A stretch of DNA of 64,000 nt from Clostridiales bacterium (lineage in GTDB: Bacteria > Bacillota > Clostridia > Oscillospirales > CAG-272), in assembly GCA_022793655.1 (NCBI GenBank), contig JAAWDG010000013.1, positions 62,001 to 126,000 on the forward strand. The letters run 5' to 3'. The notes below the pieces were generated by a model. That model worked only from the letters and a program-made list of their open reading frames with translations. It was not told where the DNA came from and ran no database searches. Below are positions 1-64,000 of the stretch, one piece after another. Within the stretch, counting starts at the first letter, position 1. Each line of letters begins with the position of its first letter. A program made the position numbers and the translations under genes.

Positions 1-285
1 TCCCTCTTGTAAATAGCCTTGAGTGACAATGTTGCCGTTTTCATACACAACGGCTCTGTCGCCGTAGAAGTCGACATCGTCCATCAGCCATTCAATGGTA
101 TTACCGACATAAACGCCGTCTAAGGTCATTGTTTTTTCATTAAAGTCAAACACCCCGCTGTGATAGCAGTGGTCAGGGCCTACTGTTGATGCAAGCGAAT
201 CAGCGGCTACGACAGAGATGGCTGATAATGCAAATATAAACAGAAAAAGCGCTAAAAAAGTGACAAATCGGTTGATATCTTTCAT
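1..285 (-). CDS. Exported protein, 3' end outside window
   Basis: The first 95 codons of a gene that runs off the left edge. The start at 285 reads MKDINRF and is followed by a hydrophobic stretch ending near VVAAD (about residue 28), which looks like a signal peptide with an AxA-type cleavage site. The mature part has the pattern 'GVYVGNTIEWLMDDVDFYGDRAV', a short beta-rich repeat that reminds me of modules found next to dockerins in Clostridia. That resemblance is an impression. The function is unknown. Confidence 0.7.
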   Translation of the reverse strand, partial: MKDINRFVTFLALFLFIFALSAISVVAADSLASTVGPDHCYHSGVFDFNEKTMTLDGVYVGNTIEWLMDDVDFYGDRAVVYENGNIVTQGYLQEG

Positions 286-316
286 TTTTAAAATCCCTTC
301 TTTTGAATAATTTTGT

Positions 317-1081
317 TTAAGTGCGAAGCGATTTTCGCACAATTGCACTACCATTTTCATGACTCCAAATTTCGTCTGTGTCTTTGTAAGTATTTAAGTG
401 AATCATTTCGCTATTGCTATGATTTAGTACAATTTCTAATCCCTGATAGTCAAATGCTGTATAATAATCTCCGTATAATTCATCTTCTTCTGTTATATAA
501 TATGTTATTCCTTCTATGTTTTGAATATCATATATACTGATCGAATCAGGAGCATTAATGAACAAATTTTTAGATTTTATATATTCTATATGATGACATT
601 GAGAATTTTCTTTAGGCAAAGGGATATAATCACCTTGCTCGTCATGAGGATGACTTTCACAAATTAATGTGCTTAGATCGTTGATGTAATTTTTACGAAA
701 ATATGTGTTGCTCCCCTCTTTTAATACATCATTTGCATTAAATATATAATTGCCATAACCGTTTTCAAATCGATAGCCAAATCCTCCATGTGGTCTGCCA
801 AATCCATTTACTTCACCATATTTTTCAGTCAACTGATCATAGGTTAAGCCAATATCGTTCAGCAAGTCCATGTTGAGCTGCAGACCTTCTGGTTCGGTGG
901 GGGCTTCAGTCATGGGTTCAGTTGGCGGTTCGGTAGGGGTTTCTGTGGAGGGCTCGGTGGCCGGTTCAGTGGCAGTGGCGTCCGGCTCGGTGTTCTCCGG
1001 CTGTTTGTTTTTGTCAGAGCAGCCGCACATCAGGGTGAGGAACAAAGCGCAAAGCAGGGTAAAACAAAGAATGTTTCTCAT
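317..1081 (-). CDS. Lipoprotein with Thr/Glu/Pro-rich linker, function unknown
   Basis: About 254 residues from the ATG at 1081, which has an AGGAGA ribosome site 7 bases upstream. An in-frame ATG at 1138 has none and would hide the signal peptide. The N-terminus (MRNILCFTLL) leads into the lipobox LMCGC, so the protein should be lipid-anchored outside the membrane. After the Cys comes a low-complexity linker of TEP-type repeats (about residues 28-66), then a globular domain containing 'DIGLTYDQLTEKYGEV' and Gly/Tyr-rich strands. The 'LTYDQLxxKYG' motif recurs in small clostridial lipoproteins of unknown role. It lies downstream of the CDF transporter gene but is separated from it by a terminator. 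Confidence 0.8.
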   Translation of the reverse strand: MRNILCFTLLCALFLTLMCGCSDKNKQPENTEPDATATEPATEPSTETPTEPPTEPMTEAPTEPEGLQLNMDLLNDIGLTYDQLTEKYGEVNGFGRPHGGFGYRFENGYGNYIFNANDVLKEGSNTYFRKNYINDLSTLICESHPHDEQGDYIPLPKENSQCHHIEYIKSKNLFINAPDSISIYDIQNIEGITYYITEEDELYGDYYTAFDYQGLEIVLNHSNSEMIHLNTYKDTDEIWSHENGSAIVRKSLRT

Positions 1082-1230
1082 GGCGAATCTCCTTTTAAAC
1101 GTAGTTGTTTTTTGCTTTTTAATGTTTAAATTTTCCAATAATATGCTATAACAAATTATACTATGTTGCTAAATATTTGTAAATAACTGTTAATAAATAA
1201 TAAGAATCAATAAGAATTATGAATAAACAA

Positions 1231-1258
1231 AAAAGAGCTGATGTGATCAGCTCTTTTT
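1231..1258 (-). terminator. Intrinsic terminator after the CDF gene
   Basis: Stem AAAAGAGCTGA paired with TCAGCTCTTTT around a 5-nt loop. It has A and T runs on both sides, so it could work in either direction. It sits 11 bp past the CDF transporter stop codon. Confidence 0.85.
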
Positions 1259-1268
1259 ATATTCGATT

Positions 1269-2429
1269 TTATAAATAAGGGCGATCAACTTCAACAATAG
1301 GAAACGTGTTTTCAAATTTTTCCCGCATAATCAGGTTGATTTTTTGCCGTATTTCTTCTTCTGAAAGCTTGATTTCGTGCGGTACAACAATATCAAAAAT
1401 TACATTGGTATGGGAAGGCCCCTCAACCATGCGGAAATCATGAATAGTCACGTCGGATGAAATGGCTTTCATTTCCGCGGCTACCCGTTCGCGCATTGAG
1501 GTAACTTTATCATCGTCGGTAACAACTGGATCCATGTGAATCACACTGTGGCAGTTGAACTTCTCGTTCAACTCTTTTTCGATGCAGTCAATTTCATCAT
1601 GCAGGGCAAAAATATCACCGCTGCCATCCACTTCGGCATGTAAAGAAACCATAAGCCGTCCGGGACCGTAATCGTGTATGACTAAATCGTGCATGCCTTT
1701 AACAACAGAGTGGTTTAACACAATTTTTTCGATATTTTCTACCAATTCTTTATTTGGCGGGCCGCCTAAAAGAGGCGCAACCGTTTCTTTTACCGACTGA
1801 ATGCCTGAATATAAGATGAACAAAGATACGGCAATACCGCAATAGCCATCAATATTGATGCCTGAAAAGTGAGCAATCAGCATGCTGATTAGAACGACTG
1901 TGGTAGCAACGGCGTCGTTAATGCTGTCTCTGGCGGTTGCGTTCATCGCCTGCGAGGCAATTTTTTTGGCTATGGATCGGTTGTAGATGAACATATAGCC
2001 TTTTACTAATATGGAAACGACCAAAATTGCCATGGCCAAATAAGAAGCGTCAACCGCTTCGGGTGTAATGATTTTTTGAATGGATTCTTTGGCTAAGCCA
2101 AGGCCTACGGCAATAATGATGACCGAGACGCCTACTCCGCTGATATACTCAATGCGGCCATGCCCAAAGGGATGCTCTGTATCCGGTTTTTTTCCGGCCA
2201 GCCGAAATCCGATTAGGGTAATGGCCGAGGAACCGGCATCAGAGATGTTGTTAAAAGCGTCCGCTGTGATGGCCACCGAGTGCGAAAGCAGGCCGGCTAT
2301 ATATTTTCCCGCAAAAAGAAGGAGGTTTAAAAAAATGCCGACAAGACCGCACAGTGTACCATAAGAACGTCTGCCTTCGGGTGTATCTGGTTTTTGCTTG
2401 ATAAAAAATTTAGATAGAAGGGTAATCAT
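1269..2429 (-). CDS. Cation diffusion facilitator (CDF) metal efflux transporter
   Basis: 386 residues. CDF proteins exchange divalent metals (Zn, Fe, Mn, Co) for protons at the cytoplasmic membrane. About six membrane helices span residues 25-205. Family marks are visible: the metal-site aspartates in 'ITADAFNNISD' (D57, D64) and the 'HPFGHGRIE' loop after helix 2 (H86, H90). The cytoplasmic tail is long and seems to hold two dimerisation-type units (about 225-300 and 310-386), the second ending 'VEVDRPYL'. The start is the ATG at 2429 with an AAAGGA site 11 bases upstream. The upstream region holds tandem structured repeats and a hairpin. The metal cannot be named from sequence. Confidence 0.92.
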   Translation of the reverse strand: MITLLSKFFIKQKPDTPEGRRSYGTLCGLVGIFLNLLLFAGKYIAGLLSHSVAITADAFNNISDAGSSAITLIGFRLAGKKPDTEHPFGHGRIEYISGVGVSVIIIAVGLGLAKESIQKIITPEAVDASYLAMAILVVSILVKGYMFIYNRSIAKKIASQAMNATARDSINDAVATTVVLISMLIAHFSGINIDGYCGIAVSLFILYSGIQSVKETVAPLLGGPPNKELVENIEKIVLNHSVVKGMHDLVIHDYGPGRLMVSLHAEVDGSGDIFALHDEIDCIEKELNEKFNCHSVIHMDPVVTDDDKVTSMRERVAAEMKAISSDVTIHDFRMVEGPSHTNVIFDIVVPHEIKLSEEEIRQKINLIMREKFENTFPIVEVDRPYL

Positions 2430-2517
2430 CCATGTAAAAATCCTTTCTTTTCAAATGATCCGACAGTGGGCGGCGGTTATATAGAGATGCTGTTGATTGT
2501 TCATCATAGAAATAGCA

Positions 2518-2546
2518 CCCATTCTCTTTTTTGAGAATGGGTTTTA
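2518..2546. other. Strong hairpin upstream of the CDF gene
   Basis: CCCATTCTC and GAGAATGGG pair around a T-rich loop, followed by TTTT on the plus strand. As a plus-strand terminator it has no gene to serve. On the minus strand it would fold in the 5' leader of the CDF transporter, about 90 nt before the start. The role is unknown. Confidence 0.55.
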
Positions 2547-2568
2547 AATAGAATGCTTATTGAAACTA

Positions 2569-2663
2569 TAAGAATAATCCTTGCGGATTATTCTTAGGAA
2601 ATTTAACTGGTCGTGCAAGTATGCCTGCACGACCTGCCGGATAAACCGGCACCGTTAAATTTC
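2569..2663 (-). repeat. Structured intergenic repeat, copy 1
   Basis: A 12-bp hairpin (2569-2596) is followed by a 10-bp outer stem (2598-2607 with 2654-2663) that encloses two smaller hairpins (2609-2634 and 2635-2651), i.e. a three-way junction. Read on the minus strand, the first hairpin has a GCAA (GNRA) tetraloop, and the 2609-2634 hairpin extends through a G-U pair that would be an A-C mismatch on the plus strand. This favours a minus-strand RNA. Copy 2 lies 119 bp away. It is either a transcribed RNA element or a dispersed repeat family. Confidence 0.6.
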
Positions 2664-2687
2664 AAGGTGACGCAAACTTTATGCAAC

Positions 2688-2781
2688 TCTAAGAATAATC
2701 CTTGCGGATTATTCTTAGAAAGATTGACTTGTTCCCCCATTCGGGGGTGACATTCCGGCGACGCCGGAAGCGCCAATCTTT
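2688..2781 (-). repeat. Structured intergenic repeat, copy 2
   Basis: Same layout as copy 1: a 14-bp hairpin (2688-2719) with the same GCAA tetraloop on the minus strand, then an outer stem (2719-2726 with 2774-2781) closing two hairpins (2734-2747 and 2753-2769). The first hairpin is almost identical to copy 1. The outer stem and the inner hairpins differ in sequence but keep their pairing. Both copies are followed on the plus strand by a similar 'AACTTTAT' tract. The remaining sequence between the permease and CDF genes (2430-2858) shows no gene. Confidence 0.6.
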
Positions 2782-2858
2782 ATGGCGGTTAAAAACTTTA
2801 TATAACCAAGTAAATCTGCGAAAATATTTGTCTTTATTTTATGCAAGTTTGTTTCTGG

Positions 2859-3758
2859 TTATCCGGCTTTTTTGCTTTTTACATAATGCATAAAAATATA
2901 AATAACAATCAAAAGACCAATGGTGCTTAAGAGTATTAAATACATGGTTTCGATAGGAACCAACTTGTCAAAGAAATAAACGTTGCAGTCGACAGCGTTT
3001 TTCATTTGATCAATGACGTCGGTTGGTATTCCCTGCAACGCCATTTCTTCATACACGCCGCGCATGGCATGATTGCGCATGAGCGAGGTGCCATATGTAC
3101 CCGGCAGAAAGGAAATGACCTTTTGAATCCCTTCCGAAAACTGGGAAATTGGCATATAGGCCCCGCAAATAAACCCATAGCCCGCACTGATGATAGTGCC
3201 CACTGCTGAAATTTGACCTTGCGAATGCAGAAAGAAATGAACAATACTTGAAAGCGCCGTGCCGAACATAGCCAACAAAAAGGTGTCGAGCAATAAAAGC
3301 AGAACATCAGTAACGCTCATGTACCAGCCAGTGCTGGCTGCGTAAATAAGACACAACCCTACGGCAGTATAACACACAATAAGGGTGGAAATAAAGGCGG
3401 CCAGATAATAACTCATTGCCAAAACAGATGCTTTCACCGGCGCAATGGTTAAGTCTTTTATGGTGCTATTGGCTTTATCCTGCACCATGAGCATGTTTGA
3501 ACAAAAGGCAACCGTTACGCAGGAAACGGCTAACAGCGAGGAGATTAACTGACTGCTGACCAAGCCATTTAGGAGCTGATCGGTGAAGCTGATTCCCGTG
3601 GGCAAGGTGGATGTAAAGCTGTCACGATACACCTTGCTGAGGAAAAGCGCGTAAAGGGACAATAAAATCGCCGGTGTAATTAAAGAGGAAAAAAACATCC
3701 CCTTGTCTTTGAAAAAGAGTTTTGTATTTCTTTTAATCAGTGCTTGCAGCGTGTTCAT
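2859..3758 (-). CDS. ABC-2 type transporter permease
   Basis: 299 residues and about six membrane helices in the DrrB/ABC-2 arrangement. An N-terminal cytoplasmic stretch ('LIKRNTKLFFKDKGMFF') precedes helix 1, a large outside loop carries 'DSFTSTLPTGISFTDQLLNG', and a 'GAYMPISQFSEGIQKVISFLPGTYG' segment typical of ABC-2 permeases comes late. The start at 3758 overlaps the ATPase stop as ATGA, so the two are translationally coupled. It probably exports a drug, lipid or glycan together with the ATPase at 3755-4669. The substrate is unknown. Confidence 0.9.
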   Translation of the reverse strand: MNTLQALIKRNTKLFFKDKGMFFSSLITPAILLSLYALFLSKVYRDSFTSTLPTGISFTDQLLNGLVSSQLISSLLAVSCVTVAFCSNMLMVQDKANSTIKDLTIAPVKASVLAMSYYLAAFISTLIVCYTAVGLCLIYAASTGWYMSVTDVLLLLLDTFLLAMFGTALSSIVHFFLHSQGQISAVGTIISAGYGFICGAYMPISQFSEGIQKVISFLPGTYGTSLMRNHAMRGVYEEMALQGIPTDVIDQMKNAVDCNVYFFDKLVPIETMYLILLSTIGLLIVIYIFMHYVKSKKAG

Positions 3759-4669
3759 TTGTCGTCGCCTCCTGTCAGTTTCTTGCCGGTAACTGCTAAG
3801 AAAACATCGTCCATGTTTCCTTTTGTTACCTCATAATCGCGAAAGATCGCAGGATGCTTGATAATTAGTTCAGTTGCGGCACTGGTGTTTTCGACCGATA
3901 CGCGATAAGCATCTCTTATTGGCTCATAAGGTTTGCCAAGCGTATCAACTTCCGCTTTATCTGCGCCATAGAGGGTGATAAAATCGCCGGTGTAGGTGTT
4001 TTTTAGCGTTAAGGGGGTTCCTTCTGCCGCGATTTTTCCGCTGTCTAAGATCACCACATAGTCAGCTTCTGCGGCCTCTTCCATATAATGTGTCGTGAGA
4101 AATACGGTCATTTTATCCTGCTTGCGAAGATGGTCGATCACCTGCCAAAGGGTTTTGCGGGTTTGTGGGTCAAGCCCTGTGGTGGGTTCATCCAAAATCA
4201 GAATTTTAGGGTTGTGTAAGAGCGCGCGGGCTACGTCGATTCTTCTTTGCTGTCCGCCCGAAAGTTTGCCCAAGGTTCTTTTTAACAGGTCCTCAAAATC
4301 GAGAAGCGCGGCAAGCTCGTTAAGTCTTGTTTTAAAAGCGCTGCCGGTTAGGCCATAAAGGGCAGCTCTGCTGGCTAAATTATCATAAACGGTCAGTGCT
4401 TTATCTAATACCGAATTTTGGAATACCACGCCGAGCGATTGTTTAATTTGATTAGCATGCTGCTTTAGGTCATGTCCGTCTATGATGACCTGGCCGCCTG
4501 TTAAACCAAGCTGGCCGCACATGATATTGATGGTGGTGGATTTTCCCGCGCCGTTTTCGCCGAGAAAGGCGAATAGTTCGCCTTCTTTTACGCGAAAACT
4601 GATGTGCTTTACGGCCTCAATATCACCAAACGATTTATATAAATCGTGAATTTCAATCATGTTTTTCAT
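3755..4669 (-). CDS. ABC transporter ATP-binding protein (DrrA/ABC-2 type)
   Basis: 304 residues. Walker A GENGAGKST at 38-46, signature LSGGQ at 136-140, Walker B ILILDE at 156-161, and a switch His in 'LTTHYMEEA'. After the nucleotide-binding domain, a tail of about 80 residues ends in 'NMDDVFLAVTGKKL', the usual C-terminal extension of DrrA-like exporters. It overlaps the preceding gene and the following permease gene by ATGA on both sides, so the three genes are one coupled operon. It powers the permease at 2859-3758. Confidence 0.93.
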   Translation of the reverse strand: MKNMIEIHDLYKSFGDIEAVKHISFRVKEGELFAFLGENGAGKSTTINIMCGQLGLTGGQVIIDGHDLKQHANQIKQSLGVVFQNSVLDKALTVYDNLASRAALYGLTGSAFKTRLNELAALLDFEDLLKRTLGKLSGGQQRRIDVARALLHNPKILILDEPTTGLDPQTRKTLWQVIDHLRKQDKMTVFLTTHYMEEAAEADYVVILDSGKIAAEGTPLTLKNTYTGDFITLYGADKAEVDTLGKPYEPIRDAYRVSVENTSAATELIIKHPAIFRDYEVTKGNMDDVFLAVTGKKLTGGDDK

Positions 4670-6114
4670 TTTACTTCAATTGTCCCCAATAGATTGATGC
4701 CGTTTATAAAAGGCGTATCGTTCGCAAGAGCCGCGCCGGTGCCGGCGTTATTCGTCATTGCAAAGCCGAGGTAATAGCGGCCGGTCTCGGTTGGCAAGGT
4801 TAAATTTCCAAAGGCTGTGTGGGTTAGAATTTCGCGGTTGTTTAAATGGATGGGATCACGGTTATACCACTTTGCTAAAGAGCCGAGCGGACAAACTTTT
4901 TTTTCGGTTCCGTTTTTATCTAGCAAAACAAAGCGTGCATGGCATAGCATGTGCGGCGCGGCAAAGCCCATGTTTTTGGCGGTGAGCGCCAACTCAACCG
5001 TTTCGCCAGGCGCCATAGTCCCTTTTACTTCAATTGATTCTGCCTTGAGCCGATAGCCTAAATAATCTCGCAGGTAGTCAAACGCGCTGCGGCGGATCGG
5101 GCGGCCTTCGTCGTCTGTAAAATAGGCGGGGTCAATGGGCATGCTGTTTTCTTTTAAGAATGAGATGGGCATTTCTATGTTCTGCCATTGTCTCATGGCA
5201 AGCGGGGTGGTAGGCCCTAACTCCATGTAATTATGCATGACAGAGAGAGAGGTATACCGCTGTTCAAACAGCCATTTTATAACCAAGAATGCATCTGGAA
5301 AATAGCCGCCGGCCTCTTTATTTCTGGACCAGCCGCCCCAGAAAAGTTCGCCGTCGATGGGCAGATACGGACTTTCGCGCTCTACCTGCTTGGTTTGTTC
5401 GGTGCCAGGATCAACGCCGCCGCTGGCCGCGCTATAAGCGCCGAACACCGAATCGTTGTGGTGTGAAAGCCGTGCGCGTCTTGGATCGCCCTCTTGGATT
5501 AAATTTTTGAAATCGGGCAGCCGCATTTGCACAAACAGGCTTTCGGGACAGAAAGCTAAAATATTTTCAAGCAGTCTTTTTTTGTCGACCGGCAGCTGGT
5601 TGGAGTGCCATTCGCCCCAGGCGCCAAGAAAGCCGGCTTGGTATACGTGGATGACATCGATATGCTTGGCAACCAACGGGAAAAGCTGTTGCATGTGGGC
5701 GGTCATCACCTCTTCACTGGCTTCGCCGGTGCCGTCCATTTCGGTTTGATAAGTAAAGCGCAGCAGCGCGCGGATGCCATATTTCCGATGGGCAATTAAA
5801 AAATCTTCTACCTGCTCTAAGGCGCTGTCAGAAAGGATTTTGTCGTCTTTAAAATCGGTTAAGTATACATAAGACTGCGAAAGAGTAGGGTGCACGCCGG
5901 CGAAATAATCGACATGAGAGGATACTAATGCCTCGGCTCGGTTCATAAGAGCCGAAGGATTCCCTTGGGGTGGGTTTTTGCGTACGATAAAGTCAATCTG
6001 GTGTCTGAGCCCCCTGTCAGGATTCCCAAACAGTTTTCGTTCGTCTTTGTTTGATAACGGGTTTATCGAGTGAATGCCCTGCAAGGCGGGGAGCTCGCTA
6101 AAAAAAGGATTCAT
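4666..6114 (-). CDS. DUF4874/DUF4832 family protein, apparently cytoplasmic
   Basis: 482 residues. The layout matches the DUF4874 (N-terminal, barrel-like) plus DUF4832 pair: 'NPDRGLRHQ' near residue 32, 'ALLRFTYQTEM' and 'GFLGAWGEWH' in the first half, and a beta-sandwich-like C-terminus ending 'INGINLLGTIEVK'. The conserved acid and aromatic residues resemble glycoside hydrolases, but activity is unproven. No signal peptide is visible, unlike the paralogue at 49440-53264, so it probably stays in the cytoplasm. It is first in an operon with an ABC-2 exporter, which suggests that it makes, trims or senses the exported molecule. The start at 6114 has AGAGGT upstream. Confidence 0.8.
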   Translation of the reverse strand: MNPFFSELPALQGIHSINPLSNKDERKLFGNPDRGLRHQIDFIVRKNPPQGNPSALMNRAEALVSSHVDYFAGVHPTLSQSYVYLTDFKDDKILSDSALEQVEDFLIAHRKYGIRALLRFTYQTEMDGTGEASEEVMTAHMQQLFPLVAKHIDVIHVYQAGFLGAWGEWHSNQLPVDKKRLLENILAFCPESLFVQMRLPDFKNLIQEGDPRRARLSHHNDSVFGAYSAASGGVDPGTEQTKQVERESPYLPIDGELFWGGWSRNKEAGGYFPDAFLVIKWLFEQRYTSLSVMHNYMELGPTTPLAMRQWQNIEMPISFLKENSMPIDPAYFTDDEGRPIRRSAFDYLRDYLGYRLKAESIEVKGTMAPGETVELALTAKNMGFAAPHMLCHARFVLLDKNGTEKKVCPLGSLAKWYNRDPIHLNNREILTHTAFGNLTLPTETGRYYLGFAMTNNAGTGAALANDTPFINGINLLGTIEVK

Positions 6115-6144
6115 CTATTTTACCTCTCTACTATAGTTGTCAGT

Positions 6145-6174
6145 ATTATAACCGATGAAAAGGGGCATCGTCAA
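6145..6174 (-). promoter_or_regulatory. Promoter of the DUF4832-ABC operon
   Basis: On the minus strand: TTGACG (6174-6169), 18-bp spacer, TATAAT (6150-6145). Transcription would begin about 24 nt before the start codon at 6114. It is divergent from the promoter at 6221. Confidence 0.75.
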
Positions 6175-6220
6175 GTCTTTTGCGTGTGGTGGCTGTCATT
6201 TACAAAGAAGTGAGGGCGCC

Positions 6221-6249
6221 TTGACTTATTTTGGCTTGGCGTTTATAAT
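6221..6249 (+). promoter_or_regulatory. Consensus promoter giving an apparently leaderless transcript
   Basis: TTGACT (6221-6226), 17-bp spacer, TATAAT (6244-6249). The usual start point, 6-8 bases beyond the -10 box, falls at 6255-6257. That is on the ATG at 6256, and there is no room for a ribosome site. Confidence 0.75.
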
Positions 6250-6255
6250 GAAGCT

Positions 6256-7494
6256 ATGATGAATGAGCAGAAGAATAAAGGGCCGGAGCTGTTGGCGCCG
6301 GCTGGCAATATGGAAAAATTAAAAGCGGCCTTGCGCTTTGGCGCCGACGCGGTGTATTTGGCTGGCCAGCGCTTTGGTATGCGGGCCGGTGCGGATAATT
6401 TTGACTTGGCGGAAATGAAACAGGCGGTAGAGTATGCGCACGATTTAGGAAAAAAAGTGTATCTGACGGTCAATACCATGCCCCGCACCCATGAATATGA
6501 GGCGCTGGAGGGATATATCAAAGAGGTAGGCCGATTTGGACTTGACGCGTTTATTGTGGCTGATCCGGGTGTAATGACCTTGTGTCAGCAGTACGCCCCC
6601 AAGACGCCGCTGCATATTTCCACCCAGACTGGCGTGGTTTCAGCGGCCGACTGCCTTTTTTGGGCAAAGCAGGGGGCCAGCCGTGTGGTGCTGGCCCGAG
6701 AGCTTTCGCTGGCGGATATCAAAGAAATCCGCCGATTGCTTCCGGATACGATTGAGTTAGAGGCGTTTATCCATGGCTCTATGTGTGTGTCCTACTCGGG
6801 CCGTTGCCTGCTATCCGAGAATATTTTGGGGCGGGACGCGAACCGCGGCGGTTGCGCTCAGCCTTGCCGGTGGAATTTCAAACGGTATGAGATTGAAGAA
6901 GAAAAACGGCCGGGTACGCGTTTTCCCGTTGAAGAAGGGCCGGACGGCGCGTTCATTCTTTCCAGCAAAGATCTTTGTATGATTGAACATATACCGGAAC
7001 TAATGGAAAGCGGGCTTGATTCATTTAAAATCGAAGGACGCATGAAAAGTGCATATTACACGGCGGTGTGCGCCAATACCTATCGCATGGCGATGGATGT
7101 TTATGCGGCTGATTCTGCACAGTACCAGGCTAACCCCGCTTGGCGGGAGGAGTTAGAGAGCGTGACCCATAGGGAGTATGCAACAGGCTATTTCTTTGGC
7201 CATCCGATGGAAAATGCGCAGCTTTGCGAGAATCCGGGCTATCAAAAGGAAAAGGCGTATCTGGCGGTTGTGACACATGTGGAAGGCGGTCGAGCTTTTC
7301 TGTGTCAGCGCAACAAAGTGTGTGAGGGTGAGGAGGTCTCTTTGCTTTCGCCGGGCCGGTGCGGCAAACCTTTTATCATGCGCGGTATGCAGAATGAAAA
7401 AGGGGAACCAATCGACAGCGCCCCGCATCCGTATATGAATTTCAGTATCGAGGCGACGGTGGCAATGAAGCCGGGGGATATTATAAGAGGATAA
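6256..7494 (+). CDS. Peptidase U32 family protein (tRNA U34 hydroxylation type)
   Basis: 412 residues. It begins with the family's 'PELLAPAGNMEKLKAAL' and carries the U32 signature at residues 169-187 (EAFIHGSMC, then SGRCLLS), plus C200 and C204 in 'GGCAQPCRW'. Together with C177 and C184 these make the four-Cys set expected for an iron-sulfur cluster. Relatives (TrhP/YrrN-YrrO, RlhA) install 5-hydroxyuridine in tRNA or modify 23S rRNA using prephenate, despite the 'peptidase' name. The start must be 6256 or 6259 because conserved sequence begins at residue 10. There is no Shine-Dalgarno site. A terminator follows at 7501. Confidence 0.9.
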   Translation: MMNEQKNKGPELLAPAGNMEKLKAALRFGADAVYLAGQRFGMRAGADNFDLAEMKQAVEYAHDLGKKVYLTVNTMPRTHEYEALEGYIKEVGRFGLDAFIVADPGVMTLCQQYAPKTPLHISTQTGVVSAADCLFWAKQGASRVVLARELSLADIKEIRRLLPDTIELEAFIHGSMCVSYSGRCLLSENILGRDANRGGCAQPCRWNFKRYEIEEEKRPGTRFPVEEGPDGAFILSSKDLCMIEHIPELMESGLDSFKIEGRMKSAYYTAVCANTYRMAMDVYAADSAQYQANPAWREELESVTHREYATGYFFGHPMENAQLCENPGYQKEKAYLAVVTHVEGGRAFLCQRNKVCEGEEVSLLSPGRCGKPFIMRGMQNEKGEPIDSAPHPYMNFSIEATVAMKPGDIIRG

Positions 7495-7500
7495 AAGAGA

Positions 7501-7532
7501 AAAAGACCTGATGGGATATCAGGTCTTTTTTA
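7501..7532 (+). terminator. Terminator after the U32 gene
   Basis: Stem AAAAGACCTGAT with ATCAGGTCTTTT, a 5-nt loop, then a T run. It begins 6 bp past the stop codon. Confidence 0.9.
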
Positions 7533-7535
7533 ATC

Positions 7536-8225
7536 GGCTTTGTTTCCGATTCGATACAGTACTGGATTTACTGTGTATGAGAGTTCTGTTCCATGCCTCT
7601 ATATAACAATTTTAAGTTACAATAAATATAGTCTTTATCTTTATGCAGGGGTTCCACCCCTACGACCCCGCAAACTTTTAGATAAAAGTTTGACAAAACT
7701 CGGCAGACGCAAATTGACCTTGCGGTCAATTTGCTCATGCCTCAGCGTCTACTAAGAATCGTTAGAAGTAAAACGAGGAACCCGCCAACAAGCAGTCTAA
7801 AAAAGCAATGACATCGCTCCCCTTAGCGGCAAGGAAAATTTAATGAGACAAGCGAATAGAGTTGCCAAGGCCTTTCCGCTTGCTTTGCATTAGTCCCTTG
7901 TCGTTATTAGAATTGCAAACTTTGGGTTTTTGCAAATATTAGTACGAGTTGCTCGCTTATTTTCTAACGAATTTTTTGATTACTTTGAGGCATAGGGCAA
8001 TTGACTATAAAGTCAATTGCCCTCGCCGGGTTTTGCCGCGCTTTTTCCTAAAAGCGTGCGGGGTTGTAGGGGTGGAACCCCTGCTAAAAGAAAAAAGATA
8101 TAATTATAGTAACTTAAAATTGTGTCAAGGGTGCGGGGGTTGAAACCCGCAGACACGGCAAAGCCATGTCTGCTGCAAAAAGGAATGGTTTTAAATTGAT
8201 TGTATCTTATAGGAAACAAATCCGA
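7536..8225. repeat. 0.7 kb non-coding element with about 200-bp inverted arms
   Basis: The left arm (about 7536-7745) and right arm (about 8000-8225, reversed) match imperfectly along their length. Both ends read CGG-TTTGTTTCC toward the interior, then share ACAATTTTAAGTTAC, a GCAGGGGTTCCACCCCT hairpin, an ACCCCGCA segment, and a long hairpin (GCAAATTGACC/GGTCAATTTGC on the left, GGCAATTGACT/AGTCAATTGCC on the right) whose sequence differs while its pairing is kept. The centre (7746-7999) has no convincing gene. Short frames inside the arms are shadows of the repeat. It resembles a MITE or a pair of dispersed intergenic repeats. No flanking target duplication was found by eye. Confidence 0.65.
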
Positions 8226-8231
8226 ACGATG

Positions 8232-8275
8232 TGGCTAAATAATAGCCATATACAGGGGACGCTATATCGGCCATA
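8232..8275 (+). promoter_or_regulatory. Operator/promoter region of the first HTH gene
   Basis: Inverted repeat TGGCTA-N5-TAGCCA (8232-8248), then TATATCGGCCATA (8263-8275) with a third half-site. The same three elements with the same spacing occur at 8801-8844 before the paralogous gene. It is probably the binding site of these regulators. Confidence 0.6.
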
Positions 8276-8296
8276 CTAAAAGCGGAGGATTTGCTG

Positions 8297-8497
8297 ATGA
8301 TACGATATACACCCCTGTGGCAAACCATGGCCGCCAAAAAAGTAACCACGTATACATTAAGATTCAAACATGGCATGAGCCATGCAACGGTCCAGCGCTT
8401 GCAAAAAGATTTGCCGGTCACTACCGTTACGCTGGATAAACTGTGCCAAATTTTACAGTGCCGGATTGAAGATGTCGTCGAGTATGTTCCGGATTAG
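8297..8497 (+). CDS. Small XRE-type HTH regulator, copy 1
   Basis: 66 residues from the ATG at 8297, with GGAGG 8 bases upstream. Nearly the whole protein is one Cro/C1-like helix-turn-helix domain: 'YTLRFKHGMSHATVQRLQKD' is the HTH core and 'LDKLCQILQCRIEDVVEYVP' the closing helices. It is of the YozG-like size class that binds DNA as a dimer. It is about 70% identical by eye to the protein at 8871-9074 and shares its operator pattern, so the pair came from a duplication. Probable autoregulator; targets unknown. Confidence 0.88.
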   Translation: MIRYTPLWQTMAAKKVTTYTLRFKHGMSHATVQRLQKDLPVTTVTLDKLCQILQCRIEDVVEYVPD

Positions 8498-8510
8498 TTG
8501 AGTTAATTTT

Positions 8511-8774
8511 TTAGTCTACAGGCTTTTCTTCAAGAATATCACCTGATTTTGCATCATAAAGACGATTTATGCACCGTTTACAGGCGCATGTTTTTCCTAA
8601 GCGGACTAAATTTAGTGTTGATTTACAAAAAACGCAATGCCAGATTTGCTTGCTTATTACAATTTCGTGTAACCTTAGTTCAACCTTGACTGGTTCATTC
8701 GCCATTAAATTTAATTGGTAACGATATAGCCATGGTATATGAACTTTTCCCTCACTATCAATAATATCCTGCAT
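8511..8774 (-). CDS. AbrB-like domain fused to a zinc ribbon
   Basis: 87 residues with a GGGAG site before the ATG at 8774. Residues 3-41 ('IIDSEGKVHIPWLYRYQLNL...EIVISK') fit the swapped-hairpin AbrB/SpoVT fold. Residues 47-68 hold C47-x2-C50 and C63-x-C65-x2-C68, which would bind zinc. Proteins of this make-up are probable transition-state or antitoxin-like DNA-binding regulators. The gene lies between two HTH paralogues and is divergent from the second, sharing the 8775-8870 regulatory region. Its partners are unknown. Confidence 0.75.
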   Translation of the reverse strand: MQDIIDSEGKVHIPWLYRYQLNLMANEPVKVELRLHEIVISKQIWHCVFCKSTLNLVRLGKTCACKRCINRLYDAKSGDILEEKPVD

Positions 8775-8800
8775 TTTTGTATTCTCCCTTGTCTGTTATA

Positions 8801-8844
8801 TGGCCAAACAATGGCCATAGACTATGACTATTATATCAGCCATA
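8801..8844. promoter_or_regulatory. Operator region between the AbrB-like and second HTH genes
   Basis: TGGCCA-N5-TGGCCA (8801-8817), which also forms TATGGCC/GGCCATA, then TATATCAGCCATA (8832-8844). The third half-site begins 22 bp past the inverted repeat, exactly as at 8248-8270. It could control both divergent genes. Confidence 0.6.
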
Positions 8845-8870
8845 ATAAAAAATGTAAAGGGGGAATTGCT

Positions 8871-9074
8871 ATGATACAATATAAACCTTTGTGGGAAACG
8901 ATGAAAAAACGCAATATGACTACCTATACATTACGTTTTCATTTTGGGATAAGCCATGCAACGGTCCAGCGTTTGCAGGAGGATTTGCCAGTTACGACGC
9001 ATACATTAAATAAATTATGCCAAAATTTAAATTGTCGATTAGAGGATATTGCTGAATATGTGCCGGATGAATAA
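8871..9074 (+). CDS. Small XRE-type HTH regulator, copy 2
   Basis: 67 residues from the ATG at 8871, preceded by AAAGGGGG. Same fold and order as copy 1: 'MIQYKPLWETM', 'TYTLRFHFGISHATVQRLQED', 'LNKLCQNLNCRLEDIAEYVPDE'. Differences between the copies fall mostly outside the recognition helix ('SHATVQRLQ' is identical), so both probably read the same DNA site. The hairpin at 9119-9145 follows 45 bp after the stop and may end its transcript. Confidence 0.88.
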   Translation: MIQYKPLWETMKKRNMTTYTLRFHFGISHATVQRLQEDLPVTTHTLNKLCQNLNCRLEDIAEYVPDE

Positions 9075-9110
9075 ATCAGAATTTATTTTATATACTTTAC
9101 GGAAAAACTA

Positions 9111-9145
9111 TGTTATAATAGAAGCAAATGATTGATTTGCTTCTA
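9111..9145 (+). promoter_or_regulatory. Extended -10 promoter and start-site hairpin before the LysR gene
   Basis: TGTTATAAT (9111-9119) is an extended -10 box with no good -35. It runs straight into a perfect 11-bp inverted repeat (TAGAAGCAAAT, loop gattg, 9119-9145) followed by a T-rich tract. The hairpin could be a terminator for the HTH gene or a 5'-end stem on the LysR mRNA. Confidence 0.5.
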
Positions 9146-9168
9146 TTTGTTTTATATTGGGAGGCCGC

Positions 9169-10104
9169 ATGAACTTATTGCATCTAAAATACGCCGTCGA
9201 AGTAGCCCAAACTGGCTCCATCAACAAAGCGGCTGAAAAGCTTTTTGTGGGCCAGCCCAATTTGAGTCGGGCGATTAAAGAATTAGAAGGCTCGCTTGGT
9301 GTGACTATCTTTGACCGTTCGGCTAAAGGCATGGTGCCGACCCCCGATGGCGAGGTATTCATTCGCTATGCGAAAAATATATTAAAACAGGTGGACGCTG
9401 TTGAAGGCCTGTTCAAAAAAGGAACGGTGGGCAAAAAAACTTTTTCGGTTTCTGTGCCAAGAGCCTGTTATGTGGCCGACGCCTTTGCGCGCTTTTCCAC
9501 CGCGCTTGACAGCGAAGAGGAATTAGACATTTTTTATAAAGAAACCAATGCTATGCGGGCCATTAAAAACATCCTGCAAGAGGGGTATAAATTAGGCGTG
9601 ATTCGGTATGCCGAGCAGTACGATAAATATTATAAGGATATGATGGATGAAAAAGGACTGCATTATGAGTTAATTACCGAGTTTTGCTATGTGTTGGTGA
9701 TGAATAGGGAAAGTCCGCTGGCCGCGAAAGAAGATATTTCGTATGCTGATTTAAAAGATTTAATCGAAATTGCCCATGCTGATCCCTATGTGCCTTCTTT
9801 ACCGCTTTCGGAGGTCAAAAAGGAAGAACTGCCGGATAATACCCGCCAGCGTATTTTTGTGTTTGAAAGAGCCAGTCAGCTTGAGTTGTTGGCCAAGAAT
9901 CCTTCAGTTTTTATGTGGGTGTCGCCTGTGCCGGACGAGCTGCTTGCCCGATATGGCTTGGTGCAGCGGCGATGCAACGAGAACCGGCGAGTGTATAAGG
10001 ATGTGTTGATTCACCGAAACGAATATCGTTTATCTGATTTGGATAAGCTGTTTATATCTGAACTTTGCGAAGCTAAGCGCCGTGTGTTTGAGCAAAATTT
10101 TTAA
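9169..10104 (+). CDS. LysR family transcriptional regulator
   Basis: 311 residues from the ATG at 9169, with GGGAGG upstream. The N-terminal winged HTH is classic ('LHLKYAVEVAQTGSINKAAEKLFVGQPNLSRAIKELEGSLGVTIFDRSAKGMVPTPDG' is the conserved region, residues 4-61), followed by a periplasmic-binding-like effector domain (about 90-300). It regulates transcription in response to an unidentified small molecule. It is not divergent to a target, and its neighbours (HTH pair, rex) give no clear clue. A strong terminator at 10116 separates it from rex. Confidence 0.92.
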   Translation: MNLLHLKYAVEVAQTGSINKAAEKLFVGQPNLSRAIKELEGSLGVTIFDRSAKGMVPTPDGEVFIRYAKNILKQVDAVEGLFKKGTVGKKTFSVSVPRACYVADAFARFSTALDSEEELDIFYKETNAMRAIKNILQEGYKLGVIRYAEQYDKYYKDMMDEKGLHYELITEFCYVLVMNRESPLAAKEDISYADLKDLIEIAHADPYVPSLPLSEVKKEELPDNTRQRIFVFERASQLELLAKNPSVFMWVSPVPDELLARYGLVQRRCNENRRVYKDVLIHRNEYRLSDLDKLFISELCEAKRRVFEQNF

Positions 10105-10115
10105 CGTAAAACCCA

Positions 10116-10150
10116 AAAACCGAAAACTGTGAAAAGTTTTCGGTTTTCTT
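10116..10150 (+). terminator. Terminator after the LysR gene
   Basis: 13-bp stem AAAACCGAAAACT with AGTTTTCGGTTTT around a 6-nt loop, then CTT and a T-rich stretch. It starts 12 bp past the stop. Confidence 0.85.
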
Positions 10151-10253
10151 GCATTTTTTCTGATGTTAAAAGCGTTTAGACATTTCGAGCACAGGTATAT
10201 CGATATATACAATACCGATATGTAAAACAAGCAATTCCCAAAATCGATTTTAT

Positions 10254-10271
10254 TTGATAAAATATTATCAA
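10254..10271 (+). promoter_or_regulatory. Rex operator
   Basis: Perfect inverted repeat TTGATAA-N4-TTATCAA, matching the clostridial Rex box pattern (TTGTTAA-N4-TTAACAA type). It lies 38 bp before the rex start codon. Rex should bind here and release when NADH/NAD+ rises, controlling rex and, by read-through, adhE. Confidence 0.8.
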
Positions 10272-10308
10272 ACTGATAAAGTATTATTTTTTGAAGGAGG
10301 GCGACGAT

Positions 10309-10941
10309 GTGAAGAGTCGTGAAGTGCCGCGGGCAACCATCGGCAGAATCCCGGCTTATTTGAAATATTTAAAAGCTTTGCCGCCCGATGTGCAGAGTAT
10401 TTCTGCACCTATTATTGCAAAAGAATTGGGACTTGGCGAAGTGCAGGTCCGCAAGGACTTAAACGCAGTCAGCGGCGCCGGCAAGCCGAAAATTGGCTAT
10501 GACGCAGCTGAGCTTACCAAAAGTTTAGAAGCCTTTCTCGGCCGCGAAAACGGCGGGGCTGTGATTGTAGGGGCCGGTAAGTTAGGCCGGGCGCTGTTAG
10601 ATTACGGCGGTTTTGCTGAATATGGGCTTTCTCTGTTAGCCGCTTTTGACAGTGGCTTACAAAAAGAGGAGAAAAGCGAAACAGGAAAAAGCATTTTCCC
10701 CATGGAGCTATTCACATCCTTTTGCAAGGAAAACGATGTGAAAATCGGTATCATTGCCGTTCCGGCGGCAGCGGCCCAGGGGGTATGCGATCAGTTTGTG
10801 CAAAACCATATTCAAGCCATTTGGAATTTTGCACCCTGTGTGCTGAGGGCACCGTCTGAAATCGCGGTGCAATATGAGAATATGGCCCTATCGCTTGCGC
10901 ACTTAAAGGCGCAGATTAAAAATAGTAAACAAATCATTTGA
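10309..10941 (+). CDS. rex: Redox-sensing transcriptional repressor Rex
   Basis: 210 residues from a GTG at 10309 with AAGGAGG 8 bases upstream. An upstream TTG in frame lies within the ribosome site and is not used. N-terminal winged helix with the Rex mark 'VPRATIGRIPAYLKYL' and 'QVRKDLNAVSG'. Rossmann domain with GAGKLG at 88-93 for NAD(H). Rex senses the NADH/NAD+ ratio and represses fermentation genes. It sits 11 bp before adhE and behind its own operator, the typical clostridial arrangement. Confidence 0.96.
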   Translation: MKSREVPRATIGRIPAYLKYLKALPPDVQSISAPIIAKELGLGEVQVRKDLNAVSGAGKPKIGYDAAELTKSLEAFLGRENGGAVIVGAGKLGRALLDYGGFAEYGLSLLAAFDSGLQKEEKSETGKSIFPMELFTSFCKENDVKIGIIAVPAAAAQGVCDQFVQNHIQAIWNFAPCVLRAPSEIAVQYENMALSLAHLKAQIKNSKQII

Positions 10942-10952
10942 GGAGGATAAAT

Positions 10953-13643
10953 ATGGAGATCAAAGAAAGAAAGATTGTGGATGGCGTTGAAGCATTGGAA
11001 GAAACCTTAGCAAACGTCAAAGAGGCGCAGAAAAAATTTGCCACGTATACACAAGAGCAGGTGGATAAAATTTTCTTGGCTGCTGCCTCTGCTGCCAATA
11101 AGGCGCGCATCCCTTTGGCCAAAATGGCGGTAGAAGAAACCGGCATGGGTGTGGTAGAAGATAAGGTAATCAAGAATAACTATGCGGCTGAATATATTTA
11201 TAACGCATATAAGAACACCAAGACCTGCGGCGTTATTGAAGAAGATAAAGCCTACGGCATGAAAAAAATTGCCGAGCCAATCGGTGTCATTGCCGCGGTT
11301 ATTCCGACCACCAACCCTACGTCAACAGCTATTTTTAAGTGCTTGATTGCGCTGAAAACACGCAATGCCATTATTATCAGTCCTCATCCCCGCGCGAAAC
11401 AGTGCACGATTGCGGCCGCTAAATTGGTATTGGATGCGGCTGTAGCAGCCGGTGCGCCTGAGGGTATCATCGAGTGGATTGATGTGCCCAGCCTTGATAT
11501 GACCAACCTGGTGATGAAAGAGGCCGATATTATTTTGGCTACCGGTGGTCCGGGCATGGTAAAAGCGGCGTATTCTTCGGGCAAACCAGCGCTGGGTGTT
11601 GGTGCCGGCAACACGCCAGCGATTATCGATGAAACGGCCGATCTTATCTTAGCGGTCAACTCAATTGTTCATTCCAAGACCTTTGATAACGGCATGATCT
11701 GTGCTTCTGAGCAGTCGGTTATCGTGCATGAAAAGGTGTATGATGCTGTCAAGGCCGAGTTTATGTACCGTGGCTGCTATTTCTTAGCAGAAGATGAACT
11801 TGAGAAAGTGCGTAAAACGATTTTGATCAACGGCGCGCTCAATGCCAAGATCGTAGGACAATCGGCGGCCAAGATTGCCGAACTCGCCGGCGTCAGCGTG
11901 CCAGCCGGAACCAAAATTTTGATTGGTGAGGTAGAAAGCGTTGATCTTTCTGAAGAATTTGCACACGAGAAGCTTTCACCCGTTTTGGCTATGTATAAGG
12001 CAAAGGATATGAGCGATGCTTTTGATAAAGCTGAGCATTTGATCGCAGACGGCGGTTACGGCCATACCTCTTCGATTTATTTGAATGAAACAACCGAGCA
12101 AGAGAAATTAGCCGAGTTTACGGCCCGCATGAAAACTTGTCGTATTCTTGTCAATACACCTTCTTCGCACGGCGGTATTGGTGATTTATATAACTTTAAA
12201 CTGGCACCCTCTTTGACACTGGGCTGCGGCTCTTGGGGCGGCAACAGCGTTAGCGAAAATGTAGGGGTGAAACATTTGATCAATATTAAAACCGTAGCCG
12301 AGAGGAGAGAGAATATGTTGTGGTTCAGAGCGCCCGAAAAGATTTATATTAAAAAGGGCTGTCGACCGGTTGCGCTTGACGAGCTAAGAGCCGTGATGAA
12401 TAAGAAACGCGCCTTTATTGTAACCGATACCTTCCTTTATGAAAACGGTTATACCAAGGCTATCACTGATAAATTGGATGAAATGGGCATTCAGCATACG
12501 ACCTTCTTTGATGTGGCACCCGATCCAACCTTAGCATGCGCGAAAGAAGGCGCTAAGCAGATGAGCGCGTTTAAGCCTGACTGCATCATTGCTTTGGGCG
12601 GCGGCTCTGCAATGGACGCCGGCAAAATTATGTGGGTGATGTATGAACATCCCGAAGCAGACTTTATGGATATGGCCATGCGCTTTATCGATATCCGCAA
12701 ACGTGTTTATACTTTCCCGAAAATGGGCGAAAAAGCTTATTTCATTGCGATTCCTACCTCGGCTGGTACCGGTTCGGAGGTTACGCCTTTTGCGGTGATT
12801 ACCGACGAGCAAACCGGTGTGAAATATCCGCTTGCTGATTATGAATTGCTGCCGAACATGGCTATTATTGATACTGATTTCCACATGAGCGCGCCCAAGG
12901 GTCTGACGGCTGCCTCGGGTATTGACGCGGTTACCCATGCGTTAGAGGCTTATGCGGCTATGTTAGCGACCGATTATACCGATGGATTGGCGATTAAAGC
13001 GTTGCAAACCATCTTTAAATATCTGCCAAGAGCCTATGAAAACGGCCAGACCGATATTGAAGCGCGCGAAAAAATGGCCAATGCCGCTACCATGGCAGGT
13101 ATGGCGTTTGCCAATGCATTCTTGGGTGTTTGCCACTCGATGGCGCACAAGTTAGGTGCTTTCCATCACCTGCCGCATGGCGTAGCAAACGCACTGATGA
13201 TTGAAGAAGTGCTCCGCTTTAATGCAGCCGAGGCACCTGCTAAGATGGGTACTTTCTCGCAATATGATCACCCACACACGCTGGCTCGCTATGCAGAGGT
13301 AGCTACTGCTTTGGGCTTGGCCGGTAAAAATGACGAAGAGAGTTTGGAGAATCTGATTGATGCCATCAATGATCTGAAGAAGAAAGTGGGCATCAAAAAT
13401 TCGATTAAAGAATATGGCGTTGACGAAAAAGACTTCTTCGACCGCCTTGACGAGATGGTAGAACAAGCCTTTGACGACCAGTGCACGGGCGCGAACCCCC
13501 GCTATCCGCTGATGAGCGAGATTAAACAAATGTATGTGAACGCCTACTACGGCGATAAACATTTTACCGAGGCCGACATGCCTGCGCAAGAGACGGCAAA
13601 GAAAGACGGCCGCAAAACCAAATCAAACGGGAAAAAGGCGTAA
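10953..13643 (+). CDS. adhE: Bifunctional acetaldehyde-CoA/alcohol dehydrogenase AdhE
   Basis: 896 residues, the full family length. The N-terminal CoA-acylating aldehyde dehydrogenase half has the catalytic Cys (about 250) in 'NGMICASEQ' and 'GPGMVKAAYSSGKPALGVGAGN' type NAD-binding loops. A linker near 430-455 leads to the iron-dependent alcohol dehydrogenase half, with 'GGGSAMDAGK', 'DAVTHALEAY' and the metal-binding His of 'CHSMAHKLGAFHHLPHG'. It reduces acetyl-CoA to ethanol with two NADH, working as filamentous spirosomes. The start has AGGAGG 6 bases upstream. The tail is Lys/Gly rich. Expected to be derepressed by Rex at high NADH. Confidence 0.97.
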   Translation: MEIKERKIVDGVEALEETLANVKEAQKKFATYTQEQVDKIFLAAASAANKARIPLAKMAVEETGMGVVEDKVIKNNYAAEYIYNAYKNTKTCGVIEEDKAYGMKKIAEPIGVIAAVIPTTNPTSTAIFKCLIALKTRNAIIISPHPRAKQCTIAAAKLVLDAAVAAGAPEGIIEWIDVPSLDMTNLVMKEADIILATGGPGMVKAAYSSGKPALGVGAGNTPAIIDETADLILAVNSIVHSKTFDNGMICASEQSVIVHEKVYDAVKAEFMYRGCYFLAEDELEKVRKTILINGALNAKIVGQSAAKIAELAGVSVPAGTKILIGEVESVDLSEEFAHEKLSPVLAMYKAKDMSDAFDKAEHLIADGGYGHTSSIYLNETTEQEKLAEFTARMKTCRILVNTPSSHGGIGDLYNFKLAPSLTLGCGSWGGNSVSENVGVKHLINIKTVAERRENMLWFRAPEKIYIKKGCRPVALDELRAVMNKKRAFIVTDTFLYENGYTKAITDKLDEMGIQHTTFFDVAPDPTLACAKEGAKQMSAFKPDCIIALGGGSAMDAGKIMWVMYEHPEADFMDMAMRFIDIRKRVYTFPKMGEKAYFIAIPTSAGTGSEVTPFAVITDEQTGVKYPLADYELLPNMAIIDTDFHMSAPKGLTAASGIDAVTHALEAYAAMLATDYTDGLAIKALQTIFKYLPRAYENGQTDIEAREKMANAATMAGMAFANAFLGVCHSMAHKLGAFHHLPHGVANALMIEEVLRFNAAEAPAKMGTFSQYDHPHTLARYAEVATALGLAGKNDEESLENLIDAINDLKKKVGIKNSIKEYGVDEKDFFDRLDEMVEQAFDDQCTGANPRYPLMSEIKQMYVNAYYGDKHFTEADMPAQETAKKDGRKTKSNGKKA

Positions 13644-13647
13644 GGAC

Positions 13648-13680
13648 AAATTCGCTTTGCTTTGCAAACCCAGCGAATTT
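13648..13680 (+). other. Hairpin after adhE
   Basis: AAATTCGCT pairs with AGCGAATTT, with a small TTGC/GCAA stem inside. No T run follows, so it may stabilise or process the mRNA rather than terminate. It lies 4 bp past the adhE stop. Confidence 0.5.
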
Positions 13681-13706
13681 AATATACGATGTAGGAGATT
13701 TTTATC

Positions 13707-14456
13707 ATGAACTTAGACAAAATTATTGCGGTTCGCAACAACAAAACGGTGTATCGTGACGGAGATCGTTGTTTAAAGGTTTTTAATGAAGATTACTCGA
13801 AAGCCGACGTATTGAACGAGGCACTCAACCAAGCGCGCATTGAAGAAACAGGCCTGCATATTCCCAAAATTTTTGAAGTAACCATGATTGATGGCAAGTG
13901 GACGATTGTTTCTGAGTTTATCAAGGGAAAAACACTGTCTGCGCTGATGGCTGAAAGCCCTGATAAAAAGGAAGAATATCTGAATTTGTTTGTCGATTTG
14001 CAGCTTGAGATGCACAGCAAAACCTGCCCTATGCTCAACAAGTTAAAAGACAAAATGAACCGCAAAATCAGCCAGACTGATCTTTCGGCGACCGTGCGTT
14101 ATGACCTTCATACCCGTCTTGAGTCTATGCCTAAGCACAACAAGGTTTGCCATGGCGACTTTAACCCTTCTAACATTATTGTTGCTGAAGACGGCACGCC
14201 GTATATTTTGGACTGGTCGCATGCTACCCAAGGGAATGCCTCAGCCGACGCTGCACGCACCTATTTGCTGTTCTGGCTGAACGGCGATATTGAGGGGGCG
14301 AAGAGCTATCTTAAAATGTTCTGCGACAAGAGTAATACCGCTATGCAGTATGTGCAGAAATGGATGCCGATTGTCGCTGCCTCACAGACAGTAAAAGGCA
14401 ATGAAAAAGAACGTGAGTTCCTGCATTCTTGGATTGATGTAGTGGATTACGAATAA
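13707..14456 (+). CDS. Aminoglycoside phosphotransferase/choline kinase-like protein
   Basis: 249 residues. Kinase-fold marks: catalytic loop 'CHGDFNPSNIIV' (about 149-160) with Asp and Asn, and the metal-binding 'ILDWSHA' soon after. The N-lobe has 'WTIVSEFIKGKTL' as the hinge. It transfers phosphate from ATP to a small hydroxylated substrate, which is not predictable here. TAGGAGAT precedes the ATG at 13707. It follows adhE by 63 bp with no clear terminator, so it may be read through from the Rex-controlled unit, but no functional link is known. Confidence 0.82.
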   Translation: MNLDKIIAVRNNKTVYRDGDRCLKVFNEDYSKADVLNEALNQARIEETGLHIPKIFEVTMIDGKWTIVSEFIKGKTLSALMAESPDKKEEYLNLFVDLQLEMHSKTCPMLNKLKDKMNRKISQTDLSATVRYDLHTRLESMPKHNKVCHGDFNPSNIIVAEDGTPYILDWSHATQGNASADAARTYLLFWLNGDIEGAKSYLKMFCDKSNTAMQYVQKWMPIVAASQTVKGNEKEREFLHSWIDVVDYE

Positions 14457-14499
14457 TTGCCGGTATTATAAGGCAAAAAACATAGCGTAAAAAAGTTCA

Positions 14500-14528
14500 C
14501 GATAGCCGCGCGGCAACCGCGGCTATCG
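14500..14528 (+). other. GC-rich hairpin before the hydrogenase gene cluster
   Basis: Perfect 11-bp stem CGATAGCCGCG/CGCGGCTATCG with a 7-nt loop. Flanking AAGTTC and GAACTT can form a further stem. There is no T run. A possible promoter for the next genes follows (TTGACT near 14555, TACCAT near 14574), though its match is modest. Confidence 0.5.
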
Positions 14529-14610
14529 GTTCTAATTTGAACTTAATTGATTTGACTTAGAAACAACGTACCGTACCATACATATATTTTGTTACGAGGA
14601 AGGTTTTATC

Positions 14611-14850
14611 ATGAAAATTACGGTTTGTATCGGCTCTTCCTGTCATATTAAAGGGTCAAGACAGGTGGTAGAGCAACTTCAATATAGCATTCACGAAAAT
14701 AATTTATCCGACAAGGTTGAACTTGCCGGTACTTTTTGCATGGGCAAATGTCAACAGGGCGTTTGCGTAACTGTAGATGATGTTTTTTATTCGGTAACAC
14801 CAGAGACCGTAAAAGATTTCTTTGCGGAACATGTGTTAGCGAAGGTGTAA
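14611..14850 (+). CDS. Thioredoxin-like [2Fe-2S] ferredoxin, NuoE type, copy 1
   Basis: 79 residues, a stand-alone thioredoxin-like ferredoxin. The four cluster cysteines are C6 and C11 in 'CIGSSCHIKGS' and two more in 'GTFCMGKCQQG'. Proteins like this pass electrons in hydrogenase and NADH-oxidising complexes. GAGGAAGG upstream gives the start. It is followed after 3 bp by a paralogue, then by a sensory-type hydrogenase, so it is probably an electron-transfer partner of that system. Confidence 0.88.
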   Translation: MKITVCIGSSCHIKGSRQVVEQLQYSIHENNLSDKVELAGTFCMGKCQQGVCVTVDDVFYSVTPETVKDFFAEHVLAKV

Positions 14851-14853
14851 GGT

Positions 14854-15117
14854 ATGATTATTCAGATATGCGTGGGATCCTCTTGCCATTTAAAAGGGTC
14901 GCAGGCTGTAGTGGCATTATTTCAAGAAGCACTTGAGGCCAATAAGCAGTATGCCGCGGAAGTGACGCTGGCCGGCTGTTTTTGCACTGGTCGGTGCAAT
15001 CGTGAGGGCGTAACGGTTTTAATTGATGATGAATCTTATACGGGTATTACGCCAGACAATTTTCAAACTTTTTTTAGTCAAACAGTACTGCCCAAAATGA
15101 AAGGGGAGGGGAATTAA
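14854..15117 (+). CDS. Thioredoxin-like [2Fe-2S] ferredoxin, NuoE type, copy 2
   Basis: 87 residues, a paralogue of the preceding protein: 'ICVGSSCHLKGSQAVV' and 'LAGCFCTGRCNREGV' supply the cluster cysteines. An extra Cys (in 'GCFC') is not shared with copy 1. The start is 3 bp past the preceding stop, so the two genes form one unit. Having two such small ferredoxins in a row before the hydrogenase suggests subunits with different partners or potentials. This is inference. Confidence 0.87.
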   Translation: MIIQICVGSSCHLKGSQAVVALFQEALEANKQYAAEVTLAGCFCTGRCNREGVTVLIDDESYTGITPDNFQTFFSQTVLPKMKGEGN

Positions 15118-15165
15118 GTCTGAAAACAAAGTCAAATAGATATTGGCAATCAACTGTTTTCAGAC
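15118..15165 (+). other. Intercistronic inverted repeat in the hydrogenase cluster
   Basis: Perfect 11-bp repeat GTCTGAAAACA/TGTTTTCAGAC separated by 26 nt. It begins right after the stop of the second ferredoxin gene and ends 33 bp before the hydrogenase gene. No terminator T run. It may set mRNA levels of the upstream and downstream parts. Confidence 0.5.
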
Positions 15166-15198
15166 ACGATTTGTGCTGATACAAATCCAAAGAAAGGC

Positions 15199-16884
15199 AT
15201 GGTTACAAAAATGGATTGTCTAACCCTGAAAAAATCAAATTGTAAAAATTGCTATAAATGCATTCGCCATTGCCCGGTAAAATCCATTCGTTTTTCAGGC
15301 AATCAGGCGTATATTATCGGCAATGAATGTATACTTTGCGGCCAGTGTTTTGTGGTTTGCCCGCAGGACGCCAAGCAAATTGTTGATGAAACTGAAAAAG
15401 TGAAAGTGCTTTTGCAGGATGGAACCCCGGTGATCGCCAGCTTGGCCCCTTCTTTTATTGCGAATTATGAAGGCGTTGGTATCGAAGCCATGAAAAGTGC
15501 GCTTAAGAAACTTGGCTTTGCCGATGTAGAGGAAACAGCCATTGGCGCTACGATTGTGAAGAGCGAGTATGAGCGCATGATTGAAGAGGAAAATCGGGAT
15601 ATTATCATTTCGTCTTGCTGTCATTCGGTCAATTTGCTGATTCAGAAGTATTACCCATCATCACTACCCTATCTTGCCGACGTACTATCGCCTATGCAGG
15701 CTCACTGCCAGGATATTAAAAGACGGATCCCCGGAGCTAAAACAGTGTTTATTGGTCCTTGCGTCGCGAAAAAAGATGAGGCGGCCCATTATGAAGGAAT
15801 CGTAGACGCCGTATTAACCTTTGATGAGCTAACTCGTTGGCTGAAAGAAGAGAATATTGAACTTTCGGGCGAGGCGCAGCCGAATAAGAAGAGCCGTGCA
15901 CGCTTTTTCCCGACCACTGGCGGCATTTTAAAAACATTAACACATGAAAACCCGCATTATACATACATGGCGATTGACGGGGTTGAAAATTGTATAGCCG
16001 CACTGAAAGATATTGAAAATGGCCGGATTCACCACTGCTTTATCGAAATGTCGGCTTGTGTGGGCAGCTGTGTGGGCGGGCCCGTTATGGAGAAGTTCCA
16101 TCGTTCGCCGGTGCGGGATTATATGACGGTGGCGAATTTTGCCGGTACGAAGGATTTTGAGATAGAAACGGTCGATTCGTTGACCCTCAAAAAGCCGTTT
16201 ACTGTGATTGAACAGAGAATGCCGAGACCCAGCGAATTAGAAATAACTGATATTTTGCGTCAGATGGGTAAAACGAAACCGACCGATGAGCTTAACTGCG
16301 GTTCTTGCGGTTATAGCACCTGTCGGGAAAAGGCCATCGCGGTGGCGCAGGGCAAGGCGGAAATTTCCATGTGTCTGCCTTATTTGAAAGATCGAGCCGA
16401 GAGTTTTTCGGATAATATTGTGCGCAATACGCCTAATGGCTTAATTGTGCTGAACGAGAAATTAGAAGTGCAGCAAATTAACAAAGCGGCGCTGAAAATG
16501 CTGCATCTGCGTTCGGCCGCCGACGTACTTGGTGACCAGATTGTCCGTATTTTAGACCCGAAAGACTTCTTAGAGGTGTTAAACCATGGCAGAAGTATTC
16601 ACAATAAGCGGGACTATTTGGCCGAATATGAAAAATATGTCGAGCAAAGCATTATTTACGATAGAGAGTATCATTTGCTTTTGTGCATCATGCGTGATGT
16701 CACCGAAGAAGAAAATGTGCGTGAAAGCAAAGAGAATATAAGCCGTCAAACGGTGGAAATCGCCGATAAAGTGGTCGATAAGCAAATGCGTATTGTGCAG
16801 GAGATTGCTTCACTGTTAGGTGAAACCGCTGCCGAGACGAAGATTGCGCTTTCCAAATTAAAGGAGTCGATTTCGGATGAATAA
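15199..16884 (+). CDS. PAS-linked sensory-type [FeFe] hydrogenase (group C-like, HfsB-like)
   Basis: 561 residues. Domains: two 4Fe-4S ferredoxin motifs (CKNCYKCIRHCP and CILCGQCFVVCP, residues 15-52); hydrogenase H-cluster domain with 'ISSCCHSVN', 'GPCVAKKDE' and 'MSACVGSCVGGP' (about 85-310); a small Fes cluster motif 'LNCGSCGYSTC' (about 370); a PAS domain (about 400-500); then a helical tail. The altered L1 motif (SSCCH rather than TSCCP) and the PAS domain fit the sensory group C hydrogenases. The next gene is a SpoIIE-type phosphatase, overlapping by 8 bp, as in hfs-type loci. Start choice: ATG 15199 has AGAAAGG only 1 base away and ATG 15211 has it 13 away, so either is possible. Confidence 0.88.
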   Translation: MVTKMDCLTLKKSNCKNCYKCIRHCPVKSIRFSGNQAYIIGNECILCGQCFVVCPQDAKQIVDETEKVKVLLQDGTPVIASLAPSFIANYEGVGIEAMKSALKKLGFADVEETAIGATIVKSEYERMIEEENRDIIISSCCHSVNLLIQKYYPSSLPYLADVLSPMQAHCQDIKRRIPGAKTVFIGPCVAKKDEAAHYEGIVDAVLTFDELTRWLKEENIELSGEAQPNKKSRARFFPTTGGILKTLTHENPHYTYMAIDGVENCIAALKDIENGRIHHCFIEMSACVGSCVGGPVMEKFHRSPVRDYMTVANFAGTKDFEIETVDSLTLKKPFTVIEQRMPRPSELEITDILRQMGKTKPTDELNCGSCGYSTCREKAIAVAQGKAEISMCLPYLKDRAESFSDNIVRNTPNGLIVLNEKLEVQQINKAALKMLHLRSAADVLGDQIVRILDPKDFLEVLNHGRSIHNKRDYLAEYEKYVEQSIIYDREYHLLLCIMRDVTEEENVRESKENISRQTVEIADKVVDKQMRIVQEIASLLGETAAETKIALSKLKESISDE

Positions 16885-18049
16885 TTTATGTGCGGATATC
16901 GGCTATAAAAGCATCAATCATGCAGGCGAGCAGCTTTGCGGCGACCATGTGGATATTATTGAACAAAATGAAAATTCAACCATTTTAGTCTTGGCTGATG
17001 GGCTTGGCAGCGGGGTAAAAGCCAGCATTCTTTCTACACTGACCTCTAAAATCATTTCAACCATGATGGCCGAAGGTCTGCCGTTAGAGGAATGTGTAGC
17101 AACAATTGCTGCGACCCTCCCCATTTGTTCGGTGCGCGGCGTGGCTTACTCGACCTTTACTATTATGCATCTTATCAACAATACAACGGCTGAGCTGATT
17201 CAATATGATAATCCCCATGTGATTTTACTGCGCGACTGTAAGGTTTGTGATTATCAAGAGACCGAGCTTAATATTGGCGGCAAGAAAATCTATAAATCGG
17301 TGATTCCTTTGCAGGAAAACGATATTTTTATTGCCATGAGCGATGGCTGTCCCCATGCGGGCATCGGCACTTCGTATAACTTTGGCTGGACAAGGGAAGA
17401 TATCGCCGACTTTATGGAAACCTTTGCCCATATTGGCTATACGGCGAAAACCTTGTCTACCTTGTTGGTAGACGAGTGCAATCGGCTCTATGGAAATGAG
17501 CCGGGCGATGATGCGACGGCGTTGGTCGTTCGGATTCGCAAGAGAGAACCGATGAACATTTTGTTCGGTCCGCCTTCCCATCGGGACGATGCCGACCGCA
17601 TGATGTCTTTGTTTTTTTCAAAAGAAGGCAAGCACATTGTTTGCGGGGGAACCACTTCTTCGATTGCGGCGAAATATTTAGGCAAACCGGTGCGCGCCTC
17701 GCTGAATTTTGAGAGCGGCGACGTTCCGCCCACAGCGGAAATTGAGGGCGTGGATCTGGTGACCGAAGGGGTAATCACCATGGCCAAAGTGCTTGAATAT
17801 GCGAAGGACGCGTTAGCGGAAAACAAGTGCTATGAGTATTGGAGCGTCAAGCATGACGGCGCATCACTCATTTGCCGTATGCTGTTTGAAGAGGCGACTG
17901 ACATCAACTTTTTTGTAGGTCGGGCGGTGAATCCGGCTCATCAAAATCCTGATTTGCCGATCAACTTTAATATTAAGATGAATTTGGTCAAAGAACTGTC
18001 AGAGTGTCTGCAGAAAATGGGCAAACGCATAAAGGTCAATTATTTTTAA
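16877..18049 (+). CDS. SpoIIE-type PP2C serine phosphatase linked to the sensory hydrogenase
   Basis: 390 residues. The N-terminal PP2C/SpoIIE domain (about 1-215) shows 'LVLADGLGSGVKASILS' with metal-binding Asp, 'IFIAMSDGCPHAG' and 'EPGDDATALVVRIRKR'. The C-terminal 170 residues form a separate domain with 'HIVCGGTTSSIAAKYLGK' and 'GVDLVTEGVITMAKVL', which I cannot assign. It overlaps the hydrogenase gene by 8 bp, so they are made together. It probably carries an H2 or redox signal to a phosphoprotein or anti-sigma-like target. No target is coded nearby. Confidence 0.87.
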   Translation: MNNLCADIGYKSINHAGEQLCGDHVDIIEQNENSTILVLADGLGSGVKASILSTLTSKIISTMMAEGLPLEECVATIAATLPICSVRGVAYSTFTIMHLINNTTAELIQYDNPHVILLRDCKVCDYQETELNIGGKKIYKSVIPLQENDIFIAMSDGCPHAGIGTSYNFGWTREDIADFMETFAHIGYTAKTLSTLLVDECNRLYGNEPGDDATALVVRIRKREPMNILFGPPSHRDDADRMMSLFFSKEGKHIVCGGTTSSIAAKYLGKPVRASLNFESGDVPPTAEIEGVDLVTEGVITMAKVLEYAKDALAENKCYEYWSVKHDGASLICRMLFEEATDINFFVGRAVNPAHQNPDLPINFNIKMNLVKELSECLQKMGKRIKVNYF

Positions 18050-18069
18050 CCGCGGATAGGAGGCACCGT

Positions 18070-19494
18070 ATGAGAATTTTTGATACAAAAGTACAGCACT
18101 TAAAATATAAGGTATTAAGAGAAGTAGCAAAGCAGGCTTGGGATGATACTTTATTAGATAACTTGCTTGAAATTCCCAAGAAAATCGTGCCTGGCAATAC
18201 GCCCACTATGCGGTGCTGTGTTTATAAAGAACGGGCGATTTTAGCAGAGCGTGTCAAGTTAGCTATGGGCGGCGATAAAGAAAATCCCAATGTGATCGAG
18301 GTGATTGAAACCGCTTGCGATGAATGTCCGATGGGCGGTTATGAGGTGACGAACTCCTGTCGTGGGTGCCTAGCACATCGGTGTGAGGATGTCTGCCGTC
18401 GGGGGGCTATTTCGTTTGATCATAATCACGTAGCGCATATCGACAAATCAAAATGCGTTGATTGCGGCGCTTGTGCAAAGGTTTGCCCTTATTCGGCAAT
18501 TGTCAATCGCAAACGTCCCTGTGAAAACGCCTGCAAAATCAAAGCAATTTCGATGAACGAGAACAAAGCAGCTGCGATTGATAATGACAAATGCATTGCC
18601 TGCGGCGCTTGTGTATACCAATGTCCATTCGGGGCGATTACCGATAAATCTTATATTTTAGACGCGATTGATATTTTAAAGAAGAGTGAGCAAAACGAGA
18701 AATATAAAGTGTTTGCTGTGGTGGCGCCCTCGATTTCAAGTCAGTTTTCCTATGCAAAACTCGGACAAGTAATCACTGGTCTCAAGCACCTCGGTTTTTA
18801 TACGGTGATTGAGGCGGCACTCGGTGCTGATATGGTGGCTCATGCTGAGTCTAAAGAATTAGCTGAAAAAGGATTCTTGACAAGCTCCTGCTGTCCTGCT
18901 TTTGTCAGCTATATTGAAAAATCTTTTCCGGATTTGCTGCCGTTTGTTTCACATAACCTTTCGCCGATGGCTGCTATTGCAAAGTATATTAAAGAGCATG
19001 AGGAGCCTTGTAAAGTCATCTTTATAGGTCCTTGCACAGCCAAAAAGGGAGAGGTGCAGAAAGAGAGCGTCAAGCCATATGTGGATGTGGCTATGACGTT
19101 TGAGGAGCTGCAGGCGTTGTTCGACAGCCGGGATTTGGATATCACTACGCTAGAAGAAGACGTGTTAGATAATGCTTCTTATTTTGGACGGATTTTTGCC
19201 CGCAGCGGCGGTCTTTCCGATGCGGTTGCACAAGGACTTAAAGAACATGGCATCGAGGATTTTGAGCTAAAAGCGCTTCCTTGCGACGGCATTGAAGCAT
19301 GTCGGGCCGCCTTGCTTAAAAAGAGCAAAAACGTGTTAGATGCTAACTTCATTGAGGGTATGGCCTGTATCGGCGGCTGTATCGGCGGCGCGGGCTGCTT
19401 GACGCATGGTGAAAAGAACAAGGCAGAGGTGGACAAATACGGCATGGAAGCCTATGAAAAAACCATTAGCAGCGCAATCTCTATGCTGAAATAA
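18070..19494 (+). CDS. [FeFe] hydrogenase (group B-like, HfsD-like)
   Basis: 474 residues from the ATG at 18070 with AGGAGG upstream. Several 4Fe-4S motifs lie in residues 75-200 ('CDECPMGGYEVTNSCRGC', CVDCGACAKVCP, CIACGACVYQCP). The H-cluster domain has L1 'TSSCCPAFV', L2 'GPCTAKKGE' and L3 'GMACIGGCIGGAGC'. These fit group B enzymes, which lack the group A 'MACPGGCxxGGGQP' form. It evolves or oxidises H2 with ferredoxin, and is probably the catalytic partner regulated or served by the preceding genes. A terminator follows 28 bp downstream. Confidence 0.9.
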   Translation: MRIFDTKVQHLKYKVLREVAKQAWDDTLLDNLLEIPKKIVPGNTPTMRCCVYKERAILAERVKLAMGGDKENPNVIEVIETACDECPMGGYEVTNSCRGCLAHRCEDVCRRGAISFDHNHVAHIDKSKCVDCGACAKVCPYSAIVNRKRPCENACKIKAISMNENKAAAIDNDKCIACGACVYQCPFGAITDKSYILDAIDILKKSEQNEKYKVFAVVAPSISSQFSYAKLGQVITGLKHLGFYTVIEAALGADMVAHAESKELAEKGFLTSSCCPAFVSYIEKSFPDLLPFVSHNLSPMAAIAKYIKEHEEPCKVIFIGPCTAKKGEVQKESVKPYVDVAMTFEELQALFDSRDLDITTLEEDVLDNASYFGRIFARSGGLSDAVAQGLKEHGIEDFELKALPCDGIEACRAALLKKSKNVLDANFIEGMACIGGCIGGAGCLTHGEKNKAEVDKYGMEAYEKTISSAISMLK

Positions 19495-19522
19495 ATAATA
19501 GACGTAATATCAATACAAAAAT

Positions 19523-19559
19523 AAAAGGCAGGACAGCGATAGAGCTGACCTGCCTTTTT
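19523..19559 (+). terminator. Terminator of the hydrogenase cluster
   Basis: AAAAGGCAGG and CCTGCCTTTTT with a further CAGC/GCTG pairing inside, then T run. Confidence 0.88.
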
Positions 19560-19580
19560 CCATAGGATTTTTTAAAACAG

Positions 19581-19614
19581 CACCCACCGAAAATTCTCTG
19601 TTTGTCGGCGGGTG
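19581..19614 (-). terminator. Hairpin at the end of the phosphoglucomutase gene
   Basis: On the minus strand CACCCGCCGA pairs with TCGGTGGGTG 12 bp past the stop codon, followed by a short TTTT. Probable terminator, weaker than the neighbouring plus-strand one. Confidence 0.6.
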
Positions 19615-19625
19615 TTCGCATTTCT

Positions 19626-21338
19626 TTATGCAGTCCAGGATTTGACGACTTTTTGATAAGCCGCTAATTTTTCCTCTGCTTCTGTTGGCTCGTTAGCATG
19701 GAGTAATAAATAGACTTTGATTTTTGGCTCGGTTCCTGAGGGACGAATCACAACGACATTGTCGTTATCGGTCCGGTAATACAGCACATTTGATTCAGGA
19801 AGGCCGGTTGGCGCGGTCTCACCAGTTGCAAGATTGGTGATAAGACCAGTTCTATAATCTCTGATTTCAGTCACGGTATCGCCGTCAAAATGGGTCGGTG
19901 GATGGGCGCGCATATCGTCCATTAAGGCCTTCATGCGGGCAAGGCCGTCAAGGCCTTCCATATAAATGTTTTCGGTGAGCTCCCGATAGAAGCCGTATTT
20001 TTGATACAGGGCGGCGAGCGCGTCGCATAATGTCATGCCTTTGGCGCGGTAATAGGCGGCCATATCACAGACTAAAACCGAGGCAACGACCGCGTCTTTA
20101 TCCAGTGCATGCGTACCTTTAAGATAGCCATAGCTTTCCTCATATCCAAATAAGAAAGAACCATGCCCCTTTTTTTGATAGTGATTGATGACTTCGCCAA
20201 TAAATTTAAAGCCAGTCAATACATTGTGCAGGGTGACGCCATTTTGCTGGCAGATGGCCGACGCAAGTTCGCTTGTCACAATGGTTTTGATGGCATAAGA
20301 CTCCTCGGGCAGTCCCCTCGTCTCTTTATAAGCCGTGATGATATAGTCAAGTAAGAGCGCGCCCGTTTGGTTGCCGGTCAGCACTTCAAATCCGTTTTTC
20401 CCTCGGGCCATTACGCCTAAACGGTCGGCGTCGGGGTCATTGGCAATAATCAGGTCACTGTTTATCTGTTCAGCCATTTTTATGCCAAGCGCAAAAACCT
20501 CTGGCAATTCGGGATTGGGGAACGGAACGGTGGGAAAATTGCCGTCCGGCGTCATTTGTTCGTCAACGGTGTATAGGTGGGTAAGCCCCATGCGGCGCAG
20601 CGCTTCAGGTACCAAGCGATAACCTGCTCCGTTTAAGGGGGTATAGACAATTTTGAGTGTGTCGGCTGCCTTGGCAAGTGGTTCCGGTAAAATTCGTTCA
20701 CCAAGGACGGCTGTCAAAAAATTTTCATCAATTTCAGGGCCAACCATGGTGATGGTTCCGCTTTGCACGGCTTCCTCGAAAGGAGAACTTTTTACATCGT
20801 CGAAAATATCGGTTTGGCCAATGAAGTCAGAAATTGTCTCGGCTTGTTCTAGTGAAATCTGTGCGCCGTCTGACCAATAGACCTTATAACCGTTATATTG
20901 TTTGGGATTGTGAGAGGCGGTAATATTAATGCCTCCCGCGGCGCCTAAAAATCTGACGGCAAACGAAAGAACCGGTGTAGGACGGATATCATCAAAAGCA
21001 TAAACCTTGATTCCATTGGCGGCCAGTACCTCACAGGCGATTTTGGCAAAAAGGTCTGAGTTGTTTCGAGAGTCTCTGCCCACGACAATGCCCTTGTCCC
21101 CGACCCCTTCTTTTAAAATGTAACGGGCAAAGCCTTGTGTAGCCCAGGCAACGGTGTATGCGTTCATGCCATTGATGCCAGGGGCCATGGTGCCGCGCAG
21201 TCCGGCTGTACCAAAAGAAAGGGGGGCAAAAAAGCGAAATTCTTTCTCTTCTTCTGTATAGTGAGCAAGAATTTCTTTTGTGGCTTGGTCTACTTTTTCT
21301 GATTTGATCCATTTGTCATAGTTTTGCTGATAATTCAT
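19626..21338 (-). CDS. pgcA: Phosphoglucomutase/phosphomannomutase (alpha-PGM family)
   Basis: 570 residues, full length for the PgcA type. Phosphoserine loop 'GINITASHNPKQYNGYKVYW' (about 137-156), metal loop 'ANDPDADRLGVM' (about 299-310), sugar-binding 'GYEESYGYL' and the phosphate-binding 'RPSGTEPKIKVY' near the end. It interconverts glucose-1-P and glucose-6-P for glycogen, cell wall and glycolipid synthesis. The start at 21338 has AAAGG 7-8 bases upstream. The gene stands alone with its own terminator. Confidence 0.95.
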   Translation of the reverse strand: MNYQQNYDKWIKSEKVDQATKEILAHYTEEEKEFRFFAPLSFGTAGLRGTMAPGINGMNAYTVAWATQGFARYILKEGVGDKGIVVGRDSRNNSDLFAKIACEVLAANGIKVYAFDDIRPTPVLSFAVRFLGAAGGINITASHNPKQYNGYKVYWSDGAQISLEQAETISDFIGQTDIFDDVKSSPFEEAVQSGTITMVGPEIDENFLTAVLGERILPEPLAKAADTLKIVYTPLNGAGYRLVPEALRRMGLTHLYTVDEQMTPDGNFPTVPFPNPELPEVFALGIKMAEQINSDLIIANDPDADRLGVMARGKNGFEVLTGNQTGALLLDYIITAYKETRGLPEESYAIKTIVTSELASAICQQNGVTLHNVLTGFKFIGEVINHYQKKGHGSFLFGYEESYGYLKGTHALDKDAVVASVLVCDMAAYYRAKGMTLCDALAALYQKYGFYRELTENIYMEGLDGLARMKALMDDMRAHPPTHFDGDTVTEIRDYRTGLITNLATGETAPTGLPESNVLYYRTDNDNVVVIRPSGTEPKIKVYLLLHANEPTEAEEKLAAYQKVVKSWTA

Positions 21339-21418
21339 GGGAGGGCCTTTCTTATTGTTTTTTGGGGGAGAGATTATAACATATATGTTCCGTTACTAAA
21401 ATTGTGTTGTATGTATGG

Positions 21419-21688
21419 TTAAGATGCACCTTCGTTTTTGTTTTTATACCTGCGCAGTGCGTCTGCTAACTGGTCTGGGCAGGAAGTCGATTTTGTTCCA
21501 CACCGTATGCCTGAAAGTTTTTCGATCAAATCATCGATTTTCATGCCGGCACAAAGGGCGCTGACCCCTTGTGTATTGCCTGAGCATCCGCCGGTAAAGG
21601 CTACGCGAATCACCGTATCGCCGTCAACAGTGATTTGTATATTGCGCGAACAGGTGCCGCGCGGTTGATAATCAAATGTAGTTTCCAT
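21419..21688 (-). CDS. TSCPD domain protein (TIGR03905 type)
   Basis: 89 residues from the ATG at 21688, with AAGGAAG upstream. An in-frame upstream extension to 21829 covers the birA 3' end and is not real. The motif 'GTKSTSCPDQLADAL' gives the family its name, and 'GTCSRNIQITVDGD' and 'GGCSGNTQGVSAL' hold further Cys residues. Such small proteins match the C-terminal region of vitamin B12-dependent ribonucleotide reductase. The function is unknown, perhaps metal or thiol related. It follows birA by 13 bp. Confidence 0.88.
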   Translation of the reverse strand: METTFDYQPRGTCSRNIQITVDGDTVIRVAFTGGCSGNTQGVSALCAGMKIDDLIEKLSGIRCGTKSTSCPDQLADALRRYKNKNEGAS

Positions 21689-21701
21689 GGTTTTCTTCCT
21701 T

Positions 21702-22658
21702 TCATGTAAGAATTGCCCGAGGAATGATGGAGATTTCGCCCGAGGAAAGAATTTGGTCGCCTTGGCTTGTTTTGACAAGAAGATTGCCATCCGGCAAAAT
21801 ATCAAGTGCAGTTCCTGCATAGGATACACCGTTTTTGATAAAGCTGATTTCTTGTCCTAAGATAAAACAGAGTGACTTATATTCTTTTACAATCGCTGAA
21901 AGATCAAACGCTTTGAAAAGTGCGTCAAAGTGATTGATCACGTTGGCAATGGTTTTTCCAGGGGCGAGCCGTCCCCCAGCTTCTTCTAATGACGTGACTT
22001 TATCTTGCAGTTCGGCCGGTCTTTTTGTCTTTTTTAAATTGATGCCGATGCCGACTACAATGCCGGTGCTCATTCTGGCCTCTGCATCGAGTGTGACTTC
22101 GGTGAGAATACCGCATATTTTTTTAGGCGGGATATATACATCGTTTACCCATTTGATTTGCGCCTCTACACCTGTTTCACGCAGCGTGCGTGCCGTGGCA
22201 ATAGCCGCCATAAAGGTGAGGGCCCACATCTGGTCAATCGGAAGGGATTTTTTAATTAAAAAGCTGAAATAAACACCGCTGCCTACAGGCGAATGAAAAC
22301 TTTTACCTCGCCTTCCTTTTCCGCCTGTCTGACTTTTGGCCGCCACAATCATACCGTCTGGCAGTTCGGGATGATCACGCAAGTAGGTGTTGGTGGAATC
22401 CACCTCATCTAACACCATGGCCTCATGCGGTCTTAGCAGCCATTTCGTGATATTCGTCGGAGCCAAAACCTCTTCTGCATCAAGCAGTGTGTAGCCGCCT
22501 TTGGTTTTTGATTCAATTTGATAGCCATCCTGGCGCAGCGCTTCTACCCCTTTGCAGACAGCCATGCGCGATAATCCTAAACGGCGGGCCATTGCTTCGC
22601 CCGTCATGCTGCCGCCGGCTTCAATCAGCAGGGCGAGTACATTTTCTTTCGTGCTCAT
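21702..22658 (-). CDS. birA: Biotin protein ligase and biotin operon repressor BirA
   Basis: 318 residues. An N-terminal winged HTH (about 1-65, 'GEAMARRLGLSRMAVCKGVEALR') is followed by the ligase core: 'SQTGGKGRRGKSFHSP' (biotinyl-AMP loop, family GRGRxGR) and 'IKWVNDVYIPPKKICGILTE' (Lys of KWPND-type). A C-terminal SH3-like domain ends the protein. It attaches biotin to carboxylase subunits and can repress biotin genes. The loop reads GGKGRRGKS, a mild variant. The start overlaps the stop of the lipid kinase gene by ATGA. Confidence 0.93.
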   Translation of the reverse strand: MSTKENVLALLIEAGGSMTGEAMARRLGLSRMAVCKGVEALRQDGYQIESKTKGGYTLLDAEEVLAPTNITKWLLRPHEAMVLDEVDSTNTYLRDHPELPDGMIVAAKSQTGGKGRRGKSFHSPVGSGVYFSFLIKKSLPIDQMWALTFMAAIATARTLRETGVEAQIKWVNDVYIPPKKICGILTEVTLDAEARMSTGIVVGIGINLKKTKRPAELQDKVTSLEEAGGRLAPGKTIANVINHFDALFKAFDLSAIVKEYKSLCFILGQEISFIKNGVSYAGTALDILPDGNLLVKTSQGDQILSSGEISIIPRAILT

Positions 22659-23563
22659 GATTGTGTGAATGTATCAGGTACAAGTACGTTTAATTTCTGG
22701 TTCAACATCTCAATTTCAAAAGGCAGTTTCAGTCCGTTTTCTCCGTCTAAAGAAACATCCATGTCTTTATCGGTCGAAATTTTGCAGCGGCTGCAATTTA
22801 GGCTGATGATGTTTTTGTCGCCCTTGTGGGCAAGCAAATTGATGCCGACGGCCGCCCGTTCGACGGGATTGCAGTTTTTGACAATCATAATATTCATAAG
22901 ACCATCTTGAATATCGGCTTCGCTGATTAAATTTTTCATGCCGCCTACGTCGGTGCCATTTAAAACAGCAAAAACTAACGCTTCGGTTTGGACTGTTTCT
23001 TTCTCAGTTTCAACTGTGATGTGAAAAGTTTTCATATCTGCCAGTTCGCCCAGCGCCGCGATATAGTAGGCCAAGGAACCGAACACTTTTTTGAATTCCG
23101 GGCTGGTCGTGTGCGAAACACCTACAAACACACCCGCCGCAATGCTGTTGCAGATATATTGTTCTTTGCCAGAGGCATTGATTTTTAAAAGATCCACTTT
23201 GGCAGTATTGCCTTGACAGAATACAGACAAGCAGTCCATAAGGCCGGCCGGCATTTTCAAATTTCTTGCAAAGTCATTGCAGGTGCCGCTCGGTATAATG
23301 CCGACAGGGGTATCGTTTCCTGCCTTGATCATCTTATCAATCATTTGCCCGACTGTGCCGTCGCCGCCCGATATCAGGACGGCGTCGAAAGTATCGCGGT
23401 CAGCTAACAACGTGTCAAGCACCGGGTCGTCTTCTAAAGAGAACAAGCGGTGGGGCACGGTGTAAATTTGATTTTTATAGAGGGTACCTAAGATTTTATC
23501 CAACTCGTGACCGCCTGTCTGGGAACCAGAGTATGGATTATAGAGATAAAGATATTTTTTCAT
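22655..23563 (-). CDS. Diacylglycerol/lipid kinase (YegS/BmrU family)
   Basis: 302 residues. DAGK catalytic domain with the nucleotide motif 'LISGGDGTVGQMID' (about 63-76) and 'GIIPSGTCNDFARNL' (about 93-107). The C-terminal beta domain follows. It phosphorylates diacylglycerol or a related lipid using ATP at the inner membrane face, recycling lipids made during lipoteichoic acid synthesis. The start is 2 bp past the htpG stop and its end overlaps birA, so htpG, this gene and birA look co-transcribed. Confidence 0.9.
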   Translation of the reverse strand: MKKYLYLYNPYSGSQTGGHELDKILGTLYKNQIYTVPHRLFSLEDDPVLDTLLADRDTFDAVLISGGDGTVGQMIDKMIKAGNDTPVGIIPSGTCNDFARNLKMPAGLMDCLSVFCQGNTAKVDLLKINASGKEQYICNSIAAGVFVGVSHTTSPEFKKVFGSLAYYIAALGELADMKTFHITVETEKETVQTEALVFAVLNGTDVGGMKNLISEADIQDGLMNIMIVKNCNPVERAAVGINLLAHKGDKNIISLNCSRCKISTDKDMDVSLDGENGLKLPFEIEMLNQKLNVLVPDTFTQS

Positions 23564-23565
23564 CT

Positions 23566-25374
23566 TTAGAGGCCTTTCTCAATGGAACGATAGCTTTGTG
23601 CCAAAAAATCGGTAAGCTCTTTGGCCGTGAGCCCCCTTTGTGAAAGAAGGGCTAACGAATAGATTTGGCGCGCGGCGATTTTTGCGTCTTCGCCTTTTGC
23701 TTTTTCTAATTTTTGAATCAGCGGACTTTTGGTATTTATCGTGAGTTTTTCTTCACCTGGTCCGCCTGCGGCCATGCCGTAGGCTTTCATCATGTCGTTC
23801 ATACGCCGGCTTTCTTCACTGATAGTGAGAATAGCGGGGACGTTTTCATCTTTTAGGGCCGAGCAGGTAATGGTGATATGTTCGTTTTCGCTCACTTCTT
23901 TGAAGAGGTTTACTAAGCTTTCATTCTCTTGGACGGCCTCTTCTTCTGCTAAAGAACCAGAAAGGTCTGAATCGACTCGGCTAAACTTGATTTTTTTATC
24001 TTGCTCTATGTGGGCCATGAACTGGGTGTCAAGCGGTCCTGATTGCTCTACCACTGAGATATGCTGGGCGGCAAACAGAGAAAGATACTGTGCTTGTGTT
24101 GTCTTGTCCTCGCAGTAGTAGATGGTATTTTCGTTTGTTTCTTTGGCTGCTTCCAGATATTCAGCGAGCGAAAGGAAGGTGCCTTCAGTTGTTTTCATTA
24201 AATACGAATCTTTAACGCGGTCGTAAAATTTCCGATCTTTCAGCGAGGCATATTCAAAGAATATTTTAATGTCGTCCCATATTTCTTCAAATCGTGGCCG
24301 ATCGGTGTTAAATAGAGAGTTTAGCTTGTCGGCTACCTTTTTCACGATATGGGCCGATAGTTTAGAAACGTAGGTATTGTTTTGTAAATAGCTGCGCGAA
24401 ACGTTTAACGGCAGTTCCGGACAATCGAGCACCCCTTTAAGCAGCAGCAAATAGTCAGGAATCATTTCTTTGATGTTGTCTGCTACGAAAATTTGATTGT
24501 AGTAGAGTTTGATCTGTCCTTCTACCGGCTCATAAGCGCTGTTGATTTTGGGAAAGTATAAAATTCCTTTAAAGTTCAGCGGATAATCGGCGTTAATGTG
24601 AATATGGAACAAGGGAGTTTTATAATCGGCAAAAACTTTGTTATAAAAAGTGTCGTATTCCTCGTTTGTGCATTCAGAGGGATTCTTCTGCCACAAAGGG
24701 TTTGTGTCGTTAATTGCTTCAGGTTCTTTATCGGTTTCACCTGTTTCCAAAAAGACGGGAACCGGTAAAAAGGAGCAGTATTTGGTCAGCACTTCTTTAA
24801 TTTTGGATACCTGCAAAAATTCTTTTTCATCATCAGTAATGTGCATGATGACGTCGGTGCCCCGTTCCTCCCGTACCGCGTCGCTCATTTCGTATTCGCC
24901 GGCCCCTGTACAGGTCCAACGAACCGTGGCAGAGCCATCGTAGGATTTGGTGACTAATTCGACTGTGCTGCTGACCATAAAAGCCGAGTAGAAGCCAAGG
25001 CCAAAGTGTCCGATAATACCGGTGCCTGCCCCCTCGCTTTCTCCTTCATATTTTTCAATAAATTCCAAAGCGCCCGAGAGGGCGATCTGGCAGATGTATT
25101 TTTTCACCTCGTCGGCATTCATACCGATACCGTTGTCAGAGACGGTGAGGGTTCCCTCGTCTTCATCAATTTTGACGGTGATTTTATAATCGTCTGCAAT
25201 ATCCGCTTGTCCTAACGAGCAAAGCCGTTTTAGTTTTGTCACAGCATCCGAAGCGTTAGAAACGATTTCTCTTAAAAAGATTTCTTTTTCGGAATAAAGC
25301 CAACGCTTTATAATGGGGAAAATATGATCGGTTTGTACCGAAATGCCGCCTTTTTCTTTGATTTCTTCTGGCAT
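23566..25374 (-). CDS. htpG: HSP90-family chaperone HtpG
   Basis: 602 residues from the ATG at 25374 (AGGAG 9 bases upstream; a TTG three codons earlier is not needed). GHKL ATPase motifs: 'LREIVSNASDAVTKLK' (N-box), 'VSDNGIGMNADEV' (G1), 'IGHFGLGFYSAFMV' (G2). The middle domain ends about 480 and the dimerisation domain contains the 'SRRMNDMMKAYGM' segment. It is an ATP-driven chaperone for late-stage protein folding. Length and domain order are usual for bacterial HtpG. Confidence 0.96.
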   Translation of the reverse strand: MPEEIKEKGGISVQTDHIFPIIKRWLYSEKEIFLREIVSNASDAVTKLKRLCSLGQADIADDYKITVKIDEDEGTLTVSDNGIGMNADEVKKYICQIALSGALEFIEKYEGESEGAGTGIIGHFGLGFYSAFMVSSTVELVTKSYDGSATVRWTCTGAGEYEMSDAVREERGTDVIMHITDDEKEFLQVSKIKEVLTKYCSFLPVPVFLETGETDKEPEAINDTNPLWQKNPSECTNEEYDTFYNKVFADYKTPLFHIHINADYPLNFKGILYFPKINSAYEPVEGQIKLYYNQIFVADNIKEMIPDYLLLLKGVLDCPELPLNVSRSYLQNNTYVSKLSAHIVKKVADKLNSLFNTDRPRFEEIWDDIKIFFEYASLKDRKFYDRVKDSYLMKTTEGTFLSLAEYLEAAKETNENTIYYCEDKTTQAQYLSLFAAQHISVVEQSGPLDTQFMAHIEQDKKIKFSRVDSDLSGSLAEEEAVQENESLVNLFKEVSENEHITITCSALKDENVPAILTISEESRRMNDMMKAYGMAAGGPGEEKLTINTKSPLIQKLEKAKGEDAKIAARQIYSLALLSQRGLTAKELTDFLAQSYRSIEKGL

Positions 25375-25419
25375 GAAAATCAACTCCTAATCGAAAATTC
25401 TTTTACATAGTATATTTTG

Positions 25420-25749
25420 TTAAAACGGTTTTACCGTTAATTGAATCAGCAAATTAATATCATCCGGTTGAATTTTAGCAGTATGGGCCGCCCGGTTTTG
25501 TCTTTCCTCATGGCATTTTTGACACCGATGAACAATGACATAGCCTTTTTTGGGATCTGGATAGGTGCGAATCGGCTCCATAATTCCCCCGCAAGGGTTC
25601 ATGCGGTCGCCCGGATGGTTGTCTACATGCAGACTATATAGACAAAAGGGACAGTGATTGCGGGAGGTGTAGCCAAGCGGCAGCACCTCTTTGCCGCAGT
25701 GAGCACAGCAAAAAGAGGCGTCGTTTTTTATGAATCTTTTGGTTTCCAT
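25420..25749 (-). CDS. RNHCP domain zinc-binding protein
   Basis: 109 residues. The domain's name motif is present as 'SRNHCPFCLYSLHVD', followed by 'PGDRMNPCGGIMEP' and 'VHRCQKCHEERQNR'. A first CxxC lies in 'CCAHCGKEV'. Together these give several Cys pairs for two zinc sites. RNHCP proteins are small and widespread in Firmicutes, with a role probably in RNA or ribosome biology but unproven. It is between mnmE and htpG on the same strand, 14 bp after mnmE. Confidence 0.88.
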   Translation of the reverse strand: METKRFIKNDASFCCAHCGKEVLPLGYTSRNHCPFCLYSLHVDNHPGDRMNPCGGIMEPIRTYPDPKKGYVIVHRCQKCHEERQNRAAHTAKIQPDDINLLIQLTVKPF

Positions 25750-25763
25750 TCGTTATCCTATTT

Positions 25764-27143
25764 TTATTTTCCCACACAGAAATGGTGGAAAATCTCGTTT
25801 ACGATTTGTTCGCTGACCTGCCGGCCATCAATTTCCGCCAATTCGCCAAGCGCAAGCTCTAAAGCAGAGGCGGCTAATTCATCGCTGTATCCCGCATGAA
25901 TGGCACGTAGCGCGTCTTTTACATGACTTGTGGCCTTCTTGATCGCGGCGTGTTGTCTGGCATTGGCTATAACGGCGGTTGTATTATAATCAATTTCACC
26001 GGTGGTATAAAGTTCTTCAATGCAAGAGAACAGTTCTTCTTTTCCCTCGCCGGTGGCGGCGGAAAGGTATACAATTTTATCAAATATGCTTTCAATTTGA
26101 TAAGGATCCATTTGACTTGGCAGATCGCTTTTGTTGATAATGGCAATTTTGGCGGCCGACAAGCTGTTGATTCGATTGATAATATCCGCGTCGAATCGAT
26201 CAAGAGGCGAAGAAGAGTCAAACACAGCCAAAATCAAGTCGGCTTTCTCTATTTTCGCTTCTGCTTTTTCTACACCGATTTTTTCTACGGCGTCTTTGGC
26301 GCTGCGTATGCCGGCTGTGTCACATAAATTGAGCGTGATTTTGCCGACAATGACTTTTTCTTCCAACAAATCTCGGGTTGTGCCGGCTATGTCGGTGACA
26401 ATGGCCCTGTCAGTGCCGCACATCAAATTGAGCAAAGAGGATTTGCCTGTGTTGGGTTTGCCGGCAATGACCGTTTCAATGCCCTCTCTAATGGCGCGTC
26501 CGGTTTTGTATGTTTTTTCAAGTGTTTCGATGTCGGCTAATACAGCGTCAAGCCGCGTGGTCATCTCGGTTTTGTCCATGTAAGAAAGGTCTTCGTCGGG
26601 AAAATCAACATTGACATAAGTTTCAGCGATGAGAGAACAGATGGCGTCCGAGAGTCTTTCGATTTCTTTGCCAAGTACGCCCCGGCTGCCGGCTGATGAG
26701 AGTTTCAGCATCTCTTCACTGTGCGCGTCTAAAACATCGGCGATTGCTTCTGCTTGGGTGAGCCCTAATTTGCCGTTTAAAAAAGCGCGTTTGGTAAACT
26801 CGCCCGGTCCAGCCGGCACCGCACCCGCTTCAAATGCGGCGCGGAGCACTTGTTCAGTCACAAAAATGCCGCCATGACAGGAAATTTCAACTGTGTTTTC
26901 ACCGGTAAATGAGCGCGGGGCATAAAACACAGTGGCGATGCCATCGTCTATTTGATTTCCGTCAGACGATATAATGCCATAAACCGCGGTGTTAGCAGGT
27001 GCTGCAGAAAGCGTTTTACATCCCTTAGGATAAAATATGTTGCTTGCGATCGAAACAGCATCTGGCCCGCTGATTCGAATGAGTGCGACGCCTCCCTTGC
27101 CATAGGGGGTTGAAATAGCCGCAATGGTAGTAGTTTCCTGCAT
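25764..27143 (-). CDS. mnmE: tRNA modification GTPase MnmE
   Basis: 459 residues from the ATG at 27143 with AAGGAG upstream. The reading frame is open further upstream but without homology. N-terminal THF-binding domain ('TIAAISTPYGKGGVALIRISGP'), helical domain interrupted by a G domain: G1 'GKPNTGKSS' (228-236), G3 'DTAG', G4 'NKSD'. It ends with 'FCVGK', the family's C-terminal CxGK motif with the catalytic Cys. With MnmG it makes 5-carboxymethylaminomethyl-uridine at tRNA position 34. MnmG is not in this window. Confidence 0.96.
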   Translation of the reverse strand: MQETTTIAAISTPYGKGGVALIRISGPDAVSIASNIFYPKGCKTLSAAPANTAVYGIISSDGNQIDDGIATVFYAPRSFTGENTVEISCHGGIFVTEQVLRAAFEAGAVPAGPGEFTKRAFLNGKLGLTQAEAIADVLDAHSEEMLKLSSAGSRGVLGKEIERLSDAICSLIAETYVNVDFPDEDLSYMDKTEMTTRLDAVLADIETLEKTYKTGRAIREGIETVIAGKPNTGKSSLLNLMCGTDRAIVTDIAGTTRDLLEEKVIVGKITLNLCDTAGIRSAKDAVEKIGVEKAEAKIEKADLILAVFDSSSPLDRFDADIINRINSLSAAKIAIINKSDLPSQMDPYQIESIFDKIVYLSAATGEGKEELFSCIEELYTTGEIDYNTTAVIANARQHAAIKKATSHVKDALRAIHAGYSDELAASALELALGELAEIDGRQVSEQIVNEIFHHFCVGK

Positions 27144-27429
27144 TTTTTCTCCTTGTTGTTTCCAAGACCATTTTCGTGACATCCACATTATGATTTTTTC
27201 ACGTAATGAATTGAACGATGCTATGTATATACCGACCGAAAGAGATGGTCTTGTCGTGGGTTGCCCGCGTATCAAATCTCTCTCTTTATTATACACGAAT
27301 CGGCCGCTCTTTTCAACCAATATATTGACAAAATTTAGCGGCAGGTTTATCATTAAACGAGGTCAAACGAACTCGTTTGCTTGATTATTTTGTGAGTAAT
27401 AAGTGGTGTGTGCAGGAAAAGGAGCGCCC

Positions 27430-27852
27430 ATGGAATTTGTGGAACTTGAAACAAAAGAGGATATCATAACCGCGGGGCTGCTTGCGCGAAAAGTGGCGCC
27501 TACGGTATTAAAGGACGGCGACTTATGTGCTTATTTGGATCATATTGAGCAGAAAATCAGACAGAACATGGAAAACGATGTGGAATATTACCTGATTTAC
27601 CAGCAAGGCCCTGTAGGCTTTGCCGCGCTGATTAACCGTGGCGAATGGCTGCAGATTACCGAGATCGGTGTGATTCCGTCACAGAGACAAAAGGGAATTG
27701 GCAAGCGTTTTCTCGCTTTTGCAGCCGAAACATACGATCCGCCAGTGATTCGAATCGACAGTTGGGGCCAGTCTTTGGCCGCACTTGAGGCACTTGGATA
27801 TGCAAAACAAGGGAATGACTATGTAAAATCGTTTTACGAATTAAAAAAATAA
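27430..27852 (+). CDS. GNAT family N-acetyltransferase
   Basis: 140 residues from the ATG at 27430 with AAAAGGAG 5 bases upstream. The acetyl-CoA loop is 'IGVIPSQRQKGIGKRFLAFA' (motif A, Q/RxxGxG/A, about 84-103). The C-terminal strand follows 'ALEALGYAKQGNDYVKSFYEL'. It acetylates an amine on an unknown substrate. It is 32 bp before hprK on the same strand and probably shares its transcript. Confidence 0.85.
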   Translation: MEFVELETKEDIITAGLLARKVAPTVLKDGDLCAYLDHIEQKIRQNMENDVEYYLIYQQGPVGFAALINRGEWLQITEIGVIPSQRQKGIGKRFLAFAAETYDPPVIRIDSWGQSLAALEALGYAKQGNDYVKSFYELKK

Positions 27853-27884
27853 ATATCTTTGCAGAAAGGAACGAGTGAAATCAT

Positions 27885-28814
27885 ATGGAAAGTACATACA
27901 CATTGCCGCTGCAAAAAGTGGTGCAGGAACTGGCGCTGGAGGTCTTGTATATGCCGGAAGATCCAATGGAGGTGACCCGTTCAGACATTAACCGGCCGGG
28001 GTTGCCCTTGGCTGGTTATTATGAGTATTTTGATCCCTCACGCATACAGATTTTAGGGTTGATGGAGACTTATTATCTGCAAACATTACCCGAAGAGCAG
28101 AAAAAAGCGCGTATCTACGACTTTATTTCAAGACGTCCTGTATGCGTTGTGTTTGCTAGAAGCATTGAACCAGCCCCCGAATTTTTAGAGGCGGCGCAAG
28201 TGTATGAGGTGCCGATTCTCAGGTCGGAGCGTACGACATCGAACTTAGATGCAGCTGTCGTGAGCTATCTGTCGGTGGCGCTGGCGCCGCGCATTACGCA
28301 GCATGGCGTTTTGGTAGAAGTTTATGGAGAGGGTATGCTGATTTTAGGTGATTCGGGCGTGGGCAAGAGCGAGGCAGCCATTGAGCTTGTCAAGCGGGGT
28401 CATCGTTTGATTGCGGACGATGCGGTTGAAATTAAACGTGTTTCTGATAAAACGCTGGTTGGCTCAGCGCCCGAGTTAATTAAGCACTATGTGGAACTAA
28501 GAGGCATCGGCATTATTGACGTGCGCCGGATTTTTGGTATGGGTGCCGTGAAAGAATCAGAGCGAATTGATTTGATTATTAAGTTAGAAAACTGGGTGCA
28601 GGGAAAATTATATGACAGACTGGGTATGGATACTGAATATACCGATCTTATGGGCCTTTCCATTCCAACGCTTACAATTCCTGTCCGGCCGGGCCGGAAC
28701 TTGGCGGTTATTATGGAGATTGCCGCTATGAACCACCGGCAGAAAAAAATGGGCTACAATACAGCGCTTGAAATTGAAAAAAGGATTCTTGAACAATCTG
28801 AGATAGGGCATTAA
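27885..28814 (+). CDS. hprK: HPr kinase/phosphorylase
   Basis: 309 residues, usual length. N-terminal domain (1-130), then Walker A 'GDSGVGKSE' (155-163) and the HPrK signature region 'VELRGIGIIDVRRIFGMGAV' (about 203-222), with 'SGVGKSE' Lys and downstream acidic residues for catalysis. It phosphorylates HPr at Ser46 when fructose-1,6-bisphosphate is high and removes it when Pi is high, feeding carbon catabolite repression with CcpA. Neither HPr nor CcpA is coded here. Confidence 0.96.
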   Translation: MESTYTLPLQKVVQELALEVLYMPEDPMEVTRSDINRPGLPLAGYYEYFDPSRIQILGLMETYYLQTLPEEQKKARIYDFISRRPVCVVFARSIEPAPEFLEAAQVYEVPILRSERTTSNLDAAVVSYLSVALAPRITQHGVLVEVYGEGMLILGDSGVGKSEAAIELVKRGHRLIADDAVEIKRVSDKTLVGSAPELIKHYVELRGIGIIDVRRIFGMGAVKESERIDLIIKLENWVQGKLYDRLGMDTEYTDLMGLSIPTLTIPVRPGRNLAVIMEIAAMNHRQKKMGYNTALEIEKRILEQSEIGH

Positions 28815-28976
28815 TTTATCGATTAGGTGCAGGCGGTCTGATTTCATTTTTGCTTCATAAGCCGCAGAAAAATTGACAAAATTCACGGTCTGATTTGTTT
28901 TACATGGGGTTAATAGTTTATCCTTTTTTGCTTGCTATACTAATGAGCAGTTACTCAAGAGGCTGGGTATTGCAAT

Positions 28977-29030
28977 ATGGCCAAATCAAGGAGAGTGAGC
29001 GGGACAAACGGCCGAAAGGTCTATCCCTGA
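28977..29030 (+). CDS. Possible 17-codon leader peptide before the J-domain gene
   Basis: A short frame ([17 protein letters not shown]) ends 7 bp before the J-domain start. An extended -10 (TTGCTATACT, ending 28941) and AAGAGG near 28957 could express it. The J-domain gene itself lacks a clear ribosome site, so coupling from this frame is possible. Weakly supported. Confidence 0.2.
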
Positions 29031-29037
29031 TAAAGAC

Positions 29038-29535
29038 ATGACCGATCCTTTTAAGGCGCTTGGTGTGAGTCCCAATGCGAGCGAAGCGGAAATAACCAAG
29101 GCTTATCGTACGTTAGCAAGGCGTTATCATCCGGATGTGAATCCAGGTGATGTGACGGCCGAGCGCAAAATGAAAGAGATTAATGCGGCGTATGAGCAGA
29201 TCAAAGATATACAGAGAGGCAAAGCCCATTACTCGCAAGAGGCTGGCTATTATGAATCGGGCCCCGAAACCGGTTACACAGGCGGGTTTTATGGCTTTGG
29301 CCCGTTTGGTCCTTTTGCCTATGGTGCTTATGATTTTGGCAATCAAGAGCAAGGCGGCGGGGCGCCCGGCCGCAGGCGTTTTTCGATCGGCAAGCTGTTT
29401 CTTTTTTTGATTGTGATTCGGCTTGTCTTTGGGCTGCTTTATTCTTGTTTTTATGCACCTTATCCATATGGTTATACCTATGGCCGGGACGCTTATGCGC
29501 CTGGCTCCACAGAATCTTATACGCAAGGAACGTGA
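29038..29535 (+). CDS. J-domain (DnaJ-like) membrane-associated protein
   Basis: 165 residues. The J domain (3-62) has the HPD motif in '[11 protein letters not shown]' that stimulates DnaK. A Gly/Tyr/Phe-rich linker (about 75-115) follows, then '[22 protein letters not shown]' forms one membrane helix and a short Tyr-rich tail ends the protein. There is no zinc-finger or client domain, so it is not classic DnaJ; it probably recruits DnaK to the membrane. The next gene starts 6 bp later and also codes for a membrane protein. Confidence 0.88.
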
Positions 29536-29541
29536 CGAGAA

Positions 29542-29946
29542 TTGGATAAATTTAAAAATTGGCTTAGCCGCATACTTTATGGGCGTAACGGCGCCGACGC
29601 GCTCTATCGGTTTTTGCTGGTACTTTGTCTGATTGTTACGGTGCTGTATCTTTTTGTAAGACATCCGATTGTGTGGATTTTGCAGGCAGCGCTGCTCATC
29701 TTGGCATTTTTTCGGTTATTTTCTAAGAATATAGCCGCTCGCGGGCGAGAGAATCAAAAATATCTTCGTGTGCGGACAAAGGCCGTGCAGTTTTTCAGAA
29801 GACAGCGCAACCGAATTAAGTATAGAAAAACAAAAGCATATCGCAAATGTCCCAAGTGCAAATGTATTCTTTGTTTGCCAAGAAAAAAGGGAACACATAC
29901 CGTGAAATGTCCTGAATGCGGTGAGCGTTTCAATGTAAAAATATAA
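29542..29946 (+). CDS. Membrane protein with C-terminal zinc ribbon
   Basis: 134 residues from a TTG start, 6 bp after the J-domain gene. Two close hydrophobic segments (about 20-60), a strongly basic region (about 70-105, Arg/Lys rich), then a zinc ribbon with 'CPKCKCILCLP' and 'VKCPECGERFNV'. The pairing with a membrane J-domain protein recurs in Clostridia as far as I recall, and suggests they work together. The function is unknown. The strong basic stretch could bind nucleic acid or phospholipid. The terminator stem overlaps the last bases. Confidence 0.8.
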   Translation: MDKFKNWLSRILYGRNGADALYRFLLVLCLIVTVLYLFVRHPIVWILQAALLILAFFRLFSKNIAARGRENQKYLRVRTKAVQFFRRQRNRIKYRKTKAYRKCPKCKCILCLPRKKGTHTVKCPECGERFNVKI

Positions 29947-29988
29947 ACCCGACAAAACCGATTGCGGTTCTGCGGGTTTTCTTTTTTT
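29945..29988 (+). terminator. Terminator of the J-domain operon
   Basis: AAACCC and GGGTTT with an inner AAACCG/CGGTT pairing, then CTTTTTTT. The stem starts at the stop codon of the zinc-ribbon gene. Confidence 0.85.
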
Positions 29989-30014
29989 AGGGGCATTTTT
30001 CTATTATTATCAAT

Positions 30015-30683
30015 CTATCTTTTTCGCAGGTACGAAACGAACGAATGATAGGCAGGAATCAGCAAAAAAACAACCCAGCCGGGATGCCATAAACCATGGT
30101 CTGCAATACCGAACAAGGGTGCAAAACCGAGAAGAAGAAACAAAATCAGCGTTACATCCCAAAAAGCAAATTTGTGCCCGTTTTTTTCTCGAATAGCGGT
30201 GGGAATGCTTTCGATCAGCGGAATGAATAACAGTAAGATCCAAGCCGGATGCCAGGCAGAAAAGAGAAGACCTGCCAACAAAAAGCCAACAAGACATAAT
30301 AAAGAAAAGATGCCGGTAGGAAAGCGTTTTTTGTTCATTGCTTCTGTAATCGAATCACCGAGCGGTACAATTAAAAATACCAAGAGTCCCCACACATATA
30401 GATTTTGACCATTCAGTGCAAAATCGCCAATCGCAATGGCTAACACCCAAATCACGTATAATAGAGTGGCCAGTGCGAAAAGAGGGAAAGAGTGATTGGC
30501 TCTTTGACGTATAGCCTCTTTTGCATCATTTGAATGGCTGTTTATGTGCAGACCACCGCGGTTAATATGCACTTCGTCTCCGGTATGATCTGTAATATGA
30601 ATGCCGTCTTTGTCGATCGCGATATGATCTTTGTCCCCTCTGTCTGTTTGCGGATCTCTATTGTGCTTCTCATCATGATTCAT
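30015..30683 (-). CDS. Membrane protein with repeated 'HI' N-terminal region, function unknown
   Basis: 222 residues. Residues 1-60 are polar, with a repeating pattern (DHIAIDKDGIHITD, then EVHINRGGLHIN) like the linker strands of PspC/DUF4097 stress proteins. About six membrane helices follow, arranged as two similar halves ('AWHPAWILLLFIPLIESIPTAI' and 'LWHPGWVVFLLIPAYHSF'), so it carries an internal repeat. AGGGAGG precedes the start. Its strong, palindrome-marked promoter (30711-30757) suggests induction, perhaps by envelope stress. I do not recognise the family with certainty. Confidence 0.8.
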   Translation of the reverse strand: MNHDEKHNRDPQTDRGDKDHIAIDKDGIHITDHTGDEVHINRGGLHINSHSNDAKEAIRQRANHSFPLFALATLLYVIWVLAIAIGDFALNGQNLYVWGLLVFLIVPLGDSITEAMNKKRFPTGIFSLLCLVGFLLAGLLFSAWHPAWILLLFIPLIESIPTAIREKNGHKFAFWDVTLILFLLLGFAPLFGIADHGLWHPGWVVFLLIPAYHSFVSYLRKR

Positions 30684-30710
30684 GTGTGTAACCTCCCTAA
30701 TCTAACATTG

Positions 30711-30757
30711 AGTATACTTATGCTTAAGTATACTTTTTTTGTGTAATATTGTCAATT
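30711..30757 (-). promoter_or_regulatory. Promoter with twin AGTATACT palindromes
   Basis: Minus strand: TTGACA (30757-30752), 17-bp spacer, TATACT as -10. The -10 lies inside the palindrome AGTATACT (30727-30734), and an identical palindrome sits at 30711-30718, centres 16 bp apart. A repressor bound to both would block RNA polymerase. The gene controlled is 30015-30683. Confidence 0.7.
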
Positions 30758-30816
30758 ACGCCTGCAAATATTCGGTGATTTTGTAAAGATGTAAAGGATG
30801 TTTTTTGTAAGAGCCA

Positions 30817-30845
30817 TTGAAATTCTATGTCTTTATTGTTATAAT
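30817..30845 (+). promoter_or_regulatory. Promoter of pyk
   Basis: TTGAAA (30817-30822), 17-bp spacer, TATAAT (30840-30845). It gives a 5' leader of about 130 nt before pyk in which I see no clear riboswitch. Confidence 0.65.
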
Positions 30846-30982
30846 AGAATTAAATATAAGATAGGCTTTGTGAATTTTAATATTGTGTTAAAGTTTAGTG
30901 TGTGCTTTCTCTACAATATGTGAGAACGCGCAGAAAACTTTATTTATGATGCAAGATATAACCAAATGGAGAGCGAGCACGA

Positions 30983-32401
30983 ATGAGAAAAACCAAAATT
31001 ATTTGTACATTAGGACCTGCTTCAGGCAAGGAAAAAGTATTAGAGCAAATGCTGCGGGCCGGTATGAACGTAGCGCGGCTCAATTTTTCACACGGTACTC
31101 ATGAAGAACATGCCGAAATGATTAAGAAATTCAGAAAGGTGCGCGATAAACTCAAAGTGCCGGCGGCTGTTATGTTAGATACAGGCGGGCCGGAAATCAG
31201 AACCGGCCGTTTAAAAGAGGCAGTGAAACTGACAGAGGGAGAACCCTTTATCCTAACGACGGAGGATATAGAGGGAGATAGCAGTCGGGTGAGCGTTTCT
31301 TATGAAAATCTGCCCAGTCAGTTGGCATCAGGCAATAGTATTCTTTTAGACGATGGAAAAATGGAATTGGTGGTTGACCATACCGACGCTTCCAATATCT
31401 ATTGCATAGTCAAAGAGGGCGGTATGCTTGGCGCGCGCAAAAGTATCAACATCCCCTATATTCATTTAGATATGCCATATCTTTCTGAAAAAGATGAAAA
31501 AGACTTGCTTTTTGGTATTGAGCAGGATGTTGATTTTATCGCCGCTTCATTCGTTCGTTCTAAAGAAGATGTGATTGCGCTGCGTAAGTTCTTGGATTAT
31601 AATGGAGGCCATGCAATCAAGATTATTTCCAAGATTGAAAATAACGAAGGTGTTGAAAACTTTTTAGAGATTTTGGATTATTCAGACGGCATCATGGTCG
31701 CCCGAGGCGATATGGGAGTCGAGGTCGAGTTTGAAAAGCTGCCTGGTATCCAAAAGGACTTTATTCGTAAGTGCTGCCGCGCTGGTAAAATCGCGATTAC
31801 GGCAACACAAATGTTAGAGAGTATGGTCACCAGCCATACACCAACCAGAGCCGAGATTACCGACGTTGCCAACGCTGTGTTTGATGGAACCAGCGCCGTC
31901 ATGCTTTCGGGCGAGACAGCGATGGGTGTGAATCCACCGCGGGTGGTCGAGGTGATGGCCAAGATTGCACGGCAGGCAGAAAAAGATGCCAGAGAGTTGG
32001 ATGCATATCATGGGTTCCGTTATGACGTTTTACAGAACGAGACAACCAATGCAATCTGTGATGCCGCCTGTACAACGGCAAAGGATTTAAAGGCCGCAGC
32101 GATTATTGCGCTGACTTCCTCGGGCCATACGGCAAGACGTGTGTCGAAATTTCGGCCGGATCAGGCTATCGTGGCATCGACGCCTGAAACTAAAACCTAT
32201 CACCAACTTTCTATGAGTTGGGGGGTGCATCCGGTTATGGCAAAACACCAAAATAATACCGATAAATTATTTTTACATGCGATTGATTGTGCTAAACAAA
32301 TTGATATTGTACAGCCAGGCGATACTGTCGTGATTACGGCTGGTATTCCGCTTGACATGCCCGGTACAACCAATTTATTAAAGGTGCAGACAGTATCATA
32401 A
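30983..32401 (+). CDS. pyk: Pyruvate kinase
   Basis: 472 residues. 'TKIICTLGPAS' and 'LNFSHGTHEEH' at the N-terminus, the catalytic signature 'IKIISKIENNEGVENF' with its Lys, 'MVARGDMGVE', and 'TATQMLESM' are all present. It converts PEP and ADP to pyruvate and ATP. It ends right after the allosteric C domain, without the extra PEP-utiliser-like domain that many Bacillus and clostridial enzymes carry (about 585 residues). GGAGAG precedes the start. It has its own promoter and stands alone. Confidence 0.96.
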   Translation: MRKTKIICTLGPASGKEKVLEQMLRAGMNVARLNFSHGTHEEHAEMIKKFRKVRDKLKVPAAVMLDTGGPEIRTGRLKEAVKLTEGEPFILTTEDIEGDSSRVSVSYENLPSQLASGNSILLDDGKMELVVDHTDASNIYCIVKEGGMLGARKSINIPYIHLDMPYLSEKDEKDLLFGIEQDVDFIAASFVRSKEDVIALRKFLDYNGGHAIKIISKIENNEGVENFLEILDYSDGIMVARGDMGVEVEFEKLPGIQKDFIRKCCRAGKIAITATQMLESMVTSHTPTRAEITDVANAVFDGTSAVMLSGETAMGVNPPRVVEVMAKIARQAEKDARELDAYHGFRYDVLQNETTNAICDAACTTAKDLKAAAIIALTSSGHTARRVSKFRPDQAIVASTPETKTYHQLSMSWGVHPVMAKHQNNTDKLFLHAIDCAKQIDIVQPGDTVVITAGIPLDMPGTTNLLKVQTVS

Positions 32402-32621
32402 AGGCAAGCGATTGCATAGATTATGATGTGATTTAATACGTTTATTAGAGAAAAGAGTCATTTCTTGTTAAGGGTTTCGTTAAAAACGAACTGTTCGGAA
32501 TGTTTACGTTTTGGAAAGTTTACTGTGTTTTTGCGTGCGTGTGTGCAAAGCGAAAGTTTTTTAGGATGTAAACGATTTTGGGTCGCTTCGTTTATTATAA
32601 ATTAATTTTAAGGAGATTGAC

Positions 32622-33428
32622 ATGTCTATTCAAACAATCGAGACAAAAATCAAATCGCCGTTGTTTTTGACGGCGGCCATCTTGCTGACAGTTTCAAATG
32701 CGCTTGAGCTGATTTCCAATCACTTTTTCCCGTTTAACATTTTTGGCATTTTGTATACAATTGGCGCATGGATGCTGTATATGGCAGTAAGCAAAGGTTC
32801 TTTGCAAAACGGTCGCAGCGCTTCTAAACTGATTAAAGGGTCAGTAAAAGCACAGTGGATTGTCAACTGGGTTCTCGTTGGCTTATTAGGCCTCTTGTTT
32901 TTGCTTTGCATTGTAGCTTTCCCTGTTGTGTCAACCGTTTTGGCTTCTTTGGAAGATTCGGTAAGTTCTTATGATCTTGCCTTTGCAACCAGCGTTTCGG
33001 GCGTTGCTGTGGCCATTGTTGCTTTTGCTATTTTGATAGTCGCAGGTGCTTATGTATTAATCAATATATTCTGGGTTGGTAATTTGAGCAAGTTTACAGA
33101 CGGATTTGATCAGACGGTGGCAACAGGCCGTGTTGATTTGCCAAAGTTAAACGTTGTTAAAAACTGGCTTTTAGTACTCACCGTTTGGAGTGGGATTAAC
33201 GCTATTCGTTCATTTAGTCATATGACGACCTTTATTGCAGAAGGATGCGCTTGTGCGGTTTGTATTTTGTTCTATCTGATGCTGAAAGATGTCGACCAAG
33301 AGAGCGCTGCGAACGAAACGATTTCGACAACCGCGCAGGCATCGGTCAAGACAGAAGCAAGTGAGCCGGCTAATGCGGGTGAAGACACCTCTGACACGGC
33401 AAACGATACACCCTCTACTGAAGCATAA
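32622..33428 (+). CDS. Multi-pass membrane protein, function unknown
   Basis: 268 residues with AAGGAG before the ATG. About six hydrophobic segments fill residues 15-225, including 'GVAVAIVAFAILIVAGAYVLINIFWVG'. The tail (about 235-268) is rich in Ala, Thr, Ser, Glu and Asp and probably disordered ('ETISTTAQASVKTEASE'). No motif points to a function. The 220 bp between pyk and this gene holds no other gene; a TTTACG and TTTACT pair is present but no confident promoter. A strong terminator follows. Confidence 0.78.
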   Translation: MSIQTIETKIKSPLFLTAAILLTVSNALELISNHFFPFNIFGILYTIGAWMLYMAVSKGSLQNGRSASKLIKGSVKAQWIVNWVLVGLLGLLFLLCIVAFPVVSTVLASLEDSVSSYDLAFATSVSGVAVAIVAFAILIVAGAYVLINIFWVGNLSKFTDGFDQTVATGRVDLPKLNVVKNWLLVLTVWSGINAIRSFSHMTTFIAEGCACAVCILFYLMLKDVDQESAANETISTTAQASVKTEASEPANAGEDTSDTANDTPSTEA

Positions 33429-33468
33429 GTAAAGGGTATAGCGGTTTAATAAAAAATAAAATTTACAT

Positions 33469-33499
33469 AAAAAGCGGACTGATGTCAGTCCGCTTTTTT
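33469..33499 (+). terminator. Terminator between convergent genes
   Basis: AGCGGACTGA and TCAGTCCGCT with a 2-nt centre, flanked by A and T runs, so it can serve both the plus-strand gene ending 33428 and the minus-strand GNAT gene ending 33526. Confidence 0.9.
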
Positions 33500-33525
33500 G
33501 TCGCTTCCTATATCGTTTATCAAGA

Positions 33526-34011
33526 TCAAAGAATTTTCTCAAGCCCTATTTTTTGAGGAACAAGCCCGCATTTTTCATAAAAAGCAAGAGCGCCTTGGTT
33601 GCAAGTCCATACGTTCAGCGCAATGTTATAGCAGCCATTGTTTTTGGCAAACGAAGAGACATACGAAAGGAGCGTTTTACCGATTTGGCTCCCCCGTTTG
33701 GTTTCGTCAACGCATAGGTCTTCAATATACAAGGTTTTGATATCGGTTAAGACCGAATCATGGTCATGTCGCTGAAACTGGCAGAAAACATAACCCACAA
33801 CAAGTGCGCGAGCGTCTACAGCTACAAAGACAGGCGTGTTAGGGTCAAGCAGCATGGTTTGCAGCTGCTCGTCGGTGAATTTCTTGCTACCTGCCCGAAA
33901 TAAATCAGGCCGACCCTTGTGGTGCACCATTAACACTTGGCGTAACAATCGGTTTAACTGCGGAATGTCTTTTTCATTGGCTTTTCGAATGATGATTTCT
34001 GCTTTTTCCAT
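33526..34011 (-). CDS. GNAT family N-acetyltransferase
   Basis: 161 residues. Motif A appears as 'CVDETKRGSQIGKTLLSYVS' (about 104-123, R-G-S-Q-I-G-K), with 'YNIALNVWTCNQGALAFYEKCGLVP' near the end, the usual beta6-beta7 region. The start region 'IIIRKANEKDIPQLNRLL' is also typical. Similar proteins acetylate amino groups of proteins or small molecules; the substrate is unknown. It is followed upstream by the cyclophilin gene on the same strand, 47 bp apart. Confidence 0.88.
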   Translation of the reverse strand: MEKAEIIIRKANEKDIPQLNRLLRQVLMVHHKGRPDLFRAGSKKFTDEQLQTMLLDPNTPVFVAVDARALVVGYVFCQFQRHDHDSVLTDIKTLYIEDLCVDETKRGSQIGKTLLSYVSSFAKNNGCYNIALNVWTCNQGALAFYEKCGLVPQKIGLEKIL

Positions 34012-34058
34012 CTGTAATCTCTTTTTGTGCTTATGATATGGTTTACAAAGCTATCATG

Positions 34059-34658
34059 TTAATCGATAATCGTGATTGATTGAATGATGGGCTGATTGGC
34101 TGCAAGCACCGTACCGTCATCGTTTTCTATTTTTGTGTTAGCACAGATCGCATCTACGACCTCCATACCAGCGGTTACACGACCAAAGGCCGCATATTTT
34201 CCATCTAAATGAGGTGAATCTTGGTGGACAATAAAAAATTGACTGGAGGCGCTATCCATTTTTTGAGAGCGTGCCATCGAAATCACGCCTCTAACATGTG
34301 TAATTTTATTTTCAATGCCGTTGGCTTGAAATTCACCCGTGATGTTTGTTCCGCTGCCGCCTAGACCATTGCCTTGCGGATCGCCGCCTTGTATCATAAA
34401 TCCGGGTATAATACGGTGAAAGGTGAGGCGATCATAAAATCCGTCTTTTGCAAGATTTACAAAGTTGGTAACCGTAATCGGAGCGGTATCGGCGTCCAGT
34501 TCCAACTCGATCACACCATAATTTTCAATTTCAATTTTAGCATGATGCATGCCTGAAAGAAGATTTTCTCCCTTGGAGTTATCCTGTTTTTTGCCGCAGC
34601 TTATCGCTGTAAAAAGCAAGACAGCTAACAGCGAAAGACAGAGTATTTTCTTTGTCAT
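34059..34658 (-). CDS. Cyclophilin-type peptidyl-prolyl isomerase lipoprotein
   Basis: 199 residues with AAGGAG before the ATG. Signal peptide with lipobox 'TAISC' (Cys 21), so it is anchored outside the membrane. The cyclophilin domain shows 'FHRIIPGFMIQGGDPQGNGLGG' with the catalytic Arg and 'SQFFIVHQDSPHLDGKYAAFGRV'. It speeds cis-trans proline isomerisation in exported proteins. It lies 21 bp after another lipoprotein gene and probably shares its transcript. Confidence 0.93.
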   Translation of the reverse strand: MTKKILCLSLLAVLLFTAISCGKKQDNSKGENLLSGMHHAKIEIENYGVIELELDADTAPITVTNFVNLAKDGFYDRLTFHRIIPGFMIQGGDPQGNGLGGSGTNITGEFQANGIENKITHVRGVISMARSQKMDSASSQFFIVHQDSPHLDGKYAAFGRVTAGMEVVDAICANTKIENDDGTVLAANQPIIQSITIID

Positions 34659-34679
34659 GTGGTTGCTCCTTTATTGTCT

Positions 34680-35177
34680 TTATTTTATTTTTTTATATAC
34701 ACCTTGCGAGGTATTTACCGACCATATATAGTTGTTATCACCGTGTTGCTCAGGCAGATGTGCCTCGATAAGCGTGAGGGAATCATTCGCTTTGTCATAA
34801 GAAAAAGTGAGATTGTATTTGATGGACTTATCGTCTTTTGTTTGGGTGTATTGACAAATGATTTTATCTTCTTCCATTGTATACCACCCCTCTATCATGT
34901 TTGCGTTTTCCTCTTCTTTTGCCGTGCTAACGGGCAGATCACTATTGGTTAAAAAGGTCTTCGAGTAAGCAAACTCAACGGTAAATGGCCCGTTTTGGTA
35001 CATGCCAAATGGCTTTGGGGATTGTGCGCATGCGCATAGCATTATGCACAAACAGACAGCACATAGGAGGAGCATGCTTTTGTAAAGATGAAAAACTTTT
35101 CTTTGCCAAGAAATGTTTTTAGCGCTTTTTAATGATTTTGAGGCTGCTTTTGCTGTATCTGAAAAGGGAATGATCAT
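34680..35177 (-). CDS. Putative lipoprotein, function unknown
   Basis: 165 residues from the ATG at 35177, which has GAAAGGAC upstream. The in-frame ATG at 35198 has no site. Residues 36-50 are hydrophobic and end in 'MLCAC', a lipobox-like site, but about 35 polar residues come first, which is long for a lipoprotein signal. A start at 35075 (MLLLCAV) would give a normal signal but has no ribosome site. The mature part has 'GWYTMEEDKIICQYTQT' and 'YNLTFSYDKANDSLTLIEAH', a DUF-like beta-rich lipoprotein pattern. Confidence 0.65.
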   Translation of the reverse strand: MIIPFSDTAKAASKSLKSAKNISWQRKVFHLYKSMLLLCAVCLCIMLCACAQSPKPFGMYQNGPFTVEFAYSKTFLTNSDLPVSTAKEEENANMIEGWYTMEEDKIICQYTQTKDDKSIKYNLTFSYDKANDSLTLIEAHLPEQHGDNNYIWSVNTSQGVYKKIK

Positions 35178-35261
35178 ATTTTTGTTTTGTCCTTTCATTT
35201 TGGTTATTTTATCATAGAGGCCTCTTGGTTGGCAAGAGCAAAAACGTAAACATATTATGTA

Positions 35262-35278
35262 TTGGAGAGTCTCTCCAA
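35262..35278 (+). promoter_or_regulatory. 17-bp perfect palindrome before dpaA
   Basis: TTGGAGAG-T-CTCTCCAA, 20 bp before the dpaA start. It may be an operator or a small mRNA stem. The sporulation sigma-factor promoter expected for dpaA was not identified with confidence (CATATTAT at 35251 is a possible -10). Confidence 0.5.
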
Positions 35279-35298
35279 ATACAGTTAAAGGAAAACAA

Positions 35299-36114
35299 AT
35301 GATAATGGAAAGGGAAAAAATAATTGCTGCCGCTGGTGCTGATAGGCGTTCACAGGCAATGAAAGCTGCTTTGCAAGCGATGGGTTATCAAATCGTAGCG
35401 CTTGATGAACGAAAAAATGCGCTTGCAGTGGTGCTTCCTATGCCGTATACCTTGGATGGAAAAACGGTGAAGGATACCGATATTTCCCTTGAAGAGCTGT
35501 TTGGGTCGCTTGAAAAGCGCTTTGTGGTTTTAGGCGGGCGGCTTGATCTAAATGCGTATTGTCTGGCTATGAAAAACGGCATTCGCCTGTTTGATTATTA
35601 CGACCAAGAGACCGTGAAAATCAGAAACGCGGCGTTGACGGCTGATGGGACAATGGCTATGGTCCCCGTTGATTTGGGGATACAGCTTTGCAATTCCAAG
35701 GTGCTTGTCTGCGGGTTTGGCCGTACGGGAAAGGCTTTGGCCAACAGGCTTCGCGGGGCTGGTGCTGCCGTGACGGTCAGCGCGCGCAAGGATACTGATC
35801 TTGCGTGGATTGAGGCACTTGGCTATGTTGCTATGCCATTTGATAAGCTTAGCACAGCAGAATTTGATGTCATTATGAATACAGTGCCCACGCGCATTCT
35901 GACAAAAACGCATATTGCCTGTATGAAGAAAAATGCTGCTATTATTGATCTTGCTTCTGCGCCTTTTGGCACTGACTTTGATGCCGCTAAAGAATATGAG
36001 ATTACCGCGCTGACAGCGCCTTCACTGCCTGCCCGGGTATTTCCCGAGAAAGCAGGCGCTATTTTAGCCCAGAGTGCGGCAGGACTTTTAAAGGAAGCGG
36101 GGTGTGGAATATGA
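35299..36114 (+). CDS. dpaA: Dipicolinate synthase subunit A
   Basis: 271 residues from the ATG at 35299 (AAAGGA 6-7 bases upstream; ATG 35305 also possible). The C-terminal Rossmann domain has 'VLVCGFGRTGKALANRLRGAGAAVTVSAR' for NAD(P). It oxidises an intermediate derived from dihydrodipicolinate to dipicolinic acid, which is loaded as the calcium salt into the spore core. With dpaB it forms the two-subunit synthase. Its presence says the organism makes endospores. It is made in the mother cell in relatives, under SigK. Confidence 0.93.
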   Translation: MIMEREKIIAAAGADRRSQAMKAALQAMGYQIVALDERKNALAVVLPMPYTLDGKTVKDTDISLEELFGSLEKRFVVLGGRLDLNAYCLAMKNGIRLFDYYDQETVKIRNAALTADGTMAMVPVDLGIQLCNSKVLVCGFGRTGKALANRLRGAGAAVTVSARKDTDLAWIEALGYVAMPFDKLSTAEFDVIMNTVPTRILTKTHIACMKKNAAIIDLASAPFGTDFDAAKEYEITALTAPSLPARVFPEKAGAILAQSAAGLLKEAGCGI

Positions 36115-36668
36115 TAGGTTATGGAATTTGCGGGTCATTCTGTACGCACGCTAAGAGTATAGAGATTCTTAAAACGCTGGCTGGTAAATATGATATGCTG
36201 CCAGTTCTCAGCTTCAACGCGGCAACACTTGATACGCGTTTTGGCAAAGCACAGGATCTGATCCAACAAACAGAGGAGATTAGCGGTAAAAAAGCGGTCA
36301 TGAGTATTGTAGAAGCAGAGCCATTAGGCCCTAAAACGCCGATGGAGGCTTTTATTATTGCGCCTTGTACTGGAAATACTCTTGCTAAAATTGCAAATGG
36401 TATTACCGATACGCCTGTCACGATGGCGGCTAAAGCACATTTGCGTACCAGCCGTCCACTGATTATCTGTTTGGCGTCCAATGATTCGCTCGGTGCAAAT
36501 TTAAAAAATATAGCGGCTCTGACTGAGAAAAAGAGCGTTTATTTTGTGCCCCTTTGTCAGGATGATCCGGAAAAAAAGCCGTATTCACTGGTTGCGGATT
36601 TTTCAATGATTGAAAAGACGCTTGCATTTGCTCTTAAAGGAAAACAACTGCGCCCGTTATTTATATAA
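36111..36668 (+). CDS. dpaB: Dipicolinate synthase subunit B
   Basis: 185 residues. A flavoprotein-family fold: 'IGYGICGSFCTHAKSIEI' at the N-terminus, 'AFIIAPCTGNTLAKIANGITDTPVTMAAKAHL' as the FMN-binding-like segment, and 'VYFVPLCQDDPEKKPYSLVAD' near the end. It is the second subunit of dipicolinate synthase. The start (36111) overlaps the dpaA stop as ATGA, so both are coupled and made in equal amounts. Confidence 0.94.
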   Translation: MIGYGICGSFCTHAKSIEILKTLAGKYDMLPVLSFNAATLDTRFGKAQDLIQQTEEISGKKAVMSIVEAEPLGPKTPMEAFIIAPCTGNTLAKIANGITDTPVTMAAKAHLRTSRPLIICLASNDSLGANLKNIAALTEKKSVYFVPLCQDDPEKKPYSLVADFSMIEKTLAFALKGKQLRPLFI

Positions 36669-36723
36669 TAGGTAACATGCAGCGGGAAAAAATCAATAAA
36701 GGCGGCTTTTAGCTGCCGATTAA

Positions 36724-36751
36724 ATAAAAAGCCCTGCGATCTATGCAGGGC
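36724..36751 (-). terminator. Terminator of ymdB
   Basis: Minus strand GCCCTGC with GCAGGGC around a 7-nt loop, then CTTTTTATTT. Located 36 bp past the ymdB stop. Confidence 0.85.
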
Positions 36752-36787
36752 GTATACTTAATTCATATAGAGCAAGGCACTTGTTGA

Positions 36788-37558
36788 TTAAAAGCATATT
36801 CTTTCGACTGCCTTGCAGCGGCCTTGGTCTGGATCTATTGTAAATAATGCGCCGTGTATGCATATGGCCCCGGTGGCAAAATCAAAACGTGCCGGCAGGT
36901 GAGTGCGGTATCGATTGATAATAATATCGCTTTTAACGCCAAGAATCGAATCCTGCACGCCTGAAAAACCAAGATCTGTGATATAACCAGAGCCGCCAGG
37001 TAAGATTTGTTCATCCGCGGTAGCGACATGTGTATGCGTACCAAAGATAACAGCTATGCGCCCATCAAAATAGCGCGCTAAAGCGATTTTTTCGCTGGTA
37101 GATTCTGCGTGAATGTCTATAGCGGAGAAATCATAGTTGCCTTCTTCTCGGGCGAGGATGGCATCAACGGCGTCAAAGGGGCATTCAGCTGGATCCATAA
37201 AAACACGGCCAAGCAGGTTGATGACTAACACTTTATAGCCATCTGCATTAGCAAGCGTGTAGCCGCAGCCAGGCATGCGGGCGGGTAAATTAGCCGGACG
37301 AATGATGCGTTTATCTTGCTCTAACATAGCATATAAAGCGTGTTTACGGAAAATATGATTGCCGCCGGTGAGCAGATCGGCGCCGGCGTCTAAAATTCTT
37401 TGTGCGTCGTCTGGTAAAAGGCCGTTGCCTGTACTGGCGTTCTCTGCATTCGCAATGACAAAATCAATTTGTTTTTCTTTGCGGAATGTCCAAAGGCGTT
37501 CTTCTAAATAGGCAATGGCTGCGGGCGAGACAATGTCGCCAATAGCAAGTATATTCAC
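36788..37558 (-). CDS. ymdB: Metallophosphoesterase YmdB
   Basis: 256 residues from a GTG at 37558 with AAAGGA 6-7 bases upstream. Motifs 'AIGDIVS' (metal Asp), 'VIANAENAS', 'TGGNHIFRKHAL' (GNH), 'IDIHAESTSEK' and 'VIFGTHTHVATAD' form the two-metal site of the TIGR00282 family. YmdB hydrolyses 2',3'-cyclic nucleotides and in Bacillus tunes the switch between biofilm and motility. It lies next to rny, as in Bacillus, but with a terminator between the two. Confidence 0.94.
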   Translation of the reverse strand: MNILAIGDIVSPAAIAYLEERLWTFRKEKQIDFVIANAENASTGNGLLPDDAQRILDAGADLLTGGNHIFRKHALYAMLEQDKRIIRPANLPARMPGCGYTLANADGYKVLVINLLGRVFMDPAECPFDAVDAILAREEGNYDFSAIDIHAESTSEKIALARYFDGRIAVIFGTHTHVATADEQILPGGSGYITDLGFSGVQDSILGVKSDIIINRYRTHLPARFDFATGAICIHGALFTIDPDQGRCKAVERICF

Positions 37559-37673
37559 TTTGTTTCCTTTCTATCGAACTTTTAAAACACTATATTTAAA
37601 AGATTCAAAGCATCAAACTTAAAGCATCAAGTTTTTAAATTGCATGCTTGGAAACTTTAAGCTTCCAAACTTG

Positions 37674-37707
37674 AAAAAAGCCAGCCATCACGATGGCTGG
37701 CTTTTTT
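37674..37707 (-). terminator. Terminator of rny
   Basis: CCAGCCATC with GATGGCTGG, flanked by A6 and T6 runs, so active in both directions. It lies 37 bp past rny. Just beside it (37600-37670) are short near-repeats of 'AAGCATCAA' and a TTGGAA/TTCCAA hairpin of unknown meaning. Confidence 0.88.
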
Positions 37708-37743
37708 AGATATCATCCTAATTTGATCAATAAGTTTCAATAA

Positions 37744-39297
37744 TTACTTAGCAAAATCAATCGCGCGGCTTTCTCGAATGACATGAATTTTAATTTGGCC
37801 GGGGTATTTTAGTTCTTCTTCTACCTTTTTCACAATATCATGGGCAACAATCACCATCTTGTCATCGCTGATTTGTTCTGGTTTTACCATGATTCGCACT
37901 TCGCGCCCGGCCTGAATGGCATATGATTTTTCAACACCTTCAAAGCTGGTGGCGATTTCTTCTAATTTTTGCAGGCGCTTGATGTAATTTTCTACATTCT
38001 CACGTCTGGCGCCAGGTCTTGCGGCCGAGATAGCATCAGCGGCCTGTACAATTTGGGCGATAACCGTCTTGGCTTCTACATCGCCATGGTGTGCTTCAAT
38101 GGCATGAACCACTTCTTTGCTTTCTCTGTATTTTTTAGCAAGGTCTACACCAATTTGAACATGACTTCCTTCTACTTCCTGCGTCATGGCTTTGCCAATA
38201 TCATGGAGCAGTCCGGCGCGTTTGGCTATGGTCGCGTCGACGCCTAATTCTTCTGCTAACATACCAGAGATGAAAGCTACTTCAATGGAATGATCAAGTA
38301 CATTTTGTCCGTAACTTGTCCGATATTTTAATCGACCTAAAATTTTGATTAACTCATGATTGATGCCATGGATGCCGGTATCGAATGTAGCTTTTTCACC
38401 TGCTTTTTTAATCGCGGTTTCGACCTCTTTACGAGCTTTTTCTACTGTCTCTTCAATGCGTGCCGGGTGAATGCGTCCATCAGTAATGAGCTTTTCAAGG
38501 GCGATACGCGCGGTCTCTCTGCGAACCGGATCAAAGCTGGAAAGAGTAATGGCCTCTGGCGTATCATCGATAATCAAATCACAGCCAGTCATTTGCTCAA
38601 TGGTCCGAATATTGCGCCCCTCGCGGCCAATAATGCGTCCCTTCATATCGTCGCTTGGCAGCGCGACAACCGATACGGTGGCTTCTGAAACATGTTCAGA
38701 TGCATAGCGCTGAATCGTAGCCGAAATAATTTCTCTTGCTTTTTGTTCGGCATCTTCTTTAAAACTATTTTCTGCTTCGGTAATGCGCAGTGCCGTTTCA
38801 TGTTCCAATTCTTCTTCAATTTTGCTTAGCAGGTCTGCTTTGGCCTGTTCGGCGGTCAGGCCGGAAATCTCCTCCAGTCTTTTTAACTGCTCTTGTTTTA
38901 CCTCTTCAATGGATGCAAGCCTTGCCTCTGTTTCTTTCATTTTATTGGCAAGTGCTTCTTCTTTTTTCTCAAAGGCCTCATATTTGTGTTCTATGGCTTC
39001 TTCTCGTTGGAGAGCCCGTTTTTCAAGGCGCGACACCTCGTTGCGTCTTTCTTTGAGTTCTTTTTCCGCTTCGTTTCGATTACGGATAATTTCTTCTTTT
39101 GCTTCTAAGAGCGTTTCTTTTTTCTTGCTTTTAGCTAATTTTTCTGCATCGGCTAAAATGGATTTCGCTTTTTCTTCTGCTGATCCGATTTCGGCTTCGG
39201 CAACTTTTTTACGGTAAGCGATACCAAGGATAAATCCTATAATAATCGCAAATATGAATCCAACAATACCTATGATGATTGTGATCACATTCGGCAT
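37744..39297 (-). CDS. rny: Ribonuclease Y
   Basis: 517 residues, usual length. An N-terminal membrane anchor (about 4-26), a long Glu/Lys/Arg-rich coiled coil (30-200, '[19 protein letters not shown]'), a KH RNA-binding domain with '[19 protein letters not shown]' (about 218-236), then an HD domain with 'HDIGKAMTQ' (about 363-371). It is the main endonuclease starting mRNA decay in many Firmicutes, held at the membrane. AAGGAGG precedes the ATG. Confidence 0.96.
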
Positions 39298-39486
39298 TTT
39301 TGCACCTCCTTATTCAATTTTTATTATGTAAAATTCTGGTTATCTAGCATTGGCAGTCATAATGCTTCGAACACATTTATACAAAGTATATTATACAATA
39401 ATGCGATGGGTTTGTCAACAAATTGCGCTTGTGTGAAACGCATATGTTTTTCGTCTATATAAACGTGAATTGGCGGCTTTCAGGGA

Positions 39487-39515
39487 TTGACAAGGTTTGC
39501 GCGCTGTGCTATAGT
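39487..39515 (+). promoter_or_regulatory. Promoter of the T-box/trpB unit
   Basis: TTGACA (39487-39492), 17-bp spacer, TATAGT (39510-39515). Transcription should begin near 39522. The 39298-39486 stretch before it holds no gene. Confidence 0.75.
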
Positions 39516-39521
39516 ATAAAA

Positions 39522-39811
39522 AACCGTTATAAAAAAAGAGTGAGTAGATTTTGTCTCTTTTCTTGCAGAGAGCTGCCGGAGGTGGAATGGCAGCAGAAAA
39601 TATAAAATCGAATGGGCTTTTTAGGGCAATCGGAAACAACTAAGGCGGCTAAACCGTTTGTTGGAGTATGTGCGACAGAGTGTGGCTCTCTGTAAAAAAG
39701 GCCAGCGTATTTTAGTACGCACAAAGCGGACGGACTAAAGTTCGTCAAGCCGGGTGGCACCGCAGGATTTTGCTCCTGTCCCAGCAGTCAGTTGTGGGAC
39801 AGGATTTTTTT
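39522..39811 (+). promoter_or_regulatory. T-box riboswitch, tryptophan specifier
   Basis: The T-box core GGGTGGCACCGC is at 39752-39763, followed by a terminator stem TCCTGTCCCA/TGGGACAGGA (39774-39804) and T7. A stem-I region runs from about 39535, with GAGCTGCC and GGCAGC forming the distal hairpin and GAA-UGG on its 3' side; the UGG at 39613-39615 is the likely specifier, which would match tRNA-Trp. Uncharged tRNA-Trp would pair and prevent termination, switching on the next gene. That gene is trpB, consistent with the reading. Confidence 0.85.
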
Positions 39812-39842
39812 ATTCTGTCTCAAAAAGAAAGGAGACATGGTG

Positions 39843-41216
39843 ATGTCAAACGAAAAAATTCCTTATAAAATCTATCTCGAAGAGGCTGAGATGCCTAAAG
39901 CATGGTATAATTTGCGTGCCGATATGAAAAACAAACCGGCGCCCCTGTTAAATCCCGATAACTTAAAGCCGATGACAGCAGCCGAACTGGCGCCTGTGTT
40001 TTGCGATGAACTCATTGCGCAGGAGTTAGACGATACGACGCCGTTTTTTGCCATTCCCGAAGAGGTGCTTACTTATTATAAAATGTTTCGGCCTTCGCCG
40101 CTTATGCGGGCTTATTTTTTAGAAAAACAGTTGGGCACGCCCGCTAAAATCTATTATAAATTTGAGGGTAATAATACAAGCGGCAGCCATAAATTAAATT
40201 CGGCGCTTGCGCAAGCCTATTATGCGAAAAAGCAGGGGTTAAAAGGGGTCACAACCGAAACCGGCGCTGGACAGTGGGGTACCGCTTTGTCTATGGCCTG
40301 TTCCTATTTTGGCCTTGACTGCAAGGTTTATATGGTGAAAGGGTCCTACGAACAGAAGCCCTTTCGCCGTGAGGTTATGCGTACTTATGGTGCGTCGGTA
40401 ACGCCATCACCCTCGATGGAAACCGAAGTGGGACGAAAAATTTTAGCGGCCTATCCTGGCACCACCGGCAGCCTTGGCTGTGCGATTTCAGAAGCGGTGG
40501 AGAAAGCAACCGAGACGCCAGGATATCGTTATGTTTTGGGTAGTGTGCTGAATCAGGTATTGCTGCATCAGTCGGTCATTGGACTCGAGACGAAAGCCGC
40601 GCTTGATAAATATGGAATCAAACCGGATATCATCATAGGCTGCGCTGGTGGCGGTTCAAACCTTGGTGGCCTGATTGCGCCGTTTATGGGTGAAAAACTG
40701 CGAGGGGAGGCAGACTATCGGATGATAGCGGTCGAACCGGCCTCTTGTCCTAGCCTGACAAGAGGGCGCTTCGCTTACGATTATTGTGATACCGGCATGG
40801 TTTGCCCGCTTGCGAAGATGTATACACTGGGCAGTGGTTTTATGCCGGCTTCAAATCACGCCGGCGGTCTTCGCTATCATGGCATGAATACGGTGCTTTC
40901 ACAGCTGTATAATGATGGTTATATGGAGGCGATTTCGGTCAAACAGACCCGTGTTTTCGAGGCGGCTGAGCAATTTGCCAGAGCAGAGGGGATTCTCCCC
41001 GCGCCTGAAAGCAGTCACGCCATTCGTGCGGCGATTGATGAAGCGGAAAAATGCAAAAAGACTGGTGAGGAAAAGACGATTTTGTTTGGTCTTACCGGTA
41101 CCGGTTATTTTGATATGGTTGCTTATGAGAAATTCCACGACGGAATCATGAACGATTATATACCCACCGACGAAGAGATTGCGGCAAATTTTGCCTGCCT
41201 GCCTGTGGTGGATTGA
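39843..41216 (+). CDS. trpB: Tryptophan synthase beta chain, TrpB2 type
   Basis: 457 residues from the ATG at 39843 (GGAG 8 bases upstream; ATG 39837 is too close). The length and N-terminal extension, 'YKFEGNNTSGSHKLNSALAQAYYA' with PLP Lys117, 'GGGSNLGGLIAPF' and 'AGGLRYHG' mark the TrpB2 (TIGR01415) branch rather than classic TrpB1. It joins indole and serine to make tryptophan. No trpA or other trp gene is here, so it probably salvages free indole. It is governed by the T-box just upstream. Confidence 0.94.
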   Translation: MSNEKIPYKIYLEEAEMPKAWYNLRADMKNKPAPLLNPDNLKPMTAAELAPVFCDELIAQELDDTTPFFAIPEEVLTYYKMFRPSPLMRAYFLEKQLGTPAKIYYKFEGNNTSGSHKLNSALAQAYYAKKQGLKGVTTETGAGQWGTALSMACSYFGLDCKVYMVKGSYEQKPFRREVMRTYGASVTPSPSMETEVGRKILAAYPGTTGSLGCAISEAVEKATETPGYRYVLGSVLNQVLLHQSVIGLETKAALDKYGIKPDIIIGCAGGGSNLGGLIAPFMGEKLRGEADYRMIAVEPASCPSLTRGRFAYDYCDTGMVCPLAKMYTLGSGFMPASNHAGGLRYHGMNTVLSQLYNDGYMEAISVKQTRVFEAAEQFARAEGILPAPESSHAIRAAIDEAEKCKKTGEEKTILFGLTGTGYFDMVAYEKFHDGIMNDYIPTDEEIAANFACLPVVD

Positions 41217-41229
41217 GGAGAATACTGTT

Positions 41230-42690
41230 ATGTCTATGATAAAAGTAGAACATCTTACTTTTTCATATGTGTCAAGTTATGACACCATATTTGACGATGT
41301 TAGTTTTCAGATTGATACAGACTGGAGACTTGGTTTTGTGGGAAGGAATGGCAAGGGCAAAACAACTTTTTTGAATCTTTTACTTGGCAAATATGAATAT
41401 AGCGGCAAAATTTTTAGCAGTGTAAAGTTTGATTACTTTCCATATGCCATTACGAATAAGAATCGGCAAACCGAAGAGGTGTTGCAAGAAATTTGCCCAT
41501 TGGCTGAAACGTGGGAAATATTGCGGGAACTCTCTTGCCTTGATGTTGAGGCCGATGTATTATGGAGACCCTTTGAAACGCTTTCAAATGGCGAACAAAC
41601 CAAAGTCATGCTTGCGGCTCTTTTTCTGAACGAAGGTCATTTTTTGCTGATTGATGAGCCGACAAACCACTTAGATGCCTATGCCCGTAAAAAAGTATCA
41701 GAATATCTTGGCAAGAAAAAAGGGTTTATTTTGGTATCGCATGACCGTCGGTTTTTAGATGGATGTGTCGATCATATTCTATCGTTAAACAGAGCCAATA
41801 TAGAAGTGCAGAGCGGTAATTTTTCATCGTGGATGGCGAACTTTGAACGACAGCAAGAAGCCGAATTGTCCCAAAACGAAAGATTAAAGAAAGATATCAG
41901 CCGACTGCAGAAATCGGCCAAACGCACTGAGGTCTGGTCTGACCGGGTGGAAGCCTCTAAAATTGGCGCGGCAGACAAAGGATTTGTGGGTCACAAATCT
42001 GCCAAAATGATGAAACGCTCAAAGACAATTGAGAAACGTCAGCAACAGGCTATTGAGCAAAAATCGACCTTACTGAAAAATACGGAAACAGTGGATTTAT
42101 TAAAAATTCACCCGGCACAGTACCACACAAGTTTGCTTGTATCATATGCAGATGTAGCCGTCATGTATGATGGCCGGCAGATTTGTCGGCCCATATCATT
42201 TCAAGTGCAGTCAGGAGAGCGTATTTTTATTGACGGAAAGAATGGCAGCGGAAAAAGCAGCTTGTTAAAATTGTTGTTGGATTATCCCATCGAGCATACA
42301 GGCACCGTTACCATTGGTTCGGGATTAGTGATTTCCTATGTGCCCCAAGATACCTCCCACTTAGCAGGTAATTTAACAGAGTTTGCTGAGAAGAATGGCC
42401 TTGATGAAAGCCTGTTCAAGGCGATTCTTAGAAAAATGGACTTCGAGCGGGTGCAGTTTGAAAAAGATATGAAAGATTTTTCAGGCGGGCAAAAGAAAAA
42501 AGTTTTGATTGCCAAAAGTCTTTGTGAAAAGGCACATTTATATGTGTGGGATGAACCGCTTAATTTTATTGACGTCTATTCTCGTATGCAGATTGAACAG
42601 CTTATCGAAACTTTTGCGCCCACCATGCTGTTGATAGAACATGATACGGCTTTTCGAGATGCGATAGCAACGAAAATTGTGACTTTATAA
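41230..42690 (+). CDS. ABC-F ribosome protection protein, Lsa-like
   Basis: 486 residues, two ABC domains and no membrane helix. First Walker A 'GRNGKGKTT' (38-46), signature 'LSNGEQ', Walker B 'LLIDEPTNHLD'. Second Walker A 'GKNGSGKSS', signature 'FSGGQKKK', 'DEPLNFID' (the Asp-Glu of Walker B present, but PLN replaces PTN). The linker 190-300 is charged and helical. The opening 'DTDWRLGFVGRNGKGKTTFLNLLLGKYEYSG' is very like Lsa proteins, which free ribosomes from lincosamides, streptogramins A and pleuromutilins. It starts 13 bp after trpB, so it is inside the T-box unit. Confidence 0.85.
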   Translation: MSMIKVEHLTFSYVSSYDTIFDDVSFQIDTDWRLGFVGRNGKGKTTFLNLLLGKYEYSGKIFSSVKFDYFPYAITNKNRQTEEVLQEICPLAETWEILRELSCLDVEADVLWRPFETLSNGEQTKVMLAALFLNEGHFLLIDEPTNHLDAYARKKVSEYLGKKKGFILVSHDRRFLDGCVDHILSLNRANIEVQSGNFSSWMANFERQQEAELSQNERLKKDISRLQKSAKRTEVWSDRVEASKIGAADKGFVGHKSAKMMKRSKTIEKRQQQAIEQKSTLLKNTETVDLLKIHPAQYHTSLLVSYADVAVMYDGRQICRPISFQVQSGERIFIDGKNGSGKSSLLKLLLDYPIEHTGTVTIGSGLVISYVPQDTSHLAGNLTEFAEKNGLDESLFKAILRKMDFERVQFEKDMKDFSGGQKKKVLIAKSLCEKAHLYVWDEPLNFIDVYSRMQIEQLIETFAPTMLLIEHDTAFRDAIATKIVTL

Positions 42691-42900
42691 TGGTACATAC
42701 AACCATGATGGCCATTATGCGTATTGCGAATTGATGCAAAATCCCTTATAATTTGAAACAAAACCAATGGCGATGATCCGCCGTTATCGAATGGGTGTTG
42801 TCTACGGTGATAATAAAATGTGTTAGAAAGGGTTTGGGTTCAAATCATATGAAGTGGTTGACAAGGACAATTGTCTTTTTCCCAAGCGTAGTACAGCGTC

Positions 42901-43203
42901 ATGATGGATGAGCGCTTGATTTATGAAATCCTCTGCGTTGTAGAGGAAATTCCAGAGGGCAAGGTTGCGACTTACGGGCAAATTGCAAAGCTTATTGGCA
43001 GAGAGAAAAACGCCCGACTGGTGGGCAAGGTGTTAAGTATGGCCGAGTATTACGGGAACTATCCTTGCCACAGAGTGGTGAATCACGCTGGCCGTCTTGC
43101 ACCGGGATGGCCGGAGCAACGCTTGCTGTTAGAGGAAGAAGGCGTTGCGATGAAAAATGATACGCATGTGGATGTAAAAAAATATCAATGGGAGGAAGGT
43201 TGA
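42901..43203 (+). CDS. MGMT-family small protein (alkyltransferase-like)
   Basis: 100 residues, only the C-terminal DNA-binding domain of methylguanine methyltransferases ('EEIPEGKVATYGQIAKLIG', 'PCHRVVNHAGRL'). Unlike the ATL proteins, which have Trp at this place, it keeps the alkyl-acceptor Cys in PCHRV. It might repair alkylated guanine directly or flag it for excision. The start has no clear ribosome site (ATG 42901 or 42904). A second MGMT gene begins 11 bp later. The 210 bp before it holds a TTGACA at 42859 but no clean -10. Confidence 0.85.
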   Translation: MMDERLIYEILCVVEEIPEGKVATYGQIAKLIGREKNARLVGKVLSMAEYYGNYPCHRVVNHAGRLAPGWPEQRLLLEEEGVAMKNDTHVDVKKYQWEEG

Positions 43204-43213
43204 AAGAAGAAAC

Positions 43214-43753
43214 ATGATTGACATATGCGTTTATGATTCCTCGATTGGAGAGCTTGTGCTTGCGGCAAAAGAAAATGCTCTTGTGGGATTGTGGATGAAG
43301 AGTCAAAAATATTATTTTGGTTCGCTAAAGGGGGAACAAACTAAGAATGGCACAACGCCCATTCTTGTGCAGGCGAAATCTTGGCTTGACCGTTATTTTG
43401 CCGGCGAAAAGCCGGCGATTAGCGAGCTGCTGCTTGCCCCGGAAGGAAGTGATTTCCGCAAAGCGGTGTGGGCTATTCTTTGTGAAATTCCTTATGGCGA
43501 AACGATCACCTATGGGGAGCTTGCCAAGAAAGCGGCAGGAAAAATCGGAAAAGAACAAATGTCTGCACAAGCAGTTGGCGGCGCGGTGGGACATAACCCC
43601 ATTTCCATCATCATTCCGTGTCACCGGGTTGTGGGTGCTGGCGGCAGCTTAACCGGGTATGCCGGTGGCATTGAAAAGAAAATTTATCTGCTGACTCATG
43701 AAGGCGTCAACATGGAGGAACTTTATGTGCCTAAAAACAGCACGGCGCCGTAA
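43214..43753 (+). CDS. ogt: Methylated-DNA-[protein]-cysteine S-methyltransferase
   Basis: 179 residues. An N-terminal domain (1-80) is followed by the C-terminal active domain with 'IPYGETITYGELAKKA' and 'PCHRVVGAGGSLTGYAGG', the acceptor Cys in PCHRV. It moves methyl or other alkyl groups from O6-guanine to itself, once only. Full-length Ogt-type, unlike the short gene before it. Terminator at 43841. Confidence 0.93.
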   Translation: MIDICVYDSSIGELVLAAKENALVGLWMKSQKYYFGSLKGEQTKNGTTPILVQAKSWLDRYFAGEKPAISELLLAPEGSDFRKAVWAILCEIPYGETITYGELAKKAAGKIGKEQMSAQAVGGAVGHNPISIIIPCHRVVGAGGSLTGYAGGIEKKIYLLTHEGVNMEELYVPKNSTAP

Positions 43754-43840
43754 TGATGCGTGCGTGACTTCAAGTTCATTGCTTGACAAGAAGCACGATG
43801 CCGCTAACAGGCGGCACGGGGAATTGCCTTCAATAATGTC

Positions 43841-43871
43841 AAAAGGCGCTCTCTTATGAGAGCGCCTTTTT
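43841..43871. terminator. Bidirectional terminator between convergent operons
   Basis: AAAAGGCGCTCTC, loop TTAT, GAGAGCGCCTTTTT. It lies between ogt (plus) and the GtrA gene (minus, ending 43884). Confidence 0.9.
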
Positions 43872-43883
43872 GTATTGGTTAAT

Positions 43884-44300
43884 TCATCGAGTGGAACGAA
43901 AAATAATGAGTTTGCTGAACAAATAATTAGCGGCCATAACCACGATTTGCGCTGTAAATTTGGTAACAAGATCGTTCATATTAGCTAGGTCAATCATGAT
44001 AAAAAATACAAAGGTTTCAAGACCTAAAGAAAACAGACGAGCGAGAACAAACTGAGCAAACTCTTTGGCTATAATAGCTGTCTTTTTTTGGCGGCTGTTG
44101 AACACAAAAAATTTGTTTATTACAAATGCAAAGATGACCGCTAAGATCCAAGCGCCAATATTGCTAAGGTAATAGTTGATATGACAAATTCTCGTGAAAA
44201 AGGTGTAGGCGCCAATCGAGACCGCGGTGGTCAATCCCCCAGCAAACAGATAGCGGAGCATTTCACCGTATTTGGCATATAATTTATGTAATAATTTCAT
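43884..44300 (-). CDS. GtrA family membrane protein
   Basis: 138 residues with four membrane helices, 'YLFAGGLTTAVSIGAYTFFT' first and 'KFTAQIVVMAANYLFSKLIIF' last, the GtrA (Pfam PF04138) pattern. GtrA-like proteins are thought to flip lipid-linked sugars or bind them for surface glycosylation. Its start lies inside the 3' end of the glycosyltransferase gene (17 bp overlap), so the two are made together. Confidence 0.88.
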   Translation of the reverse strand: MKLLHKLYAKYGEMLRYLFAGGLTTAVSIGAYTFFTRICHINYYLSNIGAWILAVIFAFVINKFFVFNSRQKKTAIIAKEFAQFVLARLFSLGLETFVFFIMIDLANMNDLVTKFTAQIVVMAANYLFSKLIIFRSTR

Positions 44301-45261
44301 GGCTTGCTTCTTTTTGGTCTGTCGTAGGGGTAAGGGTTTTGTTTATATTGGTTTCTTTAATGATATAGACAGGGCGGTTTTTAATTTCAAGATATGCCTT
44401 TGAGAAATAGAGACTTAGTATGGCAAGACAGCCGGTTTGAATGCCGCCTACCAAAAAGAGCGCGCATAAAATGCCAAGCCCCATAACGGCACTGCCGCCA
44501 ATGGCTTTTATAACCAGAATGATGCATAGAACAAAAGCAGCGGCGAGCAGCAAAAAACTAAAGAAAAAGGCGAGCATCAGCGGCATGGTAGAAAAGCTGA
44601 CCATGCTTTCAATCGCATAAGCGCTGAGGCTGAAAAAATTCCATTTGGTTGTACCGTGGACCCGCAATTTGTTTTCAAAGGTCAGCCATTTGGTGTTGAA
44701 ACCAACCCAACTGAAGATACCTTTGCAAAACCGGTTATGTTCTTGTAACTGCAAAATCGCGTTGACCATGGAACGGGTCATCATCCGAAAGTCTCTTGCG
44801 CCGGTGACAATTTCCGTTTTAGACATACGATTAATAAGCGCGTAATAAAGCTTTGTGAAGCCTTTTCGCAGGGGGGAATAGCCATGACGAGAGACGCTTT
44901 TCGTGGCTACGCAGTCATATTCGCCCTCGCATAGAATACGATACATGTCAAGGAGCAGCTCGGGTGGATCTTGCAAATCAACGTCCATAATGCAGACATA
45001 GTCGCCGGTTGCCGCTTCTAAGCCGGCAAGCAGCGCCGCTTCTTTGCCAAAGTTTCTGGAAAAAGAGATGTATTGCACCGTGCATCTAAGCTTTGGCGGC
45101 AGTGATTTGATCACTGGCAGGGTTTGATCACGTGAGCCGTCGTCTACAAAAATAAACTCAAAATCGGCGTCAATTTGTGCTATGATTTTTGTTGTCTCAT
45201 CGTAAAATGAAGGAATCGCTTGTTCTTCATTATAACAAGGGACGACAATGCTAATCATCAT
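44284..45261 (-). CDS. GT2 family glycosyltransferase, GtrB/DPM1-like
   Basis: 325 residues from the ATG at 45261 (AGAAAGG 9 bases upstream; ATG 45267 is only 3 away). The GT-A domain has 'SIVVPCYNEEQAIPSFYDE', 'FIFVDDGSRDQT', 'VCIMDVDLQDPPELL' (metal-binding DxD-like) and 'TGARDFRMMTRSM'. Two helices at the C-terminus anchor it. It moves a sugar from a nucleotide donor to a polyprenyl phosphate at the membrane. Partner of GtrA downstream. Confidence 0.92.
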   Translation of the reverse strand: MMISIVVPCYNEEQAIPSFYDETTKIIAQIDADFEFIFVDDGSRDQTLPVIKSLPPKLRCTVQYISFSRNFGKEAALLAGLEAATGDYVCIMDVDLQDPPELLLDMYRILCEGEYDCVATKSVSRHGYSPLRKGFTKLYYALINRMSKTEIVTGARDFRMMTRSMVNAILQLQEHNRFCKGIFSWVGFNTKWLTFENKLRVHGTTKWNFFSLSAYAIESMVSFSTMPLMLAFFFSFLLLAAAFVLCIILVIKAIGGSAVMGLGILCALFLVGGIQTGCLAILSLYFSKAYLEIKNRPVYIIKETNINKTLTPTTDQKEASHEIIT

Positions 45262-45316
45262 AATCATGTGCCTTTCTCGCCAACTGGCGATCAGTCAAGA
45301 AGGAATCAATTTCGTT

Positions 45317-47014
45317 TTAGTGGATCATATTTAGTTTTCTTTGTTTTTTTATGGTATATAGGCCAATTGCCAAAAGGGTGAGCAAGGCGAGCCATGCGCA
45401 TATTCTGCTGACTTTTGCTGTGAGCGTGCCGGTATAGGCTAATGTGTAATCACCGTTGGCGGTCAGTTTCGCTTGTAGTAATCCATATTCATTTTGTTGG
45501 AGCGTCAGCTTGTTTCCGTTTGCGTCACGCAGGGTATAGCCCAAATAATATAGGCGTGGCAATTCAATCGTTGGTGAAACGCAGTTTTGTACTTGAAAAT
45601 GCAGTGAGGGCGTTTGATTTTCGGTAATCACGATATCGGCTGCGCCATCTTTGACAAGGATTCCTTCTCCTCTGTTTTCAAGATAGTCTATATTTTCGTT
45701 TGCGCATACCGGCAAATATTCTTTTTGCCAGCCCATACCGTTATTATAATCGAAATGGTCCAGATCGACTGTCGAACTAGGCATTTTAACATGCTGAAAG
45801 CCTGAAACGGTTAAAAGTACTGCGAATAAAACAGGGAGTATTTGCGCCGTGCGCCCACGGCACCAACTAAGACAAACAGGTGCTAAAAGGGCCAAAAAAA
45901 CAAACATAAAGACTTGAAAACGAGAGGGGAACTGAACCATTTTAATGAGAGAGGGCATATGTTCCCAAGGCCAGTAAACGGTTGTAAGCCCAAACGTTAA
46001 GACACAAAAAGACAAAAGCAACCAGTGGGTTTTTGTTTGTTTATGAATGCGGGTAAGGGTGGCAAGCAGCATGATGAACACAGGAATGGGGATAAAATAT
46101 TTCATTTCCACTAAGTCCCGTTGGTGCAAAATACTGTAATGCGAAAAAGTTAATCCATACCATTCAATGCCCTGATACATGGTGTCATTTTCAAATACCG
46201 AATAGCCGCCGTGCAGTTTATAGGTGAGCACGTTTGTCCAAAATGGACTAGTAATAGCAAGAACCAGACACCCTGCAATGATGAGAGGAATCAAACGTTC
46301 TTTTTTGATGGTATCTTTGATGCGAATCAGTAAAAACAAAACGACGAGTACCGTGAAAGGAATCATCAGCGTTAGGTGCGAGAGCATACCGCCGCAGTAT
46401 CCGATGATAAAGCAGACATAAAATCGAAAACGAGCATTGGCTGTGGCGGGTGAATACAATTCATAAAGACCTAAAACAATCAGGGGTAAAAATACATATA
46501 AAGCACATTCAGAAAAAGCGTCTCGCACGTAAATATCAGTCATATGATAAGGAAAGAACATATAGATAAGTGCGGAAATAAAAGAGGCGCTTTGCTTGTG
46601 AGAGATGCGAAAGGATGTTAAATACATCGTAAGCCCCGAGAGGGCTAAAAATAAAAATTGAGCAATTTGAATACTGACAATCGTATCGTGCGTGATAAAA
46701 TTGAGGTAGGCAGCGATGAAATGAGCAAGTGGGGGATAAAACAAATAAGTACCGTAGCCCAAATGATAGCCAACGTCCTTTACGATCGGACACGGAAATA
46801 AGGGATTTATTTGAAGATTTTCATAGAGCTTGTCAACATTTGCTACATGGAAGAGCGAATCATATCCGTTGCGTTCAGGTCCTAAAAAAAGAGGGAGCAT
46901 TAAGAGAAGCGCTGCCGCTATTATGCCGAGAACCGGCAGCACCCGAAGAATAGAGCGGTGCGCGAAAGAGAACGACAAAGACCTTTTTATCTTTTTTTGT
47001 AATTCATTTTCCAT
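45317..47014 (-). CDS. Large polytopic membrane protein, GT-C-like (PTPS-related domain)
   Basis: 565 residues from the ATG at 47014 (weak ribosome site; the frame is open to 47089 but that stretch overlaps the promoter of the next operon). About 12 membrane helices. The first outside loop holds 'NGYDSLFHVANVDKLYENLQ' and 'GYGTYLFYPPLAHF', the layout of Pfam PF10131 and other GT-C glycosyltransferases, where Asp acts as base. A C-terminal exported domain (about 450-550) follows. It probably uses the lipid-linked sugar made by the two genes downstream. Confidence 0.8.
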   Translation of the reverse strand: MENELQKKIKRSLSFSFAHRSILRVLPVLGIIAAALLLMLPLFLGPERNGYDSLFHVANVDKLYENLQINPLFPCPIVKDVGYHLGYGTYLFYPPLAHFIAAYLNFITHDTIVSIQIAQFLFLALSGLTMYLTSFRISHKQSASFISALIYMFFPYHMTDIYVRDAFSECALYVFLPLIVLGLYELYSPATANARFRFYVCFIIGYCGGMLSHLTLMIPFTVLVVLFLLIRIKDTIKKERLIPLIIAGCLVLAITSPFWTNVLTYKLHGGYSVFENDTMYQGIEWYGLTFSHYSILHQRDLVEMKYFIPIPVFIMLLATLTRIHKQTKTHWLLLSFCVLTFGLTTVYWPWEHMPSLIKMVQFPSRFQVFMFVFLALLAPVCLSWCRGRTAQILPVLFAVLLTVSGFQHVKMPSSTVDLDHFDYNNGMGWQKEYLPVCANENIDYLENRGEGILVKDGAADIVITENQTPSLHFQVQNCVSPTIELPRLYYLGYTLRDANGNKLTLQQNEYGLLQAKLTANGDYTLAYTGTLTAKVSRICAWLALLTLLAIGLYTIKKQRKLNMIH

Positions 47015-47082
47015 ATTTTGATGATACTCTTTTTTGCTCTGTTTGTCAAGACAGGCTATCTCCCCACGAATCTCGACTGTTA

Positions 47083-47111
47083 TTGACATTGCGCATGAAA
47101 TTATATATAAT
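47083..47111 (+). promoter_or_regulatory. Promoter of the dxs operon
   Basis: TTGACA (47083-47088), 17-bp spacer, TATAAT (47106-47111). The leader is about 30 nt, with GAGAGG before the first gene. Confidence 0.82.
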
Positions 47112-47146
47112 GTAACTAATTCTTATCATAGAGAGGTACATATATT

Positions 47147-47635
47147 ATGCCTGAAGAAAAAAATGTAAATGATAAAAAAATAGACCAAACGACAAATGAG
47201 ATGTTTACAGAAAAACCGTCAGCGCCGGTAGCGAAGAAAGAAGCCGTACCGCATGAGTCGGCAAATGCCAGTGCTGGCAGCAAGACGGTTCAGAAAAAAC
47301 CAGCGGTTCAGAGCATGCCGATGAAGACAGAAAATAAAAGCCGGCAGACCATGACGCTTTCCGATTTGCAAAAGCTCATGAATGCACCAAAGCCGGAAAA
47401 GCCGATGGAAAAAACACCGGCATGGTCGTTGCTTTTGGTGGTAACCGCTATGGTGCTCTCCATGATTGCTATGGTGATGTCTTTTGTAGCCGCCTATTTT
47501 TATTTTCGCGGGGCCATCATGTCACAGATTTTGTGCATTGTGCTTGGCATTGTTGTGGTTTTGTTTTTTATCAGCTGCGCCTTTATGCTGCGTATTATTG
47601 AAAAAGGTATTCGTGAAATCAAAACGAAATTATAA
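47147..47635 (+). CDS. Membrane protein with long disordered N-terminus, function unknown
   Basis: 162 residues. Residues 1-85 are Lys, Glu, Pro and Ser rich and probably unfolded. Then 'TMTLSDLQKLMNAPKPEKP' leads to two membrane helices (about 92-118 and 124-150). No known motif. The stop shares its last base with the dxs start (TAATG), so it is the first gene of a three-gene coupled unit with dxs and a surface protein. A role in the membrane or cell envelope is likely but not shown. Confidence 0.8.
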   Translation: MPEEKNVNDKKIDQTTNEMFTEKPSAPVAKKEAVPHESANASAGSKTVQKKPAVQSMPMKTENKSRQTMTLSDLQKLMNAPKPEKPMEKTPAWSLLLVVTAMVLSMIAMVMSFVAAYFYFRGAIMSQILCIVLGIVVVLFFISCAFMLRIIEKGIREIKTKL

Positions 47636-49443
47636 TGGAATATAAAATTTTACCCTTAATCGATAGACCGGATGCGCTGAAATCGCTTTCTTCAGAAGAG
47701 ATTTCAGCGCTTGCCGTAGAAATTCGGTCTTTTTTGTGCGAGAATGTCACGAAAACCGGCGGGCATCTGGCTTCTAATTTGGGGATTGTAGAATTAACCA
47801 TTGCTTTGCACAGAGTGTTTGACTCGCCGCGGGATCATATCCTTTTTGACGTGGGCCATCAAAGCTATGTTCATAAAATGCTGACTGGACGCTTGGAGGC
47901 TTTTGATACGCTGCGTCAGCCAGGCGGCCTATCGGGTTTCACGAAACCGTCTGAGAGCCCGCACGATCCATTTGGCGCAGGTCATTCATCTACATCGGTG
48001 TCGGCGGCGCTTGGCTTTGCACAAGCGGATCGGTTAGAAGGCAGCGATCAATATACGATTGCGGTGTTAGGCGATGGCGCTTATACGGGCGGTATGGTGC
48101 ATGAGGCGCTTAACAATTGCGAAAAGGATCTAAATCTGATTATTGTGCTGAATGAAAATGAGATGTCTATCTCCCAAAATATCGGCACATTTGCCGATCA
48201 GATTTCAAAAATTCGTACCTCCAAAGGCTATTTTAGAACCAAACGGAGAATTACCAACGCAGTGCGGCATATACCTTTTATTGGTCATATGCTTTTTCGT
48301 CGTATCGTCAAGACGAAAAAAATTATCAAAAATATTTTATATGGTTCTAATTGCTTTGAAGAATTGGGACTTTATTATTTAGGTCCGGTAGACGGGCACG
48401 ATTATGAACGAGTAGAACGCGTCTTAGCCCAGGCCAAATATATGGGGCAGGCCACGCTGGTTCATATTAAAACTCAAAAAGGTAAGGGCTATAAGCCGGC
48501 TGAAAGCGAACCAGAGAAATATCATGGTATTCCTCCTAAAGGAAGGAATCCGGTCGCTAATTTTTCAAAGGCGTTTGGCGAAGCGATCGTAGATATGGCC
48601 AAAGCTCATACCGATATTTGCGCCGTCACAGCGGCTATGAGCGACGGAACAGGCCTCAATCAATTTCGCGAAACATTCCCGAATCGTTTTTTTGATGTAG
48701 GGATTGCTGAGCCGCATGCAGTCACTTTTGCCGCCGGATTAGCGGCCAATCATTTTAAACCGTTTGTGGCTATCTATTCATCTTTTTTACAGCGAGCTTA
48801 TGATAATGTCCTGCATGACGCAGCTTTGCAGCGGCTTGGTTTAGTTTTATGCATTGATCGGGCAGGGCTATCGCCCGGTGATGGACCAACGCACCATGGC
48901 ATCTATGATGTATCATTACTCAGTACAATTCCAGAGATTGAGATTTATACCCCTTATACGTTTGAGAAATTACGCGTGTGTATGCAGGCGGCCTATGAGA
49001 GAGGGCAGCTTGCTGCTATTCGTTATCCAAACGGACCGAATCCATCTGCAGAGTCTTTTGCAGAACATGGCTGGCTGCGTTATGATTTTGGAGGCAGGCA
49101 GCCAAGCCGGATTGTGATTACTTATGGCAGTATAGTAAGAGAGGCGCTTGCCGCTAAAAGAGAGATGGATTTTGGCATAATCTTATTAGAAAAAATAAAA
49201 CCTTATGCGGAAATCGCAAAGGAAATTGAAGCGATTTTGCCGGCCGGCTGTCAAAAAATAGTCTTTTTAGAAGAGGGCGTATATAACGGCGGCGCCGGCA
49301 TGATTTTAAAAAATATCTTGCATACAAAGGTGGATATTGAAATTTTAGCGATTAACAATTCATTTGGCGAAGGCACATTTGGCGAAAATCTTTATGAAAC
49401 CTGCGGTATTTCGAAAAAACAAATTCTGGAGGCATTGAAATGA
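47635..49443 (+). CDS. dxs: 1-Deoxy-D-xylulose-5-phosphate synthase
   Basis: 602 residues. Thiamine-binding 'GDGAYTGGMVHEALNN...NENEMSIS' region (about 143-181), 'GHSSTSVSAALG' and 'DVGHQSYVHKMLTGR', and in the second half 'DVGIAEPHAVTFAAGLA' with the catalytic Glu and 'DRAGLSPGDGPTHHG'. It makes DXP from pyruvate and glyceraldehyde-3-P, the entry to the MEP isoprenoid pathway and to thiamine and pyridoxal. It is slightly shorter than many DXS (about 620-640), with a contracted mid region. It overlaps its neighbours on both sides. Confidence 0.95.
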   Translation: MEYKILPLIDRPDALKSLSSEEISALAVEIRSFLCENVTKTGGHLASNLGIVELTIALHRVFDSPRDHILFDVGHQSYVHKMLTGRLEAFDTLRQPGGLSGFTKPSESPHDPFGAGHSSTSVSAALGFAQADRLEGSDQYTIAVLGDGAYTGGMVHEALNNCEKDLNLIIVLNENEMSISQNIGTFADQISKIRTSKGYFRTKRRITNAVRHIPFIGHMLFRRIVKTKKIIKNILYGSNCFEELGLYYLGPVDGHDYERVERVLAQAKYMGQATLVHIKTQKGKGYKPAESEPEKYHGIPPKGRNPVANFSKAFGEAIVDMAKAHTDICAVTAAMSDGTGLNQFRETFPNRFFDVGIAEPHAVTFAAGLAANHFKPFVAIYSSFLQRAYDNVLHDAALQRLGLVLCIDRAGLSPGDGPTHHGIYDVSLLSTIPEIEIYTPYTFEKLRVCMQAAYERGQLAAIRYPNGPNPSAESFAEHGWLRYDFGGRQPSRIVITYGSIVREALAAKREMDFGIILLEKIKPYAEIAKEIEAILPAGCQKIVFLEEGVYNGGAGMILKNILHTKVDIEILAINNSFGEGTFGENLYETCGISKKQILEALK

Positions 49444-52400
49444 AAAAGCGATTGTGCGCACTATTCACAGCGGTAATTTTACTATTACCTGCACCGTCTG
49501 TTATAGCGGCCGAAGAATCATTGCAGGATGCAGGGCTTGACTACACAGAATCTACCCAAATGCTGAAAAATCCGCATATGGGTTATCCTGACGTTTCTTG
49601 GATTACCATGAAAGAAACAGGCAATAAGGTAGAAAACAAGTCTGGCTTCGTTTGGTATTATGTGAATTTGAAAGCGTTTTCCGGCGGCAACGACCTCTAT
49701 TACCGTAAATATGGTTATGACAAGACGCCGCCCTGCGGCGGGGAAGATAAACCTATCTCAGAGGACGCGCTGAACGCATTCTCCAAAACCCTGTCTAATT
49801 TACGGCAAAACGGTGGTTCGGGTCTGATTCGTTTTGTGTATGATTGGGACGGCGTTGTTGGCTGTGAACCGGCCGATTTTGAGATGATTCTAACGCATAT
49901 TAGGCAGCTTTGCGAGGTGGTCAGCGAATACAGCGATATTATACTCGGATTAGAGTGTGGTATCATTGGCCCGTGGGGCGAGATGCATTCTTCGGATTAT
50001 ACCGAAAAAGAATATGCGAATGCCATTATTGACGCCTATCTGAACAATACGCCGTCTTCTATGATTTTAATGGTGAGAAGTCCTGCCAATATAGCGAACT
50101 ATCTAAATACAGATCGAGAGTCTTTGGCCACATTGGTCACTGAAGAGGGCAGTCTCGAATATCGCCTCAGTTATTTTAATGACGGTTATATGAATACGCC
50201 GAATGATTATGGCACATGGGGCAATCGGGAACTTGATTTAAAATTTTTAGAGAGACAAAGTGAGCACGCAACCTATGGCGGCGAGTATGGGAGCGATTAT
50301 TCGCCCGATCGTCTGCCAAACAGCGCTTGCGTGCCGGAAAATGCAATTCCGGAGATGTACCGAACGCATGTCAATTTTATAAGAGGCAATGTGTATAAGA
50401 TTGGACAGGGGAATCAGGTGTGGGGCTATGATCAATTCACCTATTCAGAGGAGTATGAAAAGGACTGGTTCCCAGATAACTCTGCATTTTATGGTTCTGA
50501 CTGCTATACTTTTATTACCGCACATTTAGGATATCGTCTTGTGCTGCGGGAAAGCAAGTTAAGTAAAACCGTAGCTGCCGGTGAAACGTTGCGACTATCC
50601 GGCGCAATTGAGAATACGGGGTTTGCCAATGTGCTTCATCACCCTGACGCACGCATTTTGCTGGAGAGGGACGGCATTTTATATTCCTGCGGGGTGGCGT
50701 TGAATGCATTTGACATTAAGAGCTGCACAACTTATCGGTATGATTTCACACTTTCACTGCCCTCTTCTATGCCGACAGGAAATTATAATGTATATCTGCA
50801 GTTGGCGGGTAGCAAAGGTAATTTTTATGCTGTTTCGAAAGCGGGTATTCAGTTTGCTAACAATGGTGGTATCTTTAATGAAGATTTAGGGGCGAATCGT
50901 TTAGGCACGATTACAGTGACAGCGGCCGCCAAAGCGGGGTCCGCAGCAAGCGATGTGTTCAGCCAGATTGGCAGCGATGTTGCTGTCGGCGGTGATGTGA
51001 CAGCAGGCGCACCTTATTTATTAGGATATGGCTTCGTCAGTCACGATATGATGACGCTTACCTACAACCAAGGCGATGCAATTCATTTGCAGGCTTTGCA
51101 TCTGCTGCCGGCTGATGCTGAGCCGGTTTATCAGTGGTTTAAAGATGGAATATTTTATTCGACGAGCGAATCTATTTTCATTGAATCAGCTGAAGCCGCC
51201 GACGCAGGCCGATATCAGTTAAAGGTACGAAGCGGCGATCTCTATGTAACCGCCTCGCTCCAAATTAACATAACTGACCATGTTTTTGGTGAATACAGCA
51301 TCCAAACGCCGGCTTCTTGCCATACCATTGGTTTGGCCGTACGGAAATGTAAAGACTGCGGGCAGGAAGAACGCAAGATACTGCCGACATTGTCTCATCA
51401 ACCGCAAGAACCAGAAACAGTTTCATCCAGTTGTACCAAGCGTGGCTATGTTGGTGTCTCTTGCCGTTTGTGTCACACGCTTTTATCGAAAACGCTTCTT
51501 CCACTGACCGAGCATGAACTTCAGGTTAAGTCGAAGAAGGAGCCTACGTGTGTAAACGACGGTATTACTTATTGGGCTTGTCAGCATTGTTCCTATGAGG
51601 AGTCGGAACTAATCAAATCGCCGGGTCATCTCTATCAGTATACCCTGTCAGGGAATACGCTCACCGGCGTTTGTACAGTGTGTATGGAACCTATGGGGTC
51701 AAAAAACTATACGGGTCTTCCCAAAAATGGATATGTAGAAAAAGAGCACTTTGATGGATTTACCGGCCCGGTTAAACTGACCGCTGATCCGCTTGTTTTG
51801 GTCGGAGAGAATGGGTATGTTCAGTCTTATCAGACGAAAAAAGATACGCCCGCTATTACGTTTATATTTGAAATTAAGGGAGCCAAGAAACCTCTTACCC
51901 TTGGCCATTTCAGAACATTGACCCGGGCGTCTGACGTGGTGGAATCATGCGATAGCAACAACGCTGGAAATTATTATGGCAGCTGTTTGTATCCGATTAC
52001 AGAAGATGGTTTATATGCATTTTCCATTAGCAAAATTGTCATGAACCAAACGGGCAATCTTGGCTTTGGCGGCGTTTCTTGGGCAGCTTTCTTTGATCCA
52101 GACGCAACAAAGGGCGAACAGCCGCTCAATCCGAATGAGGATGTTAGCTTTGAACTGTTAGGCATTTATGATGGTACGCTGGATTACGATGTGGTTTTTG
52201 TGGATGCAGAAGGGCAGGTTTTAGAGCGGCACGAGGGCTCGTATAACCAAGGCATTCGCTGGACTAATTTATTAAGCGGTGTAAAACGTGTTGGTTCTTT
52301 ATATCAAGGTCCGACGCCAACGAAACGGCCCGACGCACAAAATGTTTATACGTTTGCGGGCTGGGTGGACGCACAGGGACAGTCGCTTGATATGGCGATT

Positions 52401-53264
52401 GCCGATGTGATTGCGTATCCTTCTTTTACCGTTCTGCCGAATCCTTGTCAACATACCGCAACCCATACCGAAACCATTCCAGCTACCTGCACAGCCGAAG
52501 GGGCGATTATTGAAATTTGTGATGAATGCGGCTGCCATTTTGAAGACAACAAACAAGTTCTTCCACGCGAAGATCATGTAGATGGTGTGGTAAAAACGAT
52601 TAAGACGGCAACTTTCCAGGCAGCCGGTCAAGAGGAAGTATATTGCAAAACGTGTTTGACCCTGATTCGCACAAGGGAGACGGCCAAGGTACAGAATCCT
52701 TTCAAGGATGTGAATACCTCCGGATGGTACTCTGATGCTGTCTGCTATGCATTCACCAATAAGTTGTTTGCCGGAACAGACAAGGATGCTTTTTCACCCG
52801 ATATGTCGATGACAAGAGGGATGTTTGTTGCGGTGTTGGGCAGACTTTACGGCATATCGCCGGAGGAGCAGCCGGAAACAACGTTTACCGACTTAAAGCA
52901 AGGCGAGTATTATTGTAGTTATGTGGCTTGGGCGAGTCAATATGGCATTGTGTACGGCAAATCCGCTTCTTCTTTTGCACCGGATGATCCGATAACAAGA
53001 GAAGAAATGTGTGTGATTATTGCGCGGTTCTGTGATTATGCCGGTATAACCATGAAAGCCGTGCGGCCCGATGTGGTTTTTGCGGATGCGACAAAGTTTT
53101 CCTCATGGGCTATTGATAAGATCAATGCTTGCCAGCGCGCGGGTCTTATATCCGGCGTTGGAAAAGACAGCCAAGGGCGCCCTGTATTTGACGCAAAAAG
53201 CGGGGCGACCAGAGCAGAGGTGGCGACCATTATCCGAAATGTAGCGCTTACCTTTTATTCATAA
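49440..53264 (+). CDS. Giant SLH surface protein with DUF4874/DUF4832 domains
   Basis: 1274 residues. Signal peptide 1-24 (ends VIAAEE). DUF4874-like region (about 30-250, with 'NPHMGYPDVSW', 'LIRFVYDWDG' and 'GIIGPWGEMHSSDY'), DUF4832-like region (about 260-500). Ig-like domain (about 529-610, 'YQWFKDGIFYSTSES'). Cys-rich C-x2-C repeats (620-727 and about 1002-1040, each ending in a GH or DH step). Three SLH domains (1085-1274, 'FKDVNTSGWYSDAVCYA' first) for cell wall attachment. Probably acts on or binds polysaccharide. It is coupled to dxs by ATGA, an odd partner. Paralogue of 4666-6114. Confidence 0.88.
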   Translation: MKKRLCALFTAVILLLPAPSVIAAEESLQDAGLDYTESTQMLKNPHMGYPDVSWITMKETGNKVENKSGFVWYYVNLKAFSGGNDLYYRKYGYDKTPPCGGEDKPISEDALNAFSKTLSNLRQNGGSGLIRFVYDWDGVVGCEPADFEMILTHIRQLCEVVSEYSDIILGLECGIIGPWGEMHSSDYTEKEYANAIIDAYLNNTPSSMILMVRSPANIANYLNTDRESLATLVTEEGSLEYRLSYFNDGYMNTPNDYGTWGNRELDLKFLERQSEHATYGGEYGSDYSPDRLPNSACVPENAIPEMYRTHVNFIRGNVYKIGQGNQVWGYDQFTYSEEYEKDWFPDNSAFYGSDCYTFITAHLGYRLVLRESKLSKTVAAGETLRLSGAIENTGFANVLHHPDARILLERDGILYSCGVALNAFDIKSCTTYRYDFTLSLPSSMPTGNYNVYLQLAGSKGNFYAVSKAGIQFANNGGIFNEDLGANRLGTITVTAAAKAGSAASDVFSQIGSDVAVGGDVTAGAPYLLGYGFVSHDMMTLTYNQGDAIHLQALHLLPADAEPVYQWFKDGIFYSTSESIFIESAEAADAGRYQLKVRSGDLYVTASLQINITDHVFGEYSIQTPASCHTIGLAVRKCKDCGQEERKILPTLSHQPQEPETVSSSCTKRGYVGVSCRLCHTLLSKTLLPLTEHELQVKSKKEPTCVNDGITYWACQHCSYEESELIKSPGHLYQYTLSGNTLTGVCTVCMEPMGSKNYTGLPKNGYVEKEHFDGFTGPVKLTADPLVLVGENGYVQSYQTKKDTPAITFIFEIKGAKKPLTLGHFRTLTRASDVVESCDSNNAGNYYGSCLYPITEDGLYAFSISKIVMNQTGNLGFGGVSWAAFFDPDATKGEQPLNPNEDVSFELLGIYDGTLDYDVVFVDAEGQVLERHEGSYNQGIRWTNLLSGVKRVGSLYQGPTPTKRPDAQNVYTFAGWVDAQGQSLDMAIADVIAYPSFTVLPNPCQHTATHTETIPATCTAEGAIIEICDECGCHFEDNKQVLPREDHVDGVVKTIKTATFQAAGQEEVYCKTCLTLIRTRETAKVQNPFKDVNTSGWYSDAVCYAFTNKLFAGTDKDAFSPDMSMTRGMFVAVLGRLYGISPEEQPETTFTDLKQGEYYCSYVAWASQYGIVYGKSASSFAPDDPITREEMCVIIARFCDYAGITMKAVRPDVVFADATKFSSWAIDKINACQRAGLISGVGKDSQGRPVFDAKSGATRAEVATIIRNVALTFYS

Positions 53265-53275
53265 TTATAATCATC

Positions 53276-53310
53276 AAAAAAGCGTATTGCCATTTTGCAA
53301 TACGCTTTTT
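53276..53310 (+). terminator. Terminator of the dxs/SLH operon
   Basis: AGCGTATTGC with GCAATACGCT around a 6-nt loop, A and T runs on both sides. It may serve the convergent HAD gene too. Confidence 0.9.
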
Positions 53311-53344
53311 GTATATCAATAAAAGTTTAAACGGGGTATGAAAC

Positions 53345-53989
53345 TTAGATTAGTTCAATAAGCTCTGCAGGTGTGTCTGCAATCGTAGATGCTGCGTGGT
53401 TCTCAAGATAAGTTCTGTCTTTAAAGCCCCAAGAAACAGCAATGCCGTCTACCCCTGCGTTTTTCGCAGCCTGTACATCTGCCTTGGTATTACCAACAAA
53501 TACAATATGATTCAGCAAAACGCCCATTTCTTTGGCGGCACCAAAGATAAGGTCGGGCGCCGGCAATGCTTTCACATCTTCTTTTTCGCCGATAACGATT
53601 GCAGCGCGGTCTCCAAAGAATTGTTTGCATAACTCTTTAGCGGTCTCTTCCGGCTTGTTGGAAATAATAGCAATCTTAACGTCTTCTTTGCAAAGTGCGT
53701 CTAACATCTCGATAATGCCGTCGTATGGTTTGTTGTTGCCGGTATTGGATTCGGCATAGGCTTTATAGCAGGGCTCGATTAAGTCGTATGATTCTTCCCA
53801 TGTGGTGCCCTTTGGTACAGCGGCTCTGATCAGCTCGCCCATGTTATTGCCTACGCATTTTTTAATCTCTTCGGGGGTCTTTTCCGGATAACCTTTGTCT
53901 TTGAGGGTTTTGTTGACTACGGCGGTGAGATCCTCTAAGGTGTCAAGGAGGGTTCCCTCTAAATTGAAAATAACTGCTGCATGTTTCAT
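53345..53989 (-). CDS. HAD-fold protein with replaced catalytic residues
   Basis: 214 residues from the ATG at 53989 (AAAGG 7 bases upstream; the longer frame to 54082 lacks homology). The fold of a phosphoglycolate-phosphatase-like HAD protein is clear, but the catalytic set is altered. Motif I is 'FNLEGTLLDT' instead of FDxDGT (nucleophile Asp to N9, second Asp to E11). Motif III has L142 where Lys precedes Pro. Motif IV is 'VGNTKAD' instead of VGDTxxD (N167). Motif II Ser (S110 in 'IISNKP') and D171 remain. It is thus probably not a phosphatase and may bind a ligand or protein. No operon partners. Confidence 0.85.
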   Translation of the reverse strand: MKHAAVIFNLEGTLLDTLEDLTAVVNKTLKDKGYPEKTPEEIKKCVGNNMGELIRAAVPKGTTWEESYDLIEPCYKAYAESNTGNNKPYDGIIEMLDALCKEDVKIAIISNKPEETAKELCKQFFGDRAAIVIGEKEDVKALPAPDLIFGAAKEMGVLLNHIVFVGNTKADVQAAKNAGVDGIAVSWGFKDRTYLENHAASTIADTPAELIELI

Positions 53990-54252
53990 GCGACTACCTT
54001 TCTCTTGTCGTATTATAAATAGAAATCGACAGAGAGCCTTTCTTATTTGTTCATATGTATTTTGCAGCCATAACCCTTGCATTTGAGCAAGGCATGCTTC
54101 ATGTCTCGTTTATTTTAGCACAAAACTTGGCGGAGCACAATATTTTTTTCTATTTTTTAGAATAAAAGATAGGAGTTTTTTCTTTGCGGTGTCTTCTGCA
54201 AAAAAATATTTTCGTATCAATCAAAAGATATGTTTTTACATAAAGGTTTTTA

Positions 54253-54349
54253 TTTACAAAAGCCAGAAATTGTGATAAAATATCTTATTCATTTGTATAT
54301 ATAAATAGTAGTGTTTACTTTAGGGCTTTGGTGCCGAATGTAAAGTAAA
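54253..54349 (+). promoter_or_regulatory. nrdR promoter and leader hairpin
   Basis: TTTACA (54253-54258), 17-bp spacer, TAAAAT (54276-54281). In the leader, TTTACTTTA (54314-54322) pairs with TAAAGTAAA (54341-54349), ending 21 bp before the nrdR start. The rest of the 53990-54370 gap shows only a small CCTTGC/GCAAGG hairpin near 54075 and no gene. Confidence 0.6.
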
Positions 54350-54370
54350 AAAGAAAGGAAACGGAGCGAT

Positions 54371-54823
54371 ATGAAATGTCCCGCATGCGGATTTGCTGAT
54401 AGCCGGGTGATTGATTCAAGACCGACCGAAGAGGGATCCATCCGGAGAAGAAGAGAATGTTTAAGCTGCAAAAGGCGGTTTACTACCTATGAGATTTTCG
54501 ATGCGGTGCCGGTTATGGTTACAAAAAAGGACGGCAGTTCTGAACTTTTTGATAAAAACAAAATTTATGCCGGCGTGGTAAAAAGCTGTTATAAACGGCC
54601 GATCACAAAAGAGCAGATCGACGCGCTTGTGGCCGATGTGGAGCAGGAAATACGAAATCGTTTGACCGACGGCGTGACTACCAGTGAAATTGGCGTTATG
54701 GTCATGAACCGGCTGCGCGATTTAGATGAAGTTTCTTATGTCCGTTTTGCCTCTGTGTATCGTGAATTTAAAGACGCGGATACCTTTATGGAAGAATTGC
54801 AGCGGTTAAAGGATAAAGCGTAA
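54371..54823 (+). CDS. nrdR: Transcriptional repressor NrdR
   Basis: 150 residues, usual length. A zinc ribbon at the N-terminus (CPACG, then CLSCKRRFTTYE) is followed by an ATP-cone domain ('MVTKKDGSSELFDKNKIYAGVVKSCYKRP'). It senses ATP/dATP and represses ribonucleotide reductase genes. No NrdR boxes or reductase genes are here. AAAGGAAACGGAG precedes the ATG. It is followed after 18 bp by feoA. Confidence 0.96.
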   Translation: MKCPACGFADSRVIDSRPTEEGSIRRRRECLSCKRRFTTYEIFDAVPVMVTKKDGSSELFDKNKIYAGVVKSCYKRPITKEQIDALVADVEQEIRNRLTDGVTTSEIGVMVMNRLRDLDEVSYVRFASVYREFKDADTFMEELQRLKDKA

Positions 54824-54841
54824 AACGTAGGTAGATTTACA

Positions 54842-55066
54842 ATGACATTGAATGAATTGAAAGTGGGACAAAGCGCCAAAATTCTTTCGGTTGGTGCAAA
54901 GGGGGCTTTGCGGCTGCGGCTGCTTGATATGGGGTTGATTCCAAAGACAATTGTTACGGTGAGAAGAATTGCCCCTATGGGCGATCCTATTGAAATTGAT
55001 TTGCGCGGCTATGAGCTTTCGCTTCGAATCAGTGACGCAAAAAATATTATCGTTGAGGCGGTTTAA
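54842..55066 (+). CDS. feoA: Ferrous iron transport protein FeoA
   Basis: 74 residues, one SH3-like FeoA domain: 'LNELKVGQSAKILSVGAKGALRLRLLDMGLIPKTIVTVRR' and 'IEIDLRGYELSLRISDAKNIIVE'. It helps FeoB take up Fe(II). The stop shares a base with the feoB start (TAATG), so the two are coupled. No Fur box was found before it, and the gene seems to be read from the nrdR promoter. Confidence 0.93.
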   Translation: MTLNELKVGQSAKILSVGAKGALRLRLLDMGLIPKTIVTVRRIAPMGDPIEIDLRGYELSLRISDAKNIIVEAV

Positions 55067-57066
55067 TGGTTATTGCATTGATTGGAAATCAAAATTGCGG
55101 TAAGACAACCCTGTTTAATCGTCTTACCGGCGCAAGACAGCATGTGGGTAATTTTCCTGGTGTTACAGTAGATGCCAAAACAGGGCAGATGAAAGCATTT
55201 CCCGAGTGCTGTGTGGTGGATTTGCCCGGTATTTATTCACTGCGCCCCTATTCGGGTGAGGAACTCCTCACCCGTCATTTTTTGCTGCAGGAAAAGCCAG
55301 ACGGTATTATCAATATTGCTGATGCAACGAATATAGAAAGAAATCTTTATTTAACGTTGCAGGTGTTGGAGATGGGTATTCCCACCGTGCTGGCACTGAA
55401 TATGATGGACGAGGTGACAGGCAATGGCGGCAAAATCGATGTAAAAGGAATGGCCGATATGTTAGGGGTTCCAGTCGTGCCTATTTCGGCCGCTAAAAAT
55501 GAGGGTATAGCGCTTTTAGCACAAACAATGGTTGAAACGGCGGGCCAAAAACAGGCGCCTCATGCGATTTCGTACGATGCAGAGCCGATTAAGCGGTGCA
55601 AGAGAGAAATTATGTCCTTTATTCAGCCGGTGCTAAAAGAGCAGGCCACGCCCCTATCTTTTTGTGTGACCAAGCTTATTGAACAGGATCAAGAAATTGT
55701 TGATTCGCTGCATCTTAGCGCAAAAGAGCTTGAGCAGGTGGAATCCACAGTGGCCCGTATGGAGCGTCAATGCGGTTTAGACCGCAACGCCGCACTGGCC
55801 GAAAACCGATATGCATTTATTGAGCGTGTTTGTGCCAAAAACGTCCAAAAAGCGAAACAAAGTAAGGAGAAACAGCGAAGCATACGGATTGATCGTATCC
55901 TGATGAACCGTGTGCTGGCTCTGCCTCTTTTCTTTCTCATTATACTGACGGTGTTTTGGCTTACCTTTTCGGTCATCGGGCCGATTGGACAGGCGGCAAT
56001 GGAAAAAGGCATTGCGTTTTTAAGCGCAGCCATCGACCAGGCTTTGACGGCCGCGCATGTGCATCCAATTTTGCAGTCGTTGTGCATGGAGGGTATTTTT
56101 TCAGGGGTGGGCAGTGTGCTGTCTTTCTTGCCGATTATCCTGATTTTATTTTTCTTTCTTTCTCTGCTCGAGGACAGCGGTTATATGACCCGCATCGCTT
56201 TTGTAATGGATAAACCCATGCGGAAAATCGGTCTTTCCGGTAAGAGCATTGTCCCTTTGCTGATTGGCTTTGGCTGTACGGTGCCGGCGGTTATGTCTAC
56301 GCGGACATTGCCAAGCGAGAGAGACCGCAAAATGACGATACTGCTGATTCCTTATATGAGCTGTTCGGCTAAGATACCGATATACGCTATGTTTTCGGCG
56401 GCTTTTTTTGCGGGCGGCAAAGCGTTTATCTTGTTTGAAATTTATTTGATTGGCATTTTAATTAGTTTGGTGGCGGCCACGGTATTGAGGCGCACTTTGT
56501 ATAAAGGAGAAGCGGCTGAGTTTGTGATGGAATTGCCGAATTATCGCATTCCTTCCATGAAAAGCGTGCTGATTCTTATGTGGGAAAAAGCCAAAGATTT
56601 TATCATGAAAGCGTTTACAGTCATTTTTATGGCCTCGATTGTCATATGGTTTTTGCAAAGCTTTGATGTGCATATGCAGCTGGTCGCGCAAACCGGGGAT
56701 AGTATGCTGGCCGGCGTAGGTAAGTTTTTATCCCCGCTTTTCCGGCCGCTTGGCTTTGATCGCTGGGAACTCGCTACCGCTTTAGTGACGGGCCTTACGG
56801 CAAAGGAAACGGTTATTTCCACACTGAGCGTTTTGACAGGCGATGCGAGCCTGACCATTTTGTTTGCTGACAAAATTGCTGCTTTCTCATTTCTTTTATT
56901 TACACTTTTGTATACTCCGTGCGCTGCTTCGTTTGCGGCGATTCGCAGAGAGTTTCGTTCATTTTCAAAGGCGATTCTGATTGCGCTTTCTCAGTGCCTT
57001 GTTGCCTATACGGTGGCTTTTGTGTTTTATCATTTTGCTTCTTTGGTGATGATGTTTTTAGCTTAA
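55066..57066 (+). CDS. feoB: Ferrous iron transporter FeoB
   Basis: 666 residues. N-terminal G domain: G1 'GNQNCGKTT' (7-15), switch region 'GNFPGVTVDAKTG', G3 'VVDLPGIYSL', G4 'NMMD'. A helical spacer (170-270) follows, then Gate domains with 'GCTVPAVMSTRTL' and 'SCSAKIPIYAMFSAAFF' and a second 'LTAKETVISTLSVL' unit, 8-10 helices in all. It brings Fe(II) in using GTP. The length is at the short end of the family. There is no FeoC. In this anaerobe the iron would feed the hydrogenases and ferredoxins. Confidence 0.95.
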   Translation: MVIALIGNQNCGKTTLFNRLTGARQHVGNFPGVTVDAKTGQMKAFPECCVVDLPGIYSLRPYSGEELLTRHFLLQEKPDGIINIADATNIERNLYLTLQVLEMGIPTVLALNMMDEVTGNGGKIDVKGMADMLGVPVVPISAAKNEGIALLAQTMVETAGQKQAPHAISYDAEPIKRCKREIMSFIQPVLKEQATPLSFCVTKLIEQDQEIVDSLHLSAKELEQVESTVARMERQCGLDRNAALAENRYAFIERVCAKNVQKAKQSKEKQRSIRIDRILMNRVLALPLFFLIILTVFWLTFSVIGPIGQAAMEKGIAFLSAAIDQALTAAHVHPILQSLCMEGIFSGVGSVLSFLPIILILFFFLSLLEDSGYMTRIAFVMDKPMRKIGLSGKSIVPLLIGFGCTVPAVMSTRTLPSERDRKMTILLIPYMSCSAKIPIYAMFSAAFFAGGKAFILFEIYLIGILISLVAATVLRRTLYKGEAAEFVMELPNYRIPSMKSVLILMWEKAKDFIMKAFTVIFMASIVIWFLQSFDVHMQLVAQTGDSMLAGVGKFLSPLFRPLGFDRWELATALVTGLTAKETVISTLSVLTGDASLTILFADKIAAFSFLLFTLLYTPCAASFAAIRREFRSFSKAILIALSQCLVAYTVAFVFYHFASLVMMFLA

Positions 57067-57088
57067 AGAGAGAAGGGGGAGGCAGCAG

Positions 57089-57697
57089 ATGCTTATGCGC
57101 TTTTTTTACAGTATGTTGCCTTATATGGCGGCGGTGCTTCCTATTATTCTTTTATGGCGATGGGCCGTCATGCGTCGGTTATTGGCGCGTGGTATACAGA
57201 CAAATGGGCGGCATGAAACTGGGCTTATCTTGTTTGTGCTGCTACTTGTGGGGCTCGCGTCACAGGCGCTCATTCCTGGGTATGTTGTGGCCGAAAAAGG
57301 AGTTCTATTTTCTTTTTGGACTGGCCCTTTGACAGAACGGCTAAACTTAGTGCCGTTTCATTTTATAAAAGTCATGAAAGATTCACTGCGGCTTGGCGAT
57401 GTGCAGTATGTGCTTACGAATATTGTTGGTAATATTATCATTTTTTCGCCCATTGGCTTCTTTGTACCGCTGCTGTGGCACAGACAAAGCTTAATGCAGG
57501 TAACGGCTATTGGTTTTTTATCTTCCCTTGCGATTGAGGTTATACAGCTTCCGCAAGATCGATGGACTGATATAGATGATATTATTCTCAATACGATCGG
57601 GGCTTTGCTAGGATATGCGTTGTATTTTGTGTTTTGTAAAGCGATGCCTCGCTTTACTGATTCTTTTAAAGTTAACAAAGATGAGACGAGCAAATAA
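57089..57697 (+). CDS. VanZ-like family membrane protein
   Basis: 202 residues with GGGGAGG upstream. Five membrane helices. Family marks 'NLVPFHFIKVMKD', 'LTNIVGNIIIFSPIGFFVPLLW' and 'IEVIQLPQDRWTDIDDIILNTIGALLGY', as in VanZ proteins that give low-level teicoplanin resistance. Most chromosomal members have unknown roles. It is 22 bp after feoB and may share the transcript. Terminator follows at once. Confidence 0.88.
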   Translation: MLMRFFYSMLPYMAAVLPIILLWRWAVMRRLLARGIQTNGRHETGLILFVLLLVGLASQALIPGYVVAEKGVLFSFWTGPLTERLNLVPFHFIKVMKDSLRLGDVQYVLTNIVGNIIIFSPIGFFVPLLWHRQSLMQVTAIGFLSSLAIEVIQLPQDRWTDIDDIILNTIGALLGYALYFVFCKAMPRFTDSFKVNKDETSK

Positions 57698-57728
57698 AAA
57701 AACTGCAAAGATACTTTGCAGTTTTTTT
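57696..57728. terminator. Bidirectional terminator
   Basis: 15-bp stem AAAAAAACTGCAAAG with CTTTGCAGTTTTTTT and a 3-nt loop, between the VanZ gene and the ABC transporter gene. The stem begins in the VanZ stop. Confidence 0.9.
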
Positions 57729-57743
57729 GTTTTTGTCATTCGA

Positions 57744-60374
57744 TTATTCGGTACGCAGTGCCACAACCGGGTCTTTTTTAGCCGCTAATCGTGCGGGAAT
57801 GAGTCCGGCAATAAAGGTCAAGAGCATGCTGATGGCGACTAAGATGAGGCCGCCTTGCCAAGGTAGAACCGCGCCTACGTTACTAATACCAGACAGGGAT
57901 TGGATGATGATATTAATGGGCAGACAGAGCAGAACGGTGAATAAAATGCCGATCAGACCAGCCGTAAGTCCGACAATCAATGTCTCTGCATTGAACACAC
58001 GAGAGATATCCTTTTTCGAAGCGCCAATTGATCGCAAAATACCAATTTCTTTGGTCCTTTCGAGTACCGAGATATAGGTAATGATACCAATCATAATGCT
58101 GGAAACGATAAGAGAAATGGAAACAAAGGCAATCAATACATAAGAGATGATATTGATAATCATGGTAATGGAAGAGATCATTAACCCAATAAAATCGGTA
58201 TAAGTAATTTGATCGTTTTCCTCTTTTCCCTCGTTATATTTGCTAATGATGTCTTCAATCGCGTCTTTAGAGGCAAAGTCCTTTGAGTAAATGGCAATTG
58301 AGGACGGTGTATCTTCATCAACAAATCCTAACTTTTTGAGGTTGCCGTCATAGGTGGCGGTTGTGCGCATCATTTTGGTAAACATAGCTAACACTTCTTT
58401 TTCATCCATCGAGTTGACGATGACGCCGTACTGTTGTTGCTCTTCGGGGGAAAGTGTAGCGATATAGGCGTTGACATCCTCCATCGTCAATTCTTCTGAA
58501 TCGGCAGTGGTGAAGGCAAGACCTGTAAAGATATCCACAGTAGGATTGTCAATTTGTTTTTTCGCTACTTCGCTTTCACTGGTTTGTTTGATAATATACT
58601 CAGTAAAGTCTTTGGTGTAAGCAAGCGGTGTTTGAATTGATGCTGCTACCGCATTGTCAGAAGGGCGCAGAATACCGGTAATTTTGATAGTCTCGCCTTC
58701 TTCAATCGCTTTTTCTAACTTTTCCTCATCCTCTATAATGGATTCGTAAATGCCGCTTTGGCCGACTTCTTCGTATAAACTGGTATTGAGTACAAGCTTA
58801 AATTCCTTGTTGACCAAGTCCTCATATGAAAAGCTCATGGAGTCAATGGGGATTTCGCCCCCGTTCTTGAAGGCTTCCACAAAGGCGGGAATTTCCTCGC
58901 GATCACGAAGTCCTAAGGCATAGAGTACTAAATCCATGATTTCATTGTTTTCGTTGACAACTAAAATCATCTCATTGTATGCCTGCGGCCAAGAACCATA
59001 GATTAAATCATACTGGGAGTGCAGCAGGTCTTCGTTATCAATCATCTCTGAAAAGATGTCCATTGACATAAAACTGTCAGCCATGCTGGCCATATTGCCC
59101 ATGCTGGCCATGTAATCGGTGTACTTGATGCCGACAAATTGCTCATACATCAAATCCATAATTTCATTTGAATCGATTTTGACATTTTTGCCGGTTTCGT
59201 CTTTGGTGTACATGCCGAAATCGATATCATAGGTATACTTAATATCGGTTGTATAGGCGTCCATACCTGTGGCGGGATCTTCAAAATGAGCTTTCAGCGC
59301 TTTTAAATCATTGGTGACAAAGCCGGTCATCATAGCATTCATCATGCGCTGCATGTTGCTGTTGGAATACACCTTATCTTTGTCATGCGTTTCTTCAGAC
59401 AGGTCAGTATCAAGACTGAACATGCTTTCATAGTCCATGGCCTCTCGGGTAATGGTCAACGGATAGGTGGAAAGGGTATCCTCTTGCACTTGATTAATAT
59501 AGAGATTGATACCATGCGAGAGGGAAAGGATCAGTGCAATGCCGATGATGCCGATACTGCCTGCAAAACTAGTCAAGAAAGTGCGTGCCTTTTTGGTCAT
59601 CAGATTGTTGAGGGAAAGACTGGTGGCTGTCAGAAAAGACATGGGCTTTTTCTTGATTTTTTTCTTTTCTTTTTTGGCCGGTGTGGCTGCTTCTTCGGTA
59701 TAGGGATCACTGTCGTCCACAATGCGGCCGTCAAGGAGCCGGATAATACGCGTGGAATACTTCTCAGCCAGTTCTGGATTGTGTGTGACCATGACCACTA
59801 AGCGGTCTTTGGCAATTTCGCTTAACAGCTCCATAATCTGAATGCTGGTTTCTGAATCAAGCGCGCCGGTGGGCTCGTCAGCCAAAAGAATTTCGGGATT
59901 GTTGACCAGCGCTCTGGCGATGGCCACCCGCTGCATTTGTCCGCCCGACATTTGGTTGGGCTTTTTGTGTATGTATTCGCCAAGGCCTACCTTTTGCAGC
60001 GCTTCTTTGGCTCTTTCCCGCCGTTCGGCCCGTTTTACGCCCGATAGAGTCATGGCGAGCTCTACATTGGCCAAAATGCTCTGGTGGGGAATCAGGTTAT
60101 AGTTCTGAAAGACAAAACCGATGGAGCGGTTGCGATAGGTATCCCAATCGCCATCCCGATATTCTTTGGTAGAAATACCTTTAATGATTAAATCGCCTTC
60201 TGAATATCGGTCTAACCCGCCAATGATGTTGAGCAATGTGGTTTTACCGCAGCCAGAAGGACCTAAAATAGAAACAAATTCATTTTTCCTAAGGGTTACG
60301 CTGACACCGTTCAGCGCGGTTTGGCGTTGATCGCCAAACAAATATACTTTTTTTATGTCAATTAATTTTAGCAC
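57744..60374 (-). CDS. Fused ABC transporter ATPase-permease, MacB/FtsX type
   Basis: 876 residues from a GTG at 60374 with GGAGGT upstream. The ATPase (1-225) has Walker A 'GPSGCGKTT', signature 'MSGGQMQR', Walker B 'ILLADEPTGALD'. A Lys-rich link (about 230-245) leads to one helix, a large outside domain (about 290-720) and three more helices near 735-860 with FtsX marks ('VLERTKEIGILRSIGASKKDI'). This is a MacB-like mechanotransmission machine, acting on substrates outside the membrane. No partner proteins are next to it. Substrate unknown, often peptide, antibiotic or cell-wall related. Confidence 0.92.
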   Translation of the reverse strand: MLKLIDIKKVYLFGDQRQTALNGVSVTLRKNEFVSILGPSGCGKTTLLNIIGGLDRYSEGDLIIKGISTKEYRDGDWDTYRNRSIGFVFQNYNLIPHQSILANVELAMTLSGVKRAERRERAKEALQKVGLGEYIHKKPNQMSGGQMQRVAIARALVNNPEILLADEPTGALDSETSIQIMELLSEIAKDRLVVMVTHNPELAEKYSTRIIRLLDGRIVDDSDPYTEEAATPAKKEKKKIKKKPMSFLTATSLSLNNLMTKKARTFLTSFAGSIGIIGIALILSLSHGINLYINQVQEDTLSTYPLTITREAMDYESMFSLDTDLSEETHDKDKVYSNSNMQRMMNAMMTGFVTNDLKALKAHFEDPATGMDAYTTDIKYTYDIDFGMYTKDETGKNVKIDSNEIMDLMYEQFVGIKYTDYMASMGNMASMADSFMSMDIFSEMIDNEDLLHSQYDLIYGSWPQAYNEMILVVNENNEIMDLVLYALGLRDREEIPAFVEAFKNGGEIPIDSMSFSYEDLVNKEFKLVLNTSLYEEVGQSGIYESIIEDEEKLEKAIEEGETIKITGILRPSDNAVAASIQTPLAYTKDFTEYIIKQTSESEVAKKQIDNPTVDIFTGLAFTTADSEELTMEDVNAYIATLSPEEQQQYGVIVNSMDEKEVLAMFTKMMRTTATYDGNLKKLGFVDEDTPSSIAIYSKDFASKDAIEDIISKYNEGKEENDQITYTDFIGLMISSITMIINIISYVLIAFVSISLIVSSIMIGIITYISVLERTKEIGILRSIGASKKDISRVFNAETLIVGLTAGLIGILFTVLLCLPINIIIQSLSGISNVGAVLPWQGGLILVAISMLLTFIAGLIPARLAAKKDPVVALRTE

Positions 60375-60485
60375 TCTATGACCTCCGTTAAAAATTTGAC
60401 ATTATTCATATTATAATCCGAAATAAAGGGAAGTCAATGACTCTTACCGTTTATTTACAATAAAAATAAAATGTAGTCATAAAAG

Positions 60486-60522
60486 AAAATGGAATGAACC
60501 TATGATAGGTTCATTCCATTTT
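60486..60522 (-). terminator. 18-bp perfect stem terminator overlapping a stop codon
   Basis: AAAATGGAATGAACCTAT and its exact complement around one base. On the minus strand it is followed by CTTTTAT. The stop codon (60513-60511) and last three codons of the small gene lie inside the stem. Confidence 0.82.
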
Positions 60523-60696
60523 GTCAGAATCATTGTTGTTCGTTTGCTTGCGTTCGATTAAAAATGTGAGTATCGCGCCAACCGTGGCGATGGCCACGAC
60601 CGAGGCCGAGCCGGGTAGAATCAACTGGCCAATCCACCCCATCAAAAGGGCGGCAATGAAAACCCAGAGGGCTTTAACTAGAGATCCGAGATTCAT
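60511..60696 (-). CDS. Small membrane protein, third of three
   Basis: 61 residues, TAGGAGG before the ATG. Two hydrophobic segments (8-28 and 31-47, with 'WVFIAALLMGWIGQLI' and 'ASVVAIATVGAILTFLIE') and a polar tail 'NNNDSDKME'. The tail resembles that of the protein before it ('NDDSDKKNE'), but the membrane part differs. Function unknown. It is the last gene of the operon starting with the HtrA-like protease. Its last codons form the terminator stem. Confidence 0.8.
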   Translation of the reverse strand: MNLGSLVKALWVFIAALLMGWIGQLILPGSASVVAIATVGAILTFLIERKQTNNNDSDKME

Positions 60697-60727
60697 ATAG
60701 GTTTCCTCCTATTAGCTTGTGTAAATG

Positions 60728-60928
60728 TTATTCGTTCTTTTTATCAGAATCATCGTTGGCTGTTTGATTAGACCAGATGATAAAGAAACCTATAATTGCG
60801 CTGGCAAATATAGCGCCGGTCCCCGGCAAATTCAGTCTTACACCAATATACACTTCTGCTACAAAAGAAAGCACTATGGTAATGATGGCCGATGACAGGG
60901 CGACAAGGAGTCTTGATTTGTTGTTCAT
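60728..60928 (-). CDS. Small membrane protein, second of three
   Basis: 66 residues, AGGAG before the ATG. Two hydrophobic segments ('LLVALSSAIITIVLSFVAEVYIGV' and 'GTGAIFASAIIGFFIIW') with 'LNLPGTG' between, then a polar tail. The protein at 60988-61161 has the same build ('LNWPGTG', 'IFAIATLGFFMI'). Its 5' region (60920-60979) repeats the sequence at 61153-61213, including codons from the end of the upstream exported-protein gene. This marks a tandem duplication. Function unknown. Confidence 0.82.
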   Translation of the reverse strand: MNNKSRLLVALSSAIITIVLSFVAEVYIGVRLNLPGTGAIFASAIIGFFIIWSNQTANDDSDKKNE

Positions 60929-60979
60929 ACAAATTCTCCTAAATATCGTTTAGTTCATGTAAATATTTTTCGCGCGAAC
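60920..60979 (-). repeat. Duplicated segment, copy 2
   Basis: Sixty bp nearly identical to 61153-61213: GTTCGCGCGAAAAA, an ATTTACATGAA tract, ATATTTAGGAGAAT and the start of a small gene. Here the GTTCGCGCG part is no longer coding. Confidence 0.82.
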
Positions 60980-60987
60980 CTGCAAGA

Positions 60988-61161
60988 TTATTTTTGTTGA
61001 TCGGAACTTATCATGAAGAAACCTAAAGTTGCGATGGCAAAAATTGATCCGGTCCCTGGCCAATTCAAGTATCCGCCAATTAGGCCTTCCGCAAAAAAAC
61101 CAACAAGTATAATTGCAATGAAAGCTAATAAACCGATAGCAATACGATTTGAGTTATTCAT
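60988..61161 (-). CDS. Small membrane protein, first of three (57 residues)
   Basis: A 57-residue frame that short-ORF cut-offs would miss: start ATG at 61161 with AGGAG 7 bases upstream, stop TAA at 60990-60988. It begins MNNSNRIAIGLL, has 'FIAIILVGFFAEGLIGG', then 'LNWPGTGSIFAIATLGFFM' and ends SSDQQK. It aligns along its whole length with 60728-60928 (NN-x2-R, AE-x2-IG, LN-x-PGTG-x-IFA, GFF). So it is real, and the pair came from one ancestor. Membrane-embedded; function unknown. Confidence 0.85.
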   Translation of the reverse strand: MNNSNRIAIGLLAFIAIILVGFFAEGLIGGYLNWPGTGSIFAIATLGFFMISSDQQK

Positions 61162-61213
61162 AGCGATTCTCCTAAATATTGTTTTAATTCATGTAAATGT
61201 TTTTCGCGCGAAC
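61153..61213 (-). repeat. Duplicated segment, copy 1
   Basis: Covers the last codons of the exported-protein gene, the spacer with AGGAG and the first codons of the small gene at 61161. It matches 60920-60979 with a few changes and one inserted base. It is the parent copy, as only here the reading frame ends properly (RAKNIYMN). Confidence 0.82.
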
Positions 61214-62257
61214 TTCCATGGGATGAGATTCAGTGGTATAATACCAACTGGGACTAATTGAAAAAGAGGCTGTTGGACCGGATATGGAAGCGCCAATTGA
61301 AGCGGATGGTTTAATGCCCAATTTACCATGATAATACTGGGCATAAGCAATAAATTCTTTGTATGTGTATTTATTGTTTATAGATACATAATATCTGAGG
61401 TATCCTAAATAATATGGAATCGTAAGTGAATCTGCGTGAAACCACTTAATTTTAACTTGTCTGCCCTGTCCCATAGATAGATTACTAATTGAATAAAGAT
61501 TATCAGGAAGAATGTTATATGTTTCTCCATCTAATGAACCTTTAAGTGTAAAAAATACCCGTGGATTAGAATGAACAACCAGGTCTGTTGCTGGTACTAC
61601 AGCAAAATGATCGGTCAGTTTATAATATGGCTCCGTTTTCCATTCAAAGCGATATTGGATTTGATAGGTATCATCGCCCATCCAAACCATACCCATATTC
61701 TGTTTTAAATAGCAAGAGGAATCAGCATTCCAGATGGAAGCGCCGCTGTTGCCGCTTTGTCCATAGTATATGCGGTCGTTTCTTGTTTCGCCATTCATGT
61801 TTTCCCAGTCGTAAATGGGCTGCAATTCTAAAACACCGTTTGACGAAAGGGTTTGCAGTTCAGTGTTGTTGTGATCTTCTTCAGCGCATTTGGTTTGGTT
61901 GACGCCATAGTCAAACTCTTGGCGCGAAAGCTCTACGGATGTTACTTCTTCGGTTTCCGGATTCTCATAATTGACGGTGTATAACGCGGAATCAGAAATG
62001 GCCAACGCATTTTCGTCTAATTCCTGCAGGTCTTCTTCGGTGTACCATTCGTCAATTTCCTCCATGGTCCAGCCTGCGTTTAACAGCATGCTGATGGTCG
62101 CTTCTCGGCGGGTAATGGATGGACGTTCGGTTACGATTTCTTCTCGGGTTATTTCATCAGCCGCAACCGAAGAATCCTCCGCGTCATTGGCCCAAATACC
62201 GTTGCATAGCCCCAGTACTAAAGCGTCTGTCATCAAGAGTACACGTGCTCTTTTCAT
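61184..62257 (-). CDS. Exported protein, function unknown
   Basis: 357 residues with AAGGAGG before the ATG. A signal peptide-like start (MKRARVLLMTDALVLGLCNGIWAND) is followed by an acidic helical part (30-95, 'TMEEIDEWYTEEDLQEL'), then a long beta-rich domain with many Tyr, Trp and Asn (150-357). It ends 'WYYTTESHPMEVRAKNIYMN'. Only two Cys remain after the signal region, so no zinc site. I do not recognise it. It follows the HtrA-like gene by 68 bp and precedes three tiny membrane proteins, so it may be a substrate or partner of the protease. Confidence 0.75.
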   Translation of the reverse strand: MKRARVLLMTDALVLGLCNGIWANDAEDSSVAADEITREEIVTERPSITRREATISMLLNAGWTMEEIDEWYTEEDLQELDENALAISDSALYTVNYENPETEEVTSVELSRQEFDYGVNQTKCAEEDHNNTELQTLSSNGVLELQPIYDWENMNGETRNDRIYYGQSGNSGASIWNADSSCYLKQNMGMVWMGDDTYQIQYRFEWKTEPYYKLTDHFAVVPATDLVVHSNPRVFFTLKGSLDGETYNILPDNLYSISNLSMGQGRQVKIKWFHADSLTIPYYLGYLRYYVSINNKYTYKEFIAYAQYYHGKLGIKPSASIGASISGPTASFSISPSWYYTTESHPMEVRAKNIYMN

Positions 62258-62325
62258 GGTGTTTACCTCCTTAAAATGTAAAAAATTTATTTAGTTATGG
62301 TCATATTGCCATAGATTATCATGAA

Positions 62326-63297
62326 TTATGATTTCATATCGATAGAGATATCTATGATTTCTGCATCCCTGACAATGGTGATGGCAAAGGTTTCTGAAAC
62401 TTTTTGCAAAGCTTCATGATATTCAACCAAATTGGTGATCGATTGATTGTTAATTTTTATCAATAAATCGCCTTCTTGTAATTGTTCAAATACGGGGCTT
62501 TCTTCGCTGATCTCTTGGATTCTTAGCCCTTTTGCCCCTGGCACTCCGTATTTTTGATAAATATCATTTTGGAAAGTGATTTGCAGGTTTGGTGTTTCAA
62601 TACCTTGTTCCAACCGATCAATAACTTCTTGCAATCGATTGGATGGAACGGCAAATCCAAGACCTTCTGCGCCAAATTCAGTCGACTTGAAAGTAGTCAT
62701 ACCAATTACCTGATTATGTTCATTCAAAAGCGGCCCGCCACTACAACCGGGGGAAAGGTCAATGTTAGTTTGCAAGAGCCGTTGGGTGCCAAACCCGACG
62801 ATATCTAAATTGGTAATAAAGCCTTCTGCGTAGGTGCCCTGCAGATATACCGAGATTGGCGTCGCTATGCTGAAAACGGTTTGCCCTTTTTGGCATTGAG
62901 CAGAATCGGCAAAGGAGAGAGCAGGAAGCTCGGTTTCTATTTCAAGCAAAGCAATATCGCTTATCTCATCTTTTGCAATTAGTTTTGCCGTGATCGCTTG
63001 CTGTTCATTGGTAATAAGATAAATTGCATCGCTGTTTTTTTGTATATTATGATAGTTTGTTATAATTTTATGGGGTTGATAACAGAAGCCAGTCCCTATC
63101 ACGACGTCAGAAGTTAAAATCTCTTTTTCAAGATCAATGCCAGTGACAATCGTAACGACTGAACCAGAAACCGTATCATGGTTTCGCTTATCATGAGCGG
63201 CTGGTTTCCATATGGCAATCACCAAAGCAACTATGGATAAAATAGCCGCTGTTGTACAGAGAATCCACAGAGAACGGTTTTGGTTTGTTTGATTCAT
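62326..63297 (-). CDS. HtrA/DegP-like membrane serine protease with PDZ domain
   Basis: 323 residues with GGAGG before the ATG. One N-terminal membrane anchor (10-30), trypsin-like domain with triad H83 ('ITNYHNI'), D114 ('EISDIALLEI') and S186 ('GCSGGPLLNE'), then a PDZ domain (about 230-323, 'LQEGDLLIKINNQSITNLVEYHEAL'). The base before the active Ser is Cys rather than the usual Asn (GNSGGP). It faces the outside and cuts misfolded or specific exported proteins. It is first of a five-gene minus-strand unit. Promoter at 63425-63453. Confidence 0.92.
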   Translation of the reverse strand: MNQTNQNRSLWILCTTAAILSIVALVIAIWKPAAHDKRNHDTVSGSVVTIVTGIDLEKEILTSDVVIGTGFCYQPHKIITNYHNIQKNSDAIYLITNEQQAITAKLIAKDEISDIALLEIETELPALSFADSAQCQKGQTVFSIATPISVYLQGTYAEGFITNLDIVGFGTQRLLQTNIDLSPGCSGGPLLNEHNQVIGMTTFKSTEFGAEGLGFAVPSNRLQEVIDRLEQGIETPNLQITFQNDIYQKYGVPGAKGLRIQEISEESPVFEQLQEGDLLIKINNQSITNLVEYHEALQKVSETFAITIVRDAEIIDISIDMKS

Positions 63298-63338
63298 GTT
63301 TAGCCTCCATGTTGGGAATTTTATAGAAACAGCTTATG

Positions 63339-63453
63339 TTCGCTGGAGCGAAAATTTTAGTTTTTCATTATTATTCTTTTTTGTTGTGCGAATGATTAGC
63401 AAAAAGTACATATTTGATATACATATTATACTTCAATAAGCAAAAAATGTAAA
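63339..63453 (-). promoter_or_regulatory. Promoter and leader palindrome of the HtrA operon
   Basis: Minus strand TTTACA (63453-63448), 17-bp spacer, TATAAT (63430-63425), start near 63418. The leader of about 120 nt contains a palindrome TTCGCT-GG-AGCGAA (63339-63352), a possible operator or stem. Confidence 0.7.
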
Positions 63454-63498
63454 TATTTGGTATAGCTATTCCACATGACAAAAAATTAAACAAAGGTA

Positions 63499-63527
63499 TT
63501 GACAAGCGGCATAGCTTGTGCTATAAT
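63499..63527 (+). promoter_or_regulatory. Promoter of the tRNA genes
   Basis: TTGACA (63499-63504), 17-bp spacer, TATAAT (63522-63527): a full consensus match, 44 bp before the first tRNA. Confidence 0.88.
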
Positions 63528-63570
63528 AGCAGAGCGCAAAAGAAAGCGCACGGAATTGGATTAAATATTT

Positions 63571-63645
63571 GCTGGTGTGGCTCAATGGCAGAGCAGCTGA
63601 TTTGTAATCAGCAGGTTGATGGTTCGACTCCGTTCACCAGCTCCA
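63571..63645 (+). tRNA. tRNA-Thr (anticodon TGT)
   Basis: Acceptor GCTGGTG pairs with CACCAGC, anticodon loop TTTGTAA gives TGT for threonine, T arm has GGTTCGACTCC, and CCA is encoded (63643-63645). Reads ACA codons and, with wobble, other threonine codons. Confidence 0.95.
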
Positions 63646-63730
63646 GGGAGCGTTCCCGAGCGGCCAAAGGGGGCAGACTGTAAATCTGTTGTCACTGACT
63701 TCGGTGGTCCGAATCCACCCGCTCCCACCA
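63646..63730 (+). tRNA. tRNA-Tyr (anticodon GTA)
   Basis: Acceptor GGGAGCG pairs with CGCTCCC, long variable arm as expected for tyrosine tRNA, anticodon loop CTGTAAA gives GTA, T arm GGTCCGAATCC, CCA encoded (63728-63730). It begins at the very next base after the tRNA-Thr CCA, so a nuclease must separate them exactly. Confidence 0.95.
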
Positions 63731-63761
63731 TCAAGAGACAATAAAAAAGATATTGTCCCGG

Positions 63762-63788
63762 AAAACCCCGATTTTATCGGGGTTTTCG
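63762..63788 (+). terminator. Terminator of the tRNA unit
   Basis: AAAACCCCGAT with ATCGGGGTTTT around TTT, then C. A second hairpin, GACAATA/TATTGTC (63737-63757), stands just before it. Confidence 0.85.
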
Positions 63789-63892
63789 CCGTTTTAAAGG
63801 CCGGTTTTTCAAAGACAAAATCGTAGATGTAAAAAGGCAAATTTCCCTTTGCGGGGAGAGTCGTACCTAAACAACAACCAAATACAATCCAC

Positions 63893-63927
63893 AGGCGTAT
63901 GGAAATAAAAAATCCATACGCCTTTTT
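63893..63927 (+). terminator. Terminator-like hairpin before the last gene
   Basis: AGGCGTATGGA with TCCATACGCCT around an A-rich loop, then TTTT. It ends 34 bp before the next start codon, so it could end upstream transcripts or attenuate the next gene. The 63789-63892 stretch holds no gene I can support. Confidence 0.7.
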
Positions 63928-63960
63928 GCTTTTCAAAAAATCAAACAGGAGGTTACTAAT

Positions 63961-64000
63961 ATGACAATCTATCAGCAGGAACTTATGCGAAAACTGTCCC
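63961..64000 (+). CDS. Start of an unidentified gene, cut by the window edge
   Basis: ATG at 63961 after AGGAGG (63947-63952), first 13 codons MTIYQQELMRKLS. Too short to identify. Confidence 0.65.
   Translation, partial: MTIYQQELMRKLS

Follow-up and report, generated by a model that had tools for sequence, protein, structure and literature searches.

A foldable DNA repeat behind sigma-A extended -10 boxes of a Clostridiales genome, probably a non-autonomous mobile element

Between a cation efflux (CDF) gene and an ABC-2 type permease gene, the window (the whole stretch of 64,000 nucleotides analysed here) carries two tandem structured copies, which raises the question of whether they are an RNA read with a neighbouring gene or an element of a different nature. 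The earlier note placed them at 2569-2781 and described each copy as a cap hairpin followed by an outer stem around two hairpins, which is what is seen in both units. The copies do lie at that place, while the units themselves run further, with tails to about 2808, and form one array of two tandem units on the plus strand at 2570-2808 (window sequence). The unit architecture consists of a palindromic cap hairpin, a three-way junction and a tail of about 25 nt:

2559-2569, plus strand: position of the left -10 box, ATTGAAACTAT; degenerate, 3/6 to TATAAT; the sister species has ATTGTATAAT at the aligned place
2570-2595, plus strand: unit 1 cap hairpin, AAGAATAATCC TTGC GGATTATTCTT; perfect, 26 nt
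2598-2663, plus strand: unit 1 three-way junction, type A; outer stem 2598-2607/2654-2663
2609-2634 and 2635-2651, plus strand: unit 1 inner hairpins, inside the outer stem of the type A junction
2664-2690, plus strand: unit 1 tail, AAGGTGACGCAAACTTTATGCAACTCT; its end is where other units have the extended -10 box, degenerate here
2691-2716, plus strand: unit 2 cap hairpin, same sequence as the unit 1 cap
2719-2781, plus strand: unit 2 three-way junction, type B; outer stem 2719-2726/2774-2781 plus two inner hairpins
2782-2808, plus strand: unit 2 tail and right end of the array; the covariance-model match stops at 2808
1269-2429, minus strand: cation efflux (CDF) gene, neighbour, antisense to the units and outside the element
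2859-3758, minus strand: ABC-2 type permease gene, neighbour, antisense to the units and outside the element

The window array and its family

The fold of the array (241 nt) is beyond chance on either strand, with z values of -10.9 on the minus strand and -9.7 on the plus strand and none of 200 shuffles as good. Since the CDF and ABC-2 permease genes lie on the opposite strand, the window array is antisense to both neighbours. A separate hairpin, CCCATTCTC / GAGAATGGG, adjoins it at window positions 2517-2542 and is also found where the sister species aligns.

A covariance model built from 25 units (R1) finds 137 matches at E <= 1e-3 in the host genome (G000; 1.8 Mb, assembly 94% complete), or 125 once overlaps are dropped, with covariation and a fixed context, as the earlier note had anticipated for a genuine structured element. 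The window thus holds 2 of about 125 family copies, which are grouped into 86 arrays of one to five units (56, 24, 4, 1 and 1, respectively). Searched with up to three mismatches, the cap alone is found 26 times in the host genome and its reversed control 0 times, although a few near-perfect palindromes enter the count twice, once per strand. At least two unit pairs located at contig ends have 100% identity and probably represent one locus each, counted twice, since the repeats interrupt the assembly. The unit itself is dispersed, measures about 105-125 bp and contains no open reading frame, and no terminal inverted repeats are found in 25 single units, whose end similarity is no better than that of shuffled sequence. 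Similar units at unlinked loci reach up to 94% identity, and in most of the top unlinked pairs the stretch of identity is bounded approximately by the left and right -10 boxes, which marks the copied unit.

Among the 25 units, 94.8% of cells are paired and 24 of the 34 pairs show changes on both sides, with a covariation score of 0.445 as compared with 0.179 +/- 0.011 for shuffled alignments and at most 0.091 when the partners are slid. The compensating stem changes reported for the two copies are therefore borne out across the family, and the family-wide covariation supports selection on structure. If the mobile-element reading given below is right, strong covariation in intergenic repeats is, taken alone, no evidence of a functional RNA. 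The outer stem sorts the units into several junction types. The cap is recognised in 77 of 88 units, with 70 distinct sequences among the 77 that vary yet stay paired, which is the reason why an operator for one repressor was set aside. A solo cap hairpin with inverted -10-like flanks and without the three-way junction is also observed at L111:2501-2591 (G000 C18:77277-77367).

In an Rfam search of the window only two tRNAs reach the gathering score, the other matches being sub-threshold and chance-like, in agreement with the earlier statement that the element belongs to no known riboswitch class. A minus-strand RNA is not supported. The GCAA (GNRA) loop is indeed present on the minus strand of both window copies, whereas across the family the loop varies: among 59 four-base cap loops, GNRA is found opposite to the unit strand in 17, on the unit strand in 4 and on neither in 38. 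The proposed minus-strand-only G-U signal is not borne out at family level, where G-T and A-C mismatches in the stems are balanced overall (81 vs 69 in 88 units, p = 0.37). Intact units (G-T 8 vs A-C 20) and decayed units (73 vs 49) lean in opposite directions, each weakly (p about 0.04), and we read this as no consistent RNA strand; the overall balance would favour DNA over RNA, although it conceals these two opposite biases.

Placement behind promoters and the two -10 boxes

The fixed context of the family is a sigma-A promoter that shares the strand of the unit. In the window this is the plus strand, opposite to the CDF gene, and not the minus strand on which the copies had been thought to be read with that gene. 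Sixty-nine arrays have sufficient upstream sequence and contain a unit scoring 50 bits or more. In 61 of them a match of at least 4/6 to TATAAT ends 0-4 nt before the first cap, and in 51 of the 69 it ends at exactly 0 nt; the corresponding background, taken 25-70 nt upstream, is 31% and 7.9%. The consensus before the first cap, TRTGNTAYAAT, is that of an extended -10 box. Furthermore, TTGACA (at least 4/6) is found at a spacer of exactly 17 in 25 of these 61 arrays, whereas every other spacer from 5 to 39 accounts for 0-6 of 61. Ten columns of the R1 model lie upstream of the unit and might bias it towards -10 boxes. The -35, however, is not part of the model, and when arrays are sought from the cap pattern alone, 15 of 18 still show a -10 box before the first cap. 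It is from this promoter context that the direction of a unit is judged. The downstream gene is co-oriented with the unit in 42 of the 53 arrays where the strand could be told, a count that relies on our own ORF calls and excludes arrays below 50 bits or overlapping short ORFs. The window array is atypical in both respects, with its degenerate -10 (3/6) and no co-oriented gene downstream.

Such a position, just behind promoters and before co-oriented genes, is also what would be expected of a 5' leader RNA family maintained by the host, transcribed from the preceding promoter and acting in cis on stability, attenuation or RNase processing. The strong covariation is in line with this reading, as is a terminator-like hairpin that closes one array and is retained in the sister species. 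We nevertheless consider it unlikely: with the cap directly behind the hexamer, much of its 5' arm would fall upstream of the normal start site, and G-U is no commoner than A-C overall. The downstream genes are unrelated, since ten tested downstream proteins (of 51) fall in different families, which equally speaks against an RNA belonging to the CDF gene; several conserved promoters of the sister species lack the unit, and none is found in two congeners. The terminator-like hairpin itself follows the array at L092 (G000 C10:60172 onward), its arms repeat the cap arms, and it is kept in contig C78 of the sister species (L156) though the intervening unit differs.

The array's two ends resemble each other. 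In the 29 of 64 arrays with a recognisable -10 at both ends, the left and right -10 8-mers agree at 6.55 of 8 positions, as compared with 5.82 +/- 0.13 when permuted (p <= 2e-4). The excess is confined to the ten or so bases that end with the hexamer and declines outside them (n = 25), and it is seen too in the 20 arrays without a second cap. Many different -10 core variants occur among the arrays. Either a duplicated target or a recombination core would be expected to produce such a matching pair.

Taken with the copy number, the like placement of a second family in the genome G044 and the differences between species, both described below, these features suggest that the array is probably a dispersed, non-autonomous mobile DNA repeat whose insertion target is the extended -10 box of sigma-A promoters. 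Insertion would occur in one orientation, directly behind the -10 hexamer, and would leave an extended -10 box on both sides. Because the box would flank the insert on both sides, the upstream -35/-10 pair would stay intact and the gene would keep a start-proximal extended -10, so that insertion could be tolerated and the host promoter may well keep working. Every insertion would create a new target at its right end, which would allow tandem arrays to grow. The elaborate single-strand fold, cap hairpin plus three-way junction, would be recognised as DNA, presumably by a recombination enzyme that moves the unit, and the second -10 would be a true target duplication.

The same pair of boxes can be read differently, namely as the core site of a cassette that circularises and integrates by means of a tyrosine or serine recombinase; the two -10 copies would then match because crossover requires identity, and not by target duplication. 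Core direct repeats flanking the unit, ends without inverted repeats, head-to-tail arrays and promoters at which the two species carry different units are all compatible with such a cassette. It is likewise improbable, given that the core variants are many and different and that G000 has two Phage_integrase genes only, the stronger of which is also strongly matched in the congeners that lack the repeat. Strong Phage_integrase matches occur in all four genus genomes, for which reason the stronger G000 gene is, from its distribution, probably Xer-like, and a tyrosine recombinase is an unlikely mobilising enzyme. Upstream of one host tyrosine recombinase gene there is a weak unit (41.9 bits; L179:803-912; G000 C13:6182-6291).

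No mobilising gene was identified among the four enzyme families searched, i.e., Phage_integrase, Y1_Tnp, RVT_1 and UPF0236. Y1_Tnp (PF01797) is found in 0 of 4 genus genomes (control positive in 5 of 14), which speaks against an IS200/IS605 derivative or a REP/RAYT element, and RVT_1 in 0 of 4 (control positive in 3 of 14), which argues against a retro-element. UPF0236, a Pfam name which we take to denote the ISLre2-type transposase, is found in 0 of 5 genomes, where no positive control was matched either.

Comparison with the sister species and congeners

The distribution of the repeat within the genus is narrow. R1 has at least 59 matches in the sister species (G001) and none in the congeners G002 (68% complete) and G003 (93% complete). 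When the sequence downstream of 25 array sites was queried in G001 and G003, 18 sites were found in G001, and at 15 of these 18 the upstream flank aligns too (C3:1542, C16:39490 and C24:3073 were left out). Four of the aligned sites lack the unit and retain the -10 in G001, namely C14:90948, C15:86945, C18:20921 and C24:23087. The unit is also absent at C22:45897, at C22:116265 and at the window site, C24:64560, where the sequence before the first cap reads ATTGTATAAT in G001 as compared with ATTGAAACTAT in the host; this orthologous region without a unit is a further argument against an RNA that belongs to the CDF gene. The cleanest empty site is C15:86945, where G001 has TTTATGGTATACT|GTAAATAATA and the host GTGGTATAAT|unit...ACTTTATGGTACAAT|ATAAATAATA. 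The junctions are not base-exact because the identity between the two species is about 80%.

At the other sites G001 holds something different in place of the host unit: a solo cap at C1:151542 and C18:24383, and a different or decayed unit or cap at C1:185384, C5:81580, C7:18657, C7:26802, C12:1956 and C24:185834. Two longer alignments add the three cases that could be read clearly in them. At C18:6555 G001 is without units and the promoter is retained, at C18:14699 it looks to hold a degraded unit, and at C10:59904 the caps and the terminator are those of the host but enclose a single unit of a different type.

Different units and solo caps at shared promoters also fit old residents changed by conversion. 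Accordingly, the repeat could be an old, vertically inherited palindrome linked to promoters, whose arrays expand, shrink and exchange modules through slippage and through gene conversion among the copies, new insertion being rare or absent. The solo caps and cap-cap runs behind -10 boxes, the orthologous promoters with different caps that are each paired, and the arrays in which the second cap equals the first are readily accommodated in this way. Against it stand the four G001 promoters that retain the -10 without a unit, the absence of matches in G002 and G003, and the closely similar units shared by unlinked loci, so that purely vertical descent appears quite improbable. As a whole, the initial reading of the locus is thus supported only in part, although the observation on which it was built is confirmed.

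Known elements and distant genomes

BOX elements of Streptococcus and neisserial intergenic mosaic elements form head-to-tail modular arrays in which a conserved palindrome lies between variable modules, like the present repeat; to our knowledge they show no placement at a promoter box. REP/BIME elements with RAYT transposases consist of palindromic units whose fold matters for mobility, whereas the repeat occurs in a genus of which four genomes have no Y1_Tnp domain.

Oriented insertion at a fixed position of a sigma-A promoter is shared with the p-MULT elements TnGBS, ISLre2 and ISKra4, according to the excerpted text of PMC3942029. In the same excerpt these elements have inverted repeats and their own DDE transposase, whereas the repeat has neither and no ORF; the p-MULT elements, e.g., TnGBS, insert 15-17 bp upstream of the -35, in contrast to a position directly 3' of the -10. 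Correia/NEMIS and other MITEs resemble the repeat in being of about 100-200 bp, non-coding, dispersed, mainly intergenic and foldable, and some bacterial MITEs carry promoter sequences (PMC2229807 and PMC10969869, in excerpt). The repeat, being short, non-coding, dispersed and multi-copy, agrees with the MITEs in these properties. MITEs have terminal inverted repeats (excerpts of PMC2229807 and PMC10969869), whereas the repeat has none and its target is an extended -10 box; with ends that lack inverted repeats it is not a classical MITE. Stem-loop sequence families are, like the repeat, repeated intergenic sequences with a common predicted fold, and their abstract describes no placement at promoter -10 boxes (PMC2267715). 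In titles and abstracts of the literature, mostly outside subscription journals, no element described as placed behind a -10 box was found. Promoter-targeting insertion and small foldable repeats are thus both known, and the present combination is not met in the consulted portions of PMC3942029, PMC2229807, PMC10969869 and PMC2267715.

A scan of named genomes with the cap pattern returns 11 loci. High-scoring units are confined to two of them, both from JAAVYP (76.7-83.3 bits, besides a partial unit of 42.5), and none of the remaining nine exceeds 35.5. JAAVYP is G001 itself (100% identity over 1361 bp). The order-wide scan scored 11 candidates per genome, so that its negatives are weak. Viral carriage was discarded, as it was suggested by one contig only, with a weak match (34.9 bits).

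One genome of another family in the same order (G044) gives weak R1 matches. A second covariance model, R2, built from six G044 units, has 55 matches in that genome and none in 35 other genomes searched. Thirty G044 loci were read; a -10 lies directly before the unit in 17 of 26 first units, an independent replication of the placement, and in most of the remaining nine an additional cap separates unit and -10 (by eye). A -35 at a spacer of exactly 17 is found in 11 of these 17, as compared with 0 to 3 for the other spacers from 8 to 29. The left and right -10 match is not significant in G044, with p = 0.08 for 8-mers and p = 0.58 for 11-mers (n = 12 of 18), so that a duplication is not established there. 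The sequences of G044 and of the host differ, and the order of -10, cap, three-way junction, GAAA... and -10 is common to both.

Tentatively, and with somewhat more doubt than confidence, the repeat may represent a new class of mobile DNA that targets the sigma-A extended -10, with a design common to two distant genomes and an enzyme that would recognise the fold. If true, the core promoter itself would be the place where this small mobile element lands and which it then rebuilds, and this would explain how more than 100 insertions beside ordinary genes are tolerated in a genome of 1.8 Mb. Two questions then become testable, namely the identity of the enzyme that recognises DNA folded as a three-way junction and the way in which a promoter fires when its two -10 boxes enclose a structured insert.

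A further genome, G119, contains four tandem units of 103 nt (L157:1728-2090), AAAGTTTGCACTTG...GTGCAAACTTT. They resemble the repeat in their three-way junction but have neither a cap nor a -10, and are possibly a distant relative.

What the first reader, a model, noticed from the sequence alone, without database searches (positions are those of the whole stretch)
60486..63453. Five-gene unit of an HtrA-like protease, an unknown exported protein and three mini membrane proteins
All five genes lie on the minus strand between one promoter (63425-63453) and one strong terminator (60486-60522), with short gaps. The protease has an intact triad (H83, D114, S186). The second gene codes a 357-residue secreted protein I cannot place, and the other three code two-helix proteins of 57-66 residues. 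A membrane protease, a candidate extracellular partner and tiny membrane proteins make a plausible surface stress, signalling or toxin-like system. The function is inference only.
Basis: partly seen in the sequence, partly recalled or inferred. Interest (0 to 1): 0.65.

Follow-up and report, generated by a model that had tools for sequence, protein, structure and literature searches.

The report
HtrA, secreted protein, mini-membrane-protein cassette
An uncultured Clostridia-type bacterium carries a rare gene cassette made of a specialised membrane protease, a secreted protein of unknown family and a row of tiny duplicated membrane proteins; relatives lose the first two but keep the tiny ones, a pattern best explained by a secreted weapon and its protectors, though no function has been tested.

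Summary
The five genes, promoter and terminator are real, and the cassette is more than a chance run. The protease is a dedicated, divergent HtrA. It sits beside one secreted-protein family in all four genomes where that family's closest members occur. It is absent from four same-order genomes that lack an intact secreted gene. All nine genomes checked also have an ordinary HtrA.

The three minis are paralogues. Spacers before them hold copies of the secreted gene's last codons (KNIYMN-stop), so the array grew in units that included that 3' end.

In sister species G001 the promoter, terminator and flanks are conserved and four minis are intact, but the protease and nearly all of the secreted gene are gone. 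In G333 a 3' scrap and one mini remain. In G026 both large genes look decayed. G391 has the full architecture with different two-helix proteins.

Losing a secreted gene while keeping and multiplying its small partner is a published signature of effector-immunity arrays. Best explanation (about 0.42): a secreted effector, matured or controlled by its own HtrA, with minis as membrane immunity proteins. No activity was tested, and the secreted protein matches no described family.

The parts
63425..63453 (-). Promoter TTTACA-17-TATAAT
   Evidence: Consensus scan, 11 of 12; same position and 17-bp spacing in sister species G001, as TTGACA-17-TATTAT, though the genes behind it differ
62326..63297 (-). 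Dedicated HtrA-like protease: one N-terminal TM, trypsin-like domain with H83/D114/S186, one PDZ domain
   Evidence: Pfam Trypsin_2 and PDZ above cut-off; triad; TM at 13-29; member of a separate clade, support 100/99
61184..62257 (-). Exported protein of undescribed family (candidate effector)
   Evidence: Signal-like N terminus; no family in Pfam, NCBIfam, PHROGs, PADLOC or PDB; relatives in G026, G391, G440, G695 and others
61184..61219 (-). Strongly kept 3' end of the exported gene (MEVRAKNIYMN-stop), copied into mini spacers and left behind in deleted loci
60988..61161 (-). Mini protein m1 (57 aa helical hairpin)
   Evidence: dN/dS 0.08 against its G001 orthologue; AlphaFold hairpin, pLDDT 77
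60950..60979 (-). Relic of the exported-gene 3' end (VRAKNIYMN-stop) in the spacer before m2
   Evidence: 19 of the last 21 nt match, none of 2000 shuffles as good
60728..60928 (-). Mini protein m2 (66 aa, two TM helices, polar acidic tail)
   Evidence: Two TM segments; dN/dS 0.25 against G001 orthologue
60712..60732 (-). Weaker relic of the exported-gene 3' end before m3 (overlaps the end of m2)
   Evidence: 16 of 21 nt, shuffle p 0.0055
60511..60696 (-). Mini protein m3 (61 aa, two TM helices)
   Evidence: Two TM segments; dN/dS 0.16 against G001 orthologue
60486..60522 (-). Intrinsic terminator, 17-pair stem
   Evidence: Scan; conserved in G001 with two compensatory pair changes

Best explanation
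A horizontally moving effector-immunity cassette. The exported protein is secreted and acts on neighbouring cells, most likely at their membrane. The membrane-anchored HtrA-like protease beside it is a dedicated partner that processes, activates or quality-controls it outside the membrane. The tiny helical-hairpin proteins sit in the producer's membrane and protect it from this effector and from earlier variants. The mini array grew as units of 'effector 3' end plus mini' were added or duplicated while effector bodies were lost. Shown: gene content, paralogy of the minis, 3'-end relics, a linked protease clade, and loss of protease and effector with retention of minis in two genomes. Inferred: secretion, toxicity, processing and protection.
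For: Divergent HtrA lies beside the exported gene in 4 of 4 genomes holding the closest exported relatives, and is absent from G001, G002, G003 and G333, which lack an intact exported gene; it is one clade, 100/99. In G001 the protease and nearly all of the exported gene are deleted but four minis are intact behind the same promoter. In G333 a 3' scrap of the exported gene is followed by one intact mini. Relics of the exported 3' end precede 6 of 7 minis, counting the gene's own end before m1. Mini orthologues are under purifying selection. Distribution is patchy: 2 of 295 genomes in the family, 4 of 394 in the order. The cassette has 14-16 points lower GC than the rest of the fetched DNA in G391 and G440. 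Published effector-immunity arrays arise by effector loss with immunity retention (PMC5361080), and T7SS immunity genes form tandem paralogue strings (PMC9484751).
Against: No toxic domain is recognised and no toxicity was measured. G440 has protease and exported protein with no small two-TM gene beside them. G391 small proteins are not shown to be homologous to the window minis. Only two genomes, both MAGs, show loss with retained minis. Simple tandem duplication of a mini with its upstream DNA would give the same relics.
Confidence: 0.42

Rival explanations
1. A surface-sensing or envelope-stress module that works like DegS: the C-terminal tail of the exported protein is a ligand for the protease PDZ domain, and the minis are small membrane substrates or regulators that are cut or released on signal.
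For: The protease has the DegS layout, one TM, one protease domain and one PDZ domain. The exported C terminus VRAKNIY is identical between G000 and G391 although the proteins are 59% identical.
Against: Distribution is patchy and the pair is lost or decayed in close relatives. No regulator gene is linked. The minis persist and multiply without protease or ligand in G001. The DegS model score is far below its cut-off (84.6 against 423).
Confidence: 0.2
2. The minis are active membrane partners of the exported protein rather than protectors: holin-like pores, export helpers or anchors that let it leave the cell or stay on the surface.
For: Small two-TM genes follow the exported gene in G000, G391 and, at a distance, G695. 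They are helical hairpins.
Against: An accessory export factor would not be expected to persist with four intact copies after loss of its cargo, as in G001, or to stay alone as in G333. G440 has no such gene beside the pair.
Confidence: 0.2
3. Protease and exported protein are partners, but the minis are an unrelated duplicated gene family that only shares the transcript.
For: The pair occurs without small two-TM genes in G440, and minis without the pair in G001.
Against: Small two-TM genes are otherwise rare, yet follow exported genes or their remnants in G000, G001, G391, G333 and G695. Spacers carry exported-gene 3' ends.
Confidence: 0.13

Closest known systems
HtrA/DegP/DegQ/DegS serine proteases (Do family)
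   Same: Trypsin-like domain with intact triad, PDZ domain and an N-terminal TM
   Different: Separate clade from the ordinary HtrAs of the same genomes; active-site motif PGCSGG/PGCSGS instead of PGNSGG; always beside the exported gene; all curated subfamily scores far below cut-off
T6SS effector-immunity arrays with orphan immunity genes (Vibrio cholerae; PMC5361080)
   Same: Small genes kept in arrays after loss of the large partner; 3' ends of the large gene left behind
   Different: No T6SS genes nearby; the product has a signal-like N terminus; a dedicated protease is part of the cassette; immunity not shown
Tandem T7SS immunity genes of Firmicutes (esaG, tsaI, tipC; PMC9484751)
   Same: Strings of non-identical paralogues beside a secreted product in the same phylum
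   Different: No LXG or EsaD-type protein and no T7SS gene in the cassette; the minis are 57-66 aa hairpins of another family
Class II and leaderless bacteriocin loci
   Same: A secreted product next to small membrane proteins
   Different: The secreted product is a 357-residue protein with a signal-like N terminus, not a small peptide

Membership tests
HtrA (Do) protease family | Trypsin-like fold with His-Asp-Ser triad | tested here: met
   PF13365 81.6 bits against cut-off 27.6; H83, D114, S186
HtrA (Do) protease family | At least one C-terminal PDZ domain | tested here: met
   PF00595 27.5 bits against cut-off 23.2
HtrA (Do) protease family | Active protease | not testable with these tools
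   Needs purified enzyme and an S186A control
DegS (equivalog) | Score above the curated TIGR02038 cut-off | tested here: not met
   84.6 bits against 422.95
DegS (equivalog) | PDZ-gated cleavage of an anti-sigma factor | not testable with these tools
   No linked anti-sigma gene seen among the cassette genes; function needs experiment
Effector-immunity cassette | Large secreted gene followed directly by small gene(s) | tested here: met
   G000, G391, and at a distance G695; not seen in G440
Effector-immunity cassette | Small genes kept intact where the large gene is lost | tested here: met
   G001, four minis; G333, one mini
Effector-immunity cassette | Remnants of the large gene inside the array | tested here: met
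   3'-end relics before 6 of 7 minis, counting the gene's own end before m1
Effector-immunity cassette | Exported protein is toxic and the small protein neutralises it | not testable with these tools
   Needs expression and protection assays in laboratory strains
Class II bacteriocin locus | Mature product is a small peptide (under about 10 kDa) | tested here: not met
   Exported protein is 357 aa; a smaller processed form cannot be excluded
Known anti-phage defence system (PADLOC) | Match to a defence model covering the system | tested here: not met
   Only the generic protease domain matches RT-Protease and Avs1b models; exported and mini proteins have no meaningful match

The most novel reading that the evidence does not exclude
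A previously undescribed class of secreted antibacterial proteins in Bacillota that use a dedicated membrane HtrA protease for maturation and tandem two-helix membrane proteins as immunity factors, with a strongly kept C-terminal tail that may be the ligand of the protease's PDZ domain.
Probability: 0.3. Interest if true: 0.75.

Novelty: new variant of a known kind. Interest (0 to 1): 0.52.

Why it matters
If true, it adds a family of candidate weapons and protectors in uncultured relatives of Clostridia, ties a dedicated HtrA protease to effector maturation, and offers a small testable system: one secreted protein, one protease and one 57-residue hairpin. The retained minis are a natural experiment, because sister species differ in whether they keep the effector.

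Tried and rejected
AlphaFold of the exported protein with a 3-row alignment gave pLDDT 31, so no fold search was made. I did not send proteins from genome-fetch loci to the structure tool, because its stated rule does not list that source. Phage, plasmid and viral-contig searches with the window exported protein found nothing. A mini-profile hit in G026 C41 (E 9e-4, one stop inside) overlaps the start of an unrelated secreted-protein ORF and was rejected as chance. hhalign of the window minis against the G391 small proteins gave 2% probability, so I call them alike in design only. Weak Pfam hits (hSac2, DUF7318, DUF6069) are below their cut-offs and were rejected. Rfam found only the tRNAs above gathering score. 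A conserved leader peptide in the spacers was considered; relics from duplication or displacement explain the repeats more simply. Co-inheritance with the downstream ABC transporter was rejected: G002 and G003 keep the ABC gene and lack the cassette at that place.

Full report
Observation. The catalytic triad is intact, and the protease scores above the Pfam cut-offs for Trypsin_2 and PDZ. The exported protein has no family above cut-off in Pfam and no meaningful match in NCBIfam, PHROGs, PADLOC or the PDB sequences. The minis are real genes: against their orthologues in sister species G001, dN/dS is 0.08, 0.25 and 0.16 for m1, m2 and m3, and m1 is predicted as a helical hairpin (pLDDT 77).

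Anatomy. The three minis are paralogues (49 and 40% identity to m1). The spacer before m2 repeats the end of the exported gene, including in-frame codons for VRAKNIYMN and the stop. A scan with the last 21 nt of the exported gene finds this 3' end before 6 of the 7 minis in the window and G001 arrays, counting the exported gene's own end before m1; shuffle p is at most 0.0055 for these six. The array therefore grew by units that contained the 3' end of the exported gene and a mini.

Sister species. In G001 the locus lies between the same tRNA-Thr and the same ABC transporter (93% identical). The promoter keeps its position and 17-bp spacer, and the terminator stem carries two compensatory pair changes. 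Four minis are intact. The protease is gone. Of the exported gene only a 69-nt internal scrap (71% identity; 31.9 bits against at most 23.8 in 200 shuffles) and the 3' tail remain. The differences in the tail before its lost stop are third-position changes, which suggests that the loss is recent (inference). G002 and G003, of the same genus, have no cassette at the ABC gene.

Other genomes. G026 (JAAWQR010000007.1, Clostridiales MAG ABMPRH_105_1) has protease and exported gene side by side at a contig end, next to transketolase genes. The protease frame is broken near its start and in the active-site region; the exported frame has an early stop and a later frame change. This looks like decay, but MAG error cannot be excluded. 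G391, in another family, has protease, exported gene (4-nt overlap) and two paralogous small two-TM proteins of 92 and 93 aa. G440 has a 25% identical exported relative followed by a divergent HtrA, so the gene order is swapped. G333, of the G391 genus, has only a 3' scrap reading ESHPMEVRARNIYMS-stop and then a 59-aa hairpin protein behind a strong RBS. Its loop (NFPYAGPIFSIA) resembles the window minis (NWPGTGSIFAIA); hhalign gives E 0.0007 for this single comparison, at only 26% probability. G695, farther away in the phylum, has a distant exported relative followed by a 73-aa two-TM protein, with no HtrA beside it. Further distant relatives lie in G748, in G129 (marginal, E 7e-4) and on a Planococcus antarcticus plasmid.

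Dedicated protease. All nine genomes tested have ordinary HtrAs (best 122-134 bits to PF13365). Only those with the closely related exported gene have a divergent one as well (79-88 bits; 47 bits for the broken G026 copy), always beside it. These four form one clade with 100/99 support, apart from 13 ordinary HtrA-family rows. The tree tool warns that the long branch of G440 makes its place unsure.

Mobility. In the family 2 of 295 genomes have the exported gene, in the order 4 of 394. In G391 and G440 the cassette has 14-16 points lower GC than the rest of the fetched DNA, which suggests horizontal acquisition. That DNA includes highly expressed genes, so the contrast may be inflated. In the window itself the cassette is not unusual in GC.

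Mechanism. Loss of the large genes with retention and multiplication of the small ones, and effector 3' ends left between them, matches the published displacement model for immunity arrays (PMC5361080) and the tandem paralogue strings of T7SS immunity genes (PMC9484751). I commit to an effector-immunity cassette with a dedicated maturation or control protease, at 0.42. Secretion, toxicity, cleavage and protection are inferred. The rivals are a DegS-like sensing module (0.2), minis as active membrane partners (0.2), and minis as unrelated neighbours (0.13).

Limits. Only two genomes show loss with retained minis, and they are MAGs. The G391 small proteins are alike in design but not shown to be homologous to the window minis. 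The background for small two-TM genes was estimated from about 180 kb. No transcript, structure or activity data exist here.

Noticed in passing
63571-63730, and L005 4700-11900 (just past the window end): Two tRNA genes (Thr, Tyr) are followed past the window end by genes typical of an integrated mobile element: an ArdA/LPD28 protein, a D12-class adenine methylase, DUF3849 and SpoVG. Its ends and integrase were not looked for.
   Followed up: partly
L045 (NZ_CP016535.2, Planococcus antarcticus plasmid pPA05-1): The exported-family gene is present twice, 15,501 bp apart on a 31,009-bp record, which suggests that the plasmid record is a head-to-tail dimer.
   Followed up: no
L035 4933-6327: Upstream of the G440 pair lies a secreted protein with a weak M23 peptidase match (22.3 bits, below cut-off) and helical segments reminiscent of the exported protein's N-terminal motif.
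   Followed up: no
61184-61219 and homologues in L034, L039 and L015: The exported C-terminus VRA(K/R)NIY is kept between families whose proteins are 59% identical, and is what survives in deleted loci. It could be a PDZ ligand or a constrained leader region for the next gene.
   Followed up: partly
L067 1414-1938 (G129): A marginal profile hit belongs to a secreted-looking protein with the same W..P...D and YAH...SIS pattern, so the exported superfamily is probably wider than the searches show.
   Followed up: no
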